The translations under genes and the position numbers were made by a program. Source: Bacteroidota bacterium (GTDB taxonomy: Bacteria; Bacteroidota; Ignavibacteria; UBA10030; SZUA-254). From it: a stretch of 64,000 nucleotides of DNA. Shown here piece after piece: positions 1-64,000 of this stretch. The DNA is taken from NCBI GenBank assembly GCA_020056225.1, contig JAGVIE010000013.1:62001-126000 (forward strand). The letters run 5' to 3'. Within the stretch, counting starts at the first letter, position 1, and each line of letters starts with the position of its first letter. Below the pieces are notes generated by a model. It had not been told where the DNA came from. It did not search any database and saw nothing but the letters and a program-made list of their open reading frames with translations.

Positions 1-947
1 ATCGATTGAAGTTTTACCAATTCAGCCATAACATCGGGTGGAATATTTCTGAACTCGGTATATCCGCCCCGATGACCGCATTCACCTAAAAATCCTTTTG
101 AGACAGAGTGGAAACTGAACAACGATACTTCCTTCTCACCCAACTCGTTCATGACTTTCGCGAAGGAATGAAATTTTACTCCCGGATCGTAAACATTTTC
201 CTGATAAACTTCATCTGCAAGAATAGAGAGCTTATGCTTTTTTGCAAATCCGATGATCATCTTGATGTTATCATGCGATAACACAGCGCCGGTCGGATTT
301 CCCGGATTGATAACTGCAATCGCGACAGGATTGATACCTTCGACTTTCGCTTTTGCGATGCTGTCTTCAAGAACTTTCTCGTTTAATTGCCAGTGACCTA
401 ATTCATCTATGTAATATCCGATTTGTTTTCCACCATACAAGGCAATTGACGCGCTGTAAAGTGGATACTGGGGAATCGGTATCATGAAACCATCGTTCGG
501 GTTTTTCAGTAGTGTGATTAAAGCCGCTTGTACGCCTTTGCTCGCTCCATCCGTCAGGATTATATAATCTTTGTTTGCAGGAATTCCATCCCGCTTGTTT
601 ATAAAATCCGCTACCGCTTGCTTGATGAACGGAATACCGGCGCTCTGGGTGTACGCGCCTGTCCCGTGCGGATGTTTCAGGAGAAAATTCTTTGCTCTTT
701 CTATAATATCCTTCGGATAGTTCTTCACTATTTCCGAATTGTTCATCAGTTCAGGATATTCAAGCAGGCTCAACATCTGCCGGATGTATGTAAGCGGTTT
801 CTGTTTAAGCGCCTGAGGATTGCCGATATTGCAATAAATTATTTTCCTGCCCTGCTCCTCGAGCTGTTGCGCATGAATGACTATCGGTCCGCGGACTGCA
901 TACTCTGCTGTTAATAAATTCGGATTTAAAGATTGTTTGGTTATCAT
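1..947 (-). CDS. Alanine/glutamate aminotransferase-like protein (partial, C-terminus beyond window)
   Basis: This is an open minus-strand frame with ATG at 945-947 that runs off the window edge, so only about 315 N-terminal residues are visible. It is a fold-type I PLP aminotransferase that would interconvert an amino acid (probably alanine) and its 2-oxo acid. Visible motifs are 'NPGNPTG' and 'ADEVYQ', and the PLP-lysine region reads 'SFHSVSKGFLGECGHRGG'. That last block is the pattern of eukaryote-type alanine aminotransferase (GPT), which also has SFHS-SKG-GECG-RGG, rather than AspC. The N-terminus 'NPNLLTAEYAVRGPI' also fits the ALT family. It is probably cytosolic. The family call is firm; substrate preference is inferred. 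Confidence 0.85.
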   Translation of the reverse strand, partial: MITKQSLNPNLLTAEYAVRGPIVIHAQQLEEQGRKIIYCNIGNPQALKQKPLTYIRQMLSLLEYPELMNNSEIVKNYPKDIIERAKNFLLKHPHGTGAYTQSAGIPFIKQAVADFINKRDGIPANKDYIILTDGASKGVQAALITLLKNPNDGFMIPIPQYPLYSASIALYGGKQIGYYIDELGHWQLNEKVLEDSIAKAKVEGINPVAIAVINPGNPTGAVLSHDNIKMIIGFAKKHKLSILADEVYQENVYDPGVKFHSFAKVMNELGEKEVSLFSFHSVSKGFLGECGHRGGYTEFRNIPPDVMAELVKLQS

Positions 948-963
948 ATTATTTGCTCTTTGA

Positions 964-1130
964 CCCTGCCCCTATCCCGATAAATCGGGACACGATATGG
1001 GACTGTCCAAAAAGTAGCCTTGTCATTTCGAATCCCGATTTACGGGATGAGAAATCTTGCTTATAATCAGATTTCTCAGTCCGAAATGACAGATTGGGCT
1101 TTTGGGTCAACCCCAACACAGGGGTGATGA
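964..1130. repeat. MITE-like composite palindromic element, copy A
   Basis: This intergenic stretch holds nested inverted repeats. The outer arms read 'GGACTGTCCAAAAAG' near 1001 and, inverted at the other end, 'GTTGGGGTTGACCCAAAAG'. Inside are 'TGTCATTTCG' and 'CGAAATGACA', with small TCCCGAT/ATCGGGA palindromes at 973 and 1033. The outer arms match those of the elements at 56504 and 63619. It has no coding capacity. It is probably a REP/MITE-like element that also provides hairpins between the two flanking minus-strand genes. Confidence 0.55.
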
Positions 1131-2375
1131 TTAAATTGTTTTCCCGTTCTTCGATTTAAAAATTACTGTGGAAAAATTCTCAAACTTAAAAATCTTATTT
1201 GCAACTTCCAAAATACTCTCATTGGTAACTGCGTCTGTACTTTTTAGAACTTCATCAAGCGTCAGGTACTGGCCAAAATAAAGCTCGCCGCTTCCCAAAC
1301 GCATCATCCGGTTCGACATGCTCTCAAGTCCGAGCATCATGTTCCCTTTCATCTGGGCTTTCGTTCTCTCAAGCTCAGCTTTACCAACTGGTTTTCTTTT
1401 CAGACTCTCAAGTTCTTTAAAGATCAGATCTATCGAGCGGTCGATGTTATTGTTATCGGTTCCAACATACACGCCGAAACTTCCCGTATCACTCATAAGA
1501 TTCGCGAACGAATAAACCGCATAAGCGAATCCGTATTTCTCGCGAATGTTCTGAAACAACCTGCAGCTCATACCATCGCCGAGCAGTGTGTTCATTACGA
1601 GAAGCGGGTAACGCATTTGGCTCTTCACACTGTAACCGAGAGTACCCATGCAAACGTATGCCTGGCTGATAGGTTTTTCGACAACTTCTTTTTTCGGATG
1701 GATTCTGCGCGGTCCTTGTTCTCGACCGGGTACGGCTCGAATCTTACCGTTCGATTTAAAATGTTTCTCGACAAGCGAAACCAATTCAGCATGTTTCAGG
1801 TTGCCTGCCGCTGAAATCACCATCCTGCCCGGAACAAAATAGCGTTGAAGGTGAGAGACCAAATCCTCACGCGAGAAATTCTTGATGTTATCCGCTTTGC
1901 CGATAATTGGAAAGCCGAGCGGATGTTTGTAGTAGATACTGCGATCTAAATAATCGTTTATGATATCGTCCGGATCATCCTCGATATTTTTTAATTCCTC
2001 AAGGACGACCATTTTTTCCTTCTCGATTTCTTTTACATTAAACTTGGGATGCTGAACAAGATCGGAGATGACGTCGATCGCTTTATGGAGGTGCTCATCG
2101 AGTGTGCGTGCATAAAAGCAGGTGTGTTCTTTTGTGGTGAAGGCATTCAAATACCCGCCAACCGATTCAAGACTGCGCGCGATCTGCTGGTTGCTGAACC
2201 GTTCGGTTCCCTTGAAAACCATATGCTCGATGAAATGTGTGATGCCGTTGTTTTTATCATCTTCATCGCGTGAGCCGGCATTTATCCATACGCCGACGGA
2301 GACCGAACGAACATAAGGAATTTCTTCCGTTACGATACGTATGCCGCTTGGCAGTACAGTTTTTTGGTAATTCAT
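1131..2375 (-). CDS. M16 family zinc peptidase (processing-peptidase-like)
   Basis: This is an insulinase/pitrilysin-type (M16) metallopeptidase of about 414 residues, the single-unit size of bacterial YmxG/mitochondrial-processing-peptidase homologues. The inverted zinc motif H-x-x-E-H is visible as 'HFIEHMVFKGT' about 50 residues in. The downstream glutamate region 'EKEKMVVLEELKNIEDDPDD' supplies the third ligand. The glycine-rich 'GDGMSCRLFQNIREKYGFAYAVYS' of the C-terminal M16 domain is also present. I prefer the ATG at 2375 (MNYQKTVLPSG), which matches where family members begin. An in-frame ATG at 2426 would add 17 unconserved-looking residues. No clear ribosome site decides between them. 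There is no signal peptide, so it is probably cytosolic. Confidence 0.88.
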   Translation of the reverse strand: MNYQKTVLPSGIRIVTEEIPYVRSVSVGVWINAGSRDEDDKNNGITHFIEHMVFKGTERFSNQQIARSLESVGGYLNAFTTKEHTCFYARTLDEHLHKAIDVISDLVQHPKFNVKEIEKEKMVVLEELKNIEDDPDDIINDYLDRSIYYKHPLGFPIIGKADNIKNFSREDLVSHLQRYFVPGRMVISAAGNLKHAELVSLVEKHFKSNGKIRAVPGREQGPRRIHPKKEVVEKPISQAYVCMGTLGYSVKSQMRYPLLVMNTLLGDGMSCRLFQNIREKYGFAYAVYSFANLMSDTGSFGVYVGTDNNNIDRSIDLIFKELESLKRKPVGKAELERTKAQMKGNMMLGLESMSNRMMRLGSGELYFGQYLTLDEVLKSTDAVTNESILEVANKIFKFENFSTVIFKSKNGKTI

Positions 2376-2429
2376 GTGGAGCGATGAATGTGATTTTGCA
2401 ATAACGCCCGGCGAGTTTTTATGCATTCT

Positions 2430-2865
2430 TGGGTTAAATATTTATGGTTTAAGTTGAAAAAATATACCAATTTTGGAGGTGGGAATCAAATGAAGCGGTA
2501 TGTGAGTAGTAGTTGAGTAGTAGAGTAGATGAGTATATGAGTAGTTAAGTAAATGAGTGATTGAGTATCTTACTGTTTGATTAAAAAAGGATGGGGATTA
2601 AGGTTAATCCCTGATTGAATTGGCTATGAGGAATTTGTATTCCCGACCGAGTTGTAGCTGTAGATCATGCTGTTTGCTTGATGGCGCTTTGCACCACTTT
2701 ATATATGAGTTCATTTGCAAGCGCACAATATGGAAGGCTTCACCCTGAGGGCTTAGCCCGAAGGATTGCGGCTACCGAAGGACAAGCGATTTAAACAAAG
2801 GTTGGATATTTTCCGGTGAGGTAAATTTTGTAGCCGAACACGTTTGATCTTCCAGTGTGATATCG
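2430..2865. other. Non-coding spacer with GAGTA-rich low-complexity tract
   Basis: About 435 bp separate the peptidase and the restriction operon. Positions about 2500-2570 are a degenerate run of GAGTAG/TGAGTA units with irregular spacing. Around 2730-2790 there is a G+C-richer stretch ('CACCCTGAGGGC', 'CTACCGAAGGACAAGCG') that resembles dispersed intergenic repeat debris. I see no convincing gene or terminator here. Confidence 0.4.
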
Positions 2866-5496
2866 CTAGAATCTAAAAGAGAGTTCCTTTGTTCTTATCT
2901 TCGCTCTTATCGCCTCAAAGTCCATCCCTCTTGGCATAATAAACAAACATTTTCCGTTACTCCTCGCTTCCCAAAGCTCACCAATTTCTCGTTTCTCTGT
3001 GCTATCAGCGTTTGACCAGTCATTTGCGTTCTTATACTCTGTAACAAGATAACGTCCGTCATATAATTGACAAACAAAATCGGGATAAAATCGGTCAGAC
3101 GATGTCGGTAGCCAGAAGGAATGAGTGGGATGTCCAACAGGATTCCTAATAAAGTATCTTATCGCATCGAGACTGTCAATGAACTTTACACATTCAAGTT
3201 CTTCCCCATCCGACTTCAGATCCCCTACAATCTTGTAATAATGCTTCCGAAATTCATATACACCACGATATGGTATATTGTATGGGTAAGAGTTTGGATC
3301 AAAGGTGAAACACTTCTCTGGGGTTGTAATCAACGGACTAGGACAATTTGGAAGTAAGAAAGACTGGTAAGCTTTCCTTCTTGCTTCTTTTCGATATTGC
3401 TCAACTTTTTCTTCAGCAGCTTGGCGTAGTTTGTATTTGTTGTGAATAAGATAATCCAAACTTAGTCCACGAAGCTCAATAAGATCACGAACTAATCGCC
3501 TCATGAACTGGGCAAAATCGTCTGGCTCAAGGTCAAAATGCGGGATACTTCGTTCGAGCCAATTTACCAATTGCCCAACATTCCACTGCTCGCCTGCAAT
3601 CAACGTCATCTGGTTTTGAAGCGACGTAATAAATTTTGCTTTTACCTTTCCAGATTCATCTATCACAATTTCACCACGTTCACCACCTTGTCGCTCAGAA
3701 GCGAACTCAGCTTCCGTGAAGCTTGCTTCACATGCTTCAAGGCCCCAACCAAGCTCTAAAAAGTGTGTTTCTTCAAACTGTTCGAATAATTCTCCTTGTT
3801 TAACTGACAGCACGGGAATACTAAATTTCTCACCTCGTTCGGCAGGCGAGCTTTTTTCGGTAACAACCCAGCCACGAGACTCACGATAAATCCGTGCGAT
3901 TGCTGTTTGGCTTTCGGGAAGCGTCACACAATTTTCAAGCGCTTCCCGATCATCGTCGCCCATGACACCTGTAAATGTTAGTGTTTTGGTACTATGGTCG
4001 AAACTTAATTTGTCAGTGATCTCTTTCGATATTCTGGTAAGATCAGGGCTTTCGTTTAGAACCACTGCCACTTTGTTTATAGCGAACAACGGCAACTCTT
4101 CATCGCTAACTGGTGCAGGGGTAATAAAGTCTCGAGCTTCTTGGCGGTTGAATCCATTCTCGATAAGGGCATCCGTCAAAGATTCTGCTGCTTGTGCGAA
4201 ACGCTGTGAAGCAACAAACGCATAAGCAAGATTTAGCTCTCCATGGATCTTCCGCTTTGCATTGGGAAGGCGCATAACACGACCAAGAATTTGTTCTACG
4301 GCTGTGGTGGAACGTAATTCAGCAACTGAACAAAGAACATATGCAAACGGACAATCCCAGCCCTCCTTCAACGCTTGCACTGTTATTACATACTTGATTC
4401 GGCAATCGGGATCAGATAAATCAATGTTGTCAAGTTCCCACTTCGTACCAGTGGCAATTGCGATTTCTTCTTCTGGGATTCGGTGATCGTTCAGCAAACA
4501 CTCTTTCACAACTTCGAATGTAAGTGTCGGCTCATCTTTGCGGTGCGGTTGTGCCTGAAGCAGCATCACGGGACGAATAAATTCACAAGTTTTTTCACGC
4601 TCAGCACGTGCGATTTTTTCAAGCTGACTTAACGTCGCAATGGCATCGGCAAGAAGCTCTTTCCAGTGAGGACGAGTCTCCAAACGTATCGGCATTTTTA
4701 TCATGTCTTCTGCCTGTAACTCGGCTGCCGAGACACTATATAAAACATTACTTGGATTGCTCTCCGTGTCAGGTGTGGCAGTGAACTCAATGATGCACGA
4801 GGGACTGAAGCGTGCAAGCATCTCAAACGAGAGAGGTGTTCTTGCATTGTGAGCTTCATCCATAATAACAATAGGGCGATGTTTTCGTAGTACGTTTTCT
4901 AATGAAGCGATCACAACTCCATTCTCGTATTTTCTCATATTGGCCGTTACTTCAAGCGGTAGATTTTCTGTGTGACTCACCAGTGCACCTGACTCTTCAT
5001 ATACTTTTCGTCCCTCTGTTTCATCTACTCGAAATGCTTGCAACGTGGAAACGATGATTACTGTTTCTGTGCTATATGTCGACGCGGCAACGAATCGTGC
5101 TTCTATTGCATCGAAAACGGCGATAGAACCAATCGCACTTTCGAGCGCCTGACGGTAGAAGTGTTTCCGATCCCGAAGTGCCTTGAGCGTTTGGTCTTTA
5201 ATAGCATTAGACGGAACAAGCCACAGGACGACGCAGCGATATGCGTGCAGCAACTCTTTTGCTGCAACTCCCACGGTATGACAACCCACGAGAGTTTTTC
5301 CACCACCTGTCGGAATGCGTATGCACACATAGGGGAGACCTGGGAGTTCCTTCACGGTGTTGTATGACAGACCGCGCTCGTATTTTCTTCGAGTCATCTC
5401 GAAAAATGCAAGCTCAGCATCGGTGCGGCAGCATTCACGACAGTAGTCTCGCAGCGTATCGAGCGCTTTTTGCTGATAGATTTTTAGCTCAGGCAT
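2866..5496 (-). CDS. res: Type III restriction endonuclease, Res subunit
   Basis: This is the ATP-dependent nuclease/translocase subunit of a type III restriction–modification system. It works with Mod, which supplies DNA recognition. The SF2 helicase core shows Walker A 'IPTGGGKT' (about residues 62-69) and the DEAH box 'IMDEAHNA' (about 212). Helicase motif III 'EFTATP' and motif VI-like 'EQILGRVMRLP' follow. Near the C-terminus 'FYPDFVCQ…YLVTEYKN' gives the PD…ExK nuclease signature. The frame is open upstream to 5565, but the start is set at 5496. There 'GGTGGAG' inside the last codons of mod precedes ATG, one base after the mod stop, so translation is coupled. At about 876 residues the gene is full length and looks intact. 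Confidence 0.95.
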   Translation of the reverse strand: MPELKIYQQKALDTLRDYCRECCRTDAELAFFEMTRRKYERGLSYNTVKELPGLPYVCIRIPTGGGKTLVGCHTVGVAAKELLHAYRCVVLWLVPSNAIKDQTLKALRDRKHFYRQALESAIGSIAVFDAIEARFVAASTYSTETVIIVSTLQAFRVDETEGRKVYEESGALVSHTENLPLEVTANMRKYENGVVIASLENVLRKHRPIVIMDEAHNARTPLSFEMLARFSPSCIIEFTATPDTESNPSNVLYSVSAAELQAEDMIKMPIRLETRPHWKELLADAIATLSQLEKIARAEREKTCEFIRPVMLLQAQPHRKDEPTLTFEVVKECLLNDHRIPEEEIAIATGTKWELDNIDLSDPDCRIKYVITVQALKEGWDCPFAYVLCSVAELRSTTAVEQILGRVMRLPNAKRKIHGELNLAYAFVASQRFAQAAESLTDALIENGFNRQEARDFITPAPVSDEELPLFAINKVAVVLNESPDLTRISKEITDKLSFDHSTKTLTFTGVMGDDDREALENCVTLPESQTAIARIYRESRGWVVTEKSSPAERGEKFSIPVLSVKQGELFEQFEETHFLELGWGLEACEASFTEAEFASERQGGERGEIVIDESGKVKAKFITSLQNQMTLIAGEQWNVGQLVNWLERSIPHFDLEPDDFAQFMRRLVRDLIELRGLSLDYLIHNKYKLRQAAEEKVEQYRKEARRKAYQSFLLPNCPSPLITTPEKCFTFDPNSYPYNIPYRGVYEFRKHYYKIVGDLKSDGEELECVKFIDSLDAIRYFIRNPVGHPTHSFWLPTSSDRFYPDFVCQLYDGRYLVTEYKNANDWSNADSTEKREIGELWEARSNGKCLFIMPRGMDFEAIRAKIRTKELSFRF

Positions 5497-5497
5497 A

Positions 5498-7180
5498 TCA
5501 CTCCACCTTGATTGCGTAAGGAATTTGTTTGAACTTGACGTTAAGACGTTGTTGCGTAGCAGCACTTAGCAGACAACGAGTACCGTACACGACTTTTGGG
5601 CTCTCGTGTGAAGGCAGTGACTCAAGCACAGCACGTGAGAGAACATTGCCACCGTGTGTGGATTTGTCCCCGAGGATGCCGTTGTAGAGAAGATAGACTG
5701 CCCTGCCGTGCGAGACACCAAGTAATGGAGATTTGCTGCTATTGCGTTTGGGTAGCGGCTCCCCCGTCTCAATGAAGAAGACGTGTCGAGCAAGCTCATC
5801 AAACTTCACTTCGTCTCGGATATGGCCGTTGGCATCAAACAATGTGGAACCGAGGGTGCAAAATCGAAAGCCTACATCACCGTACCAATGATACGTTTTT
5901 GATATACCAGTATCGTCGCTACCCTTAGTTACGGAGGTCAATCTAGGGATCGTGTGGGTGTAACAGTGTTCACCCATCTCGACTGCTATCCAGTGCCTTC
6001 TCATCTTATGTGCTACAGCCGAGGTAGTTCCACTGCCTGCGAACGAATCGAGAATGATGTCACCTTCATCCGAAAAGTGACTCAAAAGTAACGAGATCAA
6101 GCGCTCGGGTTTCTTTCCGCTCTTGAACTCTACTCCACCCTCATGGCGGCAATTACCGAAATCAGCAGCCATGTCATAGAAGTTAAGTATAGGTAATTCT
6201 GTCATCTTGTTCTGAACCTGTTCGATGATCTCACGAGGTACACCTTGATAATATTTTCCGCGGCTTGCTTTTATTCTTTTCGGTCCAGTAAAATAGCGGT
6301 AATCAAATGAATCTTCTCCAATCCCATAGACCTTATAAAGGGCACTAAGACCATCTTGCTCTGCCCTTCCAGAGAGATAGTCTCTAAAAAAGCGACCAGA
6401 AGAATTACCATCCAAAATAGATCCGGATGCCCATATTTCCTTCAATCCCGTTATTGAACTTTCACCTTCTTTGATCTTATACTGTTCCGGCTTGAAGACT
6501 ATCACTTTCTTGTTTCCAAGAATAATTTCTTTACCTTTCTGTTTTTCTTCTACATACCACTTAAATTTATCAAGTAGATACTGGGCTGATTTCAAATTGG
6601 GTTTAGACATTGCTGATCTTCTATAAACGAGAATCTGTTCTATCTGCTTATGGAAGACCATGTCTTTTTTAAGTGTTTTCGTTTCATATCTGACTTGCAC
6701 ATATATAGTGGCAAGATAGTTCAATGGATGAAATATTTCATCCATTAATGCCTTCAAATTTGCACATTCGTTGTCGTCAATCTGGACACAAATAAAGCCG
6801 TCAGACCGTAAAAAGCTCTTCAACAACATAAGACGAGGGTACATCATACAGAGCCACTTTTCGTGTCTTGTCATGTCCTCTAAATCATTGCCCACAACCT
6901 TACCCAGCCACTCTCTAATCTCTGGGCTATTAACATTATCATTATAAATCCATTTTTCGTTTCCAGTGTTATACGGCGGATCAATATAGATGCATTTCAC
7001 CTGTTCGGCGTAGTAGGGTAAGAGCGCTTTTAGCGCAAGCAAGTTATCTCCTTGAACAAGCAAGTTACCACTGTCGGGATCACCAACAGAAAGTTTGTTG
7101 TCGCACTTAAGTAAGTGAAAAGGAACTTCCTTATGATGGTTTTCGACAGCACTGCGTCCTATCCAATTGAGTGTGGCCAT
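5498..7180 (-). CDS. mod: Type III DNA methyltransferase, Mod subunit
   Basis: This is a site-specific adenine-N6-type DNA methyltransferase and the recognition subunit of the Res–Mod complex. Catalytic motif IV 'DPPYNTG' sits at residues 67-73 and the AdoMet-binding motif I 'DSFAGSGTT' comes later (about 380). This is the beta-class order usual for type III Mod enzymes. The region between them, about residues 200-350, is the likely target-recognition domain. I see no homopolymer or tetranucleotide tract that would suggest phase variation. It ends one base before the res start and follows the small upstream gene by two bases, so the three genes form one operon. It has 560 residues and is intact. 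Confidence 0.95.
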   Translation of the reverse strand: MATLNWIGRSAVENHHKEVPFHLLKCDNKLSVGDPDSGNLLVQGDNLLALKALLPYYAEQVKCIYIDPPYNTGNEKWIYNDNVNSPEIREWLGKVVGNDLEDMTRHEKWLCMMYPRLMLLKSFLRSDGFICVQIDDNECANLKALMDEIFHPLNYLATIYVQVRYETKTLKKDMVFHKQIEQILVYRRSAMSKPNLKSAQYLLDKFKWYVEEKQKGKEIILGNKKVIVFKPEQYKIKEGESSITGLKEIWASGSILDGNSSGRFFRDYLSGRAEQDGLSALYKVYGIGEDSFDYRYFTGPKRIKASRGKYYQGVPREIIEQVQNKMTELPILNFYDMAADFGNCRHEGGVEFKSGKKPERLISLLLSHFSDEGDIILDSFAGSGTTSAVAHKMRRHWIAVEMGEHCYTHTIPRLTSVTKGSDDTGISKTYHWYGDVGFRFCTLGSTLFDANGHIRDEVKFDELARHVFFIETGEPLPKRNSSKSPLLGVSHGRAVYLLYNGILGDKSTHGGNVLSRAVLESLPSHESPKVVYGTRCLLSAATQQRLNVKFKQIPYAIKVE

Positions 7181-7182
7181 TA

Positions 7183-7599
7183 TTATATGGTACCTCTAAT
7201 TGCCTTTTCAATCGCCTCTTTCTTCTTCTCCACATCATTCCCCCGTTTTATCCTCTCGATCGTTTTCGCATCCACCTGCTTCGCATCAATTGCATCGAGG
7301 AGTGAGGCGAGAACATTGCCAAGCCGTTTGTATTCGTCTGGTGTTAATCGGTTAGGGATTGGAGTTTCAAAGTACGTCTTTGTTGTGCTTACAATGCAGC
7401 CCTCAGGTGTAACGCCAACTTTGAGATCGTTTTTCGTGAAGCTGCACTCGTAGTGGGCAATCACATTTGCAGCAACTGCTTCGGCGACGCGCTGGATGAA
7501 TTCCGCGTCAGAAAGTAAGCGACCGTGTTGGTCGTATCGTAAAGGATTATTCATTTGCTCCGTAGAGATTCTTGGGAGCTTCGGTGTGTCTTTCTCCAT
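7183..7599 (-). CDS. Small conserved-looking protein, first gene of the type III R–M operon
   Basis: I do not recognise a family. The product is 138 residues, soluble, without a signal peptide, mixed alpha/beta in the first two thirds, and ends in a lysine/glutamate-rich helical tail. Its stop is two bases from the mod start, so it is co-transcribed with mod and res. An alternative start at 7554 (MNNPLRYDQHG) has a better ribosome site (CGGAG five bases upstream). The longer start at 7599 lies against the palindromic repeat at 7601, so its leader would be repeat sequence. A role linked to the restriction system, for example assembly or control, is inferred only from position. Confidence 0.7.
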   Translation of the reverse strand: MEKDTPKLPRISTEQMNNPLRYDQHGRLLSDAEFIQRVAEAVAANVIAHYECSFTKNDLKVGVTPEGCIVSTTKTYFETPIPNRLTPDEYKRLGNVLASLLDAIDAKQVDAKTIERIKRGNDVEKKKEAIEKAIRGTI

Positions 7600-7600
7600 T

Positions 7601-7679
7601 TGTCATTCCCGAATGCTTCTATCGGGAATCCAGACACAAGGTTCTGGATGCCCGCTAACAATCTGCGGGCATGACAGTG
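7601..7679. repeat. Palindromic repeat (core of the GTCATTCCCG family), copy D
   Basis: 'TGTCATTCCCGAATG…CGGGAATCC' is followed by 'TTCTGGATGCCCGC…GCGGGCATGACA'. This is the core also seen inside the larger element at 56504, but without its outer GGTGTCG arms. It sits immediately upstream of the restriction operon and would form strong hairpins in its leader. Confidence 0.6.
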
Positions 7680-7705
7680 GAGGGTTTAAGATCGGCTGAT
7701 TATGA

Positions 7706-7866
7706 GAAGGTATCGTACCTGAAACAACAAAGGGCGTGTTTTACTCACGCCCTTGTCGCAGGTACTGGTATACCTTCTAAAGGAAACGCTTTCAAACCAC
7801 GCCCCGTTTGGGGCGCAGTTCGAGCGTCCGTCCTTTAGAGTTTGAAATTACCAGTTTCGCGACAAG
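7706..7866 (-). ncRNA. Candidate structured RNA with nested helices, a pseudoknot and a terminator; family unknown
   Basis: Read on the minus strand, a long rod can form. CTTGTCGC (7866-7859) pairs with GCGACAAG (7759-7752). ACTGGTA (7855-7849) pairs with TACCAGT (7770-7764). CTAAAGGA (7838-7831) pairs with TCCTTTAG (7784-7777). ACGCT/AGCGT (7827-7823 with 7790-7786) and CGCCCC/GGGGCG (7815-7810 with 7805-7800) close inner stems. TTCAAAC (7846-7840) can also pair with GTTTGAA (7797-7791), crossing the CTAAAGGA helix as a pseudoknot. GGGCGTG/CACGCCC then follows, with TTTGTTGTTT after it, like an intrinsic terminator. A competing long hairpin (GAAGGTAT 7706-7713 with ATACCTTC 7770-7777, GTACCTG with CAGGTAC) overlaps the rod. 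It matches none of tRNA, tmRNA, 6S, RNase P or SRP RNA as I know them. The strand is chosen from the U-tract. Confidence 0.5.
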
Positions 7867-8050
7867 ACAGCAGCCGAAGCTACGCTAATTTATTTAATTA
7901 TTAGTTATGAGTTTTTAGTTATTAGTTCCTTGAAAATAATCTTTTTTATTTTTCGGTACGTTAATCGACAGCAGCCGAAGTTGATCTCGTCCCGATCAAG
8001 AATCGGGACGGGGCTATGCTATTTATTTAGTTATGAATTATTAATTGTAA
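7866..8050. repeat. Duplicated segment, second copy interrupted by a palindrome
   Basis: GACAGCAGCCGAAG occurs at 7866-7879 and again at 7967-7980. The first copy continues CTACGCTAATTTATTTA. The second continues with a 33-bp insertion (7981-8013) and then CTATGCTATTTATTTA. The insertion contains CGTCCCGAT (7988-7996) and ATCGGGACG (8002-8010). The palindrome may serve as a terminator for the helicase gene, but it lacks a clean U-tract. Confidence 0.6.
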
Positions 8051-8104
8051 AATAAATCAGGTCGAAGATATTAAATTTTTGTCGAACCCATCATCTATCC
8101 TCCA

Positions 8105-9337
8105 TCACTTCTTTATCATCCCCATCCATTTTTCGCGCCAGCGTTTCTGGTGCTTCTTTTCTTTCTTTTCCGAATGAGGAATTGTTTTATGCTTCTTACC
8201 TGTATCAGAAGTAGGTTGTTCAATCTTGGGAAGCTCGGAATCATTTACCCTCTTTAGCGTTATACTGCCGCCATACTTAAAGAGGATTTGTTTGAAAAAC
8301 TTTTGTTCCTCGCCGGTCGCGACAAGAGAAATCGCCTCGCCTTTCTTTCCTGCCCTTGCCGTCCGACCCACACGATGAGTGTACGAATCGACATCTTTTG
8401 GTATCTCGTAATTGTAAACGTGCGTTATGTCTTCGATGTGAAGTCCGCGTGCCGCAACATCGGTTGCAATCAAAACATTAAACTTCTTATGACGGAAATC
8501 AGCCGTTGTCCTCTCCCGCTGTGCCTGCGACATATCCCCGTGCAAACATTTAGCGTGCACTCCAAACGAGAAAAGTTTTTTTGCCAGCTTAGATGTAACA
8601 TGTTTACGGTTGCAGAACACGAGCGCAAGGTCTCTCTCGTGCTTCAGTAGGGAAATTAAAAGCGGCATCTTCTTTTCAGGCGTCGTCTGGTAATACGTCT
8701 GGCGCAGATATTCAGGTTTTACCGCTGATGCTAACGCGACATTCTTAGGATCCTGAAGGTACTTCCGGCTCAACTGAGTGATTTCCTTCGAAACAGTCGC
8801 GCTGAATAATAACGTTTGCCGCTTCTGCGGCATTTTCTTTAAGATGCGGTCAATATCGCGGATGAATCCCATATCCAACATGCGGTCTGCTTCATCAAGT
8901 ACAAGATAACGGATAGTATTCAGGTATACTTCACCTCGCTCGAGAAGATCGAGAAGCCGTCCGGGTGTAGCTACGATGATATTCGCGTTTTTTAATTTCT
9001 TAATCTGATTATAAATCGAAACTCCGCCATACACCGAATTTATCCCGAGATGTTTTCCATGCGAGAATTTCATAAACTCGGTGGTAATTTGGACGCACAA
9101 CTCGCGCGTAGGCACAAGAACAAGCGCAACCAGTCCGTCTCGCCGGTTTGTCTGCTCTATAATAGGGATGGCAAAGCTCAATGTCTTGCCCGAACCGGTT
9201 TCAGATTGGGCTATAACATCACGTCCCGCAACAATCGCAGGGATAATTTCATTTTGGATGGGTGTCGCAATTGTGATGCCTTGCTTCTCCAATAACTCAA
9301 CCATCGCTTTGCTAATTTTCAATAATTCGGATTTCAT
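8105..9337 (-). CDS. rhlE: DEAD-box ATP-dependent RNA helicase, RhlE type
   Basis: This cytosolic RNA helicase would act in RNA remodelling, ribosome assembly or degradosome work. It shows the Q motif ('TPIQNEIIPAI'), motif I 'SETGSGKT', Ia 'PTRELC', II 'LDEADRMLDMGF', III 'LFSATV', and 'IATDVAARGLHIEDITHVYNYEIP'. Motif VI reads 'HRVGRTARAG'. After the core there is a short lysine-rich tail ('KKEKKHQKRWREKW'), typical of RhlE-like proteins and useful for RNA binding. At 410 residues it has the usual length. It is transcribed alone; the structured-RNA locus lies 3' of it. The rhlE symbol is by type rather than proven orthology. Confidence 0.93.
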   Translation of the reverse strand: MKSELLKISKAMVELLEKQGITIATPIQNEIIPAIVAGRDVIAQSETGSGKTLSFAIPIIEQTNRRDGLVALVLVPTRELCVQITTEFMKFSHGKHLGINSVYGGVSIYNQIKKLKNANIIVATPGRLLDLLERGEVYLNTIRYLVLDEADRMLDMGFIRDIDRILKKMPQKRQTLLFSATVSKEITQLSRKYLQDPKNVALASAVKPEYLRQTYYQTTPEKKMPLLISLLKHERDLALVFCNRKHVTSKLAKKLFSFGVHAKCLHGDMSQAQRERTTADFRHKKFNVLIATDVAARGLHIEDITHVYNYEIPKDVDSYTHRVGRTARAGKKGEAISLVATGEEQKFFKQILFKYGGSITLKRVNDSELPKIEQPTSDTGKKHKTIPHSEKKEKKHQKRWREKWMGMIKK

Positions 9338-9543
9338 ATAAATTCTTCCTTCTTATAAACCGTTTTCATTCACGGTAAATTGATTTAATTTCTATTATAG
9401 AATCGCATCGTCATTCGATGTAAATCTTCCATAATTGTTCTATCGGACATTGGAGTTGTATCCTGAAATGTTTTTCCGAATAGATATTTTATGCAACTCC
9501 ATCTTCCGTCCTCCATCATTTATCTCCCTTGATTCTTCCCTTG
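9338..9543. other. Spacer without recognised features
   Basis: About 200 bp lie between the helicase start and the uridine kinase stop. It should contain the helicase promoter. I could not pick out a convincing -35/-10 pair, and there is no obvious terminator after udk. Confidence 0.3.
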
Positions 9544-10167
9544 TTATGCTCCCCTCAACATCTCTCTAATCTTTGTAACAACCATATCGATCGCCACAAT
9601 ATTTTCTCCGCCTTCCGGGATGATGATATCCGCCCAGCGTTTGCTCGGCTCTACAAAATCAAGGTGCATAGGCTTGACTGTAGAAACATACTGATGCATT
9701 ACAGATTCTATTGTGCGTCCACGCTCGAGGAGGTCCCGCTTCAACCGTCGAAGAAGTCGCTCATCGGCATCCGTATCAACGAATATCTTGATGTCCATCA
9801 GTTTTCGAAGAGCTTTTTCGACGAAGATAAGAATCCCTTCGACGATGATTACATTTTTCGACGCAATAACCTTCGATTCGCCAGATCGACGATAGGTCGT
9901 GTAATCATAGATGGGCTGTTGAATTGATTTTCCCGCTCTAAGGTTCGTCAGATGATCGATTAGGAGAGAAGTTTCAAGCGCGTCCGGATGATCGAAATTT
10001 ATTTTATCGGGAGTAAGCCCCTTAAACGACGAAATATCCTTATAATAGAAATCATGCCGCAATACTACTACCTTTGCCGGATCAAGATCCTTCAAAATCT
10101 TTAATGTAACGGTGGTTTTGCCGGAGCCTGTTCCGCCTGCGATACCGATAACAAGTGGATTCTTCAT
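9544..10167 (-). CDS. udk: Uridine kinase
   Basis: Uridine/cytidine kinase of pyrimidine salvage, phosphorylating uridine to UMP with a nucleoside triphosphate. It has the P-loop 'GIAGGTGSGKTTV' at residues 9-21, 'LRHDFYYKD', 'NFDHPDALE' and 'QPIYDYTTYRR', all characteristic of the uridine kinase/phosphoribulokinase family. The lid arginines lie in 'DERLLRRLKRDLLERGR'. At 207 residues it is the usual length. It is divergent from the glycosyltransferase gene, with a 99-bp shared upstream region. Confidence 0.95.
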   Translation of the reverse strand: MKNPLVIGIAGGTGSGKTTVTLKILKDLDPAKVVVLRHDFYYKDISSFKGLTPDKINFDHPDALETSLLIDHLTNLRAGKSIQQPIYDYTTYRRSGESKVIASKNVIIVEGILIFVEKALRKLMDIKIFVDTDADERLLRRLKRDLLERGRTIESVMHQYVSTVKPMHLDFVEPSKRWADIIIPEGGENIVAIDMVVTKIREMLRGA

Positions 10168-10266
10168 ACGGTTCTAATATATGTTAAACTTTTGGGAGAA
10201 TCAAACCGACAGAATTGTTTTCGGAATAATGTTTTTATAAATTAGTGCTCAATATAACAAACTATT

Positions 10267-11367
10267 ATGCTGACTTCTATACTGATAATCATAACAGTCA
10301 TCTATCTTATCGAGTTACTTTATCTCCTAACCGGAATTTATAAGGCAGACAGAGTACCACAAGATGAGAAATATGAACCGACAGTTTCGGTAATTGTCGC
10401 CGCGCGCAACGAGGAACATTTCATCGGAGATTGCATAAATTCACTCATCAAACTCGACTATCCGCCGGATAAACTCGAGATCGTTATAGTGAACGACGGG
10501 TCAACAGATAAGACACCGGAAATCATCCGCTCATATCTGAATAATCATTCATCTCTCAAATTGATATCGACTTCACAAAGGGACGGGAATCTAAGAGGGA
10601 AAGCGAATGCAATAGATCAGGGCATAGAAGCATCTTCAGGAGAGATAATAATGTTCACCGATGCCGATTGCCGCGTACCGCCGAGTTGGATTCGGGCGAC
10701 GGTAAAATATTTTGATCCACAAACAGGAATTGTCGGCGGCTTTACTCTTCTTGATGCAAAACGATCTTTTGATGGGATGCAGGCTCTCGACTGGATTTTT
10801 CTTTTCGGTCTCGCCTCAGCCACTACCGGATTAAATATTCCTCTCACTGTTATCGGAAATAATCTTTCAATACGAAGAATTGCATACAAAGAAACCGGTG
10901 GCTTCCAGGCAATTCCGTTCAGCGTGACTGAAGATTACGCATTGGTGCAATCTATCCTGCAGAAAACAAGATATCAAGTTCGATTCCCGGTTGACCCTAA
11001 AACTGTTGTGAACAGCATCGCATGTCAAAGCTGGAATCAACTGTACCGGCAAAAACAACGATGGGGTGTTGGCGGGTTAGATATGATACCACGAGGTTTG
11101 GTTATTATGGGGATCGGATGGATTGCGAAGCTCAGTTTACTGCTGACACTTTTTATTACCGGTATTCACGGCTGGACAGCAGCATTTTTGTTGATGATTT
11201 GCGGAGAATTGATCTTTCTATTAAGACCGCTCAAGCTATTCAAATCGATGGGTTATCTGAGATACTTCCCGCAATTCATACTGTTCTTTTTTGTATATGT
11301 GCTAATCTTACCGGTAATAGCATACACCAGTAAAAAAGTGATTTGGAAAGAGAGACACTTAAAATAA
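10267..11367 (+). CDS. Membrane-bound family 2 glycosyltransferase
   Basis: This is a processive-type GT2 enzyme that would use a nucleotide sugar to build or modify a glycan at the inner membrane. An N-terminal membrane anchor (residues 1-24) is followed by the GT-A domain: 'VSVIVAARNEE', 'VIVNDGSTD', the DxD-like 'FTDADCRVP', the acid 'TEDYAL' and 'QKQRWGVGG' (the Q-x-x-R-W motif). Two or three membrane segments close the protein (about residues 275-350). At 366 residues it resembles the hopanoid/carotenoid-type and poly-sugar GT2 enzymes. The substrate cannot be told from sequence, and it stands alone on the plus strand. Confidence 0.85.
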   Translation: MLTSILIIITVIYLIELLYLLTGIYKADRVPQDEKYEPTVSVIVAARNEEHFIGDCINSLIKLDYPPDKLEIVIVNDGSTDKTPEIIRSYLNNHSSLKLISTSQRDGNLRGKANAIDQGIEASSGEIIMFTDADCRVPPSWIRATVKYFDPQTGIVGGFTLLDAKRSFDGMQALDWIFLFGLASATTGLNIPLTVIGNNLSIRRIAYKETGGFQAIPFSVTEDYALVQSILQKTRYQVRFPVDPKTVVNSIACQSWNQLYRQKQRWGVGGLDMIPRGLVIMGIGWIAKLSLLLTLFITGIHGWTAAFLLMICGELIFLLRPLKLFKSMGYLRYFPQFILFFFVYVLILPVIAYTSKKVIWKERHLK

Positions 11368-11378
11368 ATTAACAAAAA

Positions 11379-11408
11379 AAAGCGCCCTTCGGATACGAGG
11401 GGCGCTTA
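11379..11408. terminator. Bidirectional intrinsic terminator
   Basis: AAGCGCCC (11380-11387) and GGGCGCTT (11400-11407) form a stable stem. On the minus strand it is followed by TTTTTTTT, giving a strong terminator for the regulator gene ending at 11432. On the plus strand the U-run is short, so termination of the glycosyltransferase gene is weaker. Confidence 0.85.
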
Positions 11409-11431
11409 TTAGAAGTACCTGATACAAATTG

Positions 11432-12460
11432 CTATACTCTCGTTCTTGCGCTTGCAATATTCAAACGTTTTAGTTTATATCGTAATGTTTGTTCGGTCAT
11501 GCCGAGAAATCCGGCAGCCTTCGATTGATTGAATCCGAACTTCTGTAACGACCGTTCGATAATTCCTTTCTCGATTGCATCCAAAGATTTATCAAGTATA
11601 AAATCCTGACCGTTTGTAATGTTATTGATCATTTTAACTACTTCTGTTTTTTCATCGACCAGTTCGGGCGGCAGCATGAATCGTCCGCTATTCGAGAATA
11701 GCACAGATTTATCCACGACCGCTTTTAGTTCACGTATATTTTCCTTCCACGTCTGGCGAACCAGGACATCTATGGCATTGATATCGATTACTAATTCACC
11801 AACTCCAATTTCGTTACAAAGCTCATTTGCGAAATGTTTTACGAGCAAAGGAATATCTTCTGGTCGTTCCCTTAATGGTGGAATTACAATCCGCTCAAAA
11901 TCGGCTAATTTGGCGTAGAAATCTTCCATCAATTTTCTTTTCTCGACCAAATTCTTAAGATCTTCTTTCACCGTAACAACCAAACGTATATCAACAGATT
12001 CAGATCGTGAACCGCCAAGCCGGCGGGCAGTTCGTTCATTCATGAAAGTTAGTATTTTCATTTGGTTTCGGAAACTGGCTTCTTCAATTTCTTCGATGAG
12101 AACGGTGCCGCCATTCGCAATCTCAAAAAGTCCGCGCTTTGTTGAATATGGCAAGCCTTCACCACCTTTATCATAACCGAAGAGCACGGCTTCTAATTCT
12201 TTGTCATCAAGGACTGAGAGATTAATTGACATGAAAGGCTTATGCTCACCGTCATGTGAACCGAGGGAAGAAATGTTTTTTGCAACTGCTCCTTTGCCAA
12301 CGCCAGCTTCACCTATAATAACTATATCTTTCCGGGTTTTAGCTAATGAATTGATTTGTTTAATCAATTGTTCAACAGCACGGCTCTTCCCGATAATGGG
12401 ATAATCCATTGTTCCTGACTTATTTTCATCCGTTTGCTTATTTTTCTTATCTATTTCCAT
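11432..12460 (-). CDS. Enhancer-binding-protein-like AAA+ regulator with degenerate sigma54 loop
   Basis: The product has 342 residues: a central AAA+ domain and a Fis-type helix-turn-helix at the C-terminus ('NQSKAAGFLGMTEQTLRYKLKRLNI'). There is no N-terminal receiver or PAS domain. Walker A reads 'GEAGVGKG' (residues 50-57). The loop that should read GAFTGA reads 'GGEGLPYSTK' (99-108). Walker B is 'VLIEEIEEA', with glutamate where the family has aspartate. The arginine region 'PPLRERPEDIPLLVKHF' is kept. GAFTGA is needed to contact sigma54, so this protein probably does not activate sigma54 holoenzyme. It may act as a DNA-binding repressor or activator of ordinary promoters, as TyrR does. 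The gene starts 48 bp after the membrane-protein stop, so the two could be co-transcribed. Confidence 0.85.
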   Translation of the reverse strand: MEIDKKNKQTDENKSGTMDYPIIGKSRAVEQLIKQINSLAKTRKDIVIIGEAGVGKGAVAKNISSLGSHDGEHKPFMSINLSVLDDKELEAVLFGYDKGGEGLPYSTKRGLFEIANGGTVLIEEIEEASFRNQMKILTFMNERTARRLGGSRSESVDIRLVVTVKEDLKNLVEKRKLMEDFYAKLADFERIVIPPLRERPEDIPLLVKHFANELCNEIGVGELVIDINAIDVLVRQTWKENIRELKAVVDKSVLFSNSGRFMLPPELVDEKTEVVKMINNITNGQDFILDKSLDAIEKGIIERSLQKFGFNQSKAAGFLGMTEQTLRYKLKRLNIASARTRV

Positions 12461-12508
12461 ATCTTCCTCTCAAAGAATTGCTGCTTTGATAAAGTATTAT
12501 ATAATATA

Positions 12509-13633
12509 TTATTTTCCGGTTTGTTTCTGGAATAATCTTCCATTGAAAATCTTATAGTTAAAAAATTGAGCTAGAACAAAATTATCGATCCAATCTCTCC
12601 AACGGCTTATGTGGTTTGGATTGGCGGCAAGCTCAGTTTCATAAAATTCACCCTGAACCGAAGTGATGAATCGAAGTCTCAGCCCGAAGAATATAACCAT
12701 CATAAACTCAGCAATGAATGTAATATACTGTCCGATAGCAAATAATTCCGTTAAAGAACCCCACTCGACGCTTTTAATGAACCCCCAATTATGAATGATA
12801 TCCATTGATTGAAGCAATAAGATTAAAAACATAATTTTATCGATATATGCACCCTGCGGCGGATCTTTCTTATATAGATATCCAAAGAACAGGAGAATAA
12901 AAAAAACAATCAGTACATCTATATAAATAATTTTTTTATAGAAAGGTTCCCATAATAAAACCCTCCAATTTTCTTTTTCAAGATATGGAAATAACGCCTC
13001 GATTTTCTTCAGATTTTCTTCTGGATAGAGATCCCCAACCGCTTTACCATTTTGCCAGGATTGTAAAGTTACTCTATTCGCTAACTCAAACGGACTTGAG
13101 ACTTCTTTATTAACAGCAACATAAGCATCCAATGTTTTCCATTGTTTGATATTTTCTGTAGAATAAAGATATAACGGGTCTTGAAAAAAAGGCAGGAAAT
13201 ATAATGCAAAGAACCCACCGACTATAACAATTGTTGATGCATATTTTTGATAAACTTTAAAGTTTTTGAATAAGAGATCGATAACAAGATAGACAACTGC
13301 TATTGATAGAAAGATCATATAGGCGATTGTTAGATACTGAAGGGATACATGTCTTGCATACTTAAATGTAAAAAAAGCTTTCCCTACAAAATCATAACAA
13401 AATGCTAGAATCGATAAAGAAAAGAAAATTGAAAAATTTAGAAAAATATATTTATTCTTTTTAATCGGCTCATTTTTCAAAATGAACAATGAGATAATAA
13501 AGAGTAACGATTGAATTATTTGATTTAAACGCGCTGAGACTGGAGATGAAAAGCTAGGAAATATCTCTATGCAAGAGAAATAGAGTAACAGGATCGTAAG
13601 CCAGAAAATTAATATTTTATGAAAATACTTCAT
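12509..13633 (-). CDS. Multi-pass membrane protein of unknown function
   Basis: I do not recognise the family. The 374-residue product has about eight hydrophobic segments (for example residues 8-26, 40-54, 68-85, 98-118, 137-155, 238-258, 270-285, 300-322). A loop of about 70 residues lies between the fifth and sixth. The C-terminal 50 residues are soluble and rich in aromatic residues ('HISRWRDWIDNFVLAQFFNY'). It is AT-rich and transcribed just ahead of the AAA+ regulator (48 bp gap), so the pair may form one unit. Confidence 0.7.
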   Translation of the reverse strand: MKYFHKILIFWLTILLLYFSCIEIFPSFSSPVSARLNQIIQSLLFIISLFILKNEPIKKNKYIFLNFSIFFSLSILAFCYDFVGKAFFTFKYARHVSLQYLTIAYMIFLSIAVVYLVIDLLFKNFKVYQKYASTIVIVGGFFALYFLPFFQDPLYLYSTENIKQWKTLDAYVAVNKEVSSPFELANRVTLQSWQNGKAVGDLYPEENLKKIEALFPYLEKENWRVLLWEPFYKKIIYIDVLIVFFILLFFGYLYKKDPPQGAYIDKIMFLILLLQSMDIIHNWGFIKSVEWGSLTELFAIGQYITFIAEFMMVIFFGLRLRFITSVQGEFYETELAANPNHISRWRDWIDNFVLAQFFNYKIFNGRLFQKQTGK

Positions 13634-13880
13634 TAAATTTTTTGCATATATTCGTGATTAATTAAATCCTTTAAAATATAAGGTTTTCAGTTAAATTTGT
13701 CAAGACAATTCGCAAATATTTTTTTATATGTATAAAAAAGTGACGATGCTCACATTTTTTATTTGCTGAAAATTTTAGCGTTATTCTGAAGAAATTCTTG
13801 CCCTATTTCATTGCTTTCGCTAACTTTATACAGGTAATTCTCTCCACGGAAATCAAGTTATCAATACAGTTAATTTTATA

Positions 13881-13885
13881 AGGAG
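13881..13885 (+). promoter_or_regulatory. Ribosome binding site of the repeat mini-protein
   Basis: AGGAG lies seven bases before the ATG at 13893. This is a near-ideal site and strong support for translation of this short gene. Confidence 0.75.
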
Positions 13886-13892
13886 ATTCAAC

Positions 13893-14123
13893 ATGTTAAA
13901 TCGTTTGCGTTCATTAATTGTTACGGTTTTATTAGTAATTGCGGCAAATGCTGCAATATCATACACTTCAACAGTGCCGTTGTTACCGGATTCGCCAAGA
14001 CCAAAGAGTACTGTACCCTTGCTACCGGATTCACCAAGGCCGAAGAGTACTGTGCCATTGTTACCGGATTCACCAAGACCAAAGAGTACTGTACCCTTGT
14101 TACCAGATTCACCAAGACCGTAA
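13893..14123 (+). CDS. Secreted mini-protein made of four identical 13-residue repeats
   Basis: The product has 76 residues. A signal-peptide-like start (basic 'NRLR', hydrophobic 'SLIVTVLLVIAANA') is followed by four copies of STVPLLPDSPRPK, the last ending in the stop. The DNA units (39 bp, starting 13968, 14007, 14046, 14085) differ at many positions, yet every difference is synonymous. Examples are serine TCA versus AGT, proline CCG/CCC/CCA and arginine AGA/AGG. Units 1 and 3 resemble each other, as do 2 and 4, so a 78-bp dimer was duplicated. A good AGGAG site and a terminator frame the gene as its own transcription unit. No known family matches; it is probably periplasmic or extracellular and proline-rich, perhaps a linker-like or bioactive peptide precursor. 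Confidence 0.8.
   Translation: MLNRLRSLIVTVLLVIAANAAISYTSTVPLLPDSPRPKSTVPLLPDSPRPKSTVPLLPDSPRPKSTVPLLPDSPRP
13968..14123 (+). repeat. 39-bp tandem repeat, four units, coding
   Basis: Four in-frame 39-bp units encode the same 13 residues with only silent differences. The alternation of unit types (1≈3, 2≈4) points to duplication of a dimer. Confidence 0.9.
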
Positions 14124-14142
14124 GAAAAATTTAATTATTAGT

Positions 14143-14180
14143 AAAAAGGCTTAAACCGTAACCGGTTCAAGCCTTTTTTA
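14143..14180. terminator. Bidirectional intrinsic terminator
   Basis: AAAAAGGCTT (14143-14152) pairs with AAGCCTTTTTT (14169-14179), with an inner AACCG/CGGTT stem and T-runs on both strands. It serves the repeat mini-protein on the plus strand and the surface-protein operon on the minus strand. Confidence 0.88.
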
Positions 14181-14234
14181 TTTGGATATTTATCTATTAC
14201 CGCCTACCAAGAGATGCGAACATCAAATCGTTAG

Positions 14235-15689
14235 CTATTTTAACAAAGTCAATTTATTAATTGAAGTATAATCGTCCACTTCTAACCGATAGAAATAAAT
14301 TCCGCTACTTAGGTCCCCGCTTGTAGTATTCCGGGTATCCCATTCTAACGATTTATAGCCGGCTTGTTGCACTTCATCAACTAAGTTAGCTACTACTTGC
14401 CCAAGAACATTATACACTTTTAAGCTTACCCGTGCATCCCGTGGCAAATCATACCGAATTTTTGTAGTTGGATTGAATGGATTCGGATAATTTTGGTGTA
14501 ATGCGAATTCGTGCGGCAGTGCTTCAGCATTCTTCGGTAAGAGAATGAGTTTAGCGCTACCAAAGTTTTCCTCGTTTATTGTTATACTGCCACATCCTAA
14601 AAGCGGAATTTCCTTGGGTCGTTCACCGATATACTTGATTTCAAGAATTGCTGTTTGATTCGGATTATACGATTCGTCCCAACTCAATACTAGAGGAAAT
14701 TCTCCTCCATGAATCCGGATTGGTAATTCTCGCCGAGTACAATTTGTGATATCAGTAAATTCCGCATACCGCTGTGTAGAATATCTAACATCCAATATCT
14801 CATCCGGCGGTATAGGTGGTAATTCGAAACGATTAATATTTTGCTTCGCCTCACTTGAAGCATAATAGAGTTTTCTTTCTTGATCATTTCTGTCCTTAAC
14901 CGATACATATGATATATTTTCGATTCCAACAAGTTTACCAATAGCTTCGCGACTCTGATTCAAGGGAACATCAGGCGAAGAAACGGTATAACTTCTGGAA
15001 ATGAAAGAAGAACTTTTTAATACAAGATATCCGGCATGATCTACTTTTATCCAGTATCCATTACCAGGTTTCAATGTATCTTCATCATAATATCCATATC
15101 CTCCTAAGAAACCGAAGAAAGAGGATTGGATAGTCACCGGCGATATCGGCGTTACCGAAGAGGCAAGTATTGGATATGATAGTGCACCAATCATATTCCA
15201 GCCAACATAAACCGGAACTGTATCATTCTCACTCTGTGTGCCGCTCACATCAAAACTTTGGCTGGATGGAAATTTTAACCAATATCCATAGCCCATCTCC
15301 AACGTATCTTCCTCTACATATCCTCCGGGTTCATATTTGAACGCCGATGAAATAGCAGACGAGTAAAGTGTCGTATTTCGCATATCCGGAGTAATAAGCG
15401 GTACCGAGAGAAGGTTCCATGATATATCGAGAGAAATTTTCGCAGTTGTCCATGCGCCGCTTAAATTCCGCGTTCCCGGTATATAACCACCTTCGATAAC
15501 CGCACCTGTATCCAAATAAGTCATCTTCTGGACTGCCGCTTGGCCCACAGAAGTAGAAAGTGTGAACGCCGCACCCGAGGATATGCCGCCCCCGCCATCA
15601 ACCACATTCCAAGGATGCTGTAGCGTCTGAGACTGAACTAAGCCGCTCAGGAAAATAATCATCATCATTAATTTTAGTTTTGTTTTCAT
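14235..15689 (-). CDS. Secreted surface protein with type IX sorting domain
   Basis: The 484-residue product has a signal peptide ('MKTKLKLMMMIIFLSGLVQSQ'). Two 'WNLLSVPL…GYWLKFP' / 'GWNMIGAL…GYWIKV' modules follow. Next is a block with 'FELPPIPPDEILDVRYSTQRY' near residue 295. The protein ends in a T9SS type A sorting domain ('NYPNPFNPTTKIRYDLP' to 'SGIYFYRLEVDDYTSINKLTLLK'). It should be exported by Sec, moved across the outer membrane by T9SS, and be surface-attached or released. The start at 15689 is chosen over 15707 because AAAGGTG precedes it at good spacing. The longer start would overlap the upstream stop and add MRKGET. It is the second gene of an operon with the 610-residue protein. 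Confidence 0.85.
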   Translation of the reverse strand: MKTKLKLMMMIIFLSGLVQSQTLQHPWNVVDGGGGISSGAAFTLSTSVGQAAVQKMTYLDTGAVIEGGYIPGTRNLSGAWTTAKISLDISWNLLSVPLITPDMRNTTLYSSAISSAFKYEPGGYVEEDTLEMGYGYWLKFPSSQSFDVSGTQSENDTVPVYVGWNMIGALSYPILASSVTPISPVTIQSSFFGFLGGYGYYDEDTLKPGNGYWIKVDHAGYLVLKSSSFISRSYTVSSPDVPLNQSREAIGKLVGIENISYVSVKDRNDQERKLYYASSEAKQNINRFELPPIPPDEILDVRYSTQRYAEFTDITNCTRRELPIRIHGGEFPLVLSWDESYNPNQTAILEIKYIGERPKEIPLLGCGSITINEENFGSAKLILLPKNAEALPHEFALHQNYPNPFNPTTKIRYDLPRDARVSLKVYNVLGQVVANLVDEVQQAGYKSLEWDTRNTTSGDLSSGIYFYRLEVDDYTSINKLTLLK

Positions 15690-15703
15690 GGTTTCACCTT
15701 TTC

Positions 15704-17536
15704 TCAATTGCCGCCGTTTGCTTGTCCATCGCCAGTCTTTTTCTCTAGTTGCTTCAATGTTGCTTCCATTTCACTCTTTAACAACATCGCCTTAGCTTTT
15801 AATTGAGCTAAATGTTCTTCTGGTGTAATAGTCACTTGTTCAATATTAATTTGCTCAGAACCATCGGTCGATACCGAAGCTAAACCGATTGCTGATGGGC
15901 TTATTACTGTTGAAGTACCATAGAGCGTTGGATAATATACTGCTCTGACGTATGGATAGCCTGCTTGTGCAGAACTACCTGCACCTGAAAATCTTAGATT
16001 AAGATAATAACGATATGTTCCTGCAGATACTGTATAGAATCGACGTGCACTGCATGGGTAACCATACGAGGTAGCACTCGTTGGAAGATCACCAGGTAAT
16101 CGTACTACACCGAGTCCCGGATATACAGATTGAGACCCACCTGTGGTATTAATACCTAACCAAACTTCCGTAGTAGTACCTGTAGTATGATAGATATTCA
16201 ACCAAGCACCACCTATGATCTCAATATAACCCGGTGCCGGGACTGTGATATCAACTGAATCAGCAACAACAATTGTCCCACTCGTATTATTAGTGGCAAA
16301 TGATGTCAGTTGGCTATTTGAAATTCCAGGCTCATCAAGAATTTCCACTGATGAGATCGAGCTATCAGGCAACTGCACAGATGCATCCGCTGTTTGCGAT
16401 ATATCGAAAATTGCAGATCGTGCCGATCCTGTAATAGCAACCCTTGGCTGTTCTGTGCCAGCATAGTTACCGTCAACCGTAAATGCGCGAAAATTTACAT
16501 TACGCTCAACGAAAAAGAAACCACCTGTGCCAGCAACATCTGCTTCGAAACCACCTATCCAATTACCAAGTTCATCAAAATAATCAAGAGCACCACCATT
16601 ATTTCCCATGCTATATGCTTTGAGAATAGGATTTGAAGCTCCATTCTGATAAACATTTACAAATCCATTCTGATTACTAGAACCAACAAAGAGAGTATCT
16701 TTAACCTGAACCGGTCCATTTACGTCTAATTTTTTTGTTGGTGATTTTGTCCCAATACCAACAAGACCATCCATCGTTGCAGAAATATCATATCTACCAA
16801 AGGACCAATTATAGAGAGAAAAATCATCGTTGCCCATTGTCCCTAATGACCACCTATCAGCACCACCAGTTTGCAGAACAAAATAATTATTCTCTGACTG
16901 ATCGTACTTATCCGCCCAAAATCCTGTGGAATATGCCGGGCTGGTCATTTTCGTTCTAACAGAATGGTTTGGACTAAAAACATCTAATCCTACAAAATCA
17001 CCAATAGGTGGACCACTCAAGCCGAATCTGGGTGAAGACAAATAATATCCATCCGTAGTTTTCAGAAGAGGTCCTAACGCATATGGTGAAGAGGCTAATT
17101 CCGTGCGTGGTGAAAAAACTATCGGTGAACTAATACCCGGTCCCGCCATTGCTGTAACTTCAACCCATAATGGCTGATCAAAAAGTGCAGTCAACGGTGT
17201 TACTGACCCTAGAAGAACGCTAAATGTGCCGTGCTGAACACTCACGGTAGTTTGCGTCTCAGTCCATAATCCTGAGCCACCGGCGCTTACATTAAACAAT
17301 TCGAATTTTAAATCGTAATTACCATCCTGCGCGGGCGCACCGGAAGATGTTGTTAGCAGTCCCTGGTATGATAATTTATTAGGAATCGATTGGACATCCA
17401 ACGTCCCCAAAGTAGTTTTTCCGACGTGCATCTGTCCAAAAGATCCACTTGATTGTCCCGTTGCTGGCACTTGACCGTATGCAGCCACGCAACACATCAA
17501 TCCGATCAATACAACTTGTAAAAATATTTTTTTCAT
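15704..17536 (-). CDS. Secreted tail-fibre-like surface protein with C-terminal coiled coil
   Basis: The 610-residue product has a signal peptide of about 21 residues ('KKIFLQVVLIGLMCCVAAYGQ'). 'NKLSYQGLLTTSSGAPAQDGNY' follows, a block common to exported proteins of this phylum. In the middle, 'GIGTKSPTKKLDVNG' is the sequence found in tail-fibre-type and S74-peptidase-associated proteins. A beta-rich region and a short heptad stretch ('LAQLKAKAMLLKSEMEATLKQLEKK') end the protein. There is no type IX sorting domain, so its route or partner differs from the next gene. AAGGAG sits about seven bases before the ATG. The upstream leader contains a terminator hairpin. Its ligand or role is unknown. 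Confidence 0.75.
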   Translation of the reverse strand: MKKIFLQVVLIGLMCCVAAYGQVPATGQSSGSFGQMHVGKTTLGTLDVQSIPNKLSYQGLLTTSSGAPAQDGNYDLKFELFNVSAGGSGLWTETQTTVSVQHGTFSVLLGSVTPLTALFDQPLWVEVTAMAGPGISSPIVFSPRTELASSPYALGPLLKTTDGYYLSSPRFGLSGPPIGDFVGLDVFSPNHSVRTKMTSPAYSTGFWADKYDQSENNYFVLQTGGADRWSLGTMGNDDFSLYNWSFGRYDISATMDGLVGIGTKSPTKKLDVNGPVQVKDTLFVGSSNQNGFVNVYQNGASNPILKAYSMGNNGGALDYFDELGNWIGGFEADVAGTGGFFFVERNVNFRAFTVDGNYAGTEQPRVAITGSARSAIFDISQTADASVQLPDSSISSVEILDEPGISNSQLTSFATNNTSGTIVVADSVDITVPAPGYIEIIGGAWLNIYHTTGTTTEVWLGINTTGGSQSVYPGLGVVRLPGDLPTSATSYGYPCSARRFYTVSAGTYRYYLNLRFSGAGSSAQAGYPYVRAVYYPTLYGTSTVISPSAIGLASVSTDGSEQINIEQVTITPEEHLAQLKAKAMLLKSEMEATLKQLEKKTGDGQANGGN

Positions 17537-17580
17537 TGCGCACTCCTTTTGTTTATGTTATTGTGATTAAATTGTTAATT

Positions 17581-17623
17581 AAATAAAAAACCTCTTCACT
17601 ATTCCCTTTGATAGTGTAAGAGG
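17581..17623 (-). terminator. Terminator hairpin inside the leader of the surface-protein operon
   Basis: On the minus strand CCTCTT (17623-17618) and CACTAT (17616-17611) pair with ATAGTG (17602-17597) and AAGAGG (17596-17591). TTTTTTATTT (17590-17581) follows. The hairpin lies about 45 bp upstream of the start codon at 17536. It could be an attenuator or the end of a short leader RNA. Confidence 0.7.
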
Positions 17624-17678
17624 CAATCGTACGGTTTATATTCTAATTTTAAATGGATCCATCGCATTCATCGCCAAG

Positions 17679-17707
17679 AAGATATGAAACTTCACGCTGA
17701 ATGTCAA
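17679..17707 (-). promoter_or_regulatory. Sigma70-type promoter for the surface-protein leader
   Basis: On the minus strand TTGACA (17707-17702) is followed after exactly 17 bases by TATCTT (17684-17679). Transcription would begin near 17672, giving a leader of about 80 bases before the terminator hairpin. Confidence 0.55.
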
Positions 17708-17808
17708 TAGTTTCTTGATTTTTTCTTTTTCTTGAATTTTGTCACTTTCATTCGTACATTTACATCACCATTTGTACTCTTTAAAGAACTTATTATCATA
17801 TTAGATAC

Positions 17809-18816
17809 ATGACGAAACCTATAATTGCAGTTACTTTGGGAGACTTCAATGGAATCGGACCTGAAATTGTTCTTAAAGGTCTCCGATCTCCAGCAATCCA
17901 AAAAGCATACATCCCAATGGTTATTGGTTCTATAGATGCACTTGAATTTTACGCTCATAGTATGCGGCTCAAGATACATTTCAAAGAGATCGATACCATA
18001 CCGGATAGATATTCTTCCGACTATATACACGTCTTTCATTTGCGGAAATTCCAAAAACCTGTTATCCGACCCGGTATAATCTCGCGCGAAGCGGGTGATT
18101 ACGCAGGTGAAGCGATTGAAGTTGCCGCTGAACTCTGTAAACAAAAAATTATTGATGGAATGGTTACAGCTCCGATCTCGAAAGAAGCCCTGCATTTAGC
18201 AGGTTACAGGTTCCCCGGACAAACAGAAATGCTTGCAAAGATTTGCAATGCCGACAATGTTACTATGATGCTAATTGCTAATAAATTACGAGTCGGATTA
18301 ACCACGATTCATTTAGCCCTGAATAAAGTTTCTAAAACTCTTTCGAAGGAATTAATCGCCGGAATACTTTCACTAATTCATTCTTCTTTGAGAAAGGATT
18401 TTGGAATTCGGAATCCGAAGATCGCTGTCCTTGGTTTGAATCCTCATGCGGGCGAGAATGGAAAGATCGGAGATGAAGAAATCAAAATAATTGAACCTGC
18501 GATTCGAGTTGCAAAACGGAAAGGAATTCATATCGATGGTCCATTTCCTTCTGATGGATTTTTTGGGAGGCACTCTTACAAGAATTATGATGCCGTTCTT
18601 GCAATGTATCACGATCAGGGTTTAATTCCTTTGAAGATGATGGGATTTAATATCGGCGTCAATTACACCGTAGGTCTGCCAATTGTTCGCACTTCGCCGG
18701 ATCACGGCACTGCTTTCGATATTGCAGGTAAAGGTATTGCTAATCCATCCAGCATGATTGAAGCGATAAAATCAGCAGTTAAGATCATTAATAACCGAAA
18801 AAGAATATCACAATGA
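17809..18816 (+). CDS. pdxA: 4-hydroxythreonine-4-phosphate dehydrogenase
   Basis: PdxA catalyses NAD-dependent oxidation of 4-phosphohydroxy-L-threonine in DXP-dependent pyridoxal phosphate synthesis. The family pattern is clear: 'GDFNGIGPEIVLKG' at the start, 'TAPISKEALHLAG', 'LNPHAGENGKIGDEE', 'GPFPSDGFFGRH', 'YDAVLAMYHDQGLIPLK' and 'TSPDHGTAFDIAGKG'. The metal-binding histidines lie in 'HAGE' and 'YHDQG'. At 335 residues it is full length. Its last codons overlap the ftsE start by four bases (ATGA), so the two are translationally coupled. Confidence 0.96.
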   Translation: MTKPIIAVTLGDFNGIGPEIVLKGLRSPAIQKAYIPMVIGSIDALEFYAHSMRLKIHFKEIDTIPDRYSSDYIHVFHLRKFQKPVIRPGIISREAGDYAGEAIEVAAELCKQKIIDGMVTAPISKEALHLAGYRFPGQTEMLAKICNADNVTMMLIANKLRVGLTTIHLALNKVSKTLSKELIAGILSLIHSSLRKDFGIRNPKIAVLGLNPHAGENGKIGDEEIKIIEPAIRVAKRKGIHIDGPFPSDGFFGRHSYKNYDAVLAMYHDQGLIPLKMMGFNIGVNYTVGLPIVRTSPDHGTAFDIAGKGIANPSSMIEAIKSAVKIINNRKRISQ

Positions 18817-19475
18817 TTCGATTCGAGAACATCTCAGTTTCATACGATCAGCAACCGATCCTAATTGATGTCAATGCACACATCAAACCGGGTGAATTTA
18901 TATCACTTGTCGGCGAATCTGGCGTCGGGAAAACGACATTGCTAAAATTAATTTATTTCGATGTATTCCCAAATGCCGGCATAGTCTCGGTGGCAGAATA
19001 CAATTCCGAAACGATTAAGAAAAAAGATATCCCTAAAATTCGGAGGAAAATTGGAGTGGTTTTTCAGGATTTTAAACTTATTGAAGACAGGAATGTTTAC
19101 GATAATGTTGCCTTCGCGTTGCAGGTAACGGGAGCGAAAAGAAATGAAATCGGCAAAAGAGTTTTGCGAGTTTTGGCAGATGTTGGTTTAAGCCATAAGC
19201 GCGACAGTATGCCCGAAGAACTTTCCGGTGGTGAGCAGCAACGTGTGGTTTTTGCACGGGCTTTAGTGAATGAGCCGATCGTTCTTCTTGCTGATGAACC
19301 AACCGGTAATCTCGATCCAACAACTGCGCTTGATATTCTTCAGTTGTTGAAGTTGATTAATTCAAGAGGAACCGCGGTAATCCTTGCCACGCACAATTAC
19401 GATATTGTACGCAAAGCCGGCGGAAGAATAATTCAGATTAAAGATGGTAAGGTTAGTGAGATTGAGAGTATATAG
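18813..19475 (+). CDS. ftsE: FtsE-like ABC transporter ATP-binding protein
   Basis: This cytoplasmic ATPase would pair with FtsX to control peptidoglycan hydrolysis at division. It has Walker A '[14 protein letters not shown]', Q-loop '[21 protein letters not shown]' (close to FtsE), signature '[15 protein letters not shown]', Walker B '[13 protein letters not shown]', and 'LATHNYDIV'. The 220-residue length fits. No ftsX follows in this window; the next gene is on the opposite strand. FtsE therefore stands apart from its usual partner, coupled to pdxA instead. A LolD-like ATPase is a less likely alternative. Confidence 0.85.
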
Positions 19476-19481
19476 CCTATT

Positions 19482-19550
19482 AAACCTTGCGAAGGTTATC
19501 AAAGCATAAACAGGTCAACCATCGCAAGGTTCCTATGCCGCAAGGTTTAC
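19482..19550. repeat. AACCTTGCGAAGGTT-type palindromic repeats
   Basis: AAACCTTGCGAAGGTT at 19482 is followed by related half-sites ATCGCAAGGTT (about 19523) and GCCGCAAGGTTTA (about 19540). The same motif recurs at 19827-19860. They lie between converging genes and could act as hairpins or as a REP-like repeat. Confidence 0.6.
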
Positions 19551-19795
19551 TTGACTGCTTCCACTCTTTTAATCTCAGGCGCACATTGAAGAACAGCACG
19601 CTCGATCCCTGCCCGCAGTGTCATCTGTGACATTGGACAGCCGCCGCACATTCCCTGCAATCGCACTTCAGCGATACCATCATCGGTAACCCGCACCAAC
19701 TCAACATCGCCGCCATCGGCTTGTAGATACGGACGGCACATCTGGAGCGCCATCTCAACTTTTTCCTGAACTGTCAAAGCTTTTTGTTCTTCCAT
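19547..19795 (-). CDS. NifU-like C-terminal domain Fe–S scaffold protein
   Basis: This 82-residue stand-alone Nfu domain is a carrier for assembled iron–sulphur clusters. The signature is 'YLQADGGDVELV' followed by 'MCGGCPMSQMTLRAGIE', with the C-x-x-C that binds the cluster. The start at 19795 (MEEQKAL) has AAGGAT seven bases upstream; the upstream in-frame ATG at 19846 lies in repeat sequence. It is 3' of mrp on the same strand, so two cluster carriers sit together. Confidence 0.9.
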   Translation of the reverse strand: MEEQKALTVQEKVEMALQMCRPYLQADGGDVELVRVTDDGIAEVRLQGMCGGCPMSQMTLRAGIERAVLQCAPEIKRVEAVK

Positions 19796-19826
19796 GTATA
19801 AATCCTTGAATAATTTTAGCAATCTA

Positions 19827-19862
19827 TAACCTTGCGAAGGTTCCAAACCTTCGCAAGGTTTG
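19827..19862. repeat. Paired palindromic repeats between mrp and the Nfu gene
   Basis: AACCTTGCGAAGGTT is followed directly by AAACCTTCGCAAGGTTT. These two perfect or near-perfect palindromes belong to the same family as 19482-19550. Confidence 0.7.
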
Positions 19863-19867
19863 AACGT

Positions 19868-20956
19868 TTACAAACTAATCTCAACTTTCTGATTTGATTT
19901 TCCTGACATCTGATGTATACTTAACTGAGCCGCCATGTTCCGCGTAATCTGCCTGATGATTTTTGTTTGCTCAGCTTCCGGCTCCGAAATAACTATCGGC
20001 TTTCCTACATCTCCGCCAATCCTTATCGGAGTGTAAATAGGGATTTCACCTAAAAACGGAACGCCAAGTTCACCGGCAGCTTTCTTTCCGCCGCCTGTGT
20101 GGAAAATATCTTCACGATGTCCGCAATGATTGCAGATGAAGTAACTCATGTTTTCAATAATACCGAGAACCGGAACGTTTACTTTCTCAAACATAGCATA
20201 AGCTTTTCGCGCATCGGCAAGAGAAATATCCTGCGGCGTTGTCACGACGACTGAACCTGTGAGTGGAATCGTCTGCACAAGTGTGAGATGAATATCACCG
20301 GTACCGGGAGGAAGATCAAACACAAGATAATCAAGTTCACCCCAATCCACATCCGACATAAACTGTTTTACAGCGCCGCTCACCATCGGTCCGCGCCAGA
20401 TTACCGCCTGCATCGGATCGATAAGAAATCCAATCGACATAACTTTAACACCGTGCGCTTCAAGCGGGACTAATTTTTGATTATGTAGATTAGGTCGTTC
20501 GTTTATTCCCATCATCAACGGGATGCTAGGTCCGTAAATATCGGCATCCAGTAACCCGACTTTGGCACCATCCAGCGCAAGTGAGACTGCAAGATTAACA
20601 GCAACAGTGGATTTGCCAACGCCGCCTTTACCGCTTGCAACAGCAATTGTTGTTTTAACATTGGGAAGCAGATCGATATGCTGTTGAATGTTATTCGCAC
20701 GGACACTTGCCGTCATCTCGATTGCAATATTTCCAACGCCATCAATCTGATTTCGGATAGCAGTTTCAGCAAGTTTTTTAAATTCATCGCGCACAGGACA
20801 GGCAGGAGTTGTAAGCTCAATTTTAAAACTTACATTCTTCCCTTCTATCTTTATATCCTTAACGAAATTGAGTGATACAATATCTTTATTCAAATCAGGA
20901 TCGCGGACTATCTTTAATGCTTCTAAAATATTTGATTCTGTTAATGGCTTTTTCAT
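19868..20956 (-). CDS. mrp: Mrp/ApbC Fe–S cluster carrier ATPase
   Basis: Mrp is a P-loop ATPase of the Mrp/Nbp35 family that loads iron–sulphur clusters onto apoproteins. An N-terminal MIP18 (DUF59) domain ('ESNILEALKIVRDPDLNKDIVSL', residues 6-95) precedes the ATPase. The deviant Walker A is 'ASGKGGVGKSTVAVNLA' at about 107-123, and 'GLLDADIYGPSIPLMMG' and 'VFDLPPGTGDIHLTL' are clear. The bridging cysteines are in 'YFICNHCGHRE'. It has 362 residues and normal architecture. Confidence 0.95.
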   Translation of the reverse strand: MKKPLTESNILEALKIVRDPDLNKDIVSLNFVKDIKIEGKNVSFKIELTTPACPVRDEFKKLAETAIRNQIDGVGNIAIEMTASVRANNIQQHIDLLPNVKTTIAVASGKGGVGKSTVAVNLAVSLALDGAKVGLLDADIYGPSIPLMMGINERPNLHNQKLVPLEAHGVKVMSIGFLIDPMQAVIWRGPMVSGAVKQFMSDVDWGELDYLVFDLPPGTGDIHLTLVQTIPLTGSVVVTTPQDISLADARKAYAMFEKVNVPVLGIIENMSYFICNHCGHREDIFHTGGGKKAAGELGVPFLGEIPIYTPIRIGGDVGKPIVISEPEAEQTKIIRQITRNMAAQLSIHQMSGKSNQKVEISL

Positions 20957-20998
20957 TTTCTGATATCTCGTTTTCTTCGTTTTATTATTCAGTACATG

Positions 20999-21058
20999 AA
21001 ACCGTTGAAACGGTTTAACATCTATTTCTTACACTAATACCCACAACTAAAGTTGTGG
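20999..21058. repeat. Two intergenic palindromes
   Basis: AAACCGTTGAAACGGTTT (20999-21016) and CCACAACTAAAGTTGTGG (21041-21058) lie between kbl and mrp. Such hairpins are used as dispersed intergenic repeats. Neither has a clear U-tract. Confidence 0.6.
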
Positions 21059-21067
21059 CTGTTGCCC

Positions 21068-22279
21068 TTATCTAATTATTCCAAGTTTCCTACCGACTTT
21101 GGTAAAAGCATCAACCGCTTTGTCGATCTGATGCTTTTCGTGAATCGCGGAAATCTGAACACGGATTCTATCCTTCCCTTTGGGGACAATCGGATAGAAA
21201 AATCCAATAACATAAATCCCTTCATCATATAAATCGCGTGCCATCTGCTGAACAAGTTTCGCGTTATGAATCATAATTGGAACAATCGGATGAAATCCAT
21301 CTACAACTTCAAATCCCGCTTCCTTGATTTTCTGTCGGAAATATTTCGTGTTAACTTCAAGTTTATCACGAAGCTCTGTTGATAGTTCCAACAACTCCAA
21401 CGCTTTTATTGTTCCGGCAACTACTACCGGACTGACTGTATTGGAAAAAATATACGGTCTGGATCGCTGACGAAGAACATCAATAAATATTTTACTGCCC
21501 GAAACGCATCCGCCTGATGCACCGCCAAGTGCTTTACCGAAAGTAGTTGTGATAATGTCGATTTTATCTATCACACCAAAATGTTCGTGAGTTCCTCTTC
21601 CCTTCTTCCCAATGAAACCGGTTGCGTGCGAATCATCCACCATTAAAATCGCATCATACTTTTCAGCAAGAGCTACTAATTCCGGTAACTTCGCAAGCTC
21701 ACCATCCATTGAGAAAACACCATCTGTTGCAATCATCCTGAATCTTCTATCCATCGATTGTTGAAGATGGATTTCAAGATCGTTCATATCGTTGTGTTTA
21801 TATCGGTACCGATGCGCCTTGCACAAACGAATACCATCGATGATAGAAGCATGATTTAATTCATCAGAAAGAATTACATCTTCTTCTCCGAGCAATGCTT
21901 CAAACACACCGCCATTCGCATCGAAGCAAGAAGAATAAAGAATTGTATCTTCAGTTCCAAGGAAATTAGAAACCCCGTGCTCTAACTCTTTATGAATATC
22001 TTGAGTACCGCAGATAAACCGTACGGACGACATGCCATATCCGTGCTGTTCCAATCCTTTTCTCGCCGCATCAACAATCGCAGGATGATATGAAAGTCCC
22101 AAATAATTATTTGCGCAGAAATTTAATACTTCTTTTGATGGTGAACTTTGGGGAAATTCAACATCGATTTCGGCAGATTGCGGAGATAGAATTACACGTT
22201 CAACCTTGCAGATATCGCTGGTTTTGAACTCTTCGATAACCTGCTGATAATGTTCTATAACTTTTTTACTTCGTGACAT
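21068..22279 (-). CDS. kbl: Glycine C-acetyltransferase (2-amino-3-ketobutyrate CoA ligase)
   Basis: This PLP-dependent alpha-oxoamine synthase joins or splits glycine and acetyl-CoA / 2-amino-3-oxobutyrate in threonine breakdown. Its motifs follow E. coli Kbl closely: 'FCANNYLGLS', 'GYGMSSVRFICGTQDIHKELE', 'LYSSCFDANGGVFEALLG', 'LNHASIIDGIRLCKAHRYRY', 'TDGVFSMDGELA', 'MVDDSHATGF', and the PLP lysine in 'TTFGKALGGASGG'. It has 403 residues. It lies downstream of a second, more divergent copy. It is best taken as the true Kbl partner of the threonine-dehydrogenase-like gene at 26329. Confidence 0.9.
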   Translation of the reverse strand: MSRSKKVIEHYQQVIEEFKTSDICKVERVILSPQSAEIDVEFPQSSPSKEVLNFCANNYLGLSYHPAIVDAARKGLEQHGYGMSSVRFICGTQDIHKELEHGVSNFLGTEDTILYSSCFDANGGVFEALLGEEDVILSDELNHASIIDGIRLCKAHRYRYKHNDMNDLEIHLQQSMDRRFRMIATDGVFSMDGELAKLPELVALAEKYDAILMVDDSHATGFIGKKGRGTHEHFGVIDKIDIITTTFGKALGGASGGCVSGSKIFIDVLRQRSRPYIFSNTVSPVVVAGTIKALELLELSTELRDKLEVNTKYFRQKIKEAGFEVVDGFHPIVPIMIHNAKLVQQMARDLYDEGIYVIGFFYPIVPKGKDRIRVQISAIHEKHQIDKAVDAFTKVGRKLGIIR

Positions 22280-22289
22280 AAAATGGGAA

Positions 22290-22380
22290 ATCCTAAATTA
22301 TAATATCTGCGCCAAAGGCGCATCAGCCTCTGGCTGATAAATCCTAAAAGTTTAGTACTTCGAATTTAGGATTTCGAAAT
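22290..22380. repeat. Palindromes between the two oxoamine synthases
   Basis: TGCGCCAAAGGCGCA (22308-22322) and ATCAGCCTCTGGCTGAT (22322-22338) are followed by AATCCTAAA and TTTAGGATT half-sites around 22340-22375. These are REP-like hairpins in the gap. Confidence 0.6.
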
Positions 22381-22386
22381 TAATTT

Positions 22387-23634
22387 TCACATACCATACA
22401 TAGCAATAATTTCGTCTTTCTTCTTACCGAGAATATTATACTTTGTTCCAACTTTCGTAAACGCCGCAACGGCTTTATCAATATGTTCGAACTCATGATC
22501 TGCTGAAATCTGTGTGCGGATACGTGCCTGTCCTTGTGCAACCACAGGGAAAAAGAAACCGATAACGTAAATTCCTTCGGCATACATATCGCGGGCTACA
22601 TCCTGCGCGAGTTTCGCATTGTAGAGCATCACCGGAACGATAGGTGTATCACCTTCTTTAATATCCAATCCGGCTTTGATCATCTTCTCACGGAAATATT
22701 TTGTATTTCTTTCCAATTTATCACGACGCTCAGTCGTATTTGAGATCAGGTCGATCACTTTAATCGAAGCAGCAACGACAACCGGCGGAACAGTATTAGA
22801 AAATAAATATGGGCGTGCCCGCTGTCGGCAAAGATCAACAATTCCTTTTCGTCCGCTCACACATCCGCCCGTGGCGCCACCGAGCGCTTTGCCAAGTGTT
22901 GTCGTAATAGCATCGATGCGTCCCATGACATTGAAATGTTCATGAGTGCCGCGGCCTGTTTTCCCGATAAATCCGGATGCGTGTGAATCATCCACCATTA
23001 CCATCGCGTCATATTTTTCGGCGAGATTACAAATCTTATCTAACTTTGCCATGTCGCCGTCCATCGAGAACACACCATCGGTGATAATGAGACGGAACCT
23101 GCAATTCTGAGTTTCCTGAAGTTTTTCTTCAAGATGAGCCATGTTGTTGTGCTTATAATTGAAGAGCTGCGCTTTGCTCAGCCGCATACCATCAACAATT
23201 GAGGCGTGAACAAGTCGATCTGAGATCATCGCATCTTCTTTATCCAACATCACTTCAAAAATGGCGGCATTTGCTTCCATACATGATGGAAAGAGAATTG
23301 TATCCTCGGTTCCAAGAAATTTTGTTAATTTTTCTTCAAGCTCATGATGAATATCCTGTGTGCCGCAGATAAAACGAACCGACGACATTCCATACCCGCG
23401 CGAATCAAGTCCATCATGCGCGGCTTTGACAACATCAGGATGGCTTGATAAGCCGAGATAATTGTTCGCGCAAAAATTCAAGACCTGTTTTTGTTGCGCG
23501 CCAAGTGGAAACTCAACTATAATATTAGCCGCTTGGGGTGATTCAATATAGCGTTCTTCTTTGAAGAGCCCGTCTTGCTTAATATTTTTCAACGTTGTAT
23601 CGTAAAACGATTTTGCTTTTTCGCTATAAGCCAT
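22387..23634 (-). CDS. Second alpha-oxoamine synthase (Kbl paralogue, ACP-linked)
   Basis: The 415-residue product has the same fold and PLP site as Kbl ('TTLGKALGGATGG', 'MVDDSHASGFIGKTGRGTHEH'). It has drifted at the active-site helix: 'LFPSCMEANAAIFEVMLDKEDAMISDRLVHASIVDG' stands where Kbl has SSCFDANGG and LNHASI. It starts nine bases after the acyl-carrier-protein gene, which is unusual for Kbl. It may condense an amino acid with an acyl group delivered by that ACP. Substrate is inferred from context only; a redundant Kbl is the conservative alternative. Confidence 0.85.
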   Translation of the reverse strand: MAYSEKAKSFYDTTLKNIKQDGLFKEERYIESPQAANIIVEFPLGAQQKQVLNFCANNYLGLSSHPDVVKAAHDGLDSRGYGMSSVRFICGTQDIHHELEEKLTKFLGTEDTILFPSCMEANAAIFEVMLDKEDAMISDRLVHASIVDGMRLSKAQLFNYKHNNMAHLEEKLQETQNCRFRLIITDGVFSMDGDMAKLDKICNLAEKYDAMVMVDDSHASGFIGKTGRGTHEHFNVMGRIDAITTTLGKALGGATGGCVSGRKGIVDLCRQRARPYLFSNTVPPVVVAASIKVIDLISNTTERRDKLERNTKYFREKMIKAGLDIKEGDTPIVPVMLYNAKLAQDVARDMYAEGIYVIGFFFPVVAQGQARIRTQISADHEFEHIDKAVAAFTKVGTKYNILGKKKDEIIAMYGM

Positions 23635-23643
23635 ATCTGCTCC

Positions 23644-23898
23644 TTAAATTTTTGTGAATTCTTTTAGGAGATTCATTATGTTATTCACGGAATCGAACGC
23701 TTCCGGTGTCGCTTTATCATCGGGAATTTTAACTAAGAATTTCTTTTCAAGGAACATCTTCAACGAAACCATCGAAAACGAATCGACTATTCCGCTTGAA
23801 ATAAGTTTTGTGTTTTCGTTCACGTCAACTCCGGAATCTTCTTCAAGGTATTCTTTTTTGACGTAATCGATAATCATTTTCTTTATATCTTCAGACAT
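23644..23898 (-). CDS. Acyl carrier protein (phosphopantetheine-binding)
   Basis: This 84-residue protein is of carrier-protein size, with the attachment serine in 'SSGIVDSFSMVSLKMFLEKKF' (D-S-F in place of the fatty-acid D-S-L). It differs from the housekeeping AcpP pattern and so is a dedicated carrier. It lies between an AMP-forming synthetase gene (184 bp upstream) and an oxoamine synthase (9 bp downstream); acpS is in the same run. This suggests that a group is activated, loaded on this ACP and handed to the synthase. Confidence 0.88.
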   Translation of the reverse strand: MSEDIKKMIIDYVKKEYLEEDSGVDVNENTKLISSGIVDSFSMVSLKMFLEKKFLVKIPDDKATPEAFDSVNNIMNLLKEFTKI

Positions 23899-23949
23899 AA
23901 TAACTCCATTGATTGATAATTCATGAATAACTTATATTCTTTTTAGTTC

Positions 23950-24075
23950 AGATAAAATTCTAAATTCGAATACCTAAACAAATTCCAATTCCTAATTCAC
24001 AAAATAGTATTTGACATTTATTGATTCAGATTTCGAATTTGTTTAGGATTTATGATTTCGTATTTAGAAATTAAA
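23950..24075. repeat. AT-rich inverted repeat
   Basis: CTAAACAAATTC (about 23977-23988) and GAATTTGTTTAG (about 24037-24049) are a perfect 12-bp inverted pair. Looser outer arms ('CTAAATTCGAATAC' and 'TTCGTATTTAG') surround them. The unit lies between the synthetase stop and the ACP start. Confidence 0.55.
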
Positions 24076-24082
24076 CCCATTT

Positions 24083-25786
24083 TTAATCATTCTCTAATGT
24101 AGATGTATCACCGATTTCTTCACCCCATTCCTTCGCACGAAGGAGTCGCCGCATAATTTTGCCGCTTCTTGTTTTAGGAAGCGATGGAACAAACTCGATT
24201 TCCTGAGGCATCGCAAGGGGTGAAAGTTTCTTTCGAATAAAATTCATAATATCAAGTTCCATATCGCCACTCGGCTCGAATCCCGGCTTCAGTGCGATAA
24301 ATGCTTTCACTACTTCCATATTCACCGGATCGGGTTTTCCTACTGCGGCAGATTCTGCAACTGCTTTATGTTCAAGCAATGCCGATTCAATTTCGAACGG
24401 ACCAACTAAATGACCGGCAGTATTAATCACATCATCATCACGACCGACAAACCAGAAGTATCCTTCGCTATCGATACTTGCCCGGTCACCGCAAATATAC
24501 CAGCCATTCTTGAACTTGCTGTCGTATGTTGTTTTGTTGTTCCAGTAAGAACGCATCATAGAGGGCCAACCGGGTTTGAGAGCGATGAGTCCGACCATAC
24601 CGGCAGTAGTAATAGGCTCATAAGTTTTCGTGTTGAGAACAGTTGCGGTAATTCCGGGGAATGGTTTTCCCATTGATCCGGGTTTAATTTTCATTCCGGG
24701 ATAATTAGTGATCATTATCGCACCCGTTTCCGTTTGCCAATAGGAATCATGGAACATTTTACCGAATGCTTTCTCAGACCATACAACTGCTTCCGCATTA
24801 AGCGGCTCACCGACACTTGCGAGATGACGGAGCGAAGATAAATCGTATTTCTTAACCGCCTCGATTCCTTCTTTCATCAGTAAACGAATCGCGGTCGGTG
24901 CCGAGTACCACATAGAAACTTTATATTTCTGCATAAACGCGTACCATTTCTCCGCACCAAATCCGGCATCAAGTACTACCTGAGTTACACCCAACGCCCA
25001 CGGGCCGATAATCCCGTACGATGTACCTGTAACCCAACCCGGATCGGCAGTGCACCAGTAAATATCATCAGATTGTAAATCGAGAACCCATTTTGATGTA
25101 ATGTACTGCGCGATGATCGATGAATGAGCATGCTGAGCACCTTTCGGTTTACCTGTTGTACCGGAAGTGTAATGAATAACGGACGGAACCTCAGGACCGA
25201 CTCTCACAATATCAAACTTATCAAGCTTCGGAGCTTTCTCCATCCAAAAATGGATTTCATTTATTTGCGGCGTTGCAGCTTCATCAGCATCTATAACTAT
25301 TATTTTAGTCAAATCGGGAAGTTTATCTTTTATTCGACGAACTTTGGGTAAGTGTTTCTTTTGTATCATGATTGCTTTTGTTTTTGCGTCATCAAGACGA
25401 GTGAACAAAGCTTCTTCTCCAAATGCAGAAAATAATGGCTGGGTAATTCCACCCATCTTTAATACACCAATAAAACCGATATACAATTCAGGGACTTTAT
25501 CCATAAAGAGACATACTCTGTCGCCTACATTAACTCCCTTATCCTGTAAATACTTGGCAATCGTATTACTGTAAACCCGAATGTCATCGTAAGTATATTT
25601 CTTCACTTCACCGGTAAATCCTTCCCAGATCAAACCTAATTTTTTCCCATTGCCTTTTTCGCAGACGCGATCACTGCAATAATAACCGATGTTATACATT
25701 CCGTTTTTGCCGTACTCTAATTCTTCCTCTGATTGTTTCCAGTTAAACGATTTATATCTTTCTTCATATGAACCGATATGACTCAT
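24083..25786 (-). CDS. AMP-forming acetate/acyl-CoA synthetase
   Basis: This adenylate-forming ligase activates a carboxylate with ATP and transfers it to CoA or possibly to an ACP thiol. Core motifs are A3 'HYTSGTTGKPKGA', A5 'YWQTETG', A8 'GRDDDVINTAGHLVGPFEIE', and the catalytic lysine in 'PKTRSGKIMRRLLRA'. The 567-residue length and N-terminus ('FNWKQSEEELEY', 'YTYDDI') resemble AcsA of Bacillus rather than long-chain ligases. It follows acpS by 11 bp and precedes the ACP gene. Acetate is the default substrate; loading the nearby ACP is speculation from context. Confidence 0.87.
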   Translation of the reverse strand: MSHIGSYEERYKSFNWKQSEEELEYGKNGMYNIGYYCSDRVCEKGNGKKLGLIWEGFTGEVKKYTYDDIRVYSNTIAKYLQDKGVNVGDRVCLFMDKVPELYIGFIGVLKMGGITQPLFSAFGEEALFTRLDDAKTKAIMIQKKHLPKVRRIKDKLPDLTKIIVIDADEAATPQINEIHFWMEKAPKLDKFDIVRVGPEVPSVIHYTSGTTGKPKGAQHAHSSIIAQYITSKWVLDLQSDDIYWCTADPGWVTGTSYGIIGPWALGVTQVVLDAGFGAEKWYAFMQKYKVSMWYSAPTAIRLLMKEGIEAVKKYDLSSLRHLASVGEPLNAEAVVWSEKAFGKMFHDSYWQTETGAIMITNYPGMKIKPGSMGKPFPGITATVLNTKTYEPITTAGMVGLIALKPGWPSMMRSYWNNKTTYDSKFKNGWYICGDRASIDSEGYFWFVGRDDDVINTAGHLVGPFEIESALLEHKAVAESAAVGKPDPVNMEVVKAFIALKPGFEPSGDMELDIMNFIRKKLSPLAMPQEIEFVPSLPKTRSGKIMRRLLRAKEWGEEIGDTSTLEND

Positions 25787-25797
25787 GAATTCTCCTT

Positions 25798-26157
25798 TTA
25801 ACCTTCAAGAAGTACAAATGCTGTAACGTAATTTTTCGAAAATGAATGTGAACTATGAATCCTTGATACCTGCATTTTCTCTGCCTGCTCTTTTAAAACC
25901 CCGGTCAGCTTAATTTGACCTTCATCCGACACTTCAATATCGTGCCAGTACGAACCGAAAGTTAATCCCCATCCTAACGCTTTCAATACTGCTTCTTTAA
26001 TTGCGAATATAATCGCTACTTGACCTTCACACATATTCTTACTCGTTAAATTCGAGATTTCATCGAACGTAAGTATTTGCCTGATAAAATCGTTGTCGTT
26101 TTTGATCTTAGTGAACTTTTCCATCTCAACTATATCAATGCCAGTGCCTTTTAACAT
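25798..26157 (-). CDS. acpS: Holo-[acyl-carrier-protein] synthase
   Basis: AcpS transfers 4'-phosphopantetheine from CoA to the serine of carrier proteins. Motifs are 'GTGIDIVEMEKF' with the magnesium aspartate, 'FAIKEAVLKALGWGL', and 'SHSFSKNYVTAFVLLEG'. It has 119 residues, the standard size. It is the first gene of the run acpS–synthetase–ACP–oxoamine synthases, so the enzyme that activates the carrier sits with its likely target. Confidence 0.93.
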   Translation of the reverse strand: MLKGTGIDIVEMEKFTKIKNDNDFIRQILTFDEISNLTSKNMCEGQVAIIFAIKEAVLKALGWGLTFGSYWHDIEVSDEGQIKLTGVLKEQAEKMQVSRIHSSHSFSKNYVTAFVLLEG

Positions 26158-26328
26158 ACTTGAGGGATATTATCAGAGCATATATAAAAAAATAACAGAT
26201 GAAATATTCGGAAGAACGCGGATGGCTGCTGATGTGCAGATGAAATATAAAATAATTTCGGTTAAATTCATAAAGATAGCCCGATCGATAATCAGACTTT
26301 GATTAACAACAAAAAAAATAATAAGTAA

Positions 26329-27558
26329 TTAAGGTCTAAGTAAAACCTTTAAAGCGTCGCCGTTGATTATCGCTTGAAAACCTTTATCATAATCTACTAA
26401 TGGAACTTGGTGAGTTACGAAGCCGGCTTTCATGAACCGTTTCGCTAAACCTTTCTTTAGTATCTCAGTCATAATTTCCCAAGTAGACCAAACCCGTCTG
26501 CCGATAACTCCATGAATTGTGATTCCGGGGAAAATTACATGTTTTGAAAAATCTACAGGCAGTGTTCCACTCGTCAAGCCGAGCAGAGCAATCTCTCCGC
26601 CCATCCGCACAACATTGAATGCATCGTCGTATGCATGGTAACTGCCCGACATTTCAAGCACGGCATCAACACCAGCACCATGATTCTGCTCTTTCGCGAT
26701 TTGATAAAATTCTTTCTTCTCTTCAGGGATTGAAACATCGAAACATTCATCAGCACCAAGAGATCGAGCCATTTTGAATTTTAATGCTTCTAATTTCTCG
26801 TGTGTGTTCTCACCATGCGAGGCGTCGGTTACGAGAATCTTTTTCGCACCGGCACCTTTTGCGATAGCAACCGACATCAATCCGATTACGCCGAGACCAA
26901 GAACAGCAACTGTTTTACCTTTTATCGATTTAAGAACTTGTACCGTATGTGTAGCATTTCCGATTGCATCCATAAAACCAACAATCTCTTCAGGTATTTC
27001 ACCATTTTTGAAAATCAAAACGTTCTCGGCTGGCAGAACCATATACTCAGCATATGAACCATCGCCATGCAAACCACGAATCACTGTCTTTGTGCATACA
27101 TGGTAATCACCAAGCTTGCATTGAGCGCACTCGCCGCAAGTAATGTGCATCTCGGCTGTAGCGATAAAATTTTTATTCAAATAATCAACAAATGTGTTAT
27201 CCTTCGCCACTTGTGCGGCAGTGCGATTTTTGATGAACTCCTTGATTTCTTTATACTCCTTCGACTTATGAATTACCTGATTAGCGAGCCGTAGTTTTGC
27301 TTTCGTTCCGGCATCGGTTATGCGTCCGCAGAATTCATGTCCTATCGTCACACCATCCGGAGAAATATTCGCCATGCTGTTTTTCAAAGAATCTTTTGAA
27401 TTATAAATACCAACATCAGTGCCGCAGATACCGGCGGCAACAACTTTAAATTGAATGTCTTCAGGATTTTGAACTGTTGGTGTCTCCCTCTCAACAAGTT
27501 GAAATCCCTTTTGCCAAGCCTGATACATTTGTGGTTTTTGTTTAATGACAGCTTTCAT
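26329..27558 (-). CDS. Zinc-dependent alcohol/threonine dehydrogenase-like protein
   Basis: This medium-chain dehydrogenase has 409 residues. The catalytic zinc ligands appear in 'GICGTD' and 'GHEF', the structural-zinc cysteines in 'CGECAQCKLGDYHVC', and the NAD-binding glycines in 'VLGLGVIGLMSVA'. About 50 extra residues ('KLRLANQVIHKSKEYKEIKEFIKN…') sit between GHEF and the cysteine cluster, where ordinary family members have about 25. With two Kbl-type genes nearby, L-threonine 3-dehydrogenase is the most attractive role, giving a threonine-to-glycine route. Sorbitol or other alcohol dehydrogenase activity cannot be ruled out. Confidence 0.82.
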   Translation of the reverse strand: MKAVIKQKPQMYQAWQKGFQLVERETPTVQNPEDIQFKVVAAGICGTDVGIYNSKDSLKNSMANISPDGVTIGHEFCGRITDAGTKAKLRLANQVIHKSKEYKEIKEFIKNRTAAQVAKDNTFVDYLNKNFIATAEMHITCGECAQCKLGDYHVCTKTVIRGLHGDGSYAEYMVLPAENVLIFKNGEIPEEIVGFMDAIGNATHTVQVLKSIKGKTVAVLGLGVIGLMSVAIAKGAGAKKILVTDASHGENTHEKLEALKFKMARSLGADECFDVSIPEEKKEFYQIAKEQNHGAGVDAVLEMSGSYHAYDDAFNVVRMGGEIALLGLTSGTLPVDFSKHVIFPGITIHGVIGRRVWSTWEIMTEILKKGLAKRFMKAGFVTHQVPLVDYDKGFQAIINGDALKVLLRP

Positions 27559-27580
27559 AAGTACTTAATTCCGATTTAGT

Positions 27581-28978
27581 TTATATTGTTTGAGATTTAA
27601 TAAGTCGCACGGCGAAGGATCCGTCGATGTGATGTTTATGAGGAAACGTCTCAATCATCCCTTCTGCTGTAACGACAGCTTTATTAACAAACTTAGATGC
27701 ATCATCGATTATAAACTCGGGATGTTTCTGCAAAAACGATTTGATCAGTTGATCGTTTTCCTCAGGCTCAGTCGTACATGTACTGTAAACGAGCGCTCCG
27801 CCGGGTTTTAACAATTTTGCCGCATTCTCAAGCAATGCTAGTTGTTGTTTAACAAGCCGAGGAATATCATCCGGTTCTCGTTTCCATTTTATATCGGGTT
27901 TTTTCCTCAGTGTACCTAATCCGGAACAAGGCGCGTCAACCAGAATTTTATCCGCGGCTGGAATATCCGATATTGAACTATCGCCCACAACCAGTTGCAC
28001 ATTCTTAATGCCGAGCCGGTCACAGCTCAGTTTGATTAAATTTAATTTGCTTTCATATTTATCGATTGCTATAATCTCGCCTTGATTATTCATCAGCTCG
28101 GCGATAAACGTAGTTTTGCCGCCGGGCGCGGCGCACATATCGATAACACGATCGCCAGGCTGAGGATTGAGAAGAAGAACGGGAAGAGCCGCGCTTTCAT
28201 CCTGAATAGAGAAATATCCACTCTGGAAAATGTTCATCTGAGAAATCCCGGATAGACTCTTTACTTTAATAAAATAATCTATAAGCGTTGATCCTTGGAA
28301 TGGGACATTCTGCTTTTCGATCAACGAGAGAAATTCCGATGAAGAAATTTTTAACTTATTAATACGGAGAGTCAAGCCGGGGACTTCATTATTTGCAATG
28401 AGTAGCTTTTCCAAATCCTCACGTCCAAAACGGGGAAGCCATCGCTTTACCATCCAGGCAGGATGAGAAAAATAAACCGCTATGTATTGATTGAGATCAT
28501 CATCGGGATTGGGATAATGTATGCCGTCAATCGTCCGAATTATGTTGCGTAATACCGCATTCACGAAACCGGCAAACTTATCGCCACGAATCCGCTTAAT
28601 GAATTCAACAGCTTCATTTACAGCAGCATACTGAGGAACATGGTTAAGAAAAAGAATTTGGTAAAGTGCAACACGAAGAGCATTACGTACGTTAACCTCC
28701 GATTTGGAAAAATTACCGTGCGTGAATCCATTCAGTACCCAGTCGAGTCGCCCTTGCCAGCGCATAACGCCGTGTACTATTTCTGCAAGTAAACTTTTAT
28801 CGATGTCGGCAACATCTTTCGACTTAAGCTCGGCATCGAGTAATTTGTCGAGATATGAATCCGTTCTCTCTACACGGTTTAGAATTTTTACAGCGGTTCC
28901 GCGCGGACCAGCATAAAGAGTCGGCTTATCCTGATGTAGAACGGTTTGCGTTTTAAATTCTCCAGTATCAGAATTCAT
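27581..28978 (-). CDS. rsmB: 16S rRNA m5C967 methyltransferase RsmB
   Basis: RsmB methylates C967 of 16S rRNA with AdoMet. An N-terminal NusB-like RNA-binding domain (residues about 25-170, 'LLAEIVHGVMRWQGRLDWVL') is followed by the Rossmann methyltransferase. Visible motifs are 'VIDMCAAPGGKTTFIAELM', 'DAPCSGLGTLRKKPDIKWKR' and the catalytic 'YSTCTTEPEEND'. At 465 residues it is slightly longer than E. coli RsmB. Its start overlaps the stop of the upstream glmU-like gene by four bases. Confidence 0.93.
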   Translation of the reverse strand: MNSDTGEFKTQTVLHQDKPTLYAGPRGTAVKILNRVERTDSYLDKLLDAELKSKDVADIDKSLLAEIVHGVMRWQGRLDWVLNGFTHGNFSKSEVNVRNALRVALYQILFLNHVPQYAAVNEAVEFIKRIRGDKFAGFVNAVLRNIIRTIDGIHYPNPDDDLNQYIAVYFSHPAWMVKRWLPRFGREDLEKLLIANNEVPGLTLRINKLKISSSEFLSLIEKQNVPFQGSTLIDYFIKVKSLSGISQMNIFQSGYFSIQDESAALPVLLLNPQPGDRVIDMCAAPGGKTTFIAELMNNQGEIIAIDKYESKLNLIKLSCDRLGIKNVQLVVGDSSISDIPAADKILVDAPCSGLGTLRKKPDIKWKREPDDIPRLVKQQLALLENAAKLLKPGGALVYSTCTTEPEENDQLIKSFLQKHPEFIIDDASKFVNKAVVTAEGMIETFPHKHHIDGSFAVRLIKSQTI

Positions 28979-30228
28979 TTCACCCCCGCGCTTCGTCTTT
29001 CCTCAACGGTGTCGCCAAAAATCTTTCGAACTAACCTTTCATACGCTGCCGACATCTTCACATTTCGCCGCGCCATGACGATACGCATGGTGTCGAGCGA
29101 TTTTTCCAGATCATAGATCGTAAACCCCGTTTGTCCACCCCATGCAAAAGAAGGAATAAACTTGGATGGCAAACCCGAACCGAAAACATTGTTGGATACT
29201 CCGGCAACTGTTCCTGTATCAAACATGACATTTATTCCGGATTTAGAGTGATCGCCCATGGTCAGTCCAATGAACTGTTGACCGGAATCAATCATCATGT
29301 TGTTCACATGAACACGAATCGTACTGTAATTATTTTTCAAATCGCTAGTGTTTGTATCGGCGCCAAGGTTCACCCAGCTTCCTAAATAGGAATGTCCGAG
29401 AAATCCCTCATGCTGTTTATTGGAATAAGACTGGATAATCGAAGCTTCAATCTCCCCTCCGACTTTGCACCACTTACCGATCGATGTGCCGTGATAAATC
29501 TTCGCCCCGATTTTGACAACTGAATTATCACCGATGAATGATGGTCCCTCGATAACAGCATTCGGCATGATGATGACGCCTTTACCAATTATTATCGGTC
29601 CCTTTTCAGCATCAAGCACTGCGCCCGGTTTGACAACAGATCCTTTACCGATAATTATGTTTTTCTTATTGACAAGGTGGGAACCGGCATAAATTTTTCC
29701 GGTGATTTTGTTTTTGATCTTTAACCGTCTAAAATCTCTGCTAATTTCTTCGGCATTGTGATTCACCAGATCCCAGGGAAACTGGATGATAGTTCCCGAA
29801 AATATTTCAGACGGAATATTTTTGAACAACGATTCATCTACTATCCGATTGTTCAAGTCACCGGATAATTTTGAAAGATTTGTACGTCTAACGAAAGCGG
29901 CGGCGATTGTGTCGCCTTGAATGTAAACTTTCTCTATTGTCGAGTTGGATTTAAGAAATTTCACGAGATTCTCATCAGCCAGAACTCTGCCGTTGATAAA
30001 CCAAATATCATCGTTCGGTAAACGATTAATTTTCAGAAGCGGGAAATTTTCGGAAACATTCTCGGCAATATCTTCGCGCATATGAAGAACGGTTTGTATT
30101 TTAGGGAACATACACTCGATTTTTTCCCTCAAAGAATAAACTCCGCAATGCAAATGGTAAACGGGCCGGAAGTAAACCAGCGGAAGAAAATTCTTACAGT
30201 CTTTATCTTCGAATATACAAATTTGCAT
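28975..30228 (-). CDS. Alternative GlmU-type sugar-phosphate nucleotidyl/acetyltransferase
   Basis: The 417-residue product starts with a nucleotidyltransferase-like half ('PLVYFRPVYHLHCGVYSLREKIE'). It continues with a left-handed beta-helix of hexapeptide repeats ('IIIGKGSVVKPGAVLDAEKGPIIIGKGVIIMPNAVIEGPSFIGDNSVV'). This layout matches the alternate bacterial GlmU described in Bacteroidota and relatives, which would make UDP-GlcNAc for peptidoglycan and LPS. The N-terminal half lacks the classical GlmU LAAGxGTRM motif, which is usual for this variant. It is coupled to rsmB downstream by a four-base overlap. Confidence 0.83.
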   Translation of the reverse strand: MQICIFEDKDCKNFLPLVYFRPVYHLHCGVYSLREKIECMFPKIQTVLHMREDIAENVSENFPLLKINRLPNDDIWFINGRVLADENLVKFLKSNSTIEKVYIQGDTIAAAFVRRTNLSKLSGDLNNRIVDESLFKNIPSEIFSGTIIQFPWDLVNHNAEEISRDFRRLKIKNKITGKIYAGSHLVNKKNIIIGKGSVVKPGAVLDAEKGPIIIGKGVIIMPNAVIEGPSFIGDNSVVKIGAKIYHGTSIGKWCKVGGEIEASIIQSYSNKQHEGFLGHSYLGSWVNLGADTNTSDLKNNYSTIRVHVNNMMIDSGQQFIGLTMGDHSKSGINVMFDTGTVAGVSNNVFGSGLPSKFIPSFAWGGQTGFTIYDLEKSLDTMRIVMARRNVKMSAAYERLVRKIFGDTVEERRSAGVK

Positions 30229-30241
30229 AAAATTGCTGTTA

Positions 30242-30276
30242 GTAAAAAACGGAATTCCGATTCCTCAGAATTCCGT
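30242..30276 (-). terminator. Intrinsic terminator after rpmE
   Basis: On the minus strand ACGGAATTC and GAATTCCGT (30249-30276) form the stem, followed by TTTTTTAC. It closes the rpmE transcript just before the glmU-like gene. Confidence 0.85.
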
Positions 30277-30305
30277 TTCGTGATAAATTAGCGATGTGTA
30301 TCCCC

Positions 30306-30530
30306 TTATACCGTAGCTGCCGCCTCTTGAGTTTTCTTACCGTATTTTTTATTAAAGCGCTCAACGCGTCCGGCTGAATCCATAAGTTTTTGTTTACCTG
30401 TAAAAAACGGATGGCATTTCGAACAAATTTCGATCTTCAGATTTCCTGCCGTAGATCGTGTCTCAAATATGCTACCGCATACGCAAGTAACAATTGCTTT
30501 CTTGTACTGGGGATGAATACCTTTTTTCAT
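30306..30530 (-). CDS. rpmE: 50S ribosomal protein L31
   Basis: L31 has 74 residues here ('MKKGIHPQY'). It has the zinc-type cysteine pattern of the C+ form ('[14 protein letters not shown]' and '[16 protein letters not shown]'). It sits at the subunit interface of the ribosome and can act as a zinc reserve. It is a single-gene unit with its own terminator. Confidence 0.96.
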
Positions 30531-30607
30531 TAAAATTTCTCCAATTCTATATCAAAATGTGGTATTAATATACGAAGAATCCTTAAGAATCGCAAAATCA
30601 TCATCTA

Positions 30608-31135
30608 TTAATTCAAGCTTCCTATCCAATAACCATTTTCAAATGCTTCTTGCAGCTCTTCGGCTGATTGTTTTGCGGCATATACGGTATTGAATTGTCC
30701 CAGCGAAACTCTATAATGTTTATCCACACCTACAACTAAAGCAGAGTATCCTGCCTCTTTCCAGCGAGTGACTTCGTCATCAGCGATTGATTGATTAACA
30801 TATGAAGCTATATAAATTGTTAAGTTACGATCCGATAGTTCTGCTTTTGAAGGTTCCGTTACCGGTATTAACAGCGCTTCTGGTTGATCCACCTTTCTCT
30901 CTCTCTGTTGTTCATGGTCAGTGACAATCGCATTGTGAGGTTCAGTCTGGATATTTTTCTTATCGGAAAATATATAGACAAGAAAGATGAGAGACGCCAA
31001 CACGATCGATACAAATCCAACAAGTATTATACTGCGGAATAACGGACGCTCCTTTTGAGGAGAATGCAGTATCGGTTCGTGGTTGATAACATCAACAATC
31101 AGCGGTGTTTCTTTTTCTTTTATATTTAACGGCAT
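30608..31135 (-). CDS. SPOR-domain membrane protein
   Basis: The 175-residue product has one membrane helix (about residues 31-52, 'SIILVGFVSIVLASLIFLVYIF') and a charged linker. A C-terminal SPOR-type domain follows ('LTIYIASYVNQSIADDEVTRWKEAGYSALVV…YRVSLGQFNTVYAAKQSAEELQ'). SPOR domains bind denuded peptidoglycan strands at division sites, so this is probably a cell-envelope or division protein facing the periplasm. The exact partner is unknown. Confidence 0.8.
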   Translation of the reverse strand: MPLNIKEKETPLIVDVINHEPILHSPQKERPLFRSIILVGFVSIVLASLIFLVYIFSDKKNIQTEPHNAIVTDHEQQRERKVDQPEALLIPVTEPSKAELSDRNLTIYIASYVNQSIADDEVTRWKEAGYSALVVGVDKHYRVSLGQFNTVYAAKQSAEELQEAFENGYWIGSLN

Positions 31136-31269
31136 AATGAGGATTGGGAGTGGAATTCTTGGTTCATCAAATGTACGACAAGAATATATCTATGTCAAGC
31201 AGAATTTATCCGGTGATAATAATAAATGGAGAAAACAATTGTTCTGCAGAAATCAATTCATACTAAATA

Positions 31270-32292
31270 TTATGCCGCTCTTATCATGTTATATAACATA
31301 AGCGTTAGAATTAGCTTTTCATCCTGACTTGAAGATTTAAGTTTTTCGTCCGTATCTATTAGCGCTGCGAAACAGCGAGTAAGAGCGCCCGATGAAAATC
31401 CCCGGGCAATGGCAATATCATTATCAAGATGCGGAAGTTGTCTTGTAGATAATCGCAGGGTTTTTATTAATTCATCCTTCGTGATTCTATTTTCCAGAAG
31501 GTCCCAAATGATGTACAGCTTTTGAAAATACTTCGTCAACATTACTATCATACTCACCGGTGACTCGCCCGCTTCCAGCATTCGTTCGAGAATCACTTGT
31601 GCCGTAGCGATATCTTTTCTGCCAACTGCCTTTTGAAGCTCAAAGATGTTATATTGCTTCGACATCCCAACAACAGCATTAACATCATCAACATCAATCG
31701 ATTTTTTATCACCAATAAAGATGAAAAGTTTATCTATCTCATTTCGGATTTCTCTTATAGAATTCCCGACATGCGATTGAATTAGCTGGCACGAATCGGG
31801 CGAGGCACTTTTTCCTAACTTTGCGATCTGGTTTTCGATCCATCCCGGAATCTTATTATCATACATCCGCTTGAACTCTACAAGAGTCGCATATTTCTCG
31901 ATTGATTTATTAATCTTCACCCGGAAATCCGGTTTTTCGAGTATCAATACTAATACAGTTGAGGGCAACGCATTTTCGATAAACGGAATCAGATTGTCTT
32001 TATTAGTTAATCGATCGAATTCCTTGACGACTACAACACGGTACTCAGCCATCATGGGAAATGCTGATGCAAGGGAAACAACATCCCTAGCATCAACATC
32101 ACTGCCATGAAGTATATCCAGATTAAAACTTTGTGTCGATGAATCAACTGCTTTATCGATGATAAGATCAAGCATTTCCTGGATGAGAAAATCTTCTTCT
32201 CCGTAAAATAAATATACGGGCGAGAATTTCTTCTGACGGATAGAACGCTCTGCGTCTTCGTACGAAAGACCGTTTGATTTCGATTTAGCCAT
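31270..32292 (-). CDS. holA: DNA polymerase III delta subunit
   Basis: HolA opens the beta clamp within the clamp-loader complex. The N-terminus 'PVYLFYGEEDFLIQEMLDLIID' and 'FPMMAEYRVVVVKEFDRL' are the family's AAA+-like (non-ATP-binding) start. The later 'VGNSIREIRNEIDKLFIFIG' and 'IFELQKAVGRKDIATAQVILERMLEAGESPVSMIVMLTKYFQKL' match the delta helical domains. It has 340 residues, normal length. Confidence 0.93.
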   Translation of the reverse strand: MAKSKSNGLSYEDAERSIRQKKFSPVYLFYGEEDFLIQEMLDLIIDKAVDSSTQSFNLDILHGSDVDARDVVSLASAFPMMAEYRVVVVKEFDRLTNKDNLIPFIENALPSTVLVLILEKPDFRVKINKSIEKYATLVEFKRMYDNKIPGWIENQIAKLGKSASPDSCQLIQSHVGNSIREIRNEIDKLFIFIGDKKSIDVDDVNAVVGMSKQYNIFELQKAVGRKDIATAQVILERMLEAGESPVSMIVMLTKYFQKLYIIWDLLENRITKDELIKTLRLSTRQLPHLDNDIAIARGFSSGALTRCFAALIDTDEKLKSSSQDEKLILTLMLYNMIRAA

Positions 32293-32306
32293 CGATAGCC
32301 GGTGAT

Positions 32307-32975
32307 TTATTTCTTCACATCGGCACGACGAACGGATTCGACCACAACTTTAGTAAGCGGCACATTCTGGAAGGTCGTCTTCATCTCCTGTTCGCCGCTG
32401 CGGGCAATCGCCGGTAGATTTCCGGTCATTACATCCCGGATTTTATCAACTATATCCATCCCTTCTATGACTTTACCGAAAACCGCGTATCCATTAGGAT
32501 CGGCGGCACCGCGATTGAGACTGTTGTTATCGACAACATTAATGAAAAATTGAGATGTCGCGCTGTTCGGGTCCTGTGTCCGTGCCATCGCAATCGTACC
32601 GCGATCGTTTTTCAATCCGTTATCCGATTCATTCTTGATCGGAGCTTTTGTGGGTTTTTGTTTGATCGGATCAACCGCCATGAAACCTCCGCCTTGTATC
32701 ATGAACCCTTTAATAACACGGTGAAACACTGTGTTATCATAATACTTTTCATCGACATAGCTGAGAAAATTTTTCACGCTTATCGGCGCTTTGTCACGGA
32801 ACAATTCTATCTTGATCGTTCCTAACGATGTTTTCATAATTACCACTGGGTTTCCTTTCTCTGATTTAGGATTATCGAATTTTTTCGCACTTTGTTTCTC
32901 CTGAGCCGTTGATAAACTTATCAGAAGTATTAACGCGATGATGATATTGAATAATCTTTTAAGCAACATATACAC
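32307..32975 (-). CDS. Exported cyclophilin-type peptidyl-prolyl isomerase
   Basis: The 222-residue product has an N-terminal signal peptide or anchor ('[22 protein letters not shown]') and one cyclophilin domain ('[50 protein letters not shown]', '[14 protein letters not shown]', '[16 protein letters not shown]'). It catalyses cis–trans proline isomerisation in the periplasm. The active-site arginine (FHRV) and QFF are retained. Confidence 0.93.
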
Positions 32976-33023
32976 TCCAAATAAATTGTTGTTGAAATTT
33001 ACGGATTAGTTAAAATAAATACT

Positions 33024-33710
33024 TTAAAAATAGTAAGCAACACCGAATTTCAGACCGATGGCAAAAAAATTCATTCTCGCATTTTTTTTTATCGCACTAA
33101 TAAAAAGGTTGTTACCATCTGTATCCTTAAACTCGCTCATGAAATTAGCCCGCACATCCAGTCCGATCGTCCCAAACAGATGTTCGTCAAAAGCGGTGTT
33201 TCCCTCAGCTTCAAGTTTCAAGCCAATTCCACTCGATTGATATAGAGTATCTGAAATATTGAGATTTTTTGAAAATTGAGCTACGTGATACCCTAATCCT
33301 CCTCCGAATTTAAAGAAGAATCCTTCGTTGATAAGAGAATATTCTATAAGCATCGTCGGCATATGCACATTGAAGGAAAATGTAAAATCCGGAAGCCCTG
33401 AAACAGGAGTGCTGTACGATTTAAAAATAAATGCGTATTCAATTTTTGCGCTCCACATTTCAGAGATTGGAAAAGTACCGAAACCGAAAAATTCCGGTGC
33501 GACACCAAAATCGTCAATTCTGGAAGGCTGCTGAAAACTCGTATTCAGATAATCGACAATATCGGTGGAGTTGATTAAGGTAATACCCATACCTGCACCA
33601 ATTCCGTAGTATTGCCTGTTTATCCAGGTTGAGTCGGATTTAGAAAACGCAAAATTATGCAGCAGCAATAACAGTCCAAAAGAATACAACAATCTACGTC
33701 TCAATGCCAC
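33024..33710 (-). CDS. Outer-membrane beta-barrel protein, unknown role
   Basis: The 228-residue product has a signal peptide ('RRRLLYSFGLLLLLHNFAFS'). Alternating hydrophobic and aromatic strands follow, ending in 'FAIGLKFGVAYYF', an outer-membrane C-terminus with final phenylalanine. No family name is evident. Its start overlaps the end of the flippase-like gene by 17 bases, so it is translated with it. Confidence 0.75.
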   Translation of the reverse strand: MALRRRLLYSFGLLLLLHNFAFSKSDSTWINRQYYGIGAGMGITLINSTDIVDYLNTSFQQPSRIDDFGVAPEFFGFGTFPISEMWSAKIEYAFIFKSYSTPVSGLPDFTFSFNVHMPTMLIEYSLINEGFFFKFGGGLGYHVAQFSKNLNISDTLYQSSGIGLKLEAEGNTAFDEHLFGTIGLDVRANFMSEFKDTDGNNLFISAIKKNARMNFFAIGLKFGVAYYF

Positions 33711-34749
33711 TACCTCCAGTAGAAGGTTCTTGAGTCATTTCTCGTTTTCTCATTTCTCTGAGATGGAGTTTATCCTTGAAGAAAAAATAAAAACCTAACA
33801 GTGTGGTTCCAATAAATCCAATCGCATGGGTGACGGTTGCATAACTTCTCGCAAGATCGTCACTCACGCCATATAGTCTTGTCAATGTTTGAATGACAAA
33901 ATAATGATACGATCCTGTTCCTCCGGGAGTCGGAAGTATGAAACCGATGCTCGATATCGCCTGAACAACCATAGCAGTGCCCAAATCAAGAGGATATTTC
34001 TCCGTCATATTGAAAGCGTAGAACGGAAGAAACTGCATGATAATGTAAAACACCCAGACTAACACGCTTAAAAGAGCGATCATGAAATAATTTTTCGGTT
34101 CTTTCAGAAATAGAAAACCATCCAGGAAAGAGTGTGTTATATGATGAACAAGTTTTGCATTTTTGGGCGAAAGATGCCGTGTGATAAAATCCAAAATGCG
34201 AACAACGATATCACGCCGCATCATGAGAAATGTGAATAATGCGAGCGTCACTAGGGTCACTATCGAAATCCAGATGCCGGTTTCTTCAAGCCATGGGAAT
34301 ACCTGAGTCAGCGGTCCGGAGTATACAACAGGAATTAGAGCAACAACGATCATGAAAGATAACATATCAAAAATTCTCTCGACTATAATCGTACCCAATG
34401 CGGCACTTCGTGAAATTCCTTCCAACTTACCGATGGCATAAGGACGTGCGATTTCGCCAAGACGGGAAAAAAGATTGTTCAACATGTAACCGACAATCGT
34501 TGCTGAAAAAAGATTCCGGTATTTCAGATCGCGCTTGATCGGGCGCAGAAGATATTCCCAGCGCCACGCCCGCAACATATGGCTTATGATCAGCATGGGC
34601 AACATCGATAAAGCCCACCAATAATTTGCTCCAGCCAATATCTGCCATACACCGGCAAAGTCGGTTCCTCTGAATGCGAAATAAAGAAACAATAGAGTCA
34701 GACCGATGCTGGCAATATATTTGAACGCAGTTTTTAGATGTTGTGTCAC
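33694..34749 (-). CDS. UPF0104 / LPG-synthase-TM family membrane protein (flippase-like)
   Basis: The 351-residue product has about eight membrane helices. The family motifs are 'GYMLNNLFSRLGEIARPYAIGK', 'IIVERIFDMLSF' and 'GFILPTPGGTGSYHYFVIQTL'. Members transport or act on lipid-linked molecules at the inner membrane (AglD, MprF membrane half). The lysine-transfer domain of MprF is absent, so aminoacyl transfer is not expected. It lies directly downstream of lolA. Confidence 0.85.
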   Translation of the reverse strand: MTQHLKTAFKYIASIGLTLLFLYFAFRGTDFAGVWQILAGANYWWALSMLPMLIISHMLRAWRWEYLLRPIKRDLKYRNLFSATIVGYMLNNLFSRLGEIARPYAIGKLEGISRSAALGTIIVERIFDMLSFMIVVALIPVVYSGPLTQVFPWLEETGIWISIVTLVTLALFTFLMMRRDIVVRILDFITRHLSPKNAKLVHHITHSFLDGFLFLKEPKNYFMIALLSVLVWVFYIIMQFLPFYAFNMTEKYPLDLGTAMVVQAISSIGFILPTPGGTGSYHYFVIQTLTRLYGVSDDLARSYATVTHAIGFIGTTLLGFYFFFKDKLHLREMRKREMTQEPSTGGSGIET

Positions 34750-34779
34750 GTAGTTGTATTCGATTGACTATATGCTCAG

Positions 34780-35430
34780 TTATCTTAAATCGATCACGTC
34801 GGCGTCAGCCGGGGCAACATACTGGAAGACGGTATCCGGAATTCCCTGGTTGATTTTAATTTCATTTAATGTATATGTCATCAGATTATCGCTTATATCC
34901 AGTACCTGGATTTTTTTCATCAGCCATTCTTCAGGATCTACCCAAATTTTCATCCACTTGAAATTTAATTTATCTTTTTTGGGAGTCAATTTGAGTATGC
35001 TGACTTCCTTATCGCCCATCTTTTCATTTCCAAGCATGGCGGCATTATAATTGGAGGGAAGATTAACGAGCACTTTATCAGGCGAGAAAGATTTAGGATC
35101 ATCTTTGTATCTATCAATCAGTACCTGATTATTCATTTTACTATAAGACCAAACCGATTTCCCATCCGTTACGATGGTTTGCTGTTCCATCTCGATCCGG
35201 TATCGATTGCCTTTTTTCATTGTAAATGTACCTGAAAACGATTGCTCGCTTTTCGTTACTCCGAATTGAACCTGCTGTATGTAGGTTACTGAGGCATCGC
35301 GAATAGAGTCGTATCTTTTCTGGAGTTTCTTAATGACGGTTTCGGTTTTATCACCGGCAAAGGAATAAGTTACACATAGAAGTAAGCTCATTAAGACTGC
35401 TATTGTAATTCGGTTCGGTTTATTCATCAT
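34780..35430 (-). CDS. lolA: Outer-membrane lipoprotein carrier LolA
   Basis: LolA is a periplasmic chaperone moving lipoproteins from the inner to the outer membrane. It has a signal peptide ('ITIAVLMSLLLCVTYSFA') and the LolA fold ('KLQKRYDSIRDASVTYIQQVQFG', 'GTFTMKKGNRYRIEMEQQTIVTDGKSVWSYSKMNNQVLID', 'WVDPEEWLMKKIQVLD'). It has 216 residues. Its start overlaps the stop of the FtsK paralogue by four bases. Confidence 0.9.
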   Translation of the reverse strand: MMNKPNRITIAVLMSLLLCVTYSFAGDKTETVIKKLQKRYDSIRDASVTYIQQVQFGVTKSEQSFSGTFTMKKGNRYRIEMEQQTIVTDGKSVWSYSKMNNQVLIDRYKDDPKSFSPDKVLVNLPSNYNAAMLGNEKMGDKEVSILKLTPKKDKLNFKWMKIWVDPEEWLMKKIQVLDISDNLMTYTLNEIKINQGIPDTVFQYVAPADADVIDLR

Positions 35431-37403
35431 AAATTCGCAAGTATCCTTTCCAACTGATCATCGGTATCGATCAAAACCAAGCGTGCCTTGCTTCCATCAA
35501 ACGGTCCAACTATACCCGCTGCTTCGAGTCCGTCTATCAGACATGCGGCTCGTGAGAAACTGACCTTAAGCCGGCGCTGTATCAATGAAACTGAACCCTG
35601 TTGATGACGAACCACCAGACGGGCTGCTTCTTCAAAGAACTCATCTCGCTTACTTGAAGTTCCTCTAATACCTGAACGTTTTTTCTCCAAAATTGATGGA
35701 AGCTGGAATGGCTTACTGTAACCTTGTTGTCGTGCGATGTGGTCAGTAAGCAGTTCGATTTCATCGGTTAAGATAATCGCATTTTGAATTCTCATCGGTT
35801 TGGAACTTCCTACCGGCAGATATAACATGTCACCCTTCCCCAATAATTGTTCCGCTCCATTCATATCAAGAATCGTGCGCGAATCGATCTTCGACGCAAC
35901 CTGATAGGCGATTCGAGCTGAGAAATTAGCTTTGATAATACCCGTGATAACTCCGGTAGAGGGTCTTTGGGTGGCAAGAACGAGATGAATACCTACTGAA
36001 TGACAGGATTGAGCGAGACGTGCAATTGGATCTTCAACATCACCTGCGGCAGTCAACATCAAATCTGCCAACTCATCGATCACAACAATTAAGTACGGCA
36101 TCTTACGGTGAGTAATAGTCTCGGTGTTCTTAAGTCTGCCAACCTTAAATCGTTCATTATAATCTTGAATATTCCGAACACCTGCTGAAGCGAGTCGATC
36201 GTAACGTTTTTCCATTTCCATCTCGACACTCTTTAACACGGCAACGGCATTTTCCGGTGTCGTTATGATTTCTTCATCGATATCCGGAGAAACTGCAAGG
36301 AAATGGTTTTTCAATTTCGAATAAAGAGTAAGTTCGATCTTCTTCGGATCAATGATAACAAACTTTACATCCGATGGTTGGAGCTTGAAGAGTAAACTTG
36401 CAAGTATTGTGTTGATACCCATACTTTTGCCTGACCGTGGCGCACCCGCAATAAGTAAATGTGGCATTAATGTCAGGTCATCGATATAAATATCACCATT
36501 AATTAATTTTCCTAATGCGACAGGAAGATACCCATTGAAATCTCTAAACTTATTCGTATTGATAACGCTTCGAATGGGAACTGGCGATGGATTATCATTT
36601 AGGACTTGTAAACACAAAGCGTTATTACTAAAACCCGAGGGTGTAATTTCCAATTCCTTTGCAGAAAGTGCCATAGACAGATCATCTTTTAAACTCGTAA
36701 TTCTGCTAACTTTAACATCTGCGGCTGGAACGAGTTCGTATAAAGTAAAAATGGGACCACTCGTAATTGATATTTCTTCTATTGTGATGCCAAAGGCTGC
36801 GAGTTTTGCACGAATAACTTCAGCATTTTTTTTTAATTTCTCTTCCGTGACTTTTTCCGATGGTTGTGCTGTAGCAAGCAATTCAACTGAAGGAGAGATA
36901 TAATCAATTTCTTCATCAATTTCTTCCTCTATCTTTTCATCTATCGGATGTTGATTCAATATATATGATTGACCAGGAAACGATAGCTCCTTTGCTTGTA
37001 GTTGTGAAATTGGAAGTTTTTCCTTAATGTCCGCTCGTTTAATTTCCTCCACATCAACTTGGTCAAATTCAATTACAGCTTCTTTCTTCTTAGTAGAACC
37101 TCTAACAATCATGAAGCTAACAATTAAGGTCAGAATTATTCCTAATACTATTTGTCCCATTAAGATTAGAATAGTACCACCAATTATTGTAGATATTAAC
37201 GAAACGATCTTTACCTCATTCTTATGGCTCACATCAATTGAAGAAGCGCAATTAGCACAGACTGTTCTAATCCCAAAATACATACCATAAGAACCAGAAG
37301 ATCTCTTACTAAAGTATATTCTACCGCTACTACCAGTATATACTTCACGACGATAACCTTCGCCTTTAGATATATCTATTCCACAAATATAACAGTTAGG
37401 CAT
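35427..37403 (-). CDS. Divergent FtsK/SpoIIIE paralogue with cysteine-rich N-terminus
   Basis: The 658-residue product carries two C-x-x-C pairs near the N-terminus (C4/C7 and C49/C52), likely a zinc ribbon. Two membrane helices (about 64-105), a short linker and the FtsK motor follow, with Walker A 'GAPRSGKSMG' and Walker B 'LIVVIDELADLML'. The protein ends in an FtsK-gamma winged helix. The neighbouring FtsK has 'APIPGKSAVGVEIPN'; here it reads 'TPSGFSNNALCLQVLN'. 'LARAVGVHLVLATQRPSVDVITG' becomes 'SCHSVGIHLVLATQRPSTGVITG', and gamma 'KVGYSRAARLID' becomes 'KVSFSRAACLID'. It is a tandem duplicate of the gene at 37492 that has lost motor and DNA-recognition consensus. Its role is unknown. 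Confidence 0.88.
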   Translation of the reverse strand: MPNCYICGIDISKGEGYRREVYTGSSGRIYFSKRSSGSYGMYFGIRTVCANCASSIDVSHKNEVKIVSLISTIIGGTILILMGQIVLGIILTLIVSFMIVRGSTKKKEAVIEFDQVDVEEIKRADIKEKLPISQLQAKELSFPGQSYILNQHPIDEKIEEEIDEEIDYISPSVELLATAQPSEKVTEEKLKKNAEVIRAKLAAFGITIEEISITSGPIFTLYELVPAADVKVSRITSLKDDLSMALSAKELEITPSGFSNNALCLQVLNDNPSPVPIRSVINTNKFRDFNGYLPVALGKLINGDIYIDDLTLMPHLLIAGAPRSGKSMGINTILASLLFKLQPSDVKFVIIDPKKIELTLYSKLKNHFLAVSPDIDEEIITTPENAVAVLKSVEMEMEKRYDRLASAGVRNIQDYNERFKVGRLKNTETITHRKMPYLIVVIDELADLMLTAAGDVEDPIARLAQSCHSVGIHLVLATQRPSTGVITGIIKANFSARIAYQVASKIDSRTILDMNGAEQLLGKGDMLYLPVGSSKPMRIQNAIILTDEIELLTDHIARQQGYSKPFQLPSILEKKRSGIRGTSSKRDEFFEEAARLVVRHQQGSVSLIQRRLKVSFSRAACLIDGLEAAGIVGPFDGSKARLVLIDTDDQLERILANL

Positions 37404-37491
37404 TATAAATTTTAGAGACTAATTTACTATCTGACTTTTCTATATATTAGGCCGATTATAATTACGATAACAATTCTCATGCTGTAATTAA

Positions 37492-39879
37492 TCACAAATT
37501 CTCAAGTATCCTTACCAACTGATCATCAGTATCGATTAGAACCAAGCGTGCCTTGCTTCCATCAAACGGTCCAACAACACCTGCCGCTTCAAGCTCGTCA
37601 ATAAGACGGGCGGCGCGTGAATAGCCAACTTTCAGCCTACGCTGAAGAAGTGAAACCGAACCTTGCTGATGACGAACAACAAGTCGAGCCGCTTCTTCGA
37701 AGAACTCATCGCGCTCATTAGAAGTTCCGCGCATCCCTGAACGTTTTTTCTCCATAATGGATGGAAGCTGGAACGGTTTACTGTATCCCTGCTGTTTTGC
37801 AATATGTTCGGTGAGTCGTTCAATCTCTTCGGTCGAGATGAATGCATTTTGTATCCGGTAAGGTTTCGGACTTCCCGCCGGAAGGTACAGCATATCGCCG
37901 CTTCCCAACAATTGTTCAGCGCCGTTCATATCGAGAATAGTCCGTGAATCTGTCTTTGAGGCAACTTGATATGCGATTCGCGCAGGAAAATTCGCTTTGA
38001 TTACGCCTGTTATAACATCGACTGACGGACGCTGAGTCGCAAGAACCAAATGGACACCGACAGCGCGAGCGAGTTGGGCAAGCCGTGCAATTGGTTCTTC
38101 TACATCACCCGCCGCGGTCAGCATCAGATCTGCCAGCTCATCGATCACAACAATAAGATACGGCATTTTTCGGTGTGTGATTGTTTCGGTGTTTTTCAAT
38201 CTGCCCGATTTAAACCGTTCATTATAATCCTGAATATTTCTTACACCGGCGGCAGCAAGCCTGTCATAGCGTTTCTCCATCTCCGATTCTACACCCTTCA
38301 GCGCGAATACTGCATTCTCCGGTGTAGTGATAATATCCTCATTAACGTCGGGAGAGACTGCGAGAAAATGATTTTTCAATTTTGAATAAAGTGTAAGCTC
38401 GATCTTCTTGGGATCGATGATTATGAATTTTACTTCGGATGGATGGAGCTTAAACAATAAACCTGCAAGAATTGTATTGATGCCTACACTTTTTCCGGAT
38501 CCGGTAGAACCCGCGATGAGCAGATGAGGCATCTTCGAGAGATCATCGGTATATACGTCTCCCGAAATTGTTTTGCCGAGAGCGAGCGGGAGGTTCGCCT
38601 TCATCTCACGGAATTTTGTTGAGTTGACGATGCTTCGCAGTGATACCATGGAAGGATTTTTATTCGGGATTTCCACACCAACCGCACTTTTTCCGGGAAT
38701 AGGCGCCATAATGCGTATACCTTTTGCGGCAAGCGCCAAGGCTAAATCATCCGCGAGGCTCACGATGCGGCTAATCTTTACCCCTGATGCCGGGACAAGC
38801 TCATATAAAGTCACAACAGGTCCAGGAGTAACGCTGACACTTTCAATTTCAATACCAAAATTGGCAAGCTTTGTTCTTACAAGTTCCGCATTAGCTTTCA
38901 ACTCATCTTCCGGAATCGTGTCACTTTGCCTGTAAGCATCGAGCAATTCAACTGATGGGAAAATATAATCAATCTCCTCAGTCTCGTTCTCGACCGGTTT
39001 GGGAGGCAGTTCCTCTTCCAACTCTGGTTCTTCAGTCACCTCTTGAACCTCACCTTGAATTTCAGTCTCTTCAAGTTCTTCTTCGATTGTATCCTCATCC
39101 TCTATCTCAGGCTGTTCCTCAACGACATCAATATCTTCCTCCTTTATTATCTCCGGTAATGTTTCATCATCAATTTTGTTTATCATCACTTCCTGATCAT
39201 CATAAGCATCCGTTTCTTTCCGACGTGATAAGTGATTATAAATACTATCCCACAGCGACTTAAAGCGGTCCAAAGATTTATGGATATCGAGATCGATCGC
39301 GAGTACCATTGTGATGAATAATGCGGTTACGATAACTATCGGTGCGCCAACTTTGCCCAGAAGTTTGGTCGTAATATCCGCAAGGAAGGCGCCGATGATG
39401 CCGCTCCATTCCTTATTTACATCGCTGATTATTAGGTTTGCAATTCCGAAAGTAGTCGAAAAAAGGAGCGCAAAAATAACGGCATAATTTGAAAACGTAA
39501 TCAATCTCGTCGGTTCACCTTTACGCAATATAATCCAAGCCCACAAAATCATAAGTATGGGAACGATGATCGATGCAAAACCGATGGTGGAATTAACGAA
39601 GAAGTCGGCGACCAGAGCGCCGAAGAGACCAAGGTTGTTTTGAAGCGTGCTTGTTAGTGATTGTACTTGATCGTTGAAAGGAAGCCGGAAAATATCGGAG
39701 AAAGTCAATTTATCGAGGACTGCTTCGTCACGTGTGGAATAACTGAAGATGCTGAGAAGAATAATTAAACCAGCCACCATGAATAAGATCGAGAAAATGT
39801 GCTTTCTCCGTTCCAACGCTCGCTGAGATTGCGACTTTTTCGAAGGAGTGTTCAGAGTATTTTTCTTTTTATCTATCAT
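37492..39879 (-). CDS. ftsK: DNA translocase FtsK
   Basis: FtsK is a septum-anchored hexameric DNA pump that clears and aligns chromosome ends at division. Four membrane helices (about residues 25-185) and an acidic linker rich in glutamate (about 230-310) come first. The alpha/beta motor has 'APIPGKSAVGVEIPN', Walker A 'GSTGSGKSVG', Walker B 'LIVVIDELADLML' and 'LATQRPSVDVITG'. The gamma winged helix 'LLQRRLKVGYSRAARLIDELEAAGVVGP' reads KOPS-type sequences. The start is placed at 39879 (MIDKKKN), 27 bp after the comB stop; the frame is open further, into comB. Confidence 0.95.
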   Translation of the reverse strand: MIDKKKNTLNTPSKKSQSQRALERRKHIFSILFMVAGLIILLSIFSYSTRDEAVLDKLTFSDIFRLPFNDQVQSLTSTLQNNLGLFGALVADFFVNSTIGFASIIVPILMILWAWIILRKGEPTRLITFSNYAVIFALLFSTTFGIANLIISDVNKEWSGIIGAFLADITTKLLGKVGAPIVIVTALFITMVLAIDLDIHKSLDRFKSLWDSIYNHLSRRKETDAYDDQEVMINKIDDETLPEIIKEEDIDVVEEQPEIEDEDTIEEELEETEIQGEVQEVTEEPELEEELPPKPVENETEEIDYIFPSVELLDAYRQSDTIPEDELKANAELVRTKLANFGIEIESVSVTPGPVVTLYELVPASGVKISRIVSLADDLALALAAKGIRIMAPIPGKSAVGVEIPNKNPSMVSLRSIVNSTKFREMKANLPLALGKTISGDVYTDDLSKMPHLLIAGSTGSGKSVGINTILAGLLFKLHPSEVKFIIIDPKKIELTLYSKLKNHFLAVSPDVNEDIITTPENAVFALKGVESEMEKRYDRLAAAGVRNIQDYNERFKSGRLKNTETITHRKMPYLIVVIDELADLMLTAAGDVEEPIARLAQLARAVGVHLVLATQRPSVDVITGVIKANFPARIAYQVASKTDSRTILDMNGAEQLLGSGDMLYLPAGSPKPYRIQNAFISTEEIERLTEHIAKQQGYSKPFQLPSIMEKKRSGMRGTSNERDEFFEEAARLVVRHQQGSVSLLQRRLKVGYSRAARLIDELEAAGVVGPFDGSKARLVLIDTDDQLVRILENL

Positions 39880-39905
39880 CCGCTCGAAGTGTGGTGGACG
39901 TTCAA

Positions 39906-40676
39906 CTATTGAGAAGAACCGGGATTCTTCTGCAAACGAATTACATTTCCGGTCAACATCGGAAGAACATCGATAGAATCGACCGCTGCACAAACTTTTA
40001 GATCATCTGCAAAACCTATTTCGCTCAGATACTTTCCATGTTCGGAATTCTTGAGCGTCTTTAGAATACTTTTCCCGAAAACCTTATCCAGCGTCAATGA
40101 TGCTTCACCGGCATCGTCAAGCAGAAGAACAGAATCTGTTTCTTTCGCAAGTTTATTGATGATTCTGCCCGCACAGACGACATCTTCTAAACAGAAGTAG
40201 TTCTCCTTCCCCGCACATATAATCACGAAATCGCTATCGAGCTTATTTAGGAAATCTACGACAGCCGTGAGATTGACAAAACCAGCAACGACAAGATTTT
40301 GCGCATGTTTTCCCTTAACGATCGCAACCGAGCCGTTGGTTGTCATCAAAATAATAGATTTGCCTTTTACAATTTCTTCCGTGAATTCGTCAGGTGAATT
40401 GCCAAGATTGAACCCTTCAATCATTCTTGCATTTCGCTCTCCTGCCCGCAATGTTACATCGCCGTAAAGGCTCCCTGAAATCTTTACCGCATTTTCTACA
40501 CTGTTGACCGGTATAATTTCTTTGGCGCCGTTTTGTAATGCCATTGCTATTGTTGTGCTTGCGCGGAGAACATCGATTATCACGATGTTTTTATCCTTCA
40601 ACTGCATTTCATCGAGATTTGCAGGTGTGAAGTGAACTGTAACCTGTATTTGTTTTTTTGATTGCACTGATTTCAT
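39906..40676 (-). CDS. comB: 2-phosphosulfolactate phosphatase-like protein (ComB)
   Basis: The 256-residue product belongs to the ComB family. 'NIVIIDVLRASTTIAMALQNGAKEIIPV', 'LRAGERNARMIEGFNLGNSP', 'ILMTTNGSVAIVKG' and 'CAGKENYFCLEDVVCAG' are the family motifs. In methanogens ComB makes sulfolactate for coenzyme M. Many bacteria without that pathway keep a homologue, so the substrate here is uncertain. Its start overlaps the gcvT stop by four bases. Confidence 0.88.
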   Translation of the reverse strand: MKSVQSKKQIQVTVHFTPANLDEMQLKDKNIVIIDVLRASTTIAMALQNGAKEIIPVNSVENAVKISGSLYGDVTLRAGERNARMIEGFNLGNSPDEFTEEIVKGKSIILMTTNGSVAIVKGKHAQNLVVAGFVNLTAVVDFLNKLDSDFVIICAGKENYFCLEDVVCAGRIINKLAKETDSVLLLDDAGEASLTLDKVFGKSILKTLKNSEHGKYLSEIGFADDLKVCAAVDSIDVLPMLTGNVIRLQKNPGSSQ

Positions 40677-41761
40677 TTTTTTATAAACGGAGTCTTTTCA
40701 ACTTGCGCTTTGATTTCTTTATTACGTATAACTATGCCCAAAGTAGTACCAACCTGAGCACATGATACATCTACATATCCCATACCGATTCCCTTATCGA
40801 GAATTGGCGATACGGTACCGCTGGTGACATGCCCAACAGCGCTTCCGTTGGATCTGATTTCGTATCCATGCCGCGGGAATGCTTTATCTGCATCTATCGT
40901 AAAGCCGATTAATTTTCTTTTAACACCGGCTTCCTTCACCTTCAATAAAACATCGCGGCCTATGAAATCCCCTTTATCAAGTTTCGTTACCCAGCCCAAT
41001 CCGGCTTCGAGAGGATTGGTAGTCTGATCAATATCGTTACCGTACAAACACATTCCCATTTCCAGCCGCAGTGTGTCGCGTGCGCCTAAACCTATAGGCT
41101 TAATCCCGTATTCTTTTCCTGCATTCATTATTGCATTCCATATCTTTTCAGAGATCGTCACGGTTCCTTCAAAATAAAGTTCAAATCCAAGTTCACCTGT
41201 ATAACCTGTTCTGGAAATTAGCATGTCAAAACCGGCGAGATTTCCGTGTACGAATGTATAATACGGCATCGCATTTAGATTTGCGCCTGTGAGTTTTTGC
41301 AGTGTGACTAACGATTTTGGACCTTGAACCGCAAGAAGTGATATATCATCGCTCTTATCTATGAGTTGTACATCCATACTTCCTATGTTGGATTTTATCC
41401 AGTCAAAATCTTTATTGAGATTTGCGGCGTTCACAACCAGCATGAAATGGTTTTCAAACTTATACACTAACAGGTCGTCCACAATACCGCCGTCAGGGTA
41501 GCACATTGAAGAATATTGCACCTTCCCGTCGATTAATTTCGAAGCGTCGTTAGTAGTTACTTTCTGAACCAACGCCAGCGCGTCTTTGCCCCGGATTTCA
41601 AATTCACCCATATGCGAAACATCGAATATGCCGACAGACGAGCGAACTGTTTTGTGTTCATCGATAATACCTGAATATTGCACAGGCATCTCAAAACCCG
41701 CAAACTCAACGATCTTGGCGCCTAGCTGTTTATGGATATTGTAAAATGTCGTTTGTTTCAT
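40673..41761 (-). CDS. gcvT: Aminomethyltransferase, glycine cleavage T-protein
   Basis: GcvT releases ammonia and makes 5,10-methylene-tetrahydrofolate from the aminomethyl-lipoyl H-protein. Motifs are 'FAGFEMPVQYSGIIDEHKTVRSSVGIFDVSHMGEFEIRG', 'LLAVQGPKSL', 'SRTGYTGELGFELYF', 'LGARDTLRLEMGMCLYGNDID' and 'TSGTVSPILDKGIGMGYV'. It has 362 residues. It links to the glycine-forming threonine pathway proposed for 21-27 kb, though it is not adjacent to it. Confidence 0.95.
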   Translation of the reverse strand: MKQTTFYNIHKQLGAKIVEFAGFEMPVQYSGIIDEHKTVRSSVGIFDVSHMGEFEIRGKDALALVQKVTTNDASKLIDGKVQYSSMCYPDGGIVDDLLVYKFENHFMLVVNAANLNKDFDWIKSNIGSMDVQLIDKSDDISLLAVQGPKSLVTLQKLTGANLNAMPYYTFVHGNLAGFDMLISRTGYTGELGFELYFEGTVTISEKIWNAIMNAGKEYGIKPIGLGARDTLRLEMGMCLYGNDIDQTTNPLEAGLGWVTKLDKGDFIGRDVLLKVKEAGVKRKLIGFTIDADKAFPRHGYEIRSNGSAVGHVTSGTVSPILDKGIGMGYVDVSCAQVGTTLGIVIRNKEIKAQVEKTPFIKK

Positions 41762-41764
41762 ATT

Positions 41765-42409
41765 TTATTGAGGAACCTTCTTCCAATCTGTAAGAAATTT
41801 TTCCAATCCTATATCGGTGAGAGGGTGTTTGATTAATTGGATGAGTACGTTGTAAGGGATCGTCGCAATGTCGGCGCCGATAAGAGCGGCATCAACAACA
41901 TGCAGAGGGTGCCGTATGCTTGCCACGAGCACCTGCGTGTCAAATCCATAATTTCGATAGATAGTCATTATCTGGGAAATAAGTTCCATGCCGTTCGAGC
42001 TGATATCATCCAGTCTGCCGATAAAGGGACTTAGTATATATGCGCCGGCTTTTGCGGCGAGAAGCGCCTGGTTGGGTGAGAAACAGAGCGTTACATTCGT
42101 CTTAATTCCTTCAGCTTTGAAAGTTCTCACCGCTTTCAATCCTTCTTTGATCAGCGGTACTTTGACAACGATTTTATCTGATATCTTCGCCAAAGCGCGT
42201 CCTTCACGCATCATGCCTTCATAATCTGTAGCCACAACCTCTGCGCTAATGTCCCCTTCGACGATGGTACAGATTTCTTTTATGATATCTTCGAACTTTC
42301 TGCCTTCCTTCGCTATCAAACTCGGATTGGTGGTAACGCCATCGAGGAGTCCCATGCCTGCGGCATCTTTGATCTCTTTGATGTTAGCAGTGTCGATAAA
42401 TATTTTCAT
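41765..42409 (-). CDS. Fructose-6-phosphate aldolase/transaldolase-like (TalC family)
   Basis: This small class I aldolase of 214 residues has '[36 protein letters not shown]' and the Schiff-base lysine in '[16 protein letters not shown]'. '[35 protein letters not shown]' and '[27 protein letters not shown]' follow. It transfers dihydroxyacetone units in the pentose phosphate pathway or cleaves fructose-6-phosphate. The two activities cannot be told apart from sequence alone. It lies three bases from gcvT. Confidence 0.9.
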
Positions 42410-42427
42410 TTAATATTCCCTAATTGA

Positions 42428-44047
42428 TCATGAATTATATTGATCTGTGATCTCTTTGTCTTGTTTTGGGGAGAAGAAATGGAATTCGGTTATCGGTAAT
42501 TTAGGATCTTCATCCATCTTGATTTTGACAAAATATTTGAACATCATTTTTGTGACGCGCTTGACTGTCCCCTCGCGTAAATATTGTGCGATAGTCGGAT
42601 GGACGGTAAGCACTAAACGCAATTCTTTCGATTCCGATTTGAACCGACGAATCCATCGTTCAATATGATTAATGATGCTTGATTTCGATTCAACTATTCC
42701 GCCGCCACCGCAAACGGGACACGGCTCGCTGAAGCTGTGAAGTATATTCTGCCTTATTCGCTGGCGGGTAATCTGAACAATTCCGATTTCTGTCATTGGA
42801 AGAACGGTAACTTTCGCACGATCGCGCTTGAATTCCTTTCGTAATTCGTCATAAATCTTTTTACGGTTGCGTTCATCGTCCAGATCGATAAAATCGATGA
42901 CTATGATACCGCCAATATCGCGGAGTCTCAACTGCCGGCAGACCTCACGCGCGGATTCCAGATTTGTCCGAAGTGAATTTAATTCTTGTTCTCTTTTAGC
43001 TGCGTAACGCCCGCTGTTCACATCGATAACAACCATAGCCTCGGTTTGTTCAATGATAATATATCCGCCGCTTTTGAGCCATACTTTTCGACCGAGTGCG
43101 GTGGCGATTTCTTTCTCAACTCCGTACACATCGAAGATCGGCTCTTTATCTTTGTAGTACTCGATTTTATCAATTAGATCCGGTGAAACGAGTTTAACAT
43201 AAGCGCGAATTTCTTTGAATAATTTTTTTGAATCAACCACAACTCGATCAACCGCTTCGGTAAAAAGATCGCGAATAACACTTGAGGTTGTCGCCATATC
43301 TTTATACATCAATGCCGGGGCTTCTTCAGTTTTAATGCCCTTCTCGATCTCCCGCCAGGTTGCTAGTAAACCTTCCATATCCTGACGAAGAGACGCTTCA
43401 TCTTGTTCCTGCGCAACCGTACGAATGATCGCCCCAAATGTACTTGGAATAAAACTACGCACTATTCGTCGAAGACGACGCTTCTCTTTGAAGTTCTGGA
43501 GTTTCTTGGAAACACCGATCTTCCCATCGAAGGGAAGCAGAACCAGGAAGCGTCCGGGGATGGATACTTCCGATGTTACACGAACACCTTTCCTACCGAC
43601 AGGCTCTTTGGTAACCTGTACTAAAATATCCTGACCTCGCTTAAGGTCGGGGATGTTCCTATCCTTTACAGGCGGTTGTGGTTTACGCTGTTGAGTGAGA
43701 GCTTGGGTTGGCTGGGATGTCGGTGGTTTGCCTTCTTCTCCACCCTCGGTATCATCGCCGTCATCTTCGACGTCGACTTCACTATCCTCATCACCAATTA
43801 AAGAAGAGTATTCGGTAAATGTACTGCCAATATCGGAAAAATGAAGGAATGCGTCTTGCTTGAGACCAAGATCGATGAATGCTGCCCTAATACCGTGCAT
43901 TACTTTTGCAACTTTCCCCAAATAAATATCGCCGACCATACGCTCTTTGTCCGGGGTTTCAACAAAGAGTTCGGCTAACCGCTTATCCTCCGTGATCGCA
44001 ATACGGATTTCGTTGGCGGTGGCATTGATGATAATTTCTTTTTGCAT
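42428..44047 (-). CDS. rng: Ribonuclease E/G family protein
   Basis: This endoribonuclease of 539 residues matures rRNA and decays mRNA. It has an N-terminal S1 domain ('MVGDIYLGKVAKVMHGIRAAFIDLGLKQDAFLHFSDI') and the catalytic core ('GKIGVSKKLQNFKEKRRLRRIV', 'VVIDVNSGRY', 'LRDIGGIIVIDFIDLDDERNR'). The zinc-link 'CPVCGGGGIVES' also occurs, and no long RNase E scaffold tail follows, hence RNase G-like. An acidic and proline/glutamine-rich insertion of about 55 residues splits the S1 domain (about residues 82-135). Confidence 0.93.
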   Translation of the reverse strand: MQKEIIINATANEIRIAITEDKRLAELFVETPDKERMVGDIYLGKVAKVMHGIRAAFIDLGLKQDAFLHFSDIGSTFTEYSSLIGDEDSEVDVEDDGDDTEGGEEGKPPTSQPTQALTQQRKPQPPVKDRNIPDLKRGQDILVQVTKEPVGRKGVRVTSEVSIPGRFLVLLPFDGKIGVSKKLQNFKEKRRLRRIVRSFIPSTFGAIIRTVAQEQDEASLRQDMEGLLATWREIEKGIKTEEAPALMYKDMATTSSVIRDLFTEAVDRVVVDSKKLFKEIRAYVKLVSPDLIDKIEYYKDKEPIFDVYGVEKEIATALGRKVWLKSGGYIIIEQTEAMVVIDVNSGRYAAKREQELNSLRTNLESAREVCRQLRLRDIGGIIVIDFIDLDDERNRKKIYDELRKEFKRDRAKVTVLPMTEIGIVQITRQRIRQNILHSFSEPCPVCGGGGIVESKSSIINHIERWIRRFKSESKELRLVLTVHPTIAQYLREGTVKRVTKMMFKYFVKIKMDEDPKLPITEFHFFSPKQDKEITDQYNS

Positions 44048-44441
44048 GATGAAAAATTCGTTCCTTCGAACTCACTTTCGCCAGGGCATAATACCCGGGT
44101 AAGACCGGTGAGTCCATAATTAAAGTTAAAATACTGCAACGACGCGCACGGGTCGATGCCGTGGCGAAGCCTTGGAACGAAGTGAGGAAACGGGTTGAAT
44201 CGAAGAAGAAAACTCGTAAAAATAAAACGCTCAACATCGTTGACCTGAGACCTGTTGCTATGTGATTAATGTTGAATAACAAACGATTTTCTAATAATTT
44301 CGTATAGAAAGATAAAATAACCAGCTATAAAATAAGAAATTCCGACATCGTTTGCAAACGATGGAACGAAGAAAAATCAAGAAAATAATGACCCCGATAA
44401 CTCAGAAGGTAGCTTTATTGTGAAACTAATCACATCTCATA
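44048..44441. other. Spacer between rng and the pilin-like genes
   Basis: About 390 bp with no supported gene. It must contain the rng promoter on the minus strand. A short minus-strand open frame crosses it but overlaps rng and has no ribosome site. Confidence 0.35.
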
Positions 44442-44470
44442 TTGACATTTTAACCTTTCTTGTGTAAGAT
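44442..44470 (+). promoter_or_regulatory. Sigma70-type promoter of the pilin-like cluster
   Basis: TTGACA (44442-44447) and TAAGAT (44465-44470) are separated by exactly 17 bases, close to the housekeeping consensus. Transcription would begin near 44477, just before the SD-sequestering hairpin. Confidence 0.65.
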
Positions 44471-44482
44471 TAGATTAAGAAA

Positions 44483-44501
44483 CCTAATTGTGAATTAGGA
44501 G
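44483..44501 (+). promoter_or_regulatory. Hairpin covering the ribosome site of the small leader ORF
   Basis: CCTAATT (44483-44489) pairs with AATTAGG (44493-44499) around a three-base loop. The 3' arm contains the start of the AGGAG ribosome site (44497-44501). When folded it would hide the site for the ORF at 44511. Confidence 0.5.
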
Positions 44502-44510
44502 AGTGCCCGT

Positions 44511-44708
44511 ATGAAATATAGACGTTCTGCTGAATATAAACAGCGGAAGGATTCTATAGTAACACGTATAGAATCCATAAATAGGAGTATCAACTCTGAT
44601 ACACTGATTTGTAACAATTTGAAATGGCGTATCTCACGCCACTTTGCATGTTTTGCGTCTTATCATTTCACAGGCTACTCTCCAGAGACATTCAAACTTA
44701 ATAATTAA
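44511..44708 (+). CDS. Small basic ORF ahead of the pilin-like genes
   Basis: This 65-residue frame has AGGAG about nine bases before the ATG and sits directly behind a good promoter. The product is basic ('MKYRRSAEYKQRKDSIVTR'), with two cysteines, and has no signal peptide or recognised family. It ends 48 bases before the first pilin-like gene. It may be a real small protein or a translated leader that tunes the genes behind it. Composition alone does not settle which. Confidence 0.4.
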   Translation: MKYRRSAEYKQRKDSIVTRIESINRSINSDTLICNNLKWRISRHFACFASYHFTGYSPETFKLNN

Positions 44709-44756
44709 TCGAGAAAGAAAATTCTCGCTGTTTAAAAACTTTATCGGGCGGAAGAT

Positions 44757-45257
44757 ATGAACACAGGACAAACAATATTTGCATTAGGAGCCTTTGCATT
44801 ACTTGGCACTACTATCCTTTCATTACACCGGAGCCTTGGTAATAGCAATCAAGTTGTAATCCAGTCGAAATTAGGGGTTACCGCGGTTTCGTTAGCCTCA
44901 TCTATCGTTGAAGAAGCGTCTGGAAAGGCATTCGATAAAAATACCGATGAAGATATAGCGACATTAACTTCTCAATTAACTTCGGTTGTGAATTTAGGAC
45001 TTGAAACCGGAGAGTCGTATCCCGATTCAACAAACGATTTTGATGATTTTAATAATCTCAATCGCACTATTTCACCCGATACTTTAAGCGGCACATTTAA
45101 TATAAGATGCAAAGTAAATTATATTAATCCATCTACTCCGGATGTCGCTCAGTCATCTCCAACGTGGCATAAAAAACTTACTATCAGTGTCACAAGTCCG
45201 CAAATGAAAGACACAGTCAAAGCGGAATATATTTTTAGTTATTGGTATTTTCGCTAA
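44757..45257 (+). CDS. Pilin-like membrane-anchored protein 1
   Basis: The 166-residue product starts 'MNTGQTIFALGAFALLGTTILSLHRS': a glycine after three residues, then a single hydrophobic helix, then a soluble domain. This is the layout of type IV pilin-like or pseudopilin proteins, but the leader is very short and the usual glutamate at +5 is missing. Two more genes of the same plan follow, so it is probably a minor-pilin assembly part. It could also be a plain membrane-anchored protein. Confidence 0.65.
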   Translation: MNTGQTIFALGAFALLGTTILSLHRSLGNSNQVVIQSKLGVTAVSLASSIVEEASGKAFDKNTDEDIATLTSQLTSVVNLGLETGESYPDSTNDFDDFNNLNRTISPDTLSGTFNIRCKVNYINPSTPDVAQSSPTWHKKLTISVTSPQMKDTVKAEYIFSYWYFR

Positions 45258-45268
45258 GGAGAACGCAT

Positions 45269-45868
45269 ATGGGATCCAGTACAATTTTAGACATTCTTTC
45301 ATCCATCATTATCGCGGGATTCCTGCTGTTGATGGTAACACGATTAAACGGAACACTCGTTGAATCATCCTACACAGCATCGAGCGATCTGACAGTACAG
45401 GAAAATCTTGTCGCTCTCGTTCGGATAATTGAAGAAGATTTCAGGAAGATAGGTTATTGTAAGGATCCTGCTAAAATTCCCGATCCTTCAAAATCCATAC
45501 TCGCAGCCGATCAGCACAGTATCACTTTCCTAACCGACGTCGATAATAATGCTGCGGTCGATACACTTAGATATTATGTAGGCACGACTGCGGCACTAAC
45601 TTCAACGACTAACCCTCGAGATATGATGCTCTACCGTGTAATTAACAACCAACCGTCACAAGGATTCAGTTTGGGCGTAACAAAATTTAATTTCCTTTAT
45701 TATGATGCGTTGGCAGATTCACTGAGTTTTCCGATTGATAATCCAAATGCAATTTATTCGATGAGACTATCTGTACTTTTAGAAAGCCCATTTGCCTATG
45801 ATCAAAACTACTCATTTGCATATTGGCGGCAGCTACGACTCGCTGCTCGTAATTTAAAAAATCGTTAA
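45269..45868 (+). CDS. Pilin-like protein 2 (PilW/GspJ-like)
   Basis: The 199-residue product has its ATG at 45269 set by TAAGGAG eight bases upstream; the frame is open from 45242. It starts 'MGSSTILDILSSIIIAGFLLLMVTRLN', again a minimal leader ending in glycine before a helix. 'LTVQENLVALVRIIEEDFRKIGY' in the next part is the amphipathic region typical of PilW/PulJ-type minor pseudopilins. It is the second of three co-directional genes with near-identical TAAGGAGA ribosome sites. Confidence 0.65.
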   Translation: MGSSTILDILSSIIIAGFLLLMVTRLNGTLVESSYTASSDLTVQENLVALVRIIEEDFRKIGYCKDPAKIPDPSKSILAADQHSITFLTDVDNNAAVDTLRYYVGTTAALTSTTNPRDMMLYRVINNQPSQGFSLGVTKFNFLYYDALADSLSFPIDNPNAIYSMRLSVLLESPFAYDQNYSFAYWRQLRLAARNLKNR

Positions 45869-45880
45869 GGAGAAATCAAA

Positions 45881-47080
45881 ATGGGAAAAGCTTCGATTTT
45901 ATTAGTATTAGGTTTTTCACTTATTCTCGGTGTTGTATCGCCTAATTTACACCGACTGGCAAATCGTTCGAGTGAGAATTATTTAGATTATTTAAAAATT
46001 TCTCAAGCGCATAATCTCGCAACAAGTGCCGCGAATATGGCTGCCAACCAGTTATTTATTGACACGTCGTGGAAGGCGGGTTATTCAAATATTCCTTTCT
46101 CCGGCGGTACGTATAGTGTTGCTGTGAAAGACACCGGTGTTAAGATGAAAAGGATTACGGCTGTTGGAGTGTATCAATCAACGGCAGAAACAGTTTCAGT
46201 TCTTCTTCAACCAAGTTCTTTTGCTAAGTTTGCATATTATTCTAAGATCGAGGGAGCAATAGATTGGATATCTAAAGATACCGTATGGGGACCTTTGCAT
46301 TCTCAGGCTAAATTGAACATCCCGATACCAAATTCACCTGTGTTTTATGGAAAAGTTACCACACGTCTTGGAACAAATCCCACCAAAACAAAGGCAAAAT
46401 TCTATGGCGGTTATCAAAAGGGTATCAATCTTGATTTACCGGCAGATATCAGCGGCGTTGTTAATGCTGCAAATGCAGGTGGTAAAGTATTCGCAACCGG
46501 TGATCTCTGGATAACCTTCGCAGGCAATAATGTGAGTTGGAAAACTTCTGCTACAGGAACTGTGACTACTCAAACACTCAGTTCATTTGCACCTAACGGG
46601 GTTGTACTAACTGCCAAGGGGAATATGCATGTTCAGGGAACATTTCAAGGAAGAGCTACTCTTTGCGCAACCGGAAGCTCGGGTTTAGGATTTGGCAATA
46701 TATATGTGGATAATGATATCACATATTATACAGATCCTCGTACAGGTTCATCAAACGATATGTTAGGTTTGGTTACAGAAAATAATGTTATTGTCACTGA
46801 TAATACCGCAAATCGTAGTGATTGCAGAATCGATGCAACACTATTTTGTTTAAAGGGCGGTCTGACAGCAGAGAATTACAATACTCGTCCATTAAGTGGA
46901 ACACTGTATCTCTACGGTGGTGTGACACAATATCAACGTGGACCTGTCGGTACTTATAGTGGTTCTACGCTTAATCACGGATTTCAAAAGAATTATAAAT
47001 ACGATGATCGGCTAATGGTAAGCTATCCGCCTTTCTTCCCGATGACCGGTTCATTTGAAATTATTTCTTGGCTTGAATGA
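45881..47080 (+). CDS. Pilin-like protein 3 (PilX/DUF4900-like)
   Basis: The 399-residue product starts 'MGKASILLVLGFSLILGVVSPNLHRL'. A helical stretch ('QAHNLATSAANMAANQL') and a long beta-rich domain follow, in which 'WGPLHSQAKLNIPIPNSPVFYGKVTT' and 'GNMHVQGTFQGRATL' look like a pectate-lyase-like or PilX-type exposed part. TAAGGAG precedes the ATG. As the largest of the three it could be the tip or adhesive component. Function is inferred from order and N-terminal plan. Confidence 0.65.
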   Translation: MGKASILLVLGFSLILGVVSPNLHRLANRSSENYLDYLKISQAHNLATSAANMAANQLFIDTSWKAGYSNIPFSGGTYSVAVKDTGVKMKRITAVGVYQSTAETVSVLLQPSSFAKFAYYSKIEGAIDWISKDTVWGPLHSQAKLNIPIPNSPVFYGKVTTRLGTNPTKTKAKFYGGYQKGINLDLPADISGVVNAANAGGKVFATGDLWITFAGNNVSWKTSATGTVTTQTLSSFAPNGVVLTAKGNMHVQGTFQGRATLCATGSSGLGFGNIYVDNDITYYTDPRTGSSNDMLGLVTENNVIVTDNTANRSDCRIDATLFCLKGGLTAENYNTRPLSGTLYLYGGVTQYQRGPVGTYSGSTLNHGFQKNYKYDDRLMVSYPPFFPMTGSFEIISWLE

Positions 47081-47101
47081 GCGACTTGGAGGGAAAATAA
47101 A

Positions 47102-47205
47102 AGAGGTCAAGCTTCCCCATGTCACACAAGCTTGACTTCCTACCGTTGCTTCCTTCCGGACCTGGCGGGGTTTGGAAATTGCCTGTTGCATAGGACTTGA
47201 CCTCT
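47102..47205 (-). ncRNA. ffs: Bacterial signal recognition particle RNA (4.5S, small type)
   Basis: On the minus strand AGAGGTCAAG (5' end, 47205) pairs with CTTGACCTCT (47111-47102), giving one long hairpin of about 104 bases. Its apical part has the conserved 'GCCAGGTCCGGAAGGAAGCA', which includes the GGAA tetraloop and the asymmetric loop bound by Ffh. It lies in the spacer between the pilin-like genes and the receiver gene. Confidence 0.95.
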
Positions 47206-47283
47206 GTATACCAAATTACTCACTGATCTAACAAAATGCAACTTGCCAAATCAGATAGTAATTATCTACCCTATCATAAAGCG

Positions 47284-47649
47284 TTATAAAACGGCACGCT
47301 TTATGGACTTCAATAAAGTCTCGAACTCGTACGGTTTCGTAAGATAATCGATCGCTCCGTTTTTTACCGATTCGAGCGCAACAGAAAGATCGTCGACGGC
47401 AGTCAGCATTATCACCCGGGAATTGATTCCCCGCTTTTTGATGAATTTGAGAACCTCTATCCCACTCATGCGTGGCATTCTAATATCCAACAATATAACA
47501 TCGTAAGAATTTTCTTCAAGCATCTTTACTGCTGTATCGCCATCATCGGCGGTCGCAACATGAAACCCTTCATGAGAGAGTTGAGTCTCGACAAGGTATC
47601 TGAGTTCCTCTTCATCATCTACATATAGAATTCGAATATTTTTTGCCAT
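47284..47649 (-). CDS. Stand-alone response-regulator receiver protein
   Basis: This 121-residue CheY-type receiver domain has no output domain. The acidic pocket D11/D12, phospho-acceptor D55 in 'VILLDIRMP', T83 in 'VIMLTAVDD' and K105 in 'DYLTKPYEF' are all present. It lies 32 bp behind the NfrB-like glycosyltransferase on the same strand. It probably works by protein contact, perhaps regulating that enzyme or joining a phosphorelay with a kinase elsewhere. Confidence 0.88.
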   Translation of the reverse strand: MAKNIRILYVDDEEELRYLVETQLSHEGFHVATADDGDTAVKMLEENSYDVILLDIRMPRMSGIEVLKFIKKRGINSRVIMLTAVDDLSVALESVKNGAIDYLTKPYEFETLLKSIKRAVL

Positions 47650-47681
47650 TAGTTCCTCCGTAAGATAGAGTTAAATACTAA

Positions 47682-49094
47682 TTATGAATGTGAAATATGT
47701 TCTGTTGTGGTGGGAAAATGATGAGCCGTCTTTTCCCATTTTAATTCTTTCTTCTTTATCGCGGCTCGTGTAAATTGATATAATGCTCTTCCGGTAGCGC
47801 TGAAATTAATTATATTAGATACCGGTAAACGAACCAAACTCAATATTCCCGCCCATGTTCCATACACACGTCGTACAGTTACAAAACGATGCAGTATACG
47901 CCACACCATCAGCACGCTATCGATCACAACAAGGTCCCATAGAATCGTACCTTTGATGACGATGGGCGGTAACTCGCGATATGCAGCAAATCCGAATCGC
48001 ATCGATTCATACATTATCAAATAGAGAATGACAATGTAAGCAAAAAAGTTTATAATGTTAGTTACAATTGCTTTCCGGTCGCGATAGAGGACAAAACGAA
48101 ATTTGGCATCACCCTTCCAACCCATTGTTTGCCACGATTGCAGACAAATTCCCGTTATCCATCTGCTCTTCTGTCTGATGGCAGCTTTCATCGAATGAGG
48201 GAAGTATCCCCGAGTCGAGCAGTCTATCCCGAACGGCTTATAGACAAAAAGCAGGTTGGCTTTCCCAAGCGCGAGCCGCATCGCAAGATCATAATCTTCG
48301 GTCAACGATTTAGTGCGAAAAATATTTTTTGCAAATGAAGTTCCTATAAACTCTATTATCCACCTGTTAAAAGCCGTACCTACTCCCGCCGAGGGAACAA
48401 AGCCGCTGAAGTGCTGACGCACGAAAAGGTCTTTGGTGTGGTATTCTGCAAACTCATCAGAGTATGTCCAATGGACCAGATTCGCGTGGCTTGTATGGAG
48501 TGGAAACACCGGCATCTGTACCATATCATATTCGGGAATCAAGGCATTGTGTATCTTTAGCGACATCGGGTGGATGACATCTTCAGAGTCGTGCATTACT
48601 ATAATATCATACCGTATACCTGTTTTATTTTCCCAGCGAATCATCCCTTCAAGAACCTGGTTGAGGTTGTTTGCTTTAGTCGTGGGTCCAGGCTCTGCAG
48701 AAACAACGGCATGGACGTTTGGAAATTGCCGGCTGACTTCTTCCACTTTCAAGATAGTTTGAGGATCGTTTGGATAGACTCCGACAAAAATATCGTAGCT
48801 TTTATATTGAATGGTCCGGCATGCGTTGAGCAACATCTTATCGATAACATCAAATTCATGCCACGCAGGAATGAATATCGCGATCGGCTTTTCGGGGGTT
48901 TGATAAATCTTCTCAGGCGGCTCGTAGCGGAATTTATTAAATTTCTTTTTCATGAATATATGATGGAACCAATAATACATATCCACGAAAATGTCGTCGA
49001 GACCGCTGATAAAAAGAAAAGTCGCCACAATAAACGTCGCCATGTAAAGCGACGAATAAGAGGAGCGGAATATTTCTATTAACCAATCAACCAT
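47682..49094 (-). CDS. NfrB-like inner-membrane glycosyltransferase
   Basis: The 470-residue product has an N-terminal membrane segment ('SLYMATFIVATFLFISGLDDIFVDMYYWFHHI') and a GT2 domain. Family blocks are 'PIAIFIPAWHEFDVIDKML', 'VSAEPGPTTKANNLNQVLEGM', 'IVMHDSEDVIHPMSLK', 'FSGFVPSAGVGTAFNRW', 'SLTEDYDLAMRLAL', and 'AIRQKSRWITGICLQSW' (Q-x-x-R-W). These match NfrB (phage N4 adsorption protein B), which makes and exports a surface glycan. E. coli NfrB is about 745 residues with a c-di-GMP-binding MshEN domain at the C-terminus; that domain is missing here. Confidence 0.85.
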   Translation of the reverse strand: MVDWLIEIFRSSYSSLYMATFIVATFLFISGLDDIFVDMYYWFHHIFMKKKFNKFRYEPPEKIYQTPEKPIAIFIPAWHEFDVIDKMLLNACRTIQYKSYDIFVGVYPNDPQTILKVEEVSRQFPNVHAVVSAEPGPTTKANNLNQVLEGMIRWENKTGIRYDIIVMHDSEDVIHPMSLKIHNALIPEYDMVQMPVFPLHTSHANLVHWTYSDEFAEYHTKDLFVRQHFSGFVPSAGVGTAFNRWIIEFIGTSFAKNIFRTKSLTEDYDLAMRLALGKANLLFVYKPFGIDCSTRGYFPHSMKAAIRQKSRWITGICLQSWQTMGWKGDAKFRFVLYRDRKAIVTNIINFFAYIVILYLIMYESMRFGFAAYRELPPIVIKGTILWDLVVIDSVLMVWRILHRFVTVRRVYGTWAGILSLVRLPVSNIINFSATGRALYQFTRAAIKKKELKWEKTAHHFPTTTEHISHS

Positions 49095-49097
49095 AAG

Positions 49098-50321
49098 TTA
49101 AAAGATATGATCATAAATAATGAAGAGGCGGAAACCTCCGAAATACTTTGAATAATCTTCAGGTTTTGGAATAGGATTTTTGCCGAGGTACACTCCTCTG
49201 TAATATTCAGCCATTATATACATATCCCATTTGTAAAAAGGTAGAATCCGAATGCCAGCGCCAATATCGATTAAGTTATTATAAAATTCGCGTTCCGAAT
49301 CTTTTACATACATCGATCTTACATATAAATCAGCAGCAGTATAAGACATTTCAAAAACTCGCGTCCCCGCTCTACACTGAAGGTAGCCAATAACATTTTT
49401 ATATCGAGAATAATAACCAACCGACGAATAGACATCTATAAGCGGTTCAAATGTTACTTTCAGATTGTTATGAAATTCAAAGTTTGGGTAAATACCATTT
49501 CCATAAATCGCAAGTGCACGAAAATCAGGGTGAACTCGATCAGCGCCGCTCGAATCCGGCACAATATCGTAAGCAACTCCTACCTGACCACGTACCTCTA
49601 ATCCAATAAACGGTTTAACACCTAAACCAACTCCGCCTACGATTGCGTTGTCGGAAAAGATTTTCGGGATTTCAACCAGCTTAGATTTTGCATCGGCTGA
49701 GAGAGATAAGAACCCGTACGAAAAAAACATTTTATTTCTATCAAAAAAATATCCGTGCTCAGCATCGGCATAATAAAAAGTTGTTTGCCATCGCGTATCG
49801 TAGTAAGGTGCGGCATAAATCCGCGAAAACCATTTACTTGGTTCTTCAGATGACGTAACAGTTGATGATGATGATATTGCCGCGAGTTGTACTTCGGCGC
49901 CTTTACGAATATACTGGTCAGGACTATCACCTAACACACGTAGCAATGTAACTGCTTCATCTTCATTTCCCATTGAAAGATGAATAAAAGCCATCTGCAA
50001 TTTAATTGTATCGGAGGGTTGAATGGCTTCCGCTTGTTCGAACTCTTTTAACGCCTGCTCGTGCTTATTATGCTCACTGTAGAGGTAACCGAGCTGCCTG
50101 TGCAGAACAAAATCATTTGGAGAAATTTTAACTGCTTGTTCGAACAACTGTTCTGCTCTGTCCAGATTCGTTGTCATCATAGCGTACGCTTCATCAAGCA
50201 GGATTGTTAATGAATCAGCAGAAACTTGAGCCGCAGCCGGATAATGGCCTATGTATATCGATAAAAATAATAGTGTACTTAACAGAAAGATATATGATGT
50301 GCCTTTTAATTTTCTAATCAT
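49098..50321 (-). CDS. TPR plus outer-membrane barrel protein (NfrA-like)
   Basis: The product has about 407 residues: a signal peptide ('SYIFLLSTLLFLSIYIGHYPAAAQ') and two or three TPR units (about residues 40-140, 'AEQLFEQAVKISPNDFVLHRQLGYLYSEHNKHEQALKEFEQAEAIQP'). A beta-barrel of about 230 residues ends 'FGGFRLFIIYDHIF'. TPR followed by a barrel, directly ahead of an NfrB-type synthase, is the plan of NfrA, which exports the glycan through the outer membrane. This version is less than half the length of E. coli NfrA. I set the start at 50321 (MIRKLKG); 50339 is possible. Confidence 0.75.
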   Translation of the reverse strand: MIRKLKGTSYIFLLSTLLFLSIYIGHYPAAAQVSADSLTILLDEAYAMMTTNLDRAEQLFEQAVKISPNDFVLHRQLGYLYSEHNKHEQALKEFEQAEAIQPSDTIKLQMAFIHLSMGNEDEAVTLLRVLGDSPDQYIRKGAEVQLAAISSSSTVTSSEEPSKWFSRIYAAPYYDTRWQTTFYYADAEHGYFFDRNKMFFSYGFLSLSADAKSKLVEIPKIFSDNAIVGGVGLGVKPFIGLEVRGQVGVAYDIVPDSSGADRVHPDFRALAIYGNGIYPNFEFHNNLKVTFEPLIDVYSSVGYYSRYKNVIGYLQCRAGTRVFEMSYTAADLYVRSMYVKDSEREFYNNLIDIGAGIRILPFYKWDMYIMAEYYRGVYLGKNPIPKPEDYSKYFGGFRLFIIYDHIF

Positions 50322-50339
50322 GCGTTTTCTTCTCAACAA

Positions 50340-50644
50340 TAAGGATTCCTATAAATAGCGGACAGAGTAATAAATCGAATGAAAATACGAAATTTTCAGC
50401 CATCAAACAAATAAACCACAATTAGTTTCACTATATCGATGGAATTGGTAACATTATATGAAAACGGCATCTAGCAATCAGTGATACTGGTCAAGCGGGA
50501 TTAAAGACAAGACAATAATGTCTTGGCGGAATTGTTCATTATTTGGTCTCTATTATTTGCTTCTCTTGTTGAAAATTCATAAAATGCCACACAAATATAA
50601 TTGGCATTTCCGAATTACTTTATACATTATTAAAGGATATAGAC
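50340..50644. other. Divergent control region between nfrA-like and pepT
   Basis: About 305 bp should hold promoters for both directions. The only clear feature is the inverted repeat at 50582-50609 described separately. Confidence 0.4.
50582..50609. promoter_or_regulatory. Candidate operator upstream of pepT
   Basis: AAATGCCA (50582-50589) and TGGCATTT (50602-50609) form a perfect 8-bp inverted repeat. A TATAAT (50596-50601) lies in its spacer, a layout expected for a repressor site across a -10 element. The -35 hexamer is not clear. AAAGGA precedes the pepT ATG. Confidence 0.45.
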
Positions 50645-51880
50645 ATGAATGAAACCGTACTCGACAAATTCCTGCGTTATGTGAAGATTGATACTCAATC
50701 GAGTGAAGAATCGGACACATATCCAAGCACATCAAAACAATTAAATCTGTTGAATCTCTTAGTCGATGAATTAAAAACATTGGGCTTGAAAGACACACGC
50801 ATCGATAAGTATGGATACGTGATGGCGACACTTCCCTCAAACGTAACACACAAAGTCCCGGCGGTCGGATTTATTGCTCACGTAGATACTTCGCCCTCGG
50901 CAAGCGGAGAAAATGTGAAGCCGCAAGTTATCAAATACAACGGTGGTGATGTAGTGTTGCCGGGTGATAAATCTATCGTGATTCGTGAATCGGAAAATCC
51001 TGAATTGAAGCATTGCATCGGTAAAACAATAATCACATCCGATGGAACAACTCTACTGGGTGCAGACAACAAAGCCGGCATCGCTATCATAATGACAGCA
51101 GTCCAACACCTTCTGAACAATCCAAAGATTCCGCACGGTGATATTAAAATCGGTTTCACGCCTGATGAGGAGGTCGGAGCAGGAACAAAGTATTTTGAAC
51201 TCAAGGCATTCGGCGCCGACTTCGCATACACGGTGGATGGTGATACGGCAGGCGAGTTGAACAAAGAAACCTTCAGCGCGAACTCTGCAACCATAACCGT
51301 ACACGGAAGAAACATCCATCCCGGATTTGCAAAAAATATAATGGTGAATTCTATCCGTGCTATGGCGGACATCATTGTACGAACACCGAAAGATATGGCT
51401 CCGGAAACGACTGAAGGATACGAACCGTACATTCATCCTCATGTTTTAAAAGGCGAGGAAGAAAAGACGACATTGAATTTTCTTTTCCGGGATTTTGTCA
51501 CAGACGGATTAGAGAAACAAAAAAAGATTTTGGAAAAGATAATCGAAGAAGTAAAACCGCTCCATCCCAAAACGCGGATTGAGTTAGAGATAAAAGAATC
51601 GTACCGAAATATGCGTGAGGGTTTGGAGAAAGACCCGCGTGTTACCGATTACTTATGGGAAGCAACAAAACGTTCCGGACTTGAACCAAAGTGGGTTCCG
51701 ATCCGCGGCGGCACAGACGGCTCACGCCTCACCGCGATGGGTCTCCCCTGCCCGAACATTTTCACAGGTGGCAACAACTTCCACGGCAAAACCGAGTGGG
51801 CGTCGCTCGAAGGAATGGAGAAATCTATCGAGACAGTTGTGAACCTCGTGCAGGTATGGGTGGAGAAGAGTAAAGGGTGA
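50645..51880 (+). CDS. pepT: Peptidase T (tripeptide aminopeptidase)
   Basis: PepT is an M20B zinc aminopeptidase that releases the N-terminal residue of tripeptides in the cytosol. Metal-binding blocks 'GFIAHVDTSPSASGENVKP', 'LLGADNKAGIAIIM' and 'IGFTPDEEVGAGTKYF' are intact. 'YTVDGDTAGELNKETFSA' and the final 'GGTDGSRLTAMGLPCPNIFTGGNNFHGKTEW' also match. At 411 residues it is full length, with AAAGGATATAGAC before the ATG. Confidence 0.96.
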   Translation: MNETVLDKFLRYVKIDTQSSEESDTYPSTSKQLNLLNLLVDELKTLGLKDTRIDKYGYVMATLPSNVTHKVPAVGFIAHVDTSPSASGENVKPQVIKYNGGDVVLPGDKSIVIRESENPELKHCIGKTIITSDGTTLLGADNKAGIAIIMTAVQHLLNNPKIPHGDIKIGFTPDEEVGAGTKYFELKAFGADFAYTVDGDTAGELNKETFSANSATITVHGRNIHPGFAKNIMVNSIRAMADIIVRTPKDMAPETTEGYEPYIHPHVLKGEEEKTTLNFLFRDFVTDGLEKQKKILEKIIEEVKPLHPKTRIELEIKESYRNMREGLEKDPRVTDYLWEATKRSGLEPKWVPIRGGTDGSRLTAMGLPCPNIFTGGNNFHGKTEWASLEGMEKSIETVVNLVQVWVEKSKG

Positions 51881-51888
51881 GATGGTGG

Positions 51889-51951
51889 CAAATCGGTTTC
51901 AGAGTTGAAGAACCCAAAAATAAATATCGTATTTGGAGGATAATCAAATGA
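51889..51951 (+). pseudogene. C-terminal remnant of a third ORF6N gene
   Basis: In the frame of codons at 51889, 51892 and on, the DNA reads QIGFRVEEPKNKYRIWRIIK and stops at TGA 51949-51951. This matches the last residues of the next two genes (PIGFTVDEPKIKYRIRRRN and QIGFKVDEPGAKYKSKRKKA). No start or body of the gene remains; pepT ends at 51880. Its tail still supplies the ribosome site of the next ORF6N gene and overlaps its ATG as ATGA. Confidence 0.8.
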
Positions 51952-52502
51952 ACGAGCTTATTCCAGCTGAGAGGATCGAGAAAAAGATTTTATTCTTGCG
52001 TAGCCAGAAGGTAATGATTGATGCTGACCTTGCCGCACTCTATGGTGTTTCTACGAAGGTATTGATTCAAGCTGTGAAGCGTAATGCGCAGCGTTTTCCA
52101 CCGGAATTTATGTTCCGATTATCAAGTGAAGAGTATCAATTTTTGAGGTCACAATTTGTGACCTCAAAAAAAGGTCGAGGTGGACGTCGGTATTTGCCGT
52201 ATGCTTTCACCGAACACGGTGTTGCAATGTTTGCTACAGTCTTGAAAAGTGATCGGGCAATCCGAATGAGTATTATAATTATCAAGGCATTCGTCCGTCT
52301 AAGAGAACTCTTGTCGAGTCATAAAGAATTGGCTGAAAAGCTTCAATTACTCGAAACAAGAATCGATAAACAAGATCAGGAAATTCAAACAATCATAGAA
52401 GCGATTCATCAACTTCTAACACCTACAGAAAAACCTAAGCGCCCGATCGGATTCACAGTTGACGAGCCAAAAATTAAATATCGTATTAGGAGGAGAAACT
52501 AA
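51948..52502 (+). CDS. ORF6N-domain protein, copy 1
   Basis: The 184-residue product has an N-terminal ORF6N domain ('KILFLRSQKVMIDADLAALYGVSTKVLIQAVKRNAQRFPPEFMFRL', then 'GGRRYLPYAFTEHGVAMFATVL'). This DNA-binding module is named from phage antirepressor-like proteins. A coiled-coil helix and a basic tail ('KIKYRIRRRN') follow. The start at 51948 is set by GGAGG ahead of it; the longer frame from 51933 is not needed. Its codons for FLRSQFVTSK form a perfect palindrome (52141-52169). The stop overlaps the start of copy 2 (TAATG). Chromosomal members are thought to be regulators; the target is unknown. Confidence 0.9.
   Translation: MNELIPAERIEKKILFLRSQKVMIDADLAALYGVSTKVLIQAVKRNAQRFPPEFMFRLSSEEYQFLRSQFVTSKKGRGGRRYLPYAFTEHGVAMFATVLKSDRAIRMSIIIIKAFVRLRELLSSHKELAEKLQLLETRIDKQDQEIQTIIEAIHQLLTPTEKPKRPIGFTVDEPKIKYRIRRRN
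52140..52170. promoter_or_regulatory. Perfect palindrome inside ORF6N copy 1
   Basis: TTTTGAGGTCACA (52141-52153) and TGTGACCTCAAAA (52157-52169) are perfect 13-bp arms around ATT. One more T:A pair at 52140/52170 extends them. It is the same feature as at 52701-52729. Confidence 0.85.
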
Positions 52503-53065
52503 TGAGTCCTACAACACTGATACCAATTGAAAGAATCGAGCAACAAATTTTCTTAATGCGTGGGCAGAAAGTAATGTTGGATTCTCATCTCGCTTTGCTA
52601 TACGGTGTATCTACCAAGCGGCTTAATGAACAAGTTCGAAGAAACATTAGTCGGTTTCCCAATGATTTCATGTTTCAACTTACTCGTGAAGAATACGAAC
52701 TTTTGAGGTCGCAAAATGCGACCTCAAAATCTGGCAGCGGTGGTAGACGGTATCTACCGCTTGCCTTTACTGAACAGGGTGTAGCAATGCTTTCCACTGT
52801 GTTAAACAGTGAAAGAGCTATTCAAGTCAATATCGCCATCATGAGGGCATTCGTTAAGCTTAGAGAAATCCTCTCGACACACAAAGACCTTGTGTATAAA
52901 CTTGAAGAACTTGAGAGGAAATATGAAACACACGACAAACAAATCAAATCAGTCTTCGAGGCAATCCGCCAGCTTATGATGCCACCGGAGAGACCCAAAC
53001 GCCAAATCGGGTTTAAGGTCGATGAACCGGGTGCAAAATACAAATCAAAGAGGAAAAAAGCTTGA
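52502..53065 (+). CDS. ORF6N-domain protein, copy 2
   Basis: The 187-residue product is a paralogue of the preceding gene ('QIFLMRGQKVMLDSHLALLYGVSTKRLNEQVRRNISRFPNDFMFQLTREEYELLRSQNATSK', 'GGRRYLPLAFTEQGVAMLSTVL'). A predicted coiled coil ('LVYKLEELERKYETHDKQIKSVFEAIRQL') and a basic tail follow. AGGAGG ahead of the ATG lies in the last codons of copy 1. The two proteins have drifted at many positions, so the duplication is old, but both reading frames are intact. Confidence 0.9.
   Translation: MSPTTLIPIERIEQQIFLMRGQKVMLDSHLALLYGVSTKRLNEQVRRNISRFPNDFMFQLTREEYELLRSQNATSKSGSGGRRYLPLAFTEQGVAMLSTVLNSERAIQVNIAIMRAFVKLREILSTHKDLVYKLEELERKYETHDKQIKSVFEAIRQLMMPPERPKRQIGFKVDEPGAKYKSKRKKA
52701..52729. 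promoter_or_regulatory. Perfect palindrome inside ORF6N copy 2
   Basis: TTTTGAGGTCGCA (52701-52713) and TGCGACCTCAAAA (52717-52729) are perfect arms around AAA. Compared with copy 1, one A:T pair has become G:C on both sides. Confidence 0.85.
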
Positions 53066-53111
53066 CTGACCTGCACTTGAATTACACCGCTTTAATATGT
53101 TAATTGAGAAT

Positions 53112-54362
53112 ATGAAGCATCTAATTTACATCTTTATTGTCAGTATCATTTTCATCTCGTGCAAGCGCACTTCCACCGAAACTTCCGAGCCACAGAATTT
53201 TCTCCTGAAGATAACCGTCAAAAAATTATCAGGTGAAACGGCGCCCGGTCTCCGCATCAGCGGTGGAAACCTTATAGCAAACGAACAAACATTTGCATTA
53301 GGTGTTTTCAAGCTTCAGATGTTAGCCGAGCATGCAGACTCAGGAAATATTTTGTACCGCGATTCAATCTATTTAGTCCCGACCGGCGTGGATTTAAATC
53401 AAGCAGTCCTCGGTTACACATCATCAAGCGGGACATTCGAATCGAACGATGTATATCGCTTCCCCGGCTTGCTGAATCTTCCATCTCTCAAGCGAACGGA
53501 TGAAGGAGCTAATAATTTAGGGACGTTTCAAATATCCAGCATCGCAAAACTTATTCTTGTGGATACCGCCGCCAATCAACAACAATCGTTTGAGCTTAAT
53601 CTGAAAAACGGACACAACGAATTTAATCTGACATGGAATCCTACAGTGATGTCTGTTCAAGATGTTCTGGAAAACCGGGCACAATTTCATTCGTCCAATG
53701 TTGGAGTATTCCCTATCTCAACGATTTCTTCGAATCTGGTCGATACCTCATGGAGCAGAATTAACATTGCAGATAACTCAGGAATAAACCGAACACTTTA
53801 CATGGCACGCGAGGACGTTATTCCGAATCCGGATTATTACGAACTACCGCCGCCGCCGCCCGGGGAAAGTTTCGACGTCAGGTTTTCAACCGGGCACTGG
53901 TTAAAGACATATCCGGTTTCTCCTTTACCTGATTCTGTATATCGATATCGCATTCTCATGCAATCGATTCATTACCCGCTTACATTGAGGTGGAATTTCC
54001 GCTGTCCTCCCAACTTTCATCTGAGTCAATCGATAGATGGACAGGCAATAGACGTCAGATCAATTTGCATTCAAGATTCTCTGACAATCACGAACACTGA
54101 TATCAACGGTCTTATAATTATCATTCCAAAAAGTTTAAATCTGCCGCCTGATTTTAAGCTCTATCAGAATTATCCGAATCCATTCAGCACTTCGACCGTT
54201 ATACCGCTTACACTGCAAGTTGGGGCGAAAGTTACTTTGAGCGTATATACGCTGAAAAACGATCTTTTAGGGAAGATAATAGACAGACAGTTATTGTTAG
54301 AAGGATTATCAGAGATAGAATACCGACCTGATTTTAGCAGTCAGACACTTAACAAGAAATAA
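53112..54362 (+). CDS. Lipoprotein with sorting-domain-like C-terminus
   Basis: The product has about 416 residues. The signal peptide ends in a lipobox-like 'IIFISC' (start at MKHLIYI, 53112), so it is probably lipidated. The body is beta-rich. It carries the 'YELPPPPPGESFDVRFSTGHW' block shared with the surface proteins at 14235 and 57343. The end begins like a type IX sorting domain ('FKLYQNYPNPFSTSTVIPLTLQVGAKVTLSVYTL') but lacks the usual 'SGIYFYRLE…KLTLLK' finish. It is either truncated or a relic. Function unknown. Confidence 0.72.
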   Translation: MKHLIYIFIVSIIFISCKRTSTETSEPQNFLLKITVKKLSGETAPGLRISGGNLIANEQTFALGVFKLQMLAEHADSGNILYRDSIYLVPTGVDLNQAVLGYTSSSGTFESNDVYRFPGLLNLPSLKRTDEGANNLGTFQISSIAKLILVDTAANQQQSFELNLKNGHNEFNLTWNPTVMSVQDVLENRAQFHSSNVGVFPISTISSNLVDTSWSRINIADNSGINRTLYMAREDVIPNPDYYELPPPPPGESFDVRFSTGHWLKTYPVSPLPDSVYRYRILMQSIHYPLTLRWNFRCPPNFHLSQSIDGQAIDVRSICIQDSLTITNTDINGLIIIIPKSLNLPPDFKLYQNYPNPFSTSTVIPLTLQVGAKVTLSVYTLKNDLLGKIIDRQLLLEGLSEIEYRPDFSSQTLNKK

Positions 54363-54475
54363 CAATTTCGGGCAGCATAAATATTCTTGTGAAAATAGAA
54401 AAAGTTTCTTAACTTCATCAACATTGGTATTCAAGCATCCGATTCTAATCATCAACGAAACAACAGGAGAGTCTA

Positions 54476-56494
54476 ATGGAACATCAAACCAATACAACGA
54501 GCGGTCTTCCTGATAATGCGTATAAAGAACTGAAAGAGGGAGAAGCTTATTACCCTCTTATGGATCCGGCAAAACCATATCCCGAAGTTACGGGCTGGTC
54601 GGTTGGCTGGGGACTCGTGATGGCAGTGCTCTTCTCTGCTGCCGCGGCATACTCCGGTTTAAAGATCGGTCAAGTGTTCGAGGCGGCAATCCCGATTGCC
54701 ATCCTCGCTGTCGGACTTTCTGCCGCATTTAAAAAACCGAATGCCCTCGGACAAAATGTTATCATCCAATCCATCGGCGCGTGTTCAGGTGTTATAGTTG
54801 CGGGTGCGATATTCACTATTCCGGCTTTATACATCCTCAACCTTGATGCAAGTTTCTGGCAGATGTTCATGGCATCGTCGCTCGGCGGTTTCCTTGGCAT
54901 CTTGTTTCTGATTCCTTTCAGAAAATATTTTGTTAAAGATATGCACGGAAAGTTTCCATTCCCTGAAGCGACTGCGACAACCGAGATTCTCGTAGCAGGT
55001 GAAAAGGGCGGAAAACAAGCCGGCGTTCTTGTTGTGGCAGGATTGTTAGGCGGTTTGTTCGATTTCGCTTTCAGCGCATTCGGATGGTGGTCGGAAGTAG
55101 TAACCTCGCGCATGTTCCATTATGGTGAGGTTATGGCTGATAAATTAAAAATAGTTGCTAAACTAAATGTATCTGCTATGGTGTTTGGATTAGGATACAT
55201 TGTTGGTTTAAAATATTCGGCAATCATCGCCGCCGGATCGTTCCTCTCATGGTTCGTATTGATACCTTTGTTCTATGAGATCGGACAGCATCTTACTACA
55301 CCGCTCGGCGCAACTGCTACCAAACTAATTGCCGATATGAGTGCGGAAGAAATTTTCAGAACTTACGTCCGGCAGATTGGTATCGGCGGAATCGCGATGG
55401 CTGGTATCGTTGGAATACTTCGTTCATCGAAAATAATAGGCGGCGCATTCAATCTTGCGTACAAAGAAATCTTCCATCATAAAACGGGCGACCTTGAAGC
55501 AACCGTTCGCTGGCAAACCGATCTCAGAATGAACTTCATTGTCATGATGATTTTATTAACGGCATTGATGCTTTTCGTCTTCTTCTACGCAGGTGTAGTT
55601 TTCAACTTCACGCATGCGGTCGTTGGATTACTCATAGTTATTATCATCTCATTCCTCTTTACAACTGTTTCGGCAAATGCAATCGCAATCGTGGGAACGA
55701 ACCCGGTATCCGGCATGACATTGATGACGTTGATTCTTTCCTCGTTTGTTCTTGTTAGGATTGGATTATCGGGAACATCCGGTATGATTTCCGCGCTTAT
55801 CATAGGTGGAGTTGTATGTACTGCGCTCTCGGTTGCAGGCGGTTTCATAACAGATTTGAAAATCGGATATTGGCTCGGCTCAACACCGAAGAAACAGGAG
55901 ACATGGAAATTCTTGGGTGTGCTGGTTTCCGCGGCAACAGTTGGCGGCGTTATTATGATTTTAAATAAGACGTACGGCTTCACTGGTCCGAATGCAATGG
56001 TCGCCCCACAGGCAAATGCGATGGCGGCTGTTATTCAACCGTTGATGTCGGATACTCCCGCGCCGTGGATATTGTACCTCGTTGGCGCTATTATCGCTTT
56101 GATTTTAGTAATGATAAAGATTCCGCCTCTCGCGTTCGCGCTTGGAATGTATATTCCGCAAGAACTCAATGTCCCGCTTGTCTTCGGTGGACTTGTCTCA
56201 TGGTGGGTTACTTCTCGTACAAAGAATGAGAAACTAAACAACGCCCGATTTTCGCGCGGCACACTCATCGCTTCCGGATTCATTGCAGGCGGCGCACTAT
56301 TCGGTGTGTTCAACGCGTTTTTAAGGTTTGCTGATCAAACGCTCGTAGAACGATTTCAGATCGATCTCGGAATTTCCAATTGGTACCTCGCTCATTGGGC
56401 TGAGAGTGCAAATGGTGAAATACTTGGATTGGTTATGTTTGCTCTTCTCTTCATATACATGGTATGGGATTCGATGAGAGCGAAGGAAGAATGA
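54476..56494 (+). CDS. OPT family oligopeptide transporter
   Basis: The 672-residue product has about 15 membrane helices. Family features are 'SGLKIGQVFEAAIPIAILAVGLSAAF', 'NVIIQSIGACSGVIVAGAIFTIPALYIL', 'FPEATATTEILVAGEKGGKQAGVLVVAGLLGG' and 'TNPVSGMTLMTLI'. OPT proteins import small peptides or metal chelates by proton symport. Next to pepT by strand, it fits a peptide-use theme, although three unrelated genes lie between. GGAGAG precedes the ATG. Confidence 0.93.
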   Translation: MEHQTNTTSGLPDNAYKELKEGEAYYPLMDPAKPYPEVTGWSVGWGLVMAVLFSAAAAYSGLKIGQVFEAAIPIAILAVGLSAAFKKPNALGQNVIIQSIGACSGVIVAGAIFTIPALYILNLDASFWQMFMASSLGGFLGILFLIPFRKYFVKDMHGKFPFPEATATTEILVAGEKGGKQAGVLVVAGLLGGLFDFAFSAFGWWSEVVTSRMFHYGEVMADKLKIVAKLNVSAMVFGLGYIVGLKYSAIIAAGSFLSWFVLIPLFYEIGQHLTTPLGATATKLIADMSAEEIFRTYVRQIGIGGIAMAGIVGILRSSKIIGGAFNLAYKEIFHHKTGDLEATVRWQTDLRMNFIVMMILLTALMLFVFFYAGVVFNFTHAVVGLLIVIIISFLFTTVSANAIAIVGTNPVSGMTLMTLILSSFVLVRIGLSGTSGMISALIIGGVVCTALSVAGGFITDLKIGYWLGSTPKKQETWKFLGVLVSAATVGGVIMILNKTYGFTGPNAMVAPQANAMAAVIQPLMSDTPAPWILYLVGAIIALILVMIKIPPLAFALGMYIPQELNVPLVFGGLVSWWVTSRTKNEKLNNARFSRGTLIASGFIAGGALFGVFNAFLRFADQTLVERFQIDLGISNWYLAHWAESANGEILGLVMFALLFIYMVWDSMRAKEE

Positions 56495-56503
56495 AATTTC
56501 ATA

Positions 56504-56657
56504 GGTGTCGTTGGGTTGTCCAAAAAGTAAAAAGGTCTGTGTCATTCCCGAATGCTTCAATCGGGAATCCAGAAATTTGCAAAATCTGAAGCCTGGACTC
56601 CCGATAAATACGTTCGGGAGTGACAGTCTGGGTCTTTTTAGTCAATCCCGCGACACC
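56504..56657. mobile_element. MITE-like element with GGTGTCG terminal inverted repeats, copy B
   Basis: This 154-bp unit opens GGTGTCG and closes CGACACC. The arms extend imperfectly (GGGTTGTCCAAAAAG at one end, GGGATTGACTAAAAAG inverted at the other). Nested inside are 'TGTCATTCCCGAATG…CGGGAATCC' and 'GACTCCCGATAAATACG…CGGGAGTGACAG'. It has no coding capacity. It is the best preserved of the copies at 964, 56504 and 63619. Confidence 0.6.
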
Positions 56658-56723
56658 TTACTTGGCAGCTTTGCTTTTTAGTAATAGATTGTTTACAATA
56701 AAACCATCAGAGGAATTGTTAAT

Positions 56724-56960
56724 ATGACTTACAAAACGATACCTGCACACTACGATGGAGAAAAAATCTGTCTGGACGAACCGACTAAACTGAAAAGAGA
56801 TGAAAAACTCTTTGTTACAATTGTATCCGATATAGAAGTACTAAGAGAAGAGAATTTTCACACCATTGCATTTGCAGGACTTTCCCAAGCATATGGCGAA
56901 GACGAGCCTACTTACACAGCATTACACATTCGCGAACCTAACTCAGAATATCGAACATGA
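56724..56960 (+). CDS. Antitoxin of a type II toxin–antitoxin pair
   Basis: The 78-residue product starts 'YKTIPAHYDGEKICLDEPTKLKRDEKLFVTIV', a small beta-barrel-like start resembling AF2212-type antitoxins. A C-terminal part rich in acidic and aromatic residues follows that would wrap the toxin. Its stop overlaps the toxin start by four bases (ATGA), the usual arrangement for tight coupling. It should also bind its own promoter; I did not find a clear operator. Confidence 0.75.
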   Translation: MTYKTIPAHYDGEKICLDEPTKLKRDEKLFVTIVSDIEVLREENFHTIAFAGLSQAYGEDEPTYTALHIREPNSEYRT

Positions 56961-57304
56961 AGGAAGCAGACTTGGTGCTTACTCCGGTTCCACAGGCAGA
57001 TGGAAAAATTAAATTGCGCCCAGCTTTGTTCTTGCGCAAGATGCCTGGAATATATAGCGATGCGCTTGTATGTGGAGTTAGCACACAGATACATCTTTGT
57101 GTCCCCAAATTTGATGAAGTTGTCTCCCCGCATGATAATGACTTTCTAACAACCGGACTCTTAAAGGAATCACTTATTCGACTTGGATATCTTGCTGTGA
57201 TTCCTGCAAACAAGATAGCAGGAAGCATCGGAAACATATCGAGGGAACGAAAACGAAGATTGTTACATAAACTCAGTGAGTACTTGTTACATGACATAAA
57301 TTGA
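56957..57304 (+). CDS. PemK/MazF-family toxin
   Basis: The 115-residue product starts 'KEADLVLTPVPQADGKIKLRPALFLRKMP', close to the PemK/MazF opening with the R-P-A-L element. It continues 'CGVSTQ' and ends 'FLTTGLLKESLIRLGYLAVIPANKIAGSIGNIS'. MazF-type toxins are sequence-specific mRNA interferases. The catalytic arginine region and the strand pattern look intact, so it is probably active and restrained by the overlapping antitoxin. Confidence 0.82.
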   Translation: MKEADLVLTPVPQADGKIKLRPALFLRKMPGIYSDALVCGVSTQIHLCVPKFDEVVSPHDNDFLTTGLLKESLIRLGYLAVIPANKIAGSIGNISRERKRRLLHKLSEYLLHDIN

Positions 57305-57342
57305 CTACTTTTTTTACTATCAACACCTGGAAGGGATCCACC

Positions 57343-60300
57343 ATGAAAAGGATTACATTCTTACTAACTGTTTTTGCACTATTGCAAAGTAGGATTATTG
57401 CCCAAGAGTACATACCCGACGCAAACACCGTTGCATTGTACCATTTCAACGAAACCAGCGGCTCAACCGTGAGCGATGCGAGTGGCAATGGCAACAACGG
57501 CGTAGCTACAGGGACAACGATTGATGCTGGAAAGTTTGGGAATGCAAGAAGTTTTAATGGTAGCACTGATTACATCAAGATCAATGGTTCGAGCAGTTTA
57601 ACTATACACGGCTCTATGACAATTGAAGCATGGATTAAACCTACGGGTACCTCAAACCGCCCAATTCTAGAATACGGCGATGGGCTAACAAACGGTGTGC
57701 ATGTCTGGCAAGACCCAGCATTTGACAGATTATATGTTAATTTTGTAGATGTGAACAATAATAACCATATGCTGACTTCACCGTCTGGTACAATCATTCT
57801 AAACCAATGGCAACACATCGCCGCCGTATACGACAGCGCAACTGGGATGGCTTATGTGTATCGCAATGGAGTTTCTGTTGCGAGCTCGGCTATCGGCCAA
57901 GTGAGTTTGAAAACATCCTATGATGTATATATAGGGATACGTAAGCTAGCAGAATATTTTTACTACACCGGATTAATTGACGAAGTTCGCATCTCCAACA
58001 AAGCACACGAGCCGTGGGAATTTAACCTCTTATCTAATTATCCACGAACAACGGGAAGCATTATCGACTGCAATGGACCAATTGATGCAAATGGAAGGAA
58101 TTGGTACGAGCCACAGTTCTATGATTTAACTTGGCAATCGATTAGTTTACCAGATAATGGTTGGGGACCTGAAAATTCTGATCGCTATTATCGTGATAAA
58201 ATTGTTTTACCTGAAGGTATAGATAGCGTCAAGCTTTCATTTTCGAGCGACGATGGAATTTGGGCCTATATTAACGGGGCTTACCTTGGGCATTGGGGAG
58301 GATTATGCCATGAACAGGGTTGTGTGAATGGTTCTGGATGTATAATTAATACTACTGTACCCCCTCAAGACATTTCATCTTTTATTTTGCCGGGTGTCAA
58401 TACATTAGCATTTCATGTTAGTAATGCTATCCACGCTGCAGATTTCTCGTATTCTTTGACTAGCTATGGAAATACGAATTCAACGATTTTGATTTTACAT
58501 CTTGATGAAACCTCTGGTGATATTGCATATGATGCGAGTGGTAATGGTAACAACGGTACAGCAACAGGTACAACAATAGTTGATGGGAAGGTCGGTAAAG
58601 CAAGAAGTTTTAATGGTTATCAAGATCATATTTCCTTACCTAATACTATTACCCCTTCTCAGATTACACTTGAAGCTTGGATAAATAATACTGGCCGAGG
58701 TCATGACCCAGCGAATAGAGGTCAAGCCATAATCACCAAAGAGGATGGTCACGGGAATTCATCTAATTTAGCATGGAGGCTTTATATCCAGCCGAATACG
58801 TTTAAACTAAACACAATAATGTCGAACGGTACATCTAATATTTTAGTTGATTCAAAAGCATCAATCGAATTGAATACCTGGTATCATGTAGCGGCAACTT
58901 ACGATGGCTCGAGTATAAAATTATACATTAACGGTGAGTTGGATACAAGTGTAACTGCAAATCTTGGCGCATTAAATTCAACCACATCACTGCCGCTTAG
59001 AATTGGAGCTATGGATTACTTCTCGAGTCCAGATTATTTGGAGGGTTTTGAAGGAATCATCGACGAAGTCCGCATTTCCAACAAAGCTCTTGAACCGTGG
59101 GAGTTCAATTTTTGTTCAAATGGTTTAATCACAGGAGTGGTTAGAAATGCAAATACTTTTCAATCCATATCTAATGCGCTCATCAGTGTCAAAGATTTAG
59201 GATTTAATACTCATTCAGATTCGATTGGAAGATTTCAATTGATGGTGCCTATTGGTTCGGGTTACAATTTGGAAATTTCCGCTGATGGATACTTACAAAA
59301 AGAAATCAATAATGTAATCGTAACTGCGCAAGGGAATGTCTTAGGTACAATTAACTTACTTCCTTTACCTGAGCAAGAATTTGATCTTATGGAATTATCA
59401 CCAAATCCTAATCCACAAATTTCAGAGGTAGAAACTGATGGTGCTTCTATACGATATTATAAAGTTGTTGGTAAAAAATATCGTTTGCCGGAAAATGGTA
59501 TAGAGGTGCAATTCGAAACACAAAATGGTGGGATATTACTTACTGATACCTCAGGGAAATACTTGGATATGTCGGGTATATTGAGAGTGGAGATTCCATC
59601 GAGTAGTCTCGGATGTACTTCTTGTCAGAAATCATTTAGAGTGAAGAGGATTCATAACAACACGAACCCGAATTCGCCAATTAATTTCACCGTGAATGCG
59701 AAACCAAGGAAGTACCAAAAAGATTTCGAGTTACAGCGTGATATCGAGATAGGCTTGGGAGTTGCAACCGGAGGAAATATATCTTTTCAGGGTGGCGATA
59801 ATACAACTGCAAGATTGAGCATGATAGAAACAGATGGAAATCCTGCGGAACCTGATACGATTGGGATTACGGAAGAATTCCAATCGAAGGCTGGAGTTGA
59901 AGTTGGTGTAGGTATCGGAACAAAACTAACAGTTTTGGGAGGTGGAGTCGGTGTATATGGCGGTTTGAGTGGAGGAGGGTATATCATCATGGAAGGGAAT
60001 GGAAATTATCTTTACGGTTATAATTCTGAAAGTGATCAGTTAGAGAAAAGGTCGAAACTATATAATTTAGCATTAGCTGCAATTACATTAGATCCATCTC
60101 CGATCTTAAGCAGGGTTGCTTTTGTCCTTTCAGATATTGCTTGTTGGAATTACTTGGAAAGTGTTGGTGGTGGTGTCGGTGTTAAAGGTGTTGTTAGTGG
60201 CGAAGCATTCGCTGGTGTTTTTTCTTCTAGAAAAATTGGTATTGCTGCTGGTGCAGGCATTTCAGGAAGTGGAGAGGTTGGAGCAACGTTGAATTATGAT

Positions 60301-63300
60301 TATTTGAAAAGGGATAATCTACACCAAGGCAGCCTTAGTTTATTTGGTAATTTCGAAGGGAATGCTGGGATTAGTATATTCAATTGGCAGTATGCTAATC
60401 GAGGAAATCCCAATTTTAAAAAATGGAATCAAATTAAGAAAAAGTCTCCGCTGTGGGATCTGCCGATACTCTCAGGGGAGATAAACACTGAAGTGCAATT
60501 TAAGAATACGACAAAATCTTTTGGAATGGAAAGTTCTTTAGAGGTTAATGGCACAGGAACGGATTTTTCATTCGATATTAGTCATGACGATTTGGATCCT
60601 ATTCTCAATCAGTCATATTTAAGAGGATTACACTCTTTATCAAATCCCTCGACTCCTTTTTTACCTTTACCGCTCTTAGAACTAGATTTTTTGGATCGCG
60701 CAACCGATAATCTGCTTTCGAATATCGCTGACGGACAGGAGAATGGTACTTTTCCTCCAATCGAATATAAGGTTGACACTTCAAAGACTAGCACATCAGG
60801 AGGTTTTTCAATCGGTGTTGATTGGCTACTTGGATTAAAGTTTAACTTAGGGCTTAGCTACAACTGGAAAACTTCTCATAGCGCAAAAAAGGAGTCCGGG
60901 GTGTTCTTGGTAGGGAATGAATTTCCACTTGAGCAGTATAATAATATCCCCGAAGTAACTACTCCGACGCCTACGGTATTGTGGAAAATATTGTCCGATG
61001 GTTTTTCAACATTTAATTTAACCGATCTTTTCCAGTCGATTTGTTTCTTCTGTCCGGGTGGATACTTACGAACCATGGCTGTTGATACAACCTTCATCAT
61101 CGCTCCAATAGGCTCGACAATTAGCTTCAATCCTACAAGTTTACCACCTGGTCAAGATTCGCTTAGTTGCCAGACATGGAATTGGTATGGTAGTTCAACC
61201 AAAGCGAAGATGTCGGATTTACCTTTAAAACAAAGATCAATTGCACTGGCAATAAAGAAGCAACAACAAAGTATCGCAAAGTTGGATTATGGCATTGGTG
61301 GATTCTATAAGTTTAGTCCTCAAGCTGTCCCACTCAGCAGTGCAGCAACTCTTACTATTGTTTATCCTGATAGTGATGTCGTGGGAATAGATGAAAATAA
61401 TCTTGCAGTCTTTTGTCAAGATACGGTCACTTCAAAATGGCACTATGTCGGTGGCAGCGTTGATACGATTAATAATAAAATCACTGTTCATGTTGACACA
61501 CTTCAACTCTATACTATCGCACCAATAATGCCAGACGGTGAGATTAAGTTAAAATCAAGCATCGACACACTGTTCAATGATAGCACTTCGATGGCAACAA
61601 TCTGGGCAGACACTTTGAAACTAAGTAACGGTGATTATGTTGGTGAAACATCAAAGTACACGATTAGAGCAGAGAATGTCTCGATAGTTGCTACAGATGC
61701 AGATACATCGCTAGACGGAATCCAGGTGAATTCTATCAATTCTAGAATCGAGTTCCAAGTAAGAAGTCAAAAACATCCAGGTAAAGCAAAGGTGCGAGTC
61801 GAGAGTGTGTATGGGAGTAGTGTTGGACTTATCAATATCTTCGTGAAAGATACTCTTACCCCTGCACCGCCAACAATTACAAGCTTCATTCGAGGTGATC
61901 ATGAAGTTAAACTTATCGTGTCCAAACCAGACACATCCGGCATCAGCCAGTATGAAGTTTCTTATGCTACTCATTCTGGAGAACCATACAACGGGCATGC
62001 CTTGGTTGGCGGAGAAAATTCCCCTTTCACAGTGCCCGCCACCGATACTATCGTTGTATCACTTCTTCAAAACGACACGACCTATTACTTTGCTATCAAA
62101 GGCATCGATGTAGGGAACAACAAGAGCCCTTATTCAAATGAAGTTCCTATATCACCGCACGACACCATTCCACCCGGTCGAATCACTTCAATGGAATTTA
62201 CTTGTATGCCTGATTCCAGTTACTTGGTACGCTGGATTGCAGGTGGTGATAATGGCTATGTCGGTCGAGCATCAAAATATTACATCAAGGTATCAAATGA
62301 ACCTGTTATTGATACATCTGTATGGTGGTCAACAGCAACAAATCTAAGTAATGTAACAGCGCCCAATGATCCTGGGAACTATGATTATCATATTATCTCT
62401 GGGTTGAACATCGATTCAACGTATTATGTTGGTATCCAAGTTGAAGATGAAGTAGTTTTGAAATCGCCAATATCCCTTTTCAGAATTACAGAAAACAGGG
62501 TAACAAGGGCAACGGCTGTGAAAGAAGGATGGAATTTAATTTCACATCCAATCAAACCACGGGGTAATCCCAGTAGCTTGTATCCTTATTTTCTTGGTGG
62601 ACCTTTTAGCTATTCAGGAAGTTATACGCTCGTAGATTCATTTGAACAGATAATGGGATATTGGATAAAGGTTAGCCAAGGTTATCAGAAGGACTTCAAC
62701 GGTGAGCCAATAAATGACACAATTATTGTCGTAAATCAAGGATGGAATATGATCGGAGGAAATTCATCGAGGACAGCGTTTGCAAACCTATATTCTGTGC
62801 CACCAGGTCTCATAAGTTCGTCAATGTTTGAGTATGATGGCACTGGGTACGCAGCTTCAGATTCTCTTATACCAGGGAGTGGGTATTGGATCAGAGTGAG
62901 TCAAGCTTGTTCACTTATTATCGGGAAATCACCTGCCCTTCTTAAACGAATCTCGGCAAAGAATTTCAAAGATAAAGGATTTATTATAACTACCAACAAT
63001 AAAATTACTAAGAACTTATGGCTTGTTGACAATACTGTTGTCGATCAATTTGAAGCACCACCACTTCCACCCGAAGAATGTTTAGAAATTAGGTTCAGTT
63101 CCAATAGGTACGTTGAGAATGCAAATAGTGAATTGTACGAGGTAAACATACAAGGTGCAAAGTATCCTCTAAGTATTGGTCTGAAGAATATTAATAAAGA
63201 TCAATTTGAAGTTAGGGGTGGCATCTCTGGCAAAGTTTATGGAGTATTGACTACTAATAAGACGGTCAATATCACAGATGGGAATGACAAAACAATTATC

Positions 63301-63606
63301 ATCCGAAAATTTACGATACCCAACAAATTCGCAATGGATCAAAATTATCCGAACCCATTTAATCCTATTACTATCATCAAGTATCAGTTGCCTGTTGATA
63401 GTAGAGTGAATCTTCGGGTTTACGATATTCTCGGTCGAGAAGTAATAACACTCATTAATGGTGAAGAGCCTGCCGGATATAAATCCATCGATTGGAATGC
63501 ATCGAGTTTAGCTAGCAGTGTCTACTTCTACCGCCTCGAAGCGACAAGTGTAAGCGACCCAAGTAAATCATTCATCCAAGTCAGGAAAATGATATTGATT
63601 AAATAA
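57343..63606 (+). CDS. Giant secreted multidomain surface protein with T9SS sorting domain
   Basis: The product has about 2087 residues. Start at 57343 (MKRITFLL) follows AAGGGATCC; the open frame begins at 57301, inside the toxin stop. After the signal peptide comes a LamG/concanavalin-like domain (about 15-215), a beta domain (about 230-380), and a second LamG domain (about 385-590). A carboxypeptidase-regulatory-like fold (about 595-675) and a long glycine-rich beta part (about 800-1150) follow, then FN3-like units (about 1500-1700). Two 'GWNLISHP…GYWIKV' modules, the 'FEAPPLPPEECLEIRFSSNRY' block and the sorting domain 'NYPNPFNPITIIKYQLP…YFYRLEATSVSDPSKSFIQVRKMILIK' complete it. It is probably a cell-surface adhesin or glycan-binding protein. 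Confidence 0.87.
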   Translation: MKRITFLLTVFALLQSRIIAQEYIPDANTVALYHFNETSGSTVSDASGNGNNGVATGTTIDAGKFGNARSFNGSTDYIKINGSSSLTIHGSMTIEAWIKPTGTSNRPILEYGDGLTNGVHVWQDPAFDRLYVNFVDVNNNNHMLTSPSGTIILNQWQHIAAVYDSATGMAYVYRNGVSVASSAIGQVSLKTSYDVYIGIRKLAEYFYYTGLIDEVRISNKAHEPWEFNLLSNYPRTTGSIIDCNGPIDANGRNWYEPQFYDLTWQSISLPDNGWGPENSDRYYRDKIVLPEGIDSVKLSFSSDDGIWAYINGAYLGHWGGLCHEQGCVNGSGCIINTTVPPQDISSFILPGVNTLAFHVSNAIHAADFSYSLTSYGNTNSTILILHLDETSGDIAYDASGNGNNGTATGTTIVDGKVGKARSFNGYQDHISLPNTITPSQITLEAWINNTGRGHDPANRGQAIITKEDGHGNSSNLAWRLYIQPNTFKLNTIMSNGTSNILVDSKASIELNTWYHVAATYDGSSIKLYINGELDTSVTANLGALNSTTSLPLRIGAMDYFSSPDYLEGFEGIIDEVRISNKALEPWEFNFCSNGLITGVVRNANTFQSISNALISVKDLGFNTHSDSIGRFQLMVPIGSGYNLEISADGYLQKEINNVIVTAQGNVLGTINLLPLPEQEFDLMELSPNPNPQISEVETDGASIRYYKVVGKKYRLPENGIEVQFETQNGGILLTDTSGKYLDMSGILRVEIPSSSLGCTSCQKSFRVKRIHNNTNPNSPINFTVNAKPRKYQKDFELQRDIEIGLGVATGGNISFQGGDNTTARLSMIETDGNPAEPDTIGITEEFQSKAGVEVGVGIGTKLTVLGGGVGVYGGLSGGGYIIMEGNGNYLYGYNSESDQLEKRSKLYNLALAAITLDPSPILSRVAFVLSDIACWNYLESVGGGVGVKGVVSGEAFAGVFSSRKIGIAAGAGISGSGEVGATLNYDYLKRDNLHQGSLSLFGNFEGNAGISIFNWQYANRGNPNFKKWNQIKKKSPLWDLPILSGEINTEVQFKNTTKSFGMESSLEVNGTGTDFSFDISHDDLDPILNQSYLRGLHSLSNPSTPFLPLPLLELDFLDRATDNLLSNIADGQENGTFPPIEYKVDTSKTSTSGGFSIGVDWLLGLKFNLGLSYNWKTSHSAKKESGVFLVGNEFPLEQYNNIPEVTTPTPTVLWKILSDGFSTFNLTDLFQSICFFCPGGYLRTMAVDTTFIIAPIGSTISFNPTSLPPGQDSLSCQTWNWYGSSTKAKMSDLPLKQRSIALAIKKQQQSIAKLDYGIGGFYKFSPQAVPLSSAATLTIVYPDSDVVGIDENNLAVFCQDTVTSKWHYVGGSVDTINNKITVHVDTLQLYTIAPIMPDGEIKLKSSIDTLFNDSTSMATIWADTLKLSNGDYVGETSKYTIRAENVSIVATDADTSLDGIQVNSINSRIEFQVRSQKHPGKAKVRVESVYGSSVGLINIFVKDTLTPAPPTITSFIRGDHEVKLIVSKPDTSGISQYEVSYATHSGEPYNGHALVGGENSPFTVPATDTIVVSLLQNDTTYYFAIKGIDVGNNKSPYSNEVPISPHDTIPPGRITSMEFTCMPDSSYLVRWIAGGDNGYVGRASKYYIKVSNEPVIDTSVWWSTATNLSNVTAPNDPGNYDYHIISGLNIDSTYYVGIQVEDEVVLKSPISLFRITENRVTRATAVKEGWNLISHPIKPRGNPSSLYPYFLGGPFSYSGSYTLVDSFEQIMGYWIKVSQGYQKDFNGEPINDTIIVVNQGWNMIGGNSSRTAFANLYSVPPGLISSSMFEYDGTGYAASDSLIPGSGYWIRVSQACSLIIGKSPALLKRISAKNFKDKGFIITTNNKITKNLWLVDNTVVDQFEAPPLPPEECLEIRFSSNRYVENANSELYEVNIQGAKYPLSIGLKNINKDQFEVRGGISGKVYGVLTTNKTVNITDGNDKTIIIRKFTIPNKFAMDQNYPNPFNPITIIKYQLPVDSRVNLRVYDILGREVITLINGEEPAGYKSIDWNASSLASSVYFYRLEATSVSDPSKSFIQVRKMILIK

Positions 63607-63618
63607 ATATTTTCATAC

Positions 63619-63738
63619 GTGTCGTGGCTGTCCAATAGGCCCAAAAGCTTGTCACATTGAGCTTGTCGAAATGTGAATTCGGGTGAAAATGAGCCTTCGA
63701 CAAGCTCAGGCAGACAGTTTACTTTACTTTTGCGACAC
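63619..63738. mobile_element. MITE-like element, copy C
   Basis: GTGTCG at 63619 and CGACAC at 63733-63738 bound 120 bp. 'GGCTGTCCAATAGG' follows the left end as in copy B. The core carries GAGCTTGTCGAA (63660) and TTCGACAAGCTC (63694), an inverted pair. The element lies between the giant surface gene and the next secreted gene. Confidence 0.5.
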
Positions 63739-63823
63739 TTCCAACGCTGTTTTTGGCTTTGTAAAAAATCCGCCTCCCAGGCACTCAACTAACTTTTTAA
63801 TAATTTTAGAGTGAGGGAGTCGT

Positions 63824-64000
63824 ATGCGTATTTTAATATTTGCATTCATCTTCTCGATTACTGCCATCGGCGAGGCACAGGTTCAGCATTTTCCTTTCAT
63901 TGAAAATTTCGATAGTGTTGTGGTACCCGCACTGCCGCCCAACTGGAGAACAACTACAAACCGATCTGCCACCGGAGATTTTACTACAACAAAATCCACA
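63824..64000 (+). CDS. Secreted protein, N-terminal part only
   Basis: GTGAGGGAG precedes an ATG at 63824. The visible 59 residues are a signal peptide ('MRILIFAFIFSITAIGEAQ') and 'FPFIENFDSVVVPALPPNWRTTTN'. This is the opening common in choice-of-anchor J / cleaved-adhesin-type domains of T9SS cargo in this phylum. It runs off the window end. Confidence 0.75.
   Translation, partial: MRILIFAFIFSITAIGEAQVQHFPFIENFDSVVVPALPPNWRTTTNRSATGDFTTTKST

Follow-up and report, generated by a model that had tools for sequence, protein, structure and literature searches.

The window, by which we mean the whole 64,000-nucleotide stretch analysed, carries on its minus strand a type III restriction-modification (R-M) operon preceded by a structured RNA whose 5' end lies near 7883 and whose subtype-specific portions extend to the operon start codon near 7554 (Table 1). 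Members of this RNA class are about 160 nt long and consist of a 5' hairpin (P0), a closing helix (P1) around a domain that holds hairpins P2 and P4 and the long hairpin P3, and a U-run terminator, with P2 and P4 linked by a 7-bp kissing loop. Folding energy was far beyond chance on both strands (z of -8.5 for plus and -8.2 for minus), and the functional strand was decided by the homologues; as these and the genes indicate the minus strand, the plus-strand reading was dropped, and the RNA runs from right to left in the window. The ATG given for the first gene in the list of open reading frames, at 7599, falls within the leader, and a start near 7554, directly after GGAGCAA, agrees with the starts of homologous genes.

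All of the folds named in an earlier sequence-only reading were located, and they became coherent once read as the minus strand. These included the terminator-like hairpin with its U-rich tail (AAGGGCGTGAGTAAAACACGCCCTT-TGTTGTTT), the crossing helix of GGGCGTG with CACGCCC (7798-7804 with 7732-7738), and the second long hairpin (GAAGGTAT/ATACCTTC, with GTACCTG/CAGGTAC inside), which is the pairing of 7706-7721 with 7759-7777 that we call T2. The extent of 7706-7866 given in that reading was slightly too short, with conservation starting at 7883 (GTAGCTTCGGCTGC).

Several further observations concern the surroundings of the RNA. The P0 14-mer occurs a second time at 7967-7980, about 100 bases upstream on the same strand, with the rest of the structure absent, and a similar orphan pair was seen in L024. 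The palindrome between the RNA and the gene has an end segment found at four other sites in the genome, and in homologous leaders the matching position is occupied by other inserts of this sort. The 123-residue protein precedes type III R-M genes in the window and a type IIG gene in L136, and it occurs in L062 and, shortened, in L111. No reverse transcriptase was present among the neighbouring genes, and a retron or other reverse-transcriptase RNA was ruled out on that ground.

Table 1. Positions in the window of the leader RNA, the operon and other features
Feature	Positions	Strand	Remarks
P0, 5' hairpin GUAGC-UUCG-GCUGC, presumed transcript start	7870-7883	-	Near-invariant in subtype A
P0 segment AGCUUCGG			Alternative partner is the box ahead of the start codon (P0 x box duplex)
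PK2 5' strand (CUGUCUUG)	7863-7870	-	Partner is the P3 5' strand, as GCUGUCUUG x AAGGACGGA in the window
P1 5' strand (CUUGUCGCG)	7858-7866	-	Strand varies with pairing kept; significant covarying pairs
P2 hairpin GAAA-[CUGGUAA]-UUUC	7844-7858	-	Kissing 7-mer ACUGGUA at 7849-7855
P3 5' strand	7810-7839	-	
P3 3' strand, the switching strand	7776-7805	-	Also complementary to the terminator 3' strand (102/102 members)
P4 hairpin GGUA-[UACCAG]-UACC	7761-7774	-	Loop kisses the P2 loop
P1 3' strand (UGCGACAAG)	7752-7760	-	Final 3 nt shared with the local terminator
Terminator: local hairpin AAGGGCGUG/CACGCCC and U-rich run	7722-7754	-	7732-7738 (3' strand) has the P3 3' strand as a second partner
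T2 3' strand (CAGGUACGAUACCUUC)	7706-7721	-	Complementary to P4 and flanks (7759-7777)
CAGCCGAUCUU	7688-7698	-	Able to pair with P0 UCGGCUG; in most subtype A members
Repeat-like palindrome inserted in the leader	7601-7676	-	Inverted repeat; outside the conserved RNA
Box GACACACCGAAGCUCC	7575-7590	-	Alternative partners are P0 and the ribosome-site arm
GGAGCAAAUG, containing the ribosome site and, at 7554, the probable true start codon of the operon's first gene	7552-7561	-	From sequence; same start in homologues
First operon gene, 123 aa, no known family	7183-7554	-	Recurs between this RNA and R-M enzymes of different kinds
Type III DNA methyltransferase (mod)	5498-7180	-	
Type III restriction enzyme (res)	2866-5565	-	
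Bacterial small signal recognition particle RNA	47102-47202	-	Rfam RF00169

Members of the class in other genomes

A DNA search of 150 relatives and of the window's own genome returned members in other genera that were 68-79% alike, together with a second copy in the genome itself; these homologues share the 5' end, the terminator and, in this subtype, a box ahead of the start codon. The first covariance model, built from six DNA-search homologues, found 66 members in 41 of 391 relatives. Named contigs placed relatives in the Ignavibacteria, and full-length members beyond that group were present in Verrucomicrobia, Limisphaerales, Puniceicoccales and Planctomycetota. With a second model built from 67 members, the RNA was found in 63 of the 395 genomes of the window's phylum, in 75 of the 241 genomes of the Verrucomicrobiota-type phylum to which a Limisphaerales genome belongs, in 22 of the 198 genomes of the class that includes the planctomycete genome, and in none of the 85 genomes of a control phylum, that of a Poribacteria genome. 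Several of the hits in the window's phylum were located in genomes made up of a single contig. Overall, the class numbers hundreds of relatives in at least three bacterial phyla, ahead of genes for defence, nutrient uptake and surface proteins, with up to nine copies per genome. A plasmid search using the window leader gave no match, and the structure was absent at five exact matches to the 19-base P0 pattern (L063, L064, L067, L071, and L074). The P2/P4 kissing-loop pattern was also seen in two viral contigs from IMG/VR (L203, 11188-11280, and L204, 2618-2712).

The sequence-only reading could assign the RNA to no known class, and our Rfam search likewise placed no family over it. At family threshold, the Rfam 15 covariance models matched neither the window RNA nor 38 other member loci, the T-box model included, and membership in a known Rfam family was rejected for these loci. 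The open literature searched gave no description of such an RNA, and an earlier one may exist in subscription papers or preprints.

Covariation and the alternative terminator

For the covariation and kissing-loop tests, the alignments were guided or anchored by the model, and swaps, slides and tree-based simulation served as controls. In the model-guided alignment 92.6% of cells were paired, compared with 65.1% after shuffling and 40-45% after sliding, double-change cells numbered 907 compared with 253 (with none of 500 shuffles as high), and compensatory double changes were present in 49 of the 50 modelled pairs. Pairs that vary without compensation, the outcome that the sequence-only reading had named as its own refutation, were thus not what the homologues revealed; their paired positions change in a compensatory way. 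Because a model-guided alignment leans toward the model, we additionally aligned 103 members by anchors and set the resulting pair scores against those from 60 alignments simulated on the members' tree. Thirteen pairs were significant at E < 0.05, all of them within the model (seven in P1, four in the kissing loop, and one each in P4 and P3), with the kissing-loop pairs less independent than those of P1 because that loop was itself used for anchoring.

The loops of P2 and P4 were complementary over 6-7 bases in all 64 members of the first set, against 6.9% with loops swapped between members, and the kissing 7-mers of this set comprised 27 different sequences; the kissing loop was likewise present in all 40 members fetched later across the phylum. 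For P1, 7.8 of 8 pairs were kept over 56 distinct strands, compared with 4.4 when strands were swapped, and such free variation argues against a coding constraint at this helix, of the kind that the short reading frame of a ribosome-mediated (leader-peptide) attenuator would impose. A second pseudoknot (PK2) pairs the 5' segment before P1 with the 5' strand of P3 at a fixed position, at -8.3 kcal/mol for a member's own strands versus -6.3 kcal/mol for swapped ones, and it beat the swaps in 86 of 103 members. Strongly conserved bases were few and consisted of AAA/UUU in P2, GG/CC in P4, and some of P3.

The 3' strand of P3 was complementary to the segment that directly precedes the U-run in every one of 102 members, with a mean of -25.3 kcal/mol compared with -15.8 for swapped and -12.7 for shuffled strands, and therefore P3 and the long terminator are mutually exclusive. 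In all 102 this long P3-derived pairing beat the local hairpin. The local terminator was paired in 93.4% of cells in the window's class and had a computed energy near 0 in many Bacteroidota members, where it is almost absent; as the sole switch it was rejected, since those members can form only the long P3-derived terminator. The sequence-only reading had taken two exclusive folds before a terminator, upstream of an operon on the same strand, as the layout of a riboswitch or attenuator, and the homologues display the same arrangement.

In the mechanism we propose, the kissing-loop fold would keep P3 intact and RNA polymerase would read into the genes (ON), and capture of the P3 3' strand by the downstream strand would form the long terminator hairpin and stop transcription (OFF), with the balance set by some ligand, protein or physical condition able to stabilize or relax the fold, perhaps through the internal loop of P3. 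We infer the direction, with the P3 fold as ON, from geometry only. In computed energy the P3 fold was ahead of the alternative by 5.3 ± 5.7 kcal/mol (101 members). The window copy was an outlier, with the P3 fold favoured by about 20 kcal/mol and a perfect local terminator that shares just 3 nt with P1. Because its OFF fold is weaker by that amount and its local terminator is perfect, this copy may be biased toward ON or may act through the local hairpin.

Restriction-modification subtype and other downstream genes

Subtype A members, whose P0 reads GUAGCUUCGGCUGC or differs from it only slightly, typically sit before R-M genes, and R-M components of several types made up all ten of the first genes scanned, nine from the window's class and one from the Limisphaerales. 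Pairing of P0 with a box near or just upstream of the start codon was possible in 16 of 16 subtype A leaders, with P0-leader energies of -18 to -26 kcal/mol versus -13.7 ± 3.9 kcal/mol in other members, and in most subtype A leaders a hairpin with the box as its 5' arm hides the ribosome site. The T2 pairing, between P4 and sequence after the U-run, was computed at -24.9 kcal/mol in the window and ranged from -14 to -34 kcal/mol in subtype A, versus -10.8 ± 6.0 kcal/mol in the others. A second layer of control may operate on the read-through RNA, in which the box before the start codon would either hide the ribosome site or be captured by the RNA's own 5' end. RadC-like proteins, recognized by eye, were seen close downstream of subtype A members in L062 (2186-2476; Ignavibacteria) and in L205, from the Verrucomicrobiota-type phylum.

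Other members precede genes for type IX secretion cargo, lipoproteins, response regulators and a histidine kinase, and also for TonB receptors, ECF sigma factors, and FecR and RibD_C proteins. An attempt to guess a ligand from these genes was fruitless, as they were too diverse and no candidate was obvious.

Nature of the leader RNA

The next open reading frame lay on the strand of the RNA at 63 of 67 loci and at 38 of 40 further loci, and this orientation, taken with the exclusive terminator, is best explained by a cis-acting attenuator. Judging from the sequences, we consider it very probable that the leader of the type III R-M operon contains a transcription attenuator acting in cis, with an orphan riboswitch as its likeliest kind. 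The RNA shows a covarying folded domain, an exclusive expression platform (energetically weak in the window copy), and a position upstream of same-strand genes, all of which a riboswitch would be predicted to have. The sequence-only reading had held a free regulatory RNA to be equally possible, a view that these loci do not favour. A stand-alone small RNA that the terminator merely ends would accord with the fixed length of about 160 nt, the integral terminator, and the up to nine copies per genome, but having no fixed relation to the next gene is at odds with the orientation just described, and subtype A has ribosome-site and P0-box elements downstream, which leaves this reading very improbable. 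Even less credible is a DNA feature such as a mobile-element end or MITE, for although the element is multi-copy and patchy and P0 and the box resemble inverted repeats, its copies diverge yet keep their pairing, G-U pairs included, the U-run is on one strand, the orientation to genes is one-sided, and no near-identical copies with target duplications were seen.

Two other explanations accept a leader that governs termination and differ in what sets it. A protein, not a small molecule, may bind the kissing-loop fold and act as attenuator or antiterminator, and both the scarcity of strongly conserved bases and the diversity of downstream genes, as with a global regulator, would suit this; no recurring co-located regulator gene was seen, however, and with the RNA in several phyla such a protein would need to be widespread, so we regard it as possible but unlikely. 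TonB receptors, secreted proteins and R-M genes are often expressed in part of a population only, and a switch without any ligand, decided by folding kinetics, temperature or magnesium, could make the expression of such surface and defence genes noisy or dependent on conditions. The near balance of the two folds in computed energy among the 101 members is consistent with this, but the kissing loop and second pseudoknot exceed the needs of a simple thermosensor, and we think such a switch rather improbable.

As a putative riboswitch, the RNA resembles the purine and lysine riboswitches in its closing helix P1, in two hairpins tied by loop-loop pairing, and in a downstream terminator. In contrast to those, the kissing hairpins P2 and P4 flank a long P3, their kissing sequence varies freely (27 versions), the 5' strand of the terminator comes from the core helix P3, and no Rfam model matches. 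With T-box leaders it shares the use of a terminator/antiterminator leader RNA for many genes per genome, but here the downstream genes are not amino-acid related and no Rfam model, T-box included, was matched. Protein-dependent leader RNAs such as LoaP targets and HK022 put also let polymerase through terminators before long genes or operons, whereas here the terminator belongs to the RNA and excludes its core helix. The orphan motifs from surveys (Flavo-1, Chlorobi-1, SAM-Chlorobi; PMC2864571) are likewise unassigned structured RNAs of related phyla, but no Rfam model matched any tested member, a comparison that covers the motifs in Rfam, which some never entered.

Beyond the window, we give an even chance to the broader proposal that these RNAs form a widespread, undescribed riboswitch class of new architecture, in which P2 and P4 kiss around P3 as the switching helix, that would sense a cellular signal and control R-M systems, TonB receptors, ECF sigma factors and secreted surface proteins; control of the R-M operons would extend to both transcription and translation, so that anti-phage defence would be RNA-switched. 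Structured RNA classes that occur several times per genome and in at least three phyla, yet are missing from Rfam, are rare. The model specifies the exact strands involved, which makes the signal, the direction of switching, and the effect on defence testable. The occurrence of the RNA before genes for TonB receptors, sigma factors and secreted proteins points to a single signal common to them, and the link to R-M operons suggests that RNA structure can switch bacterial defence.
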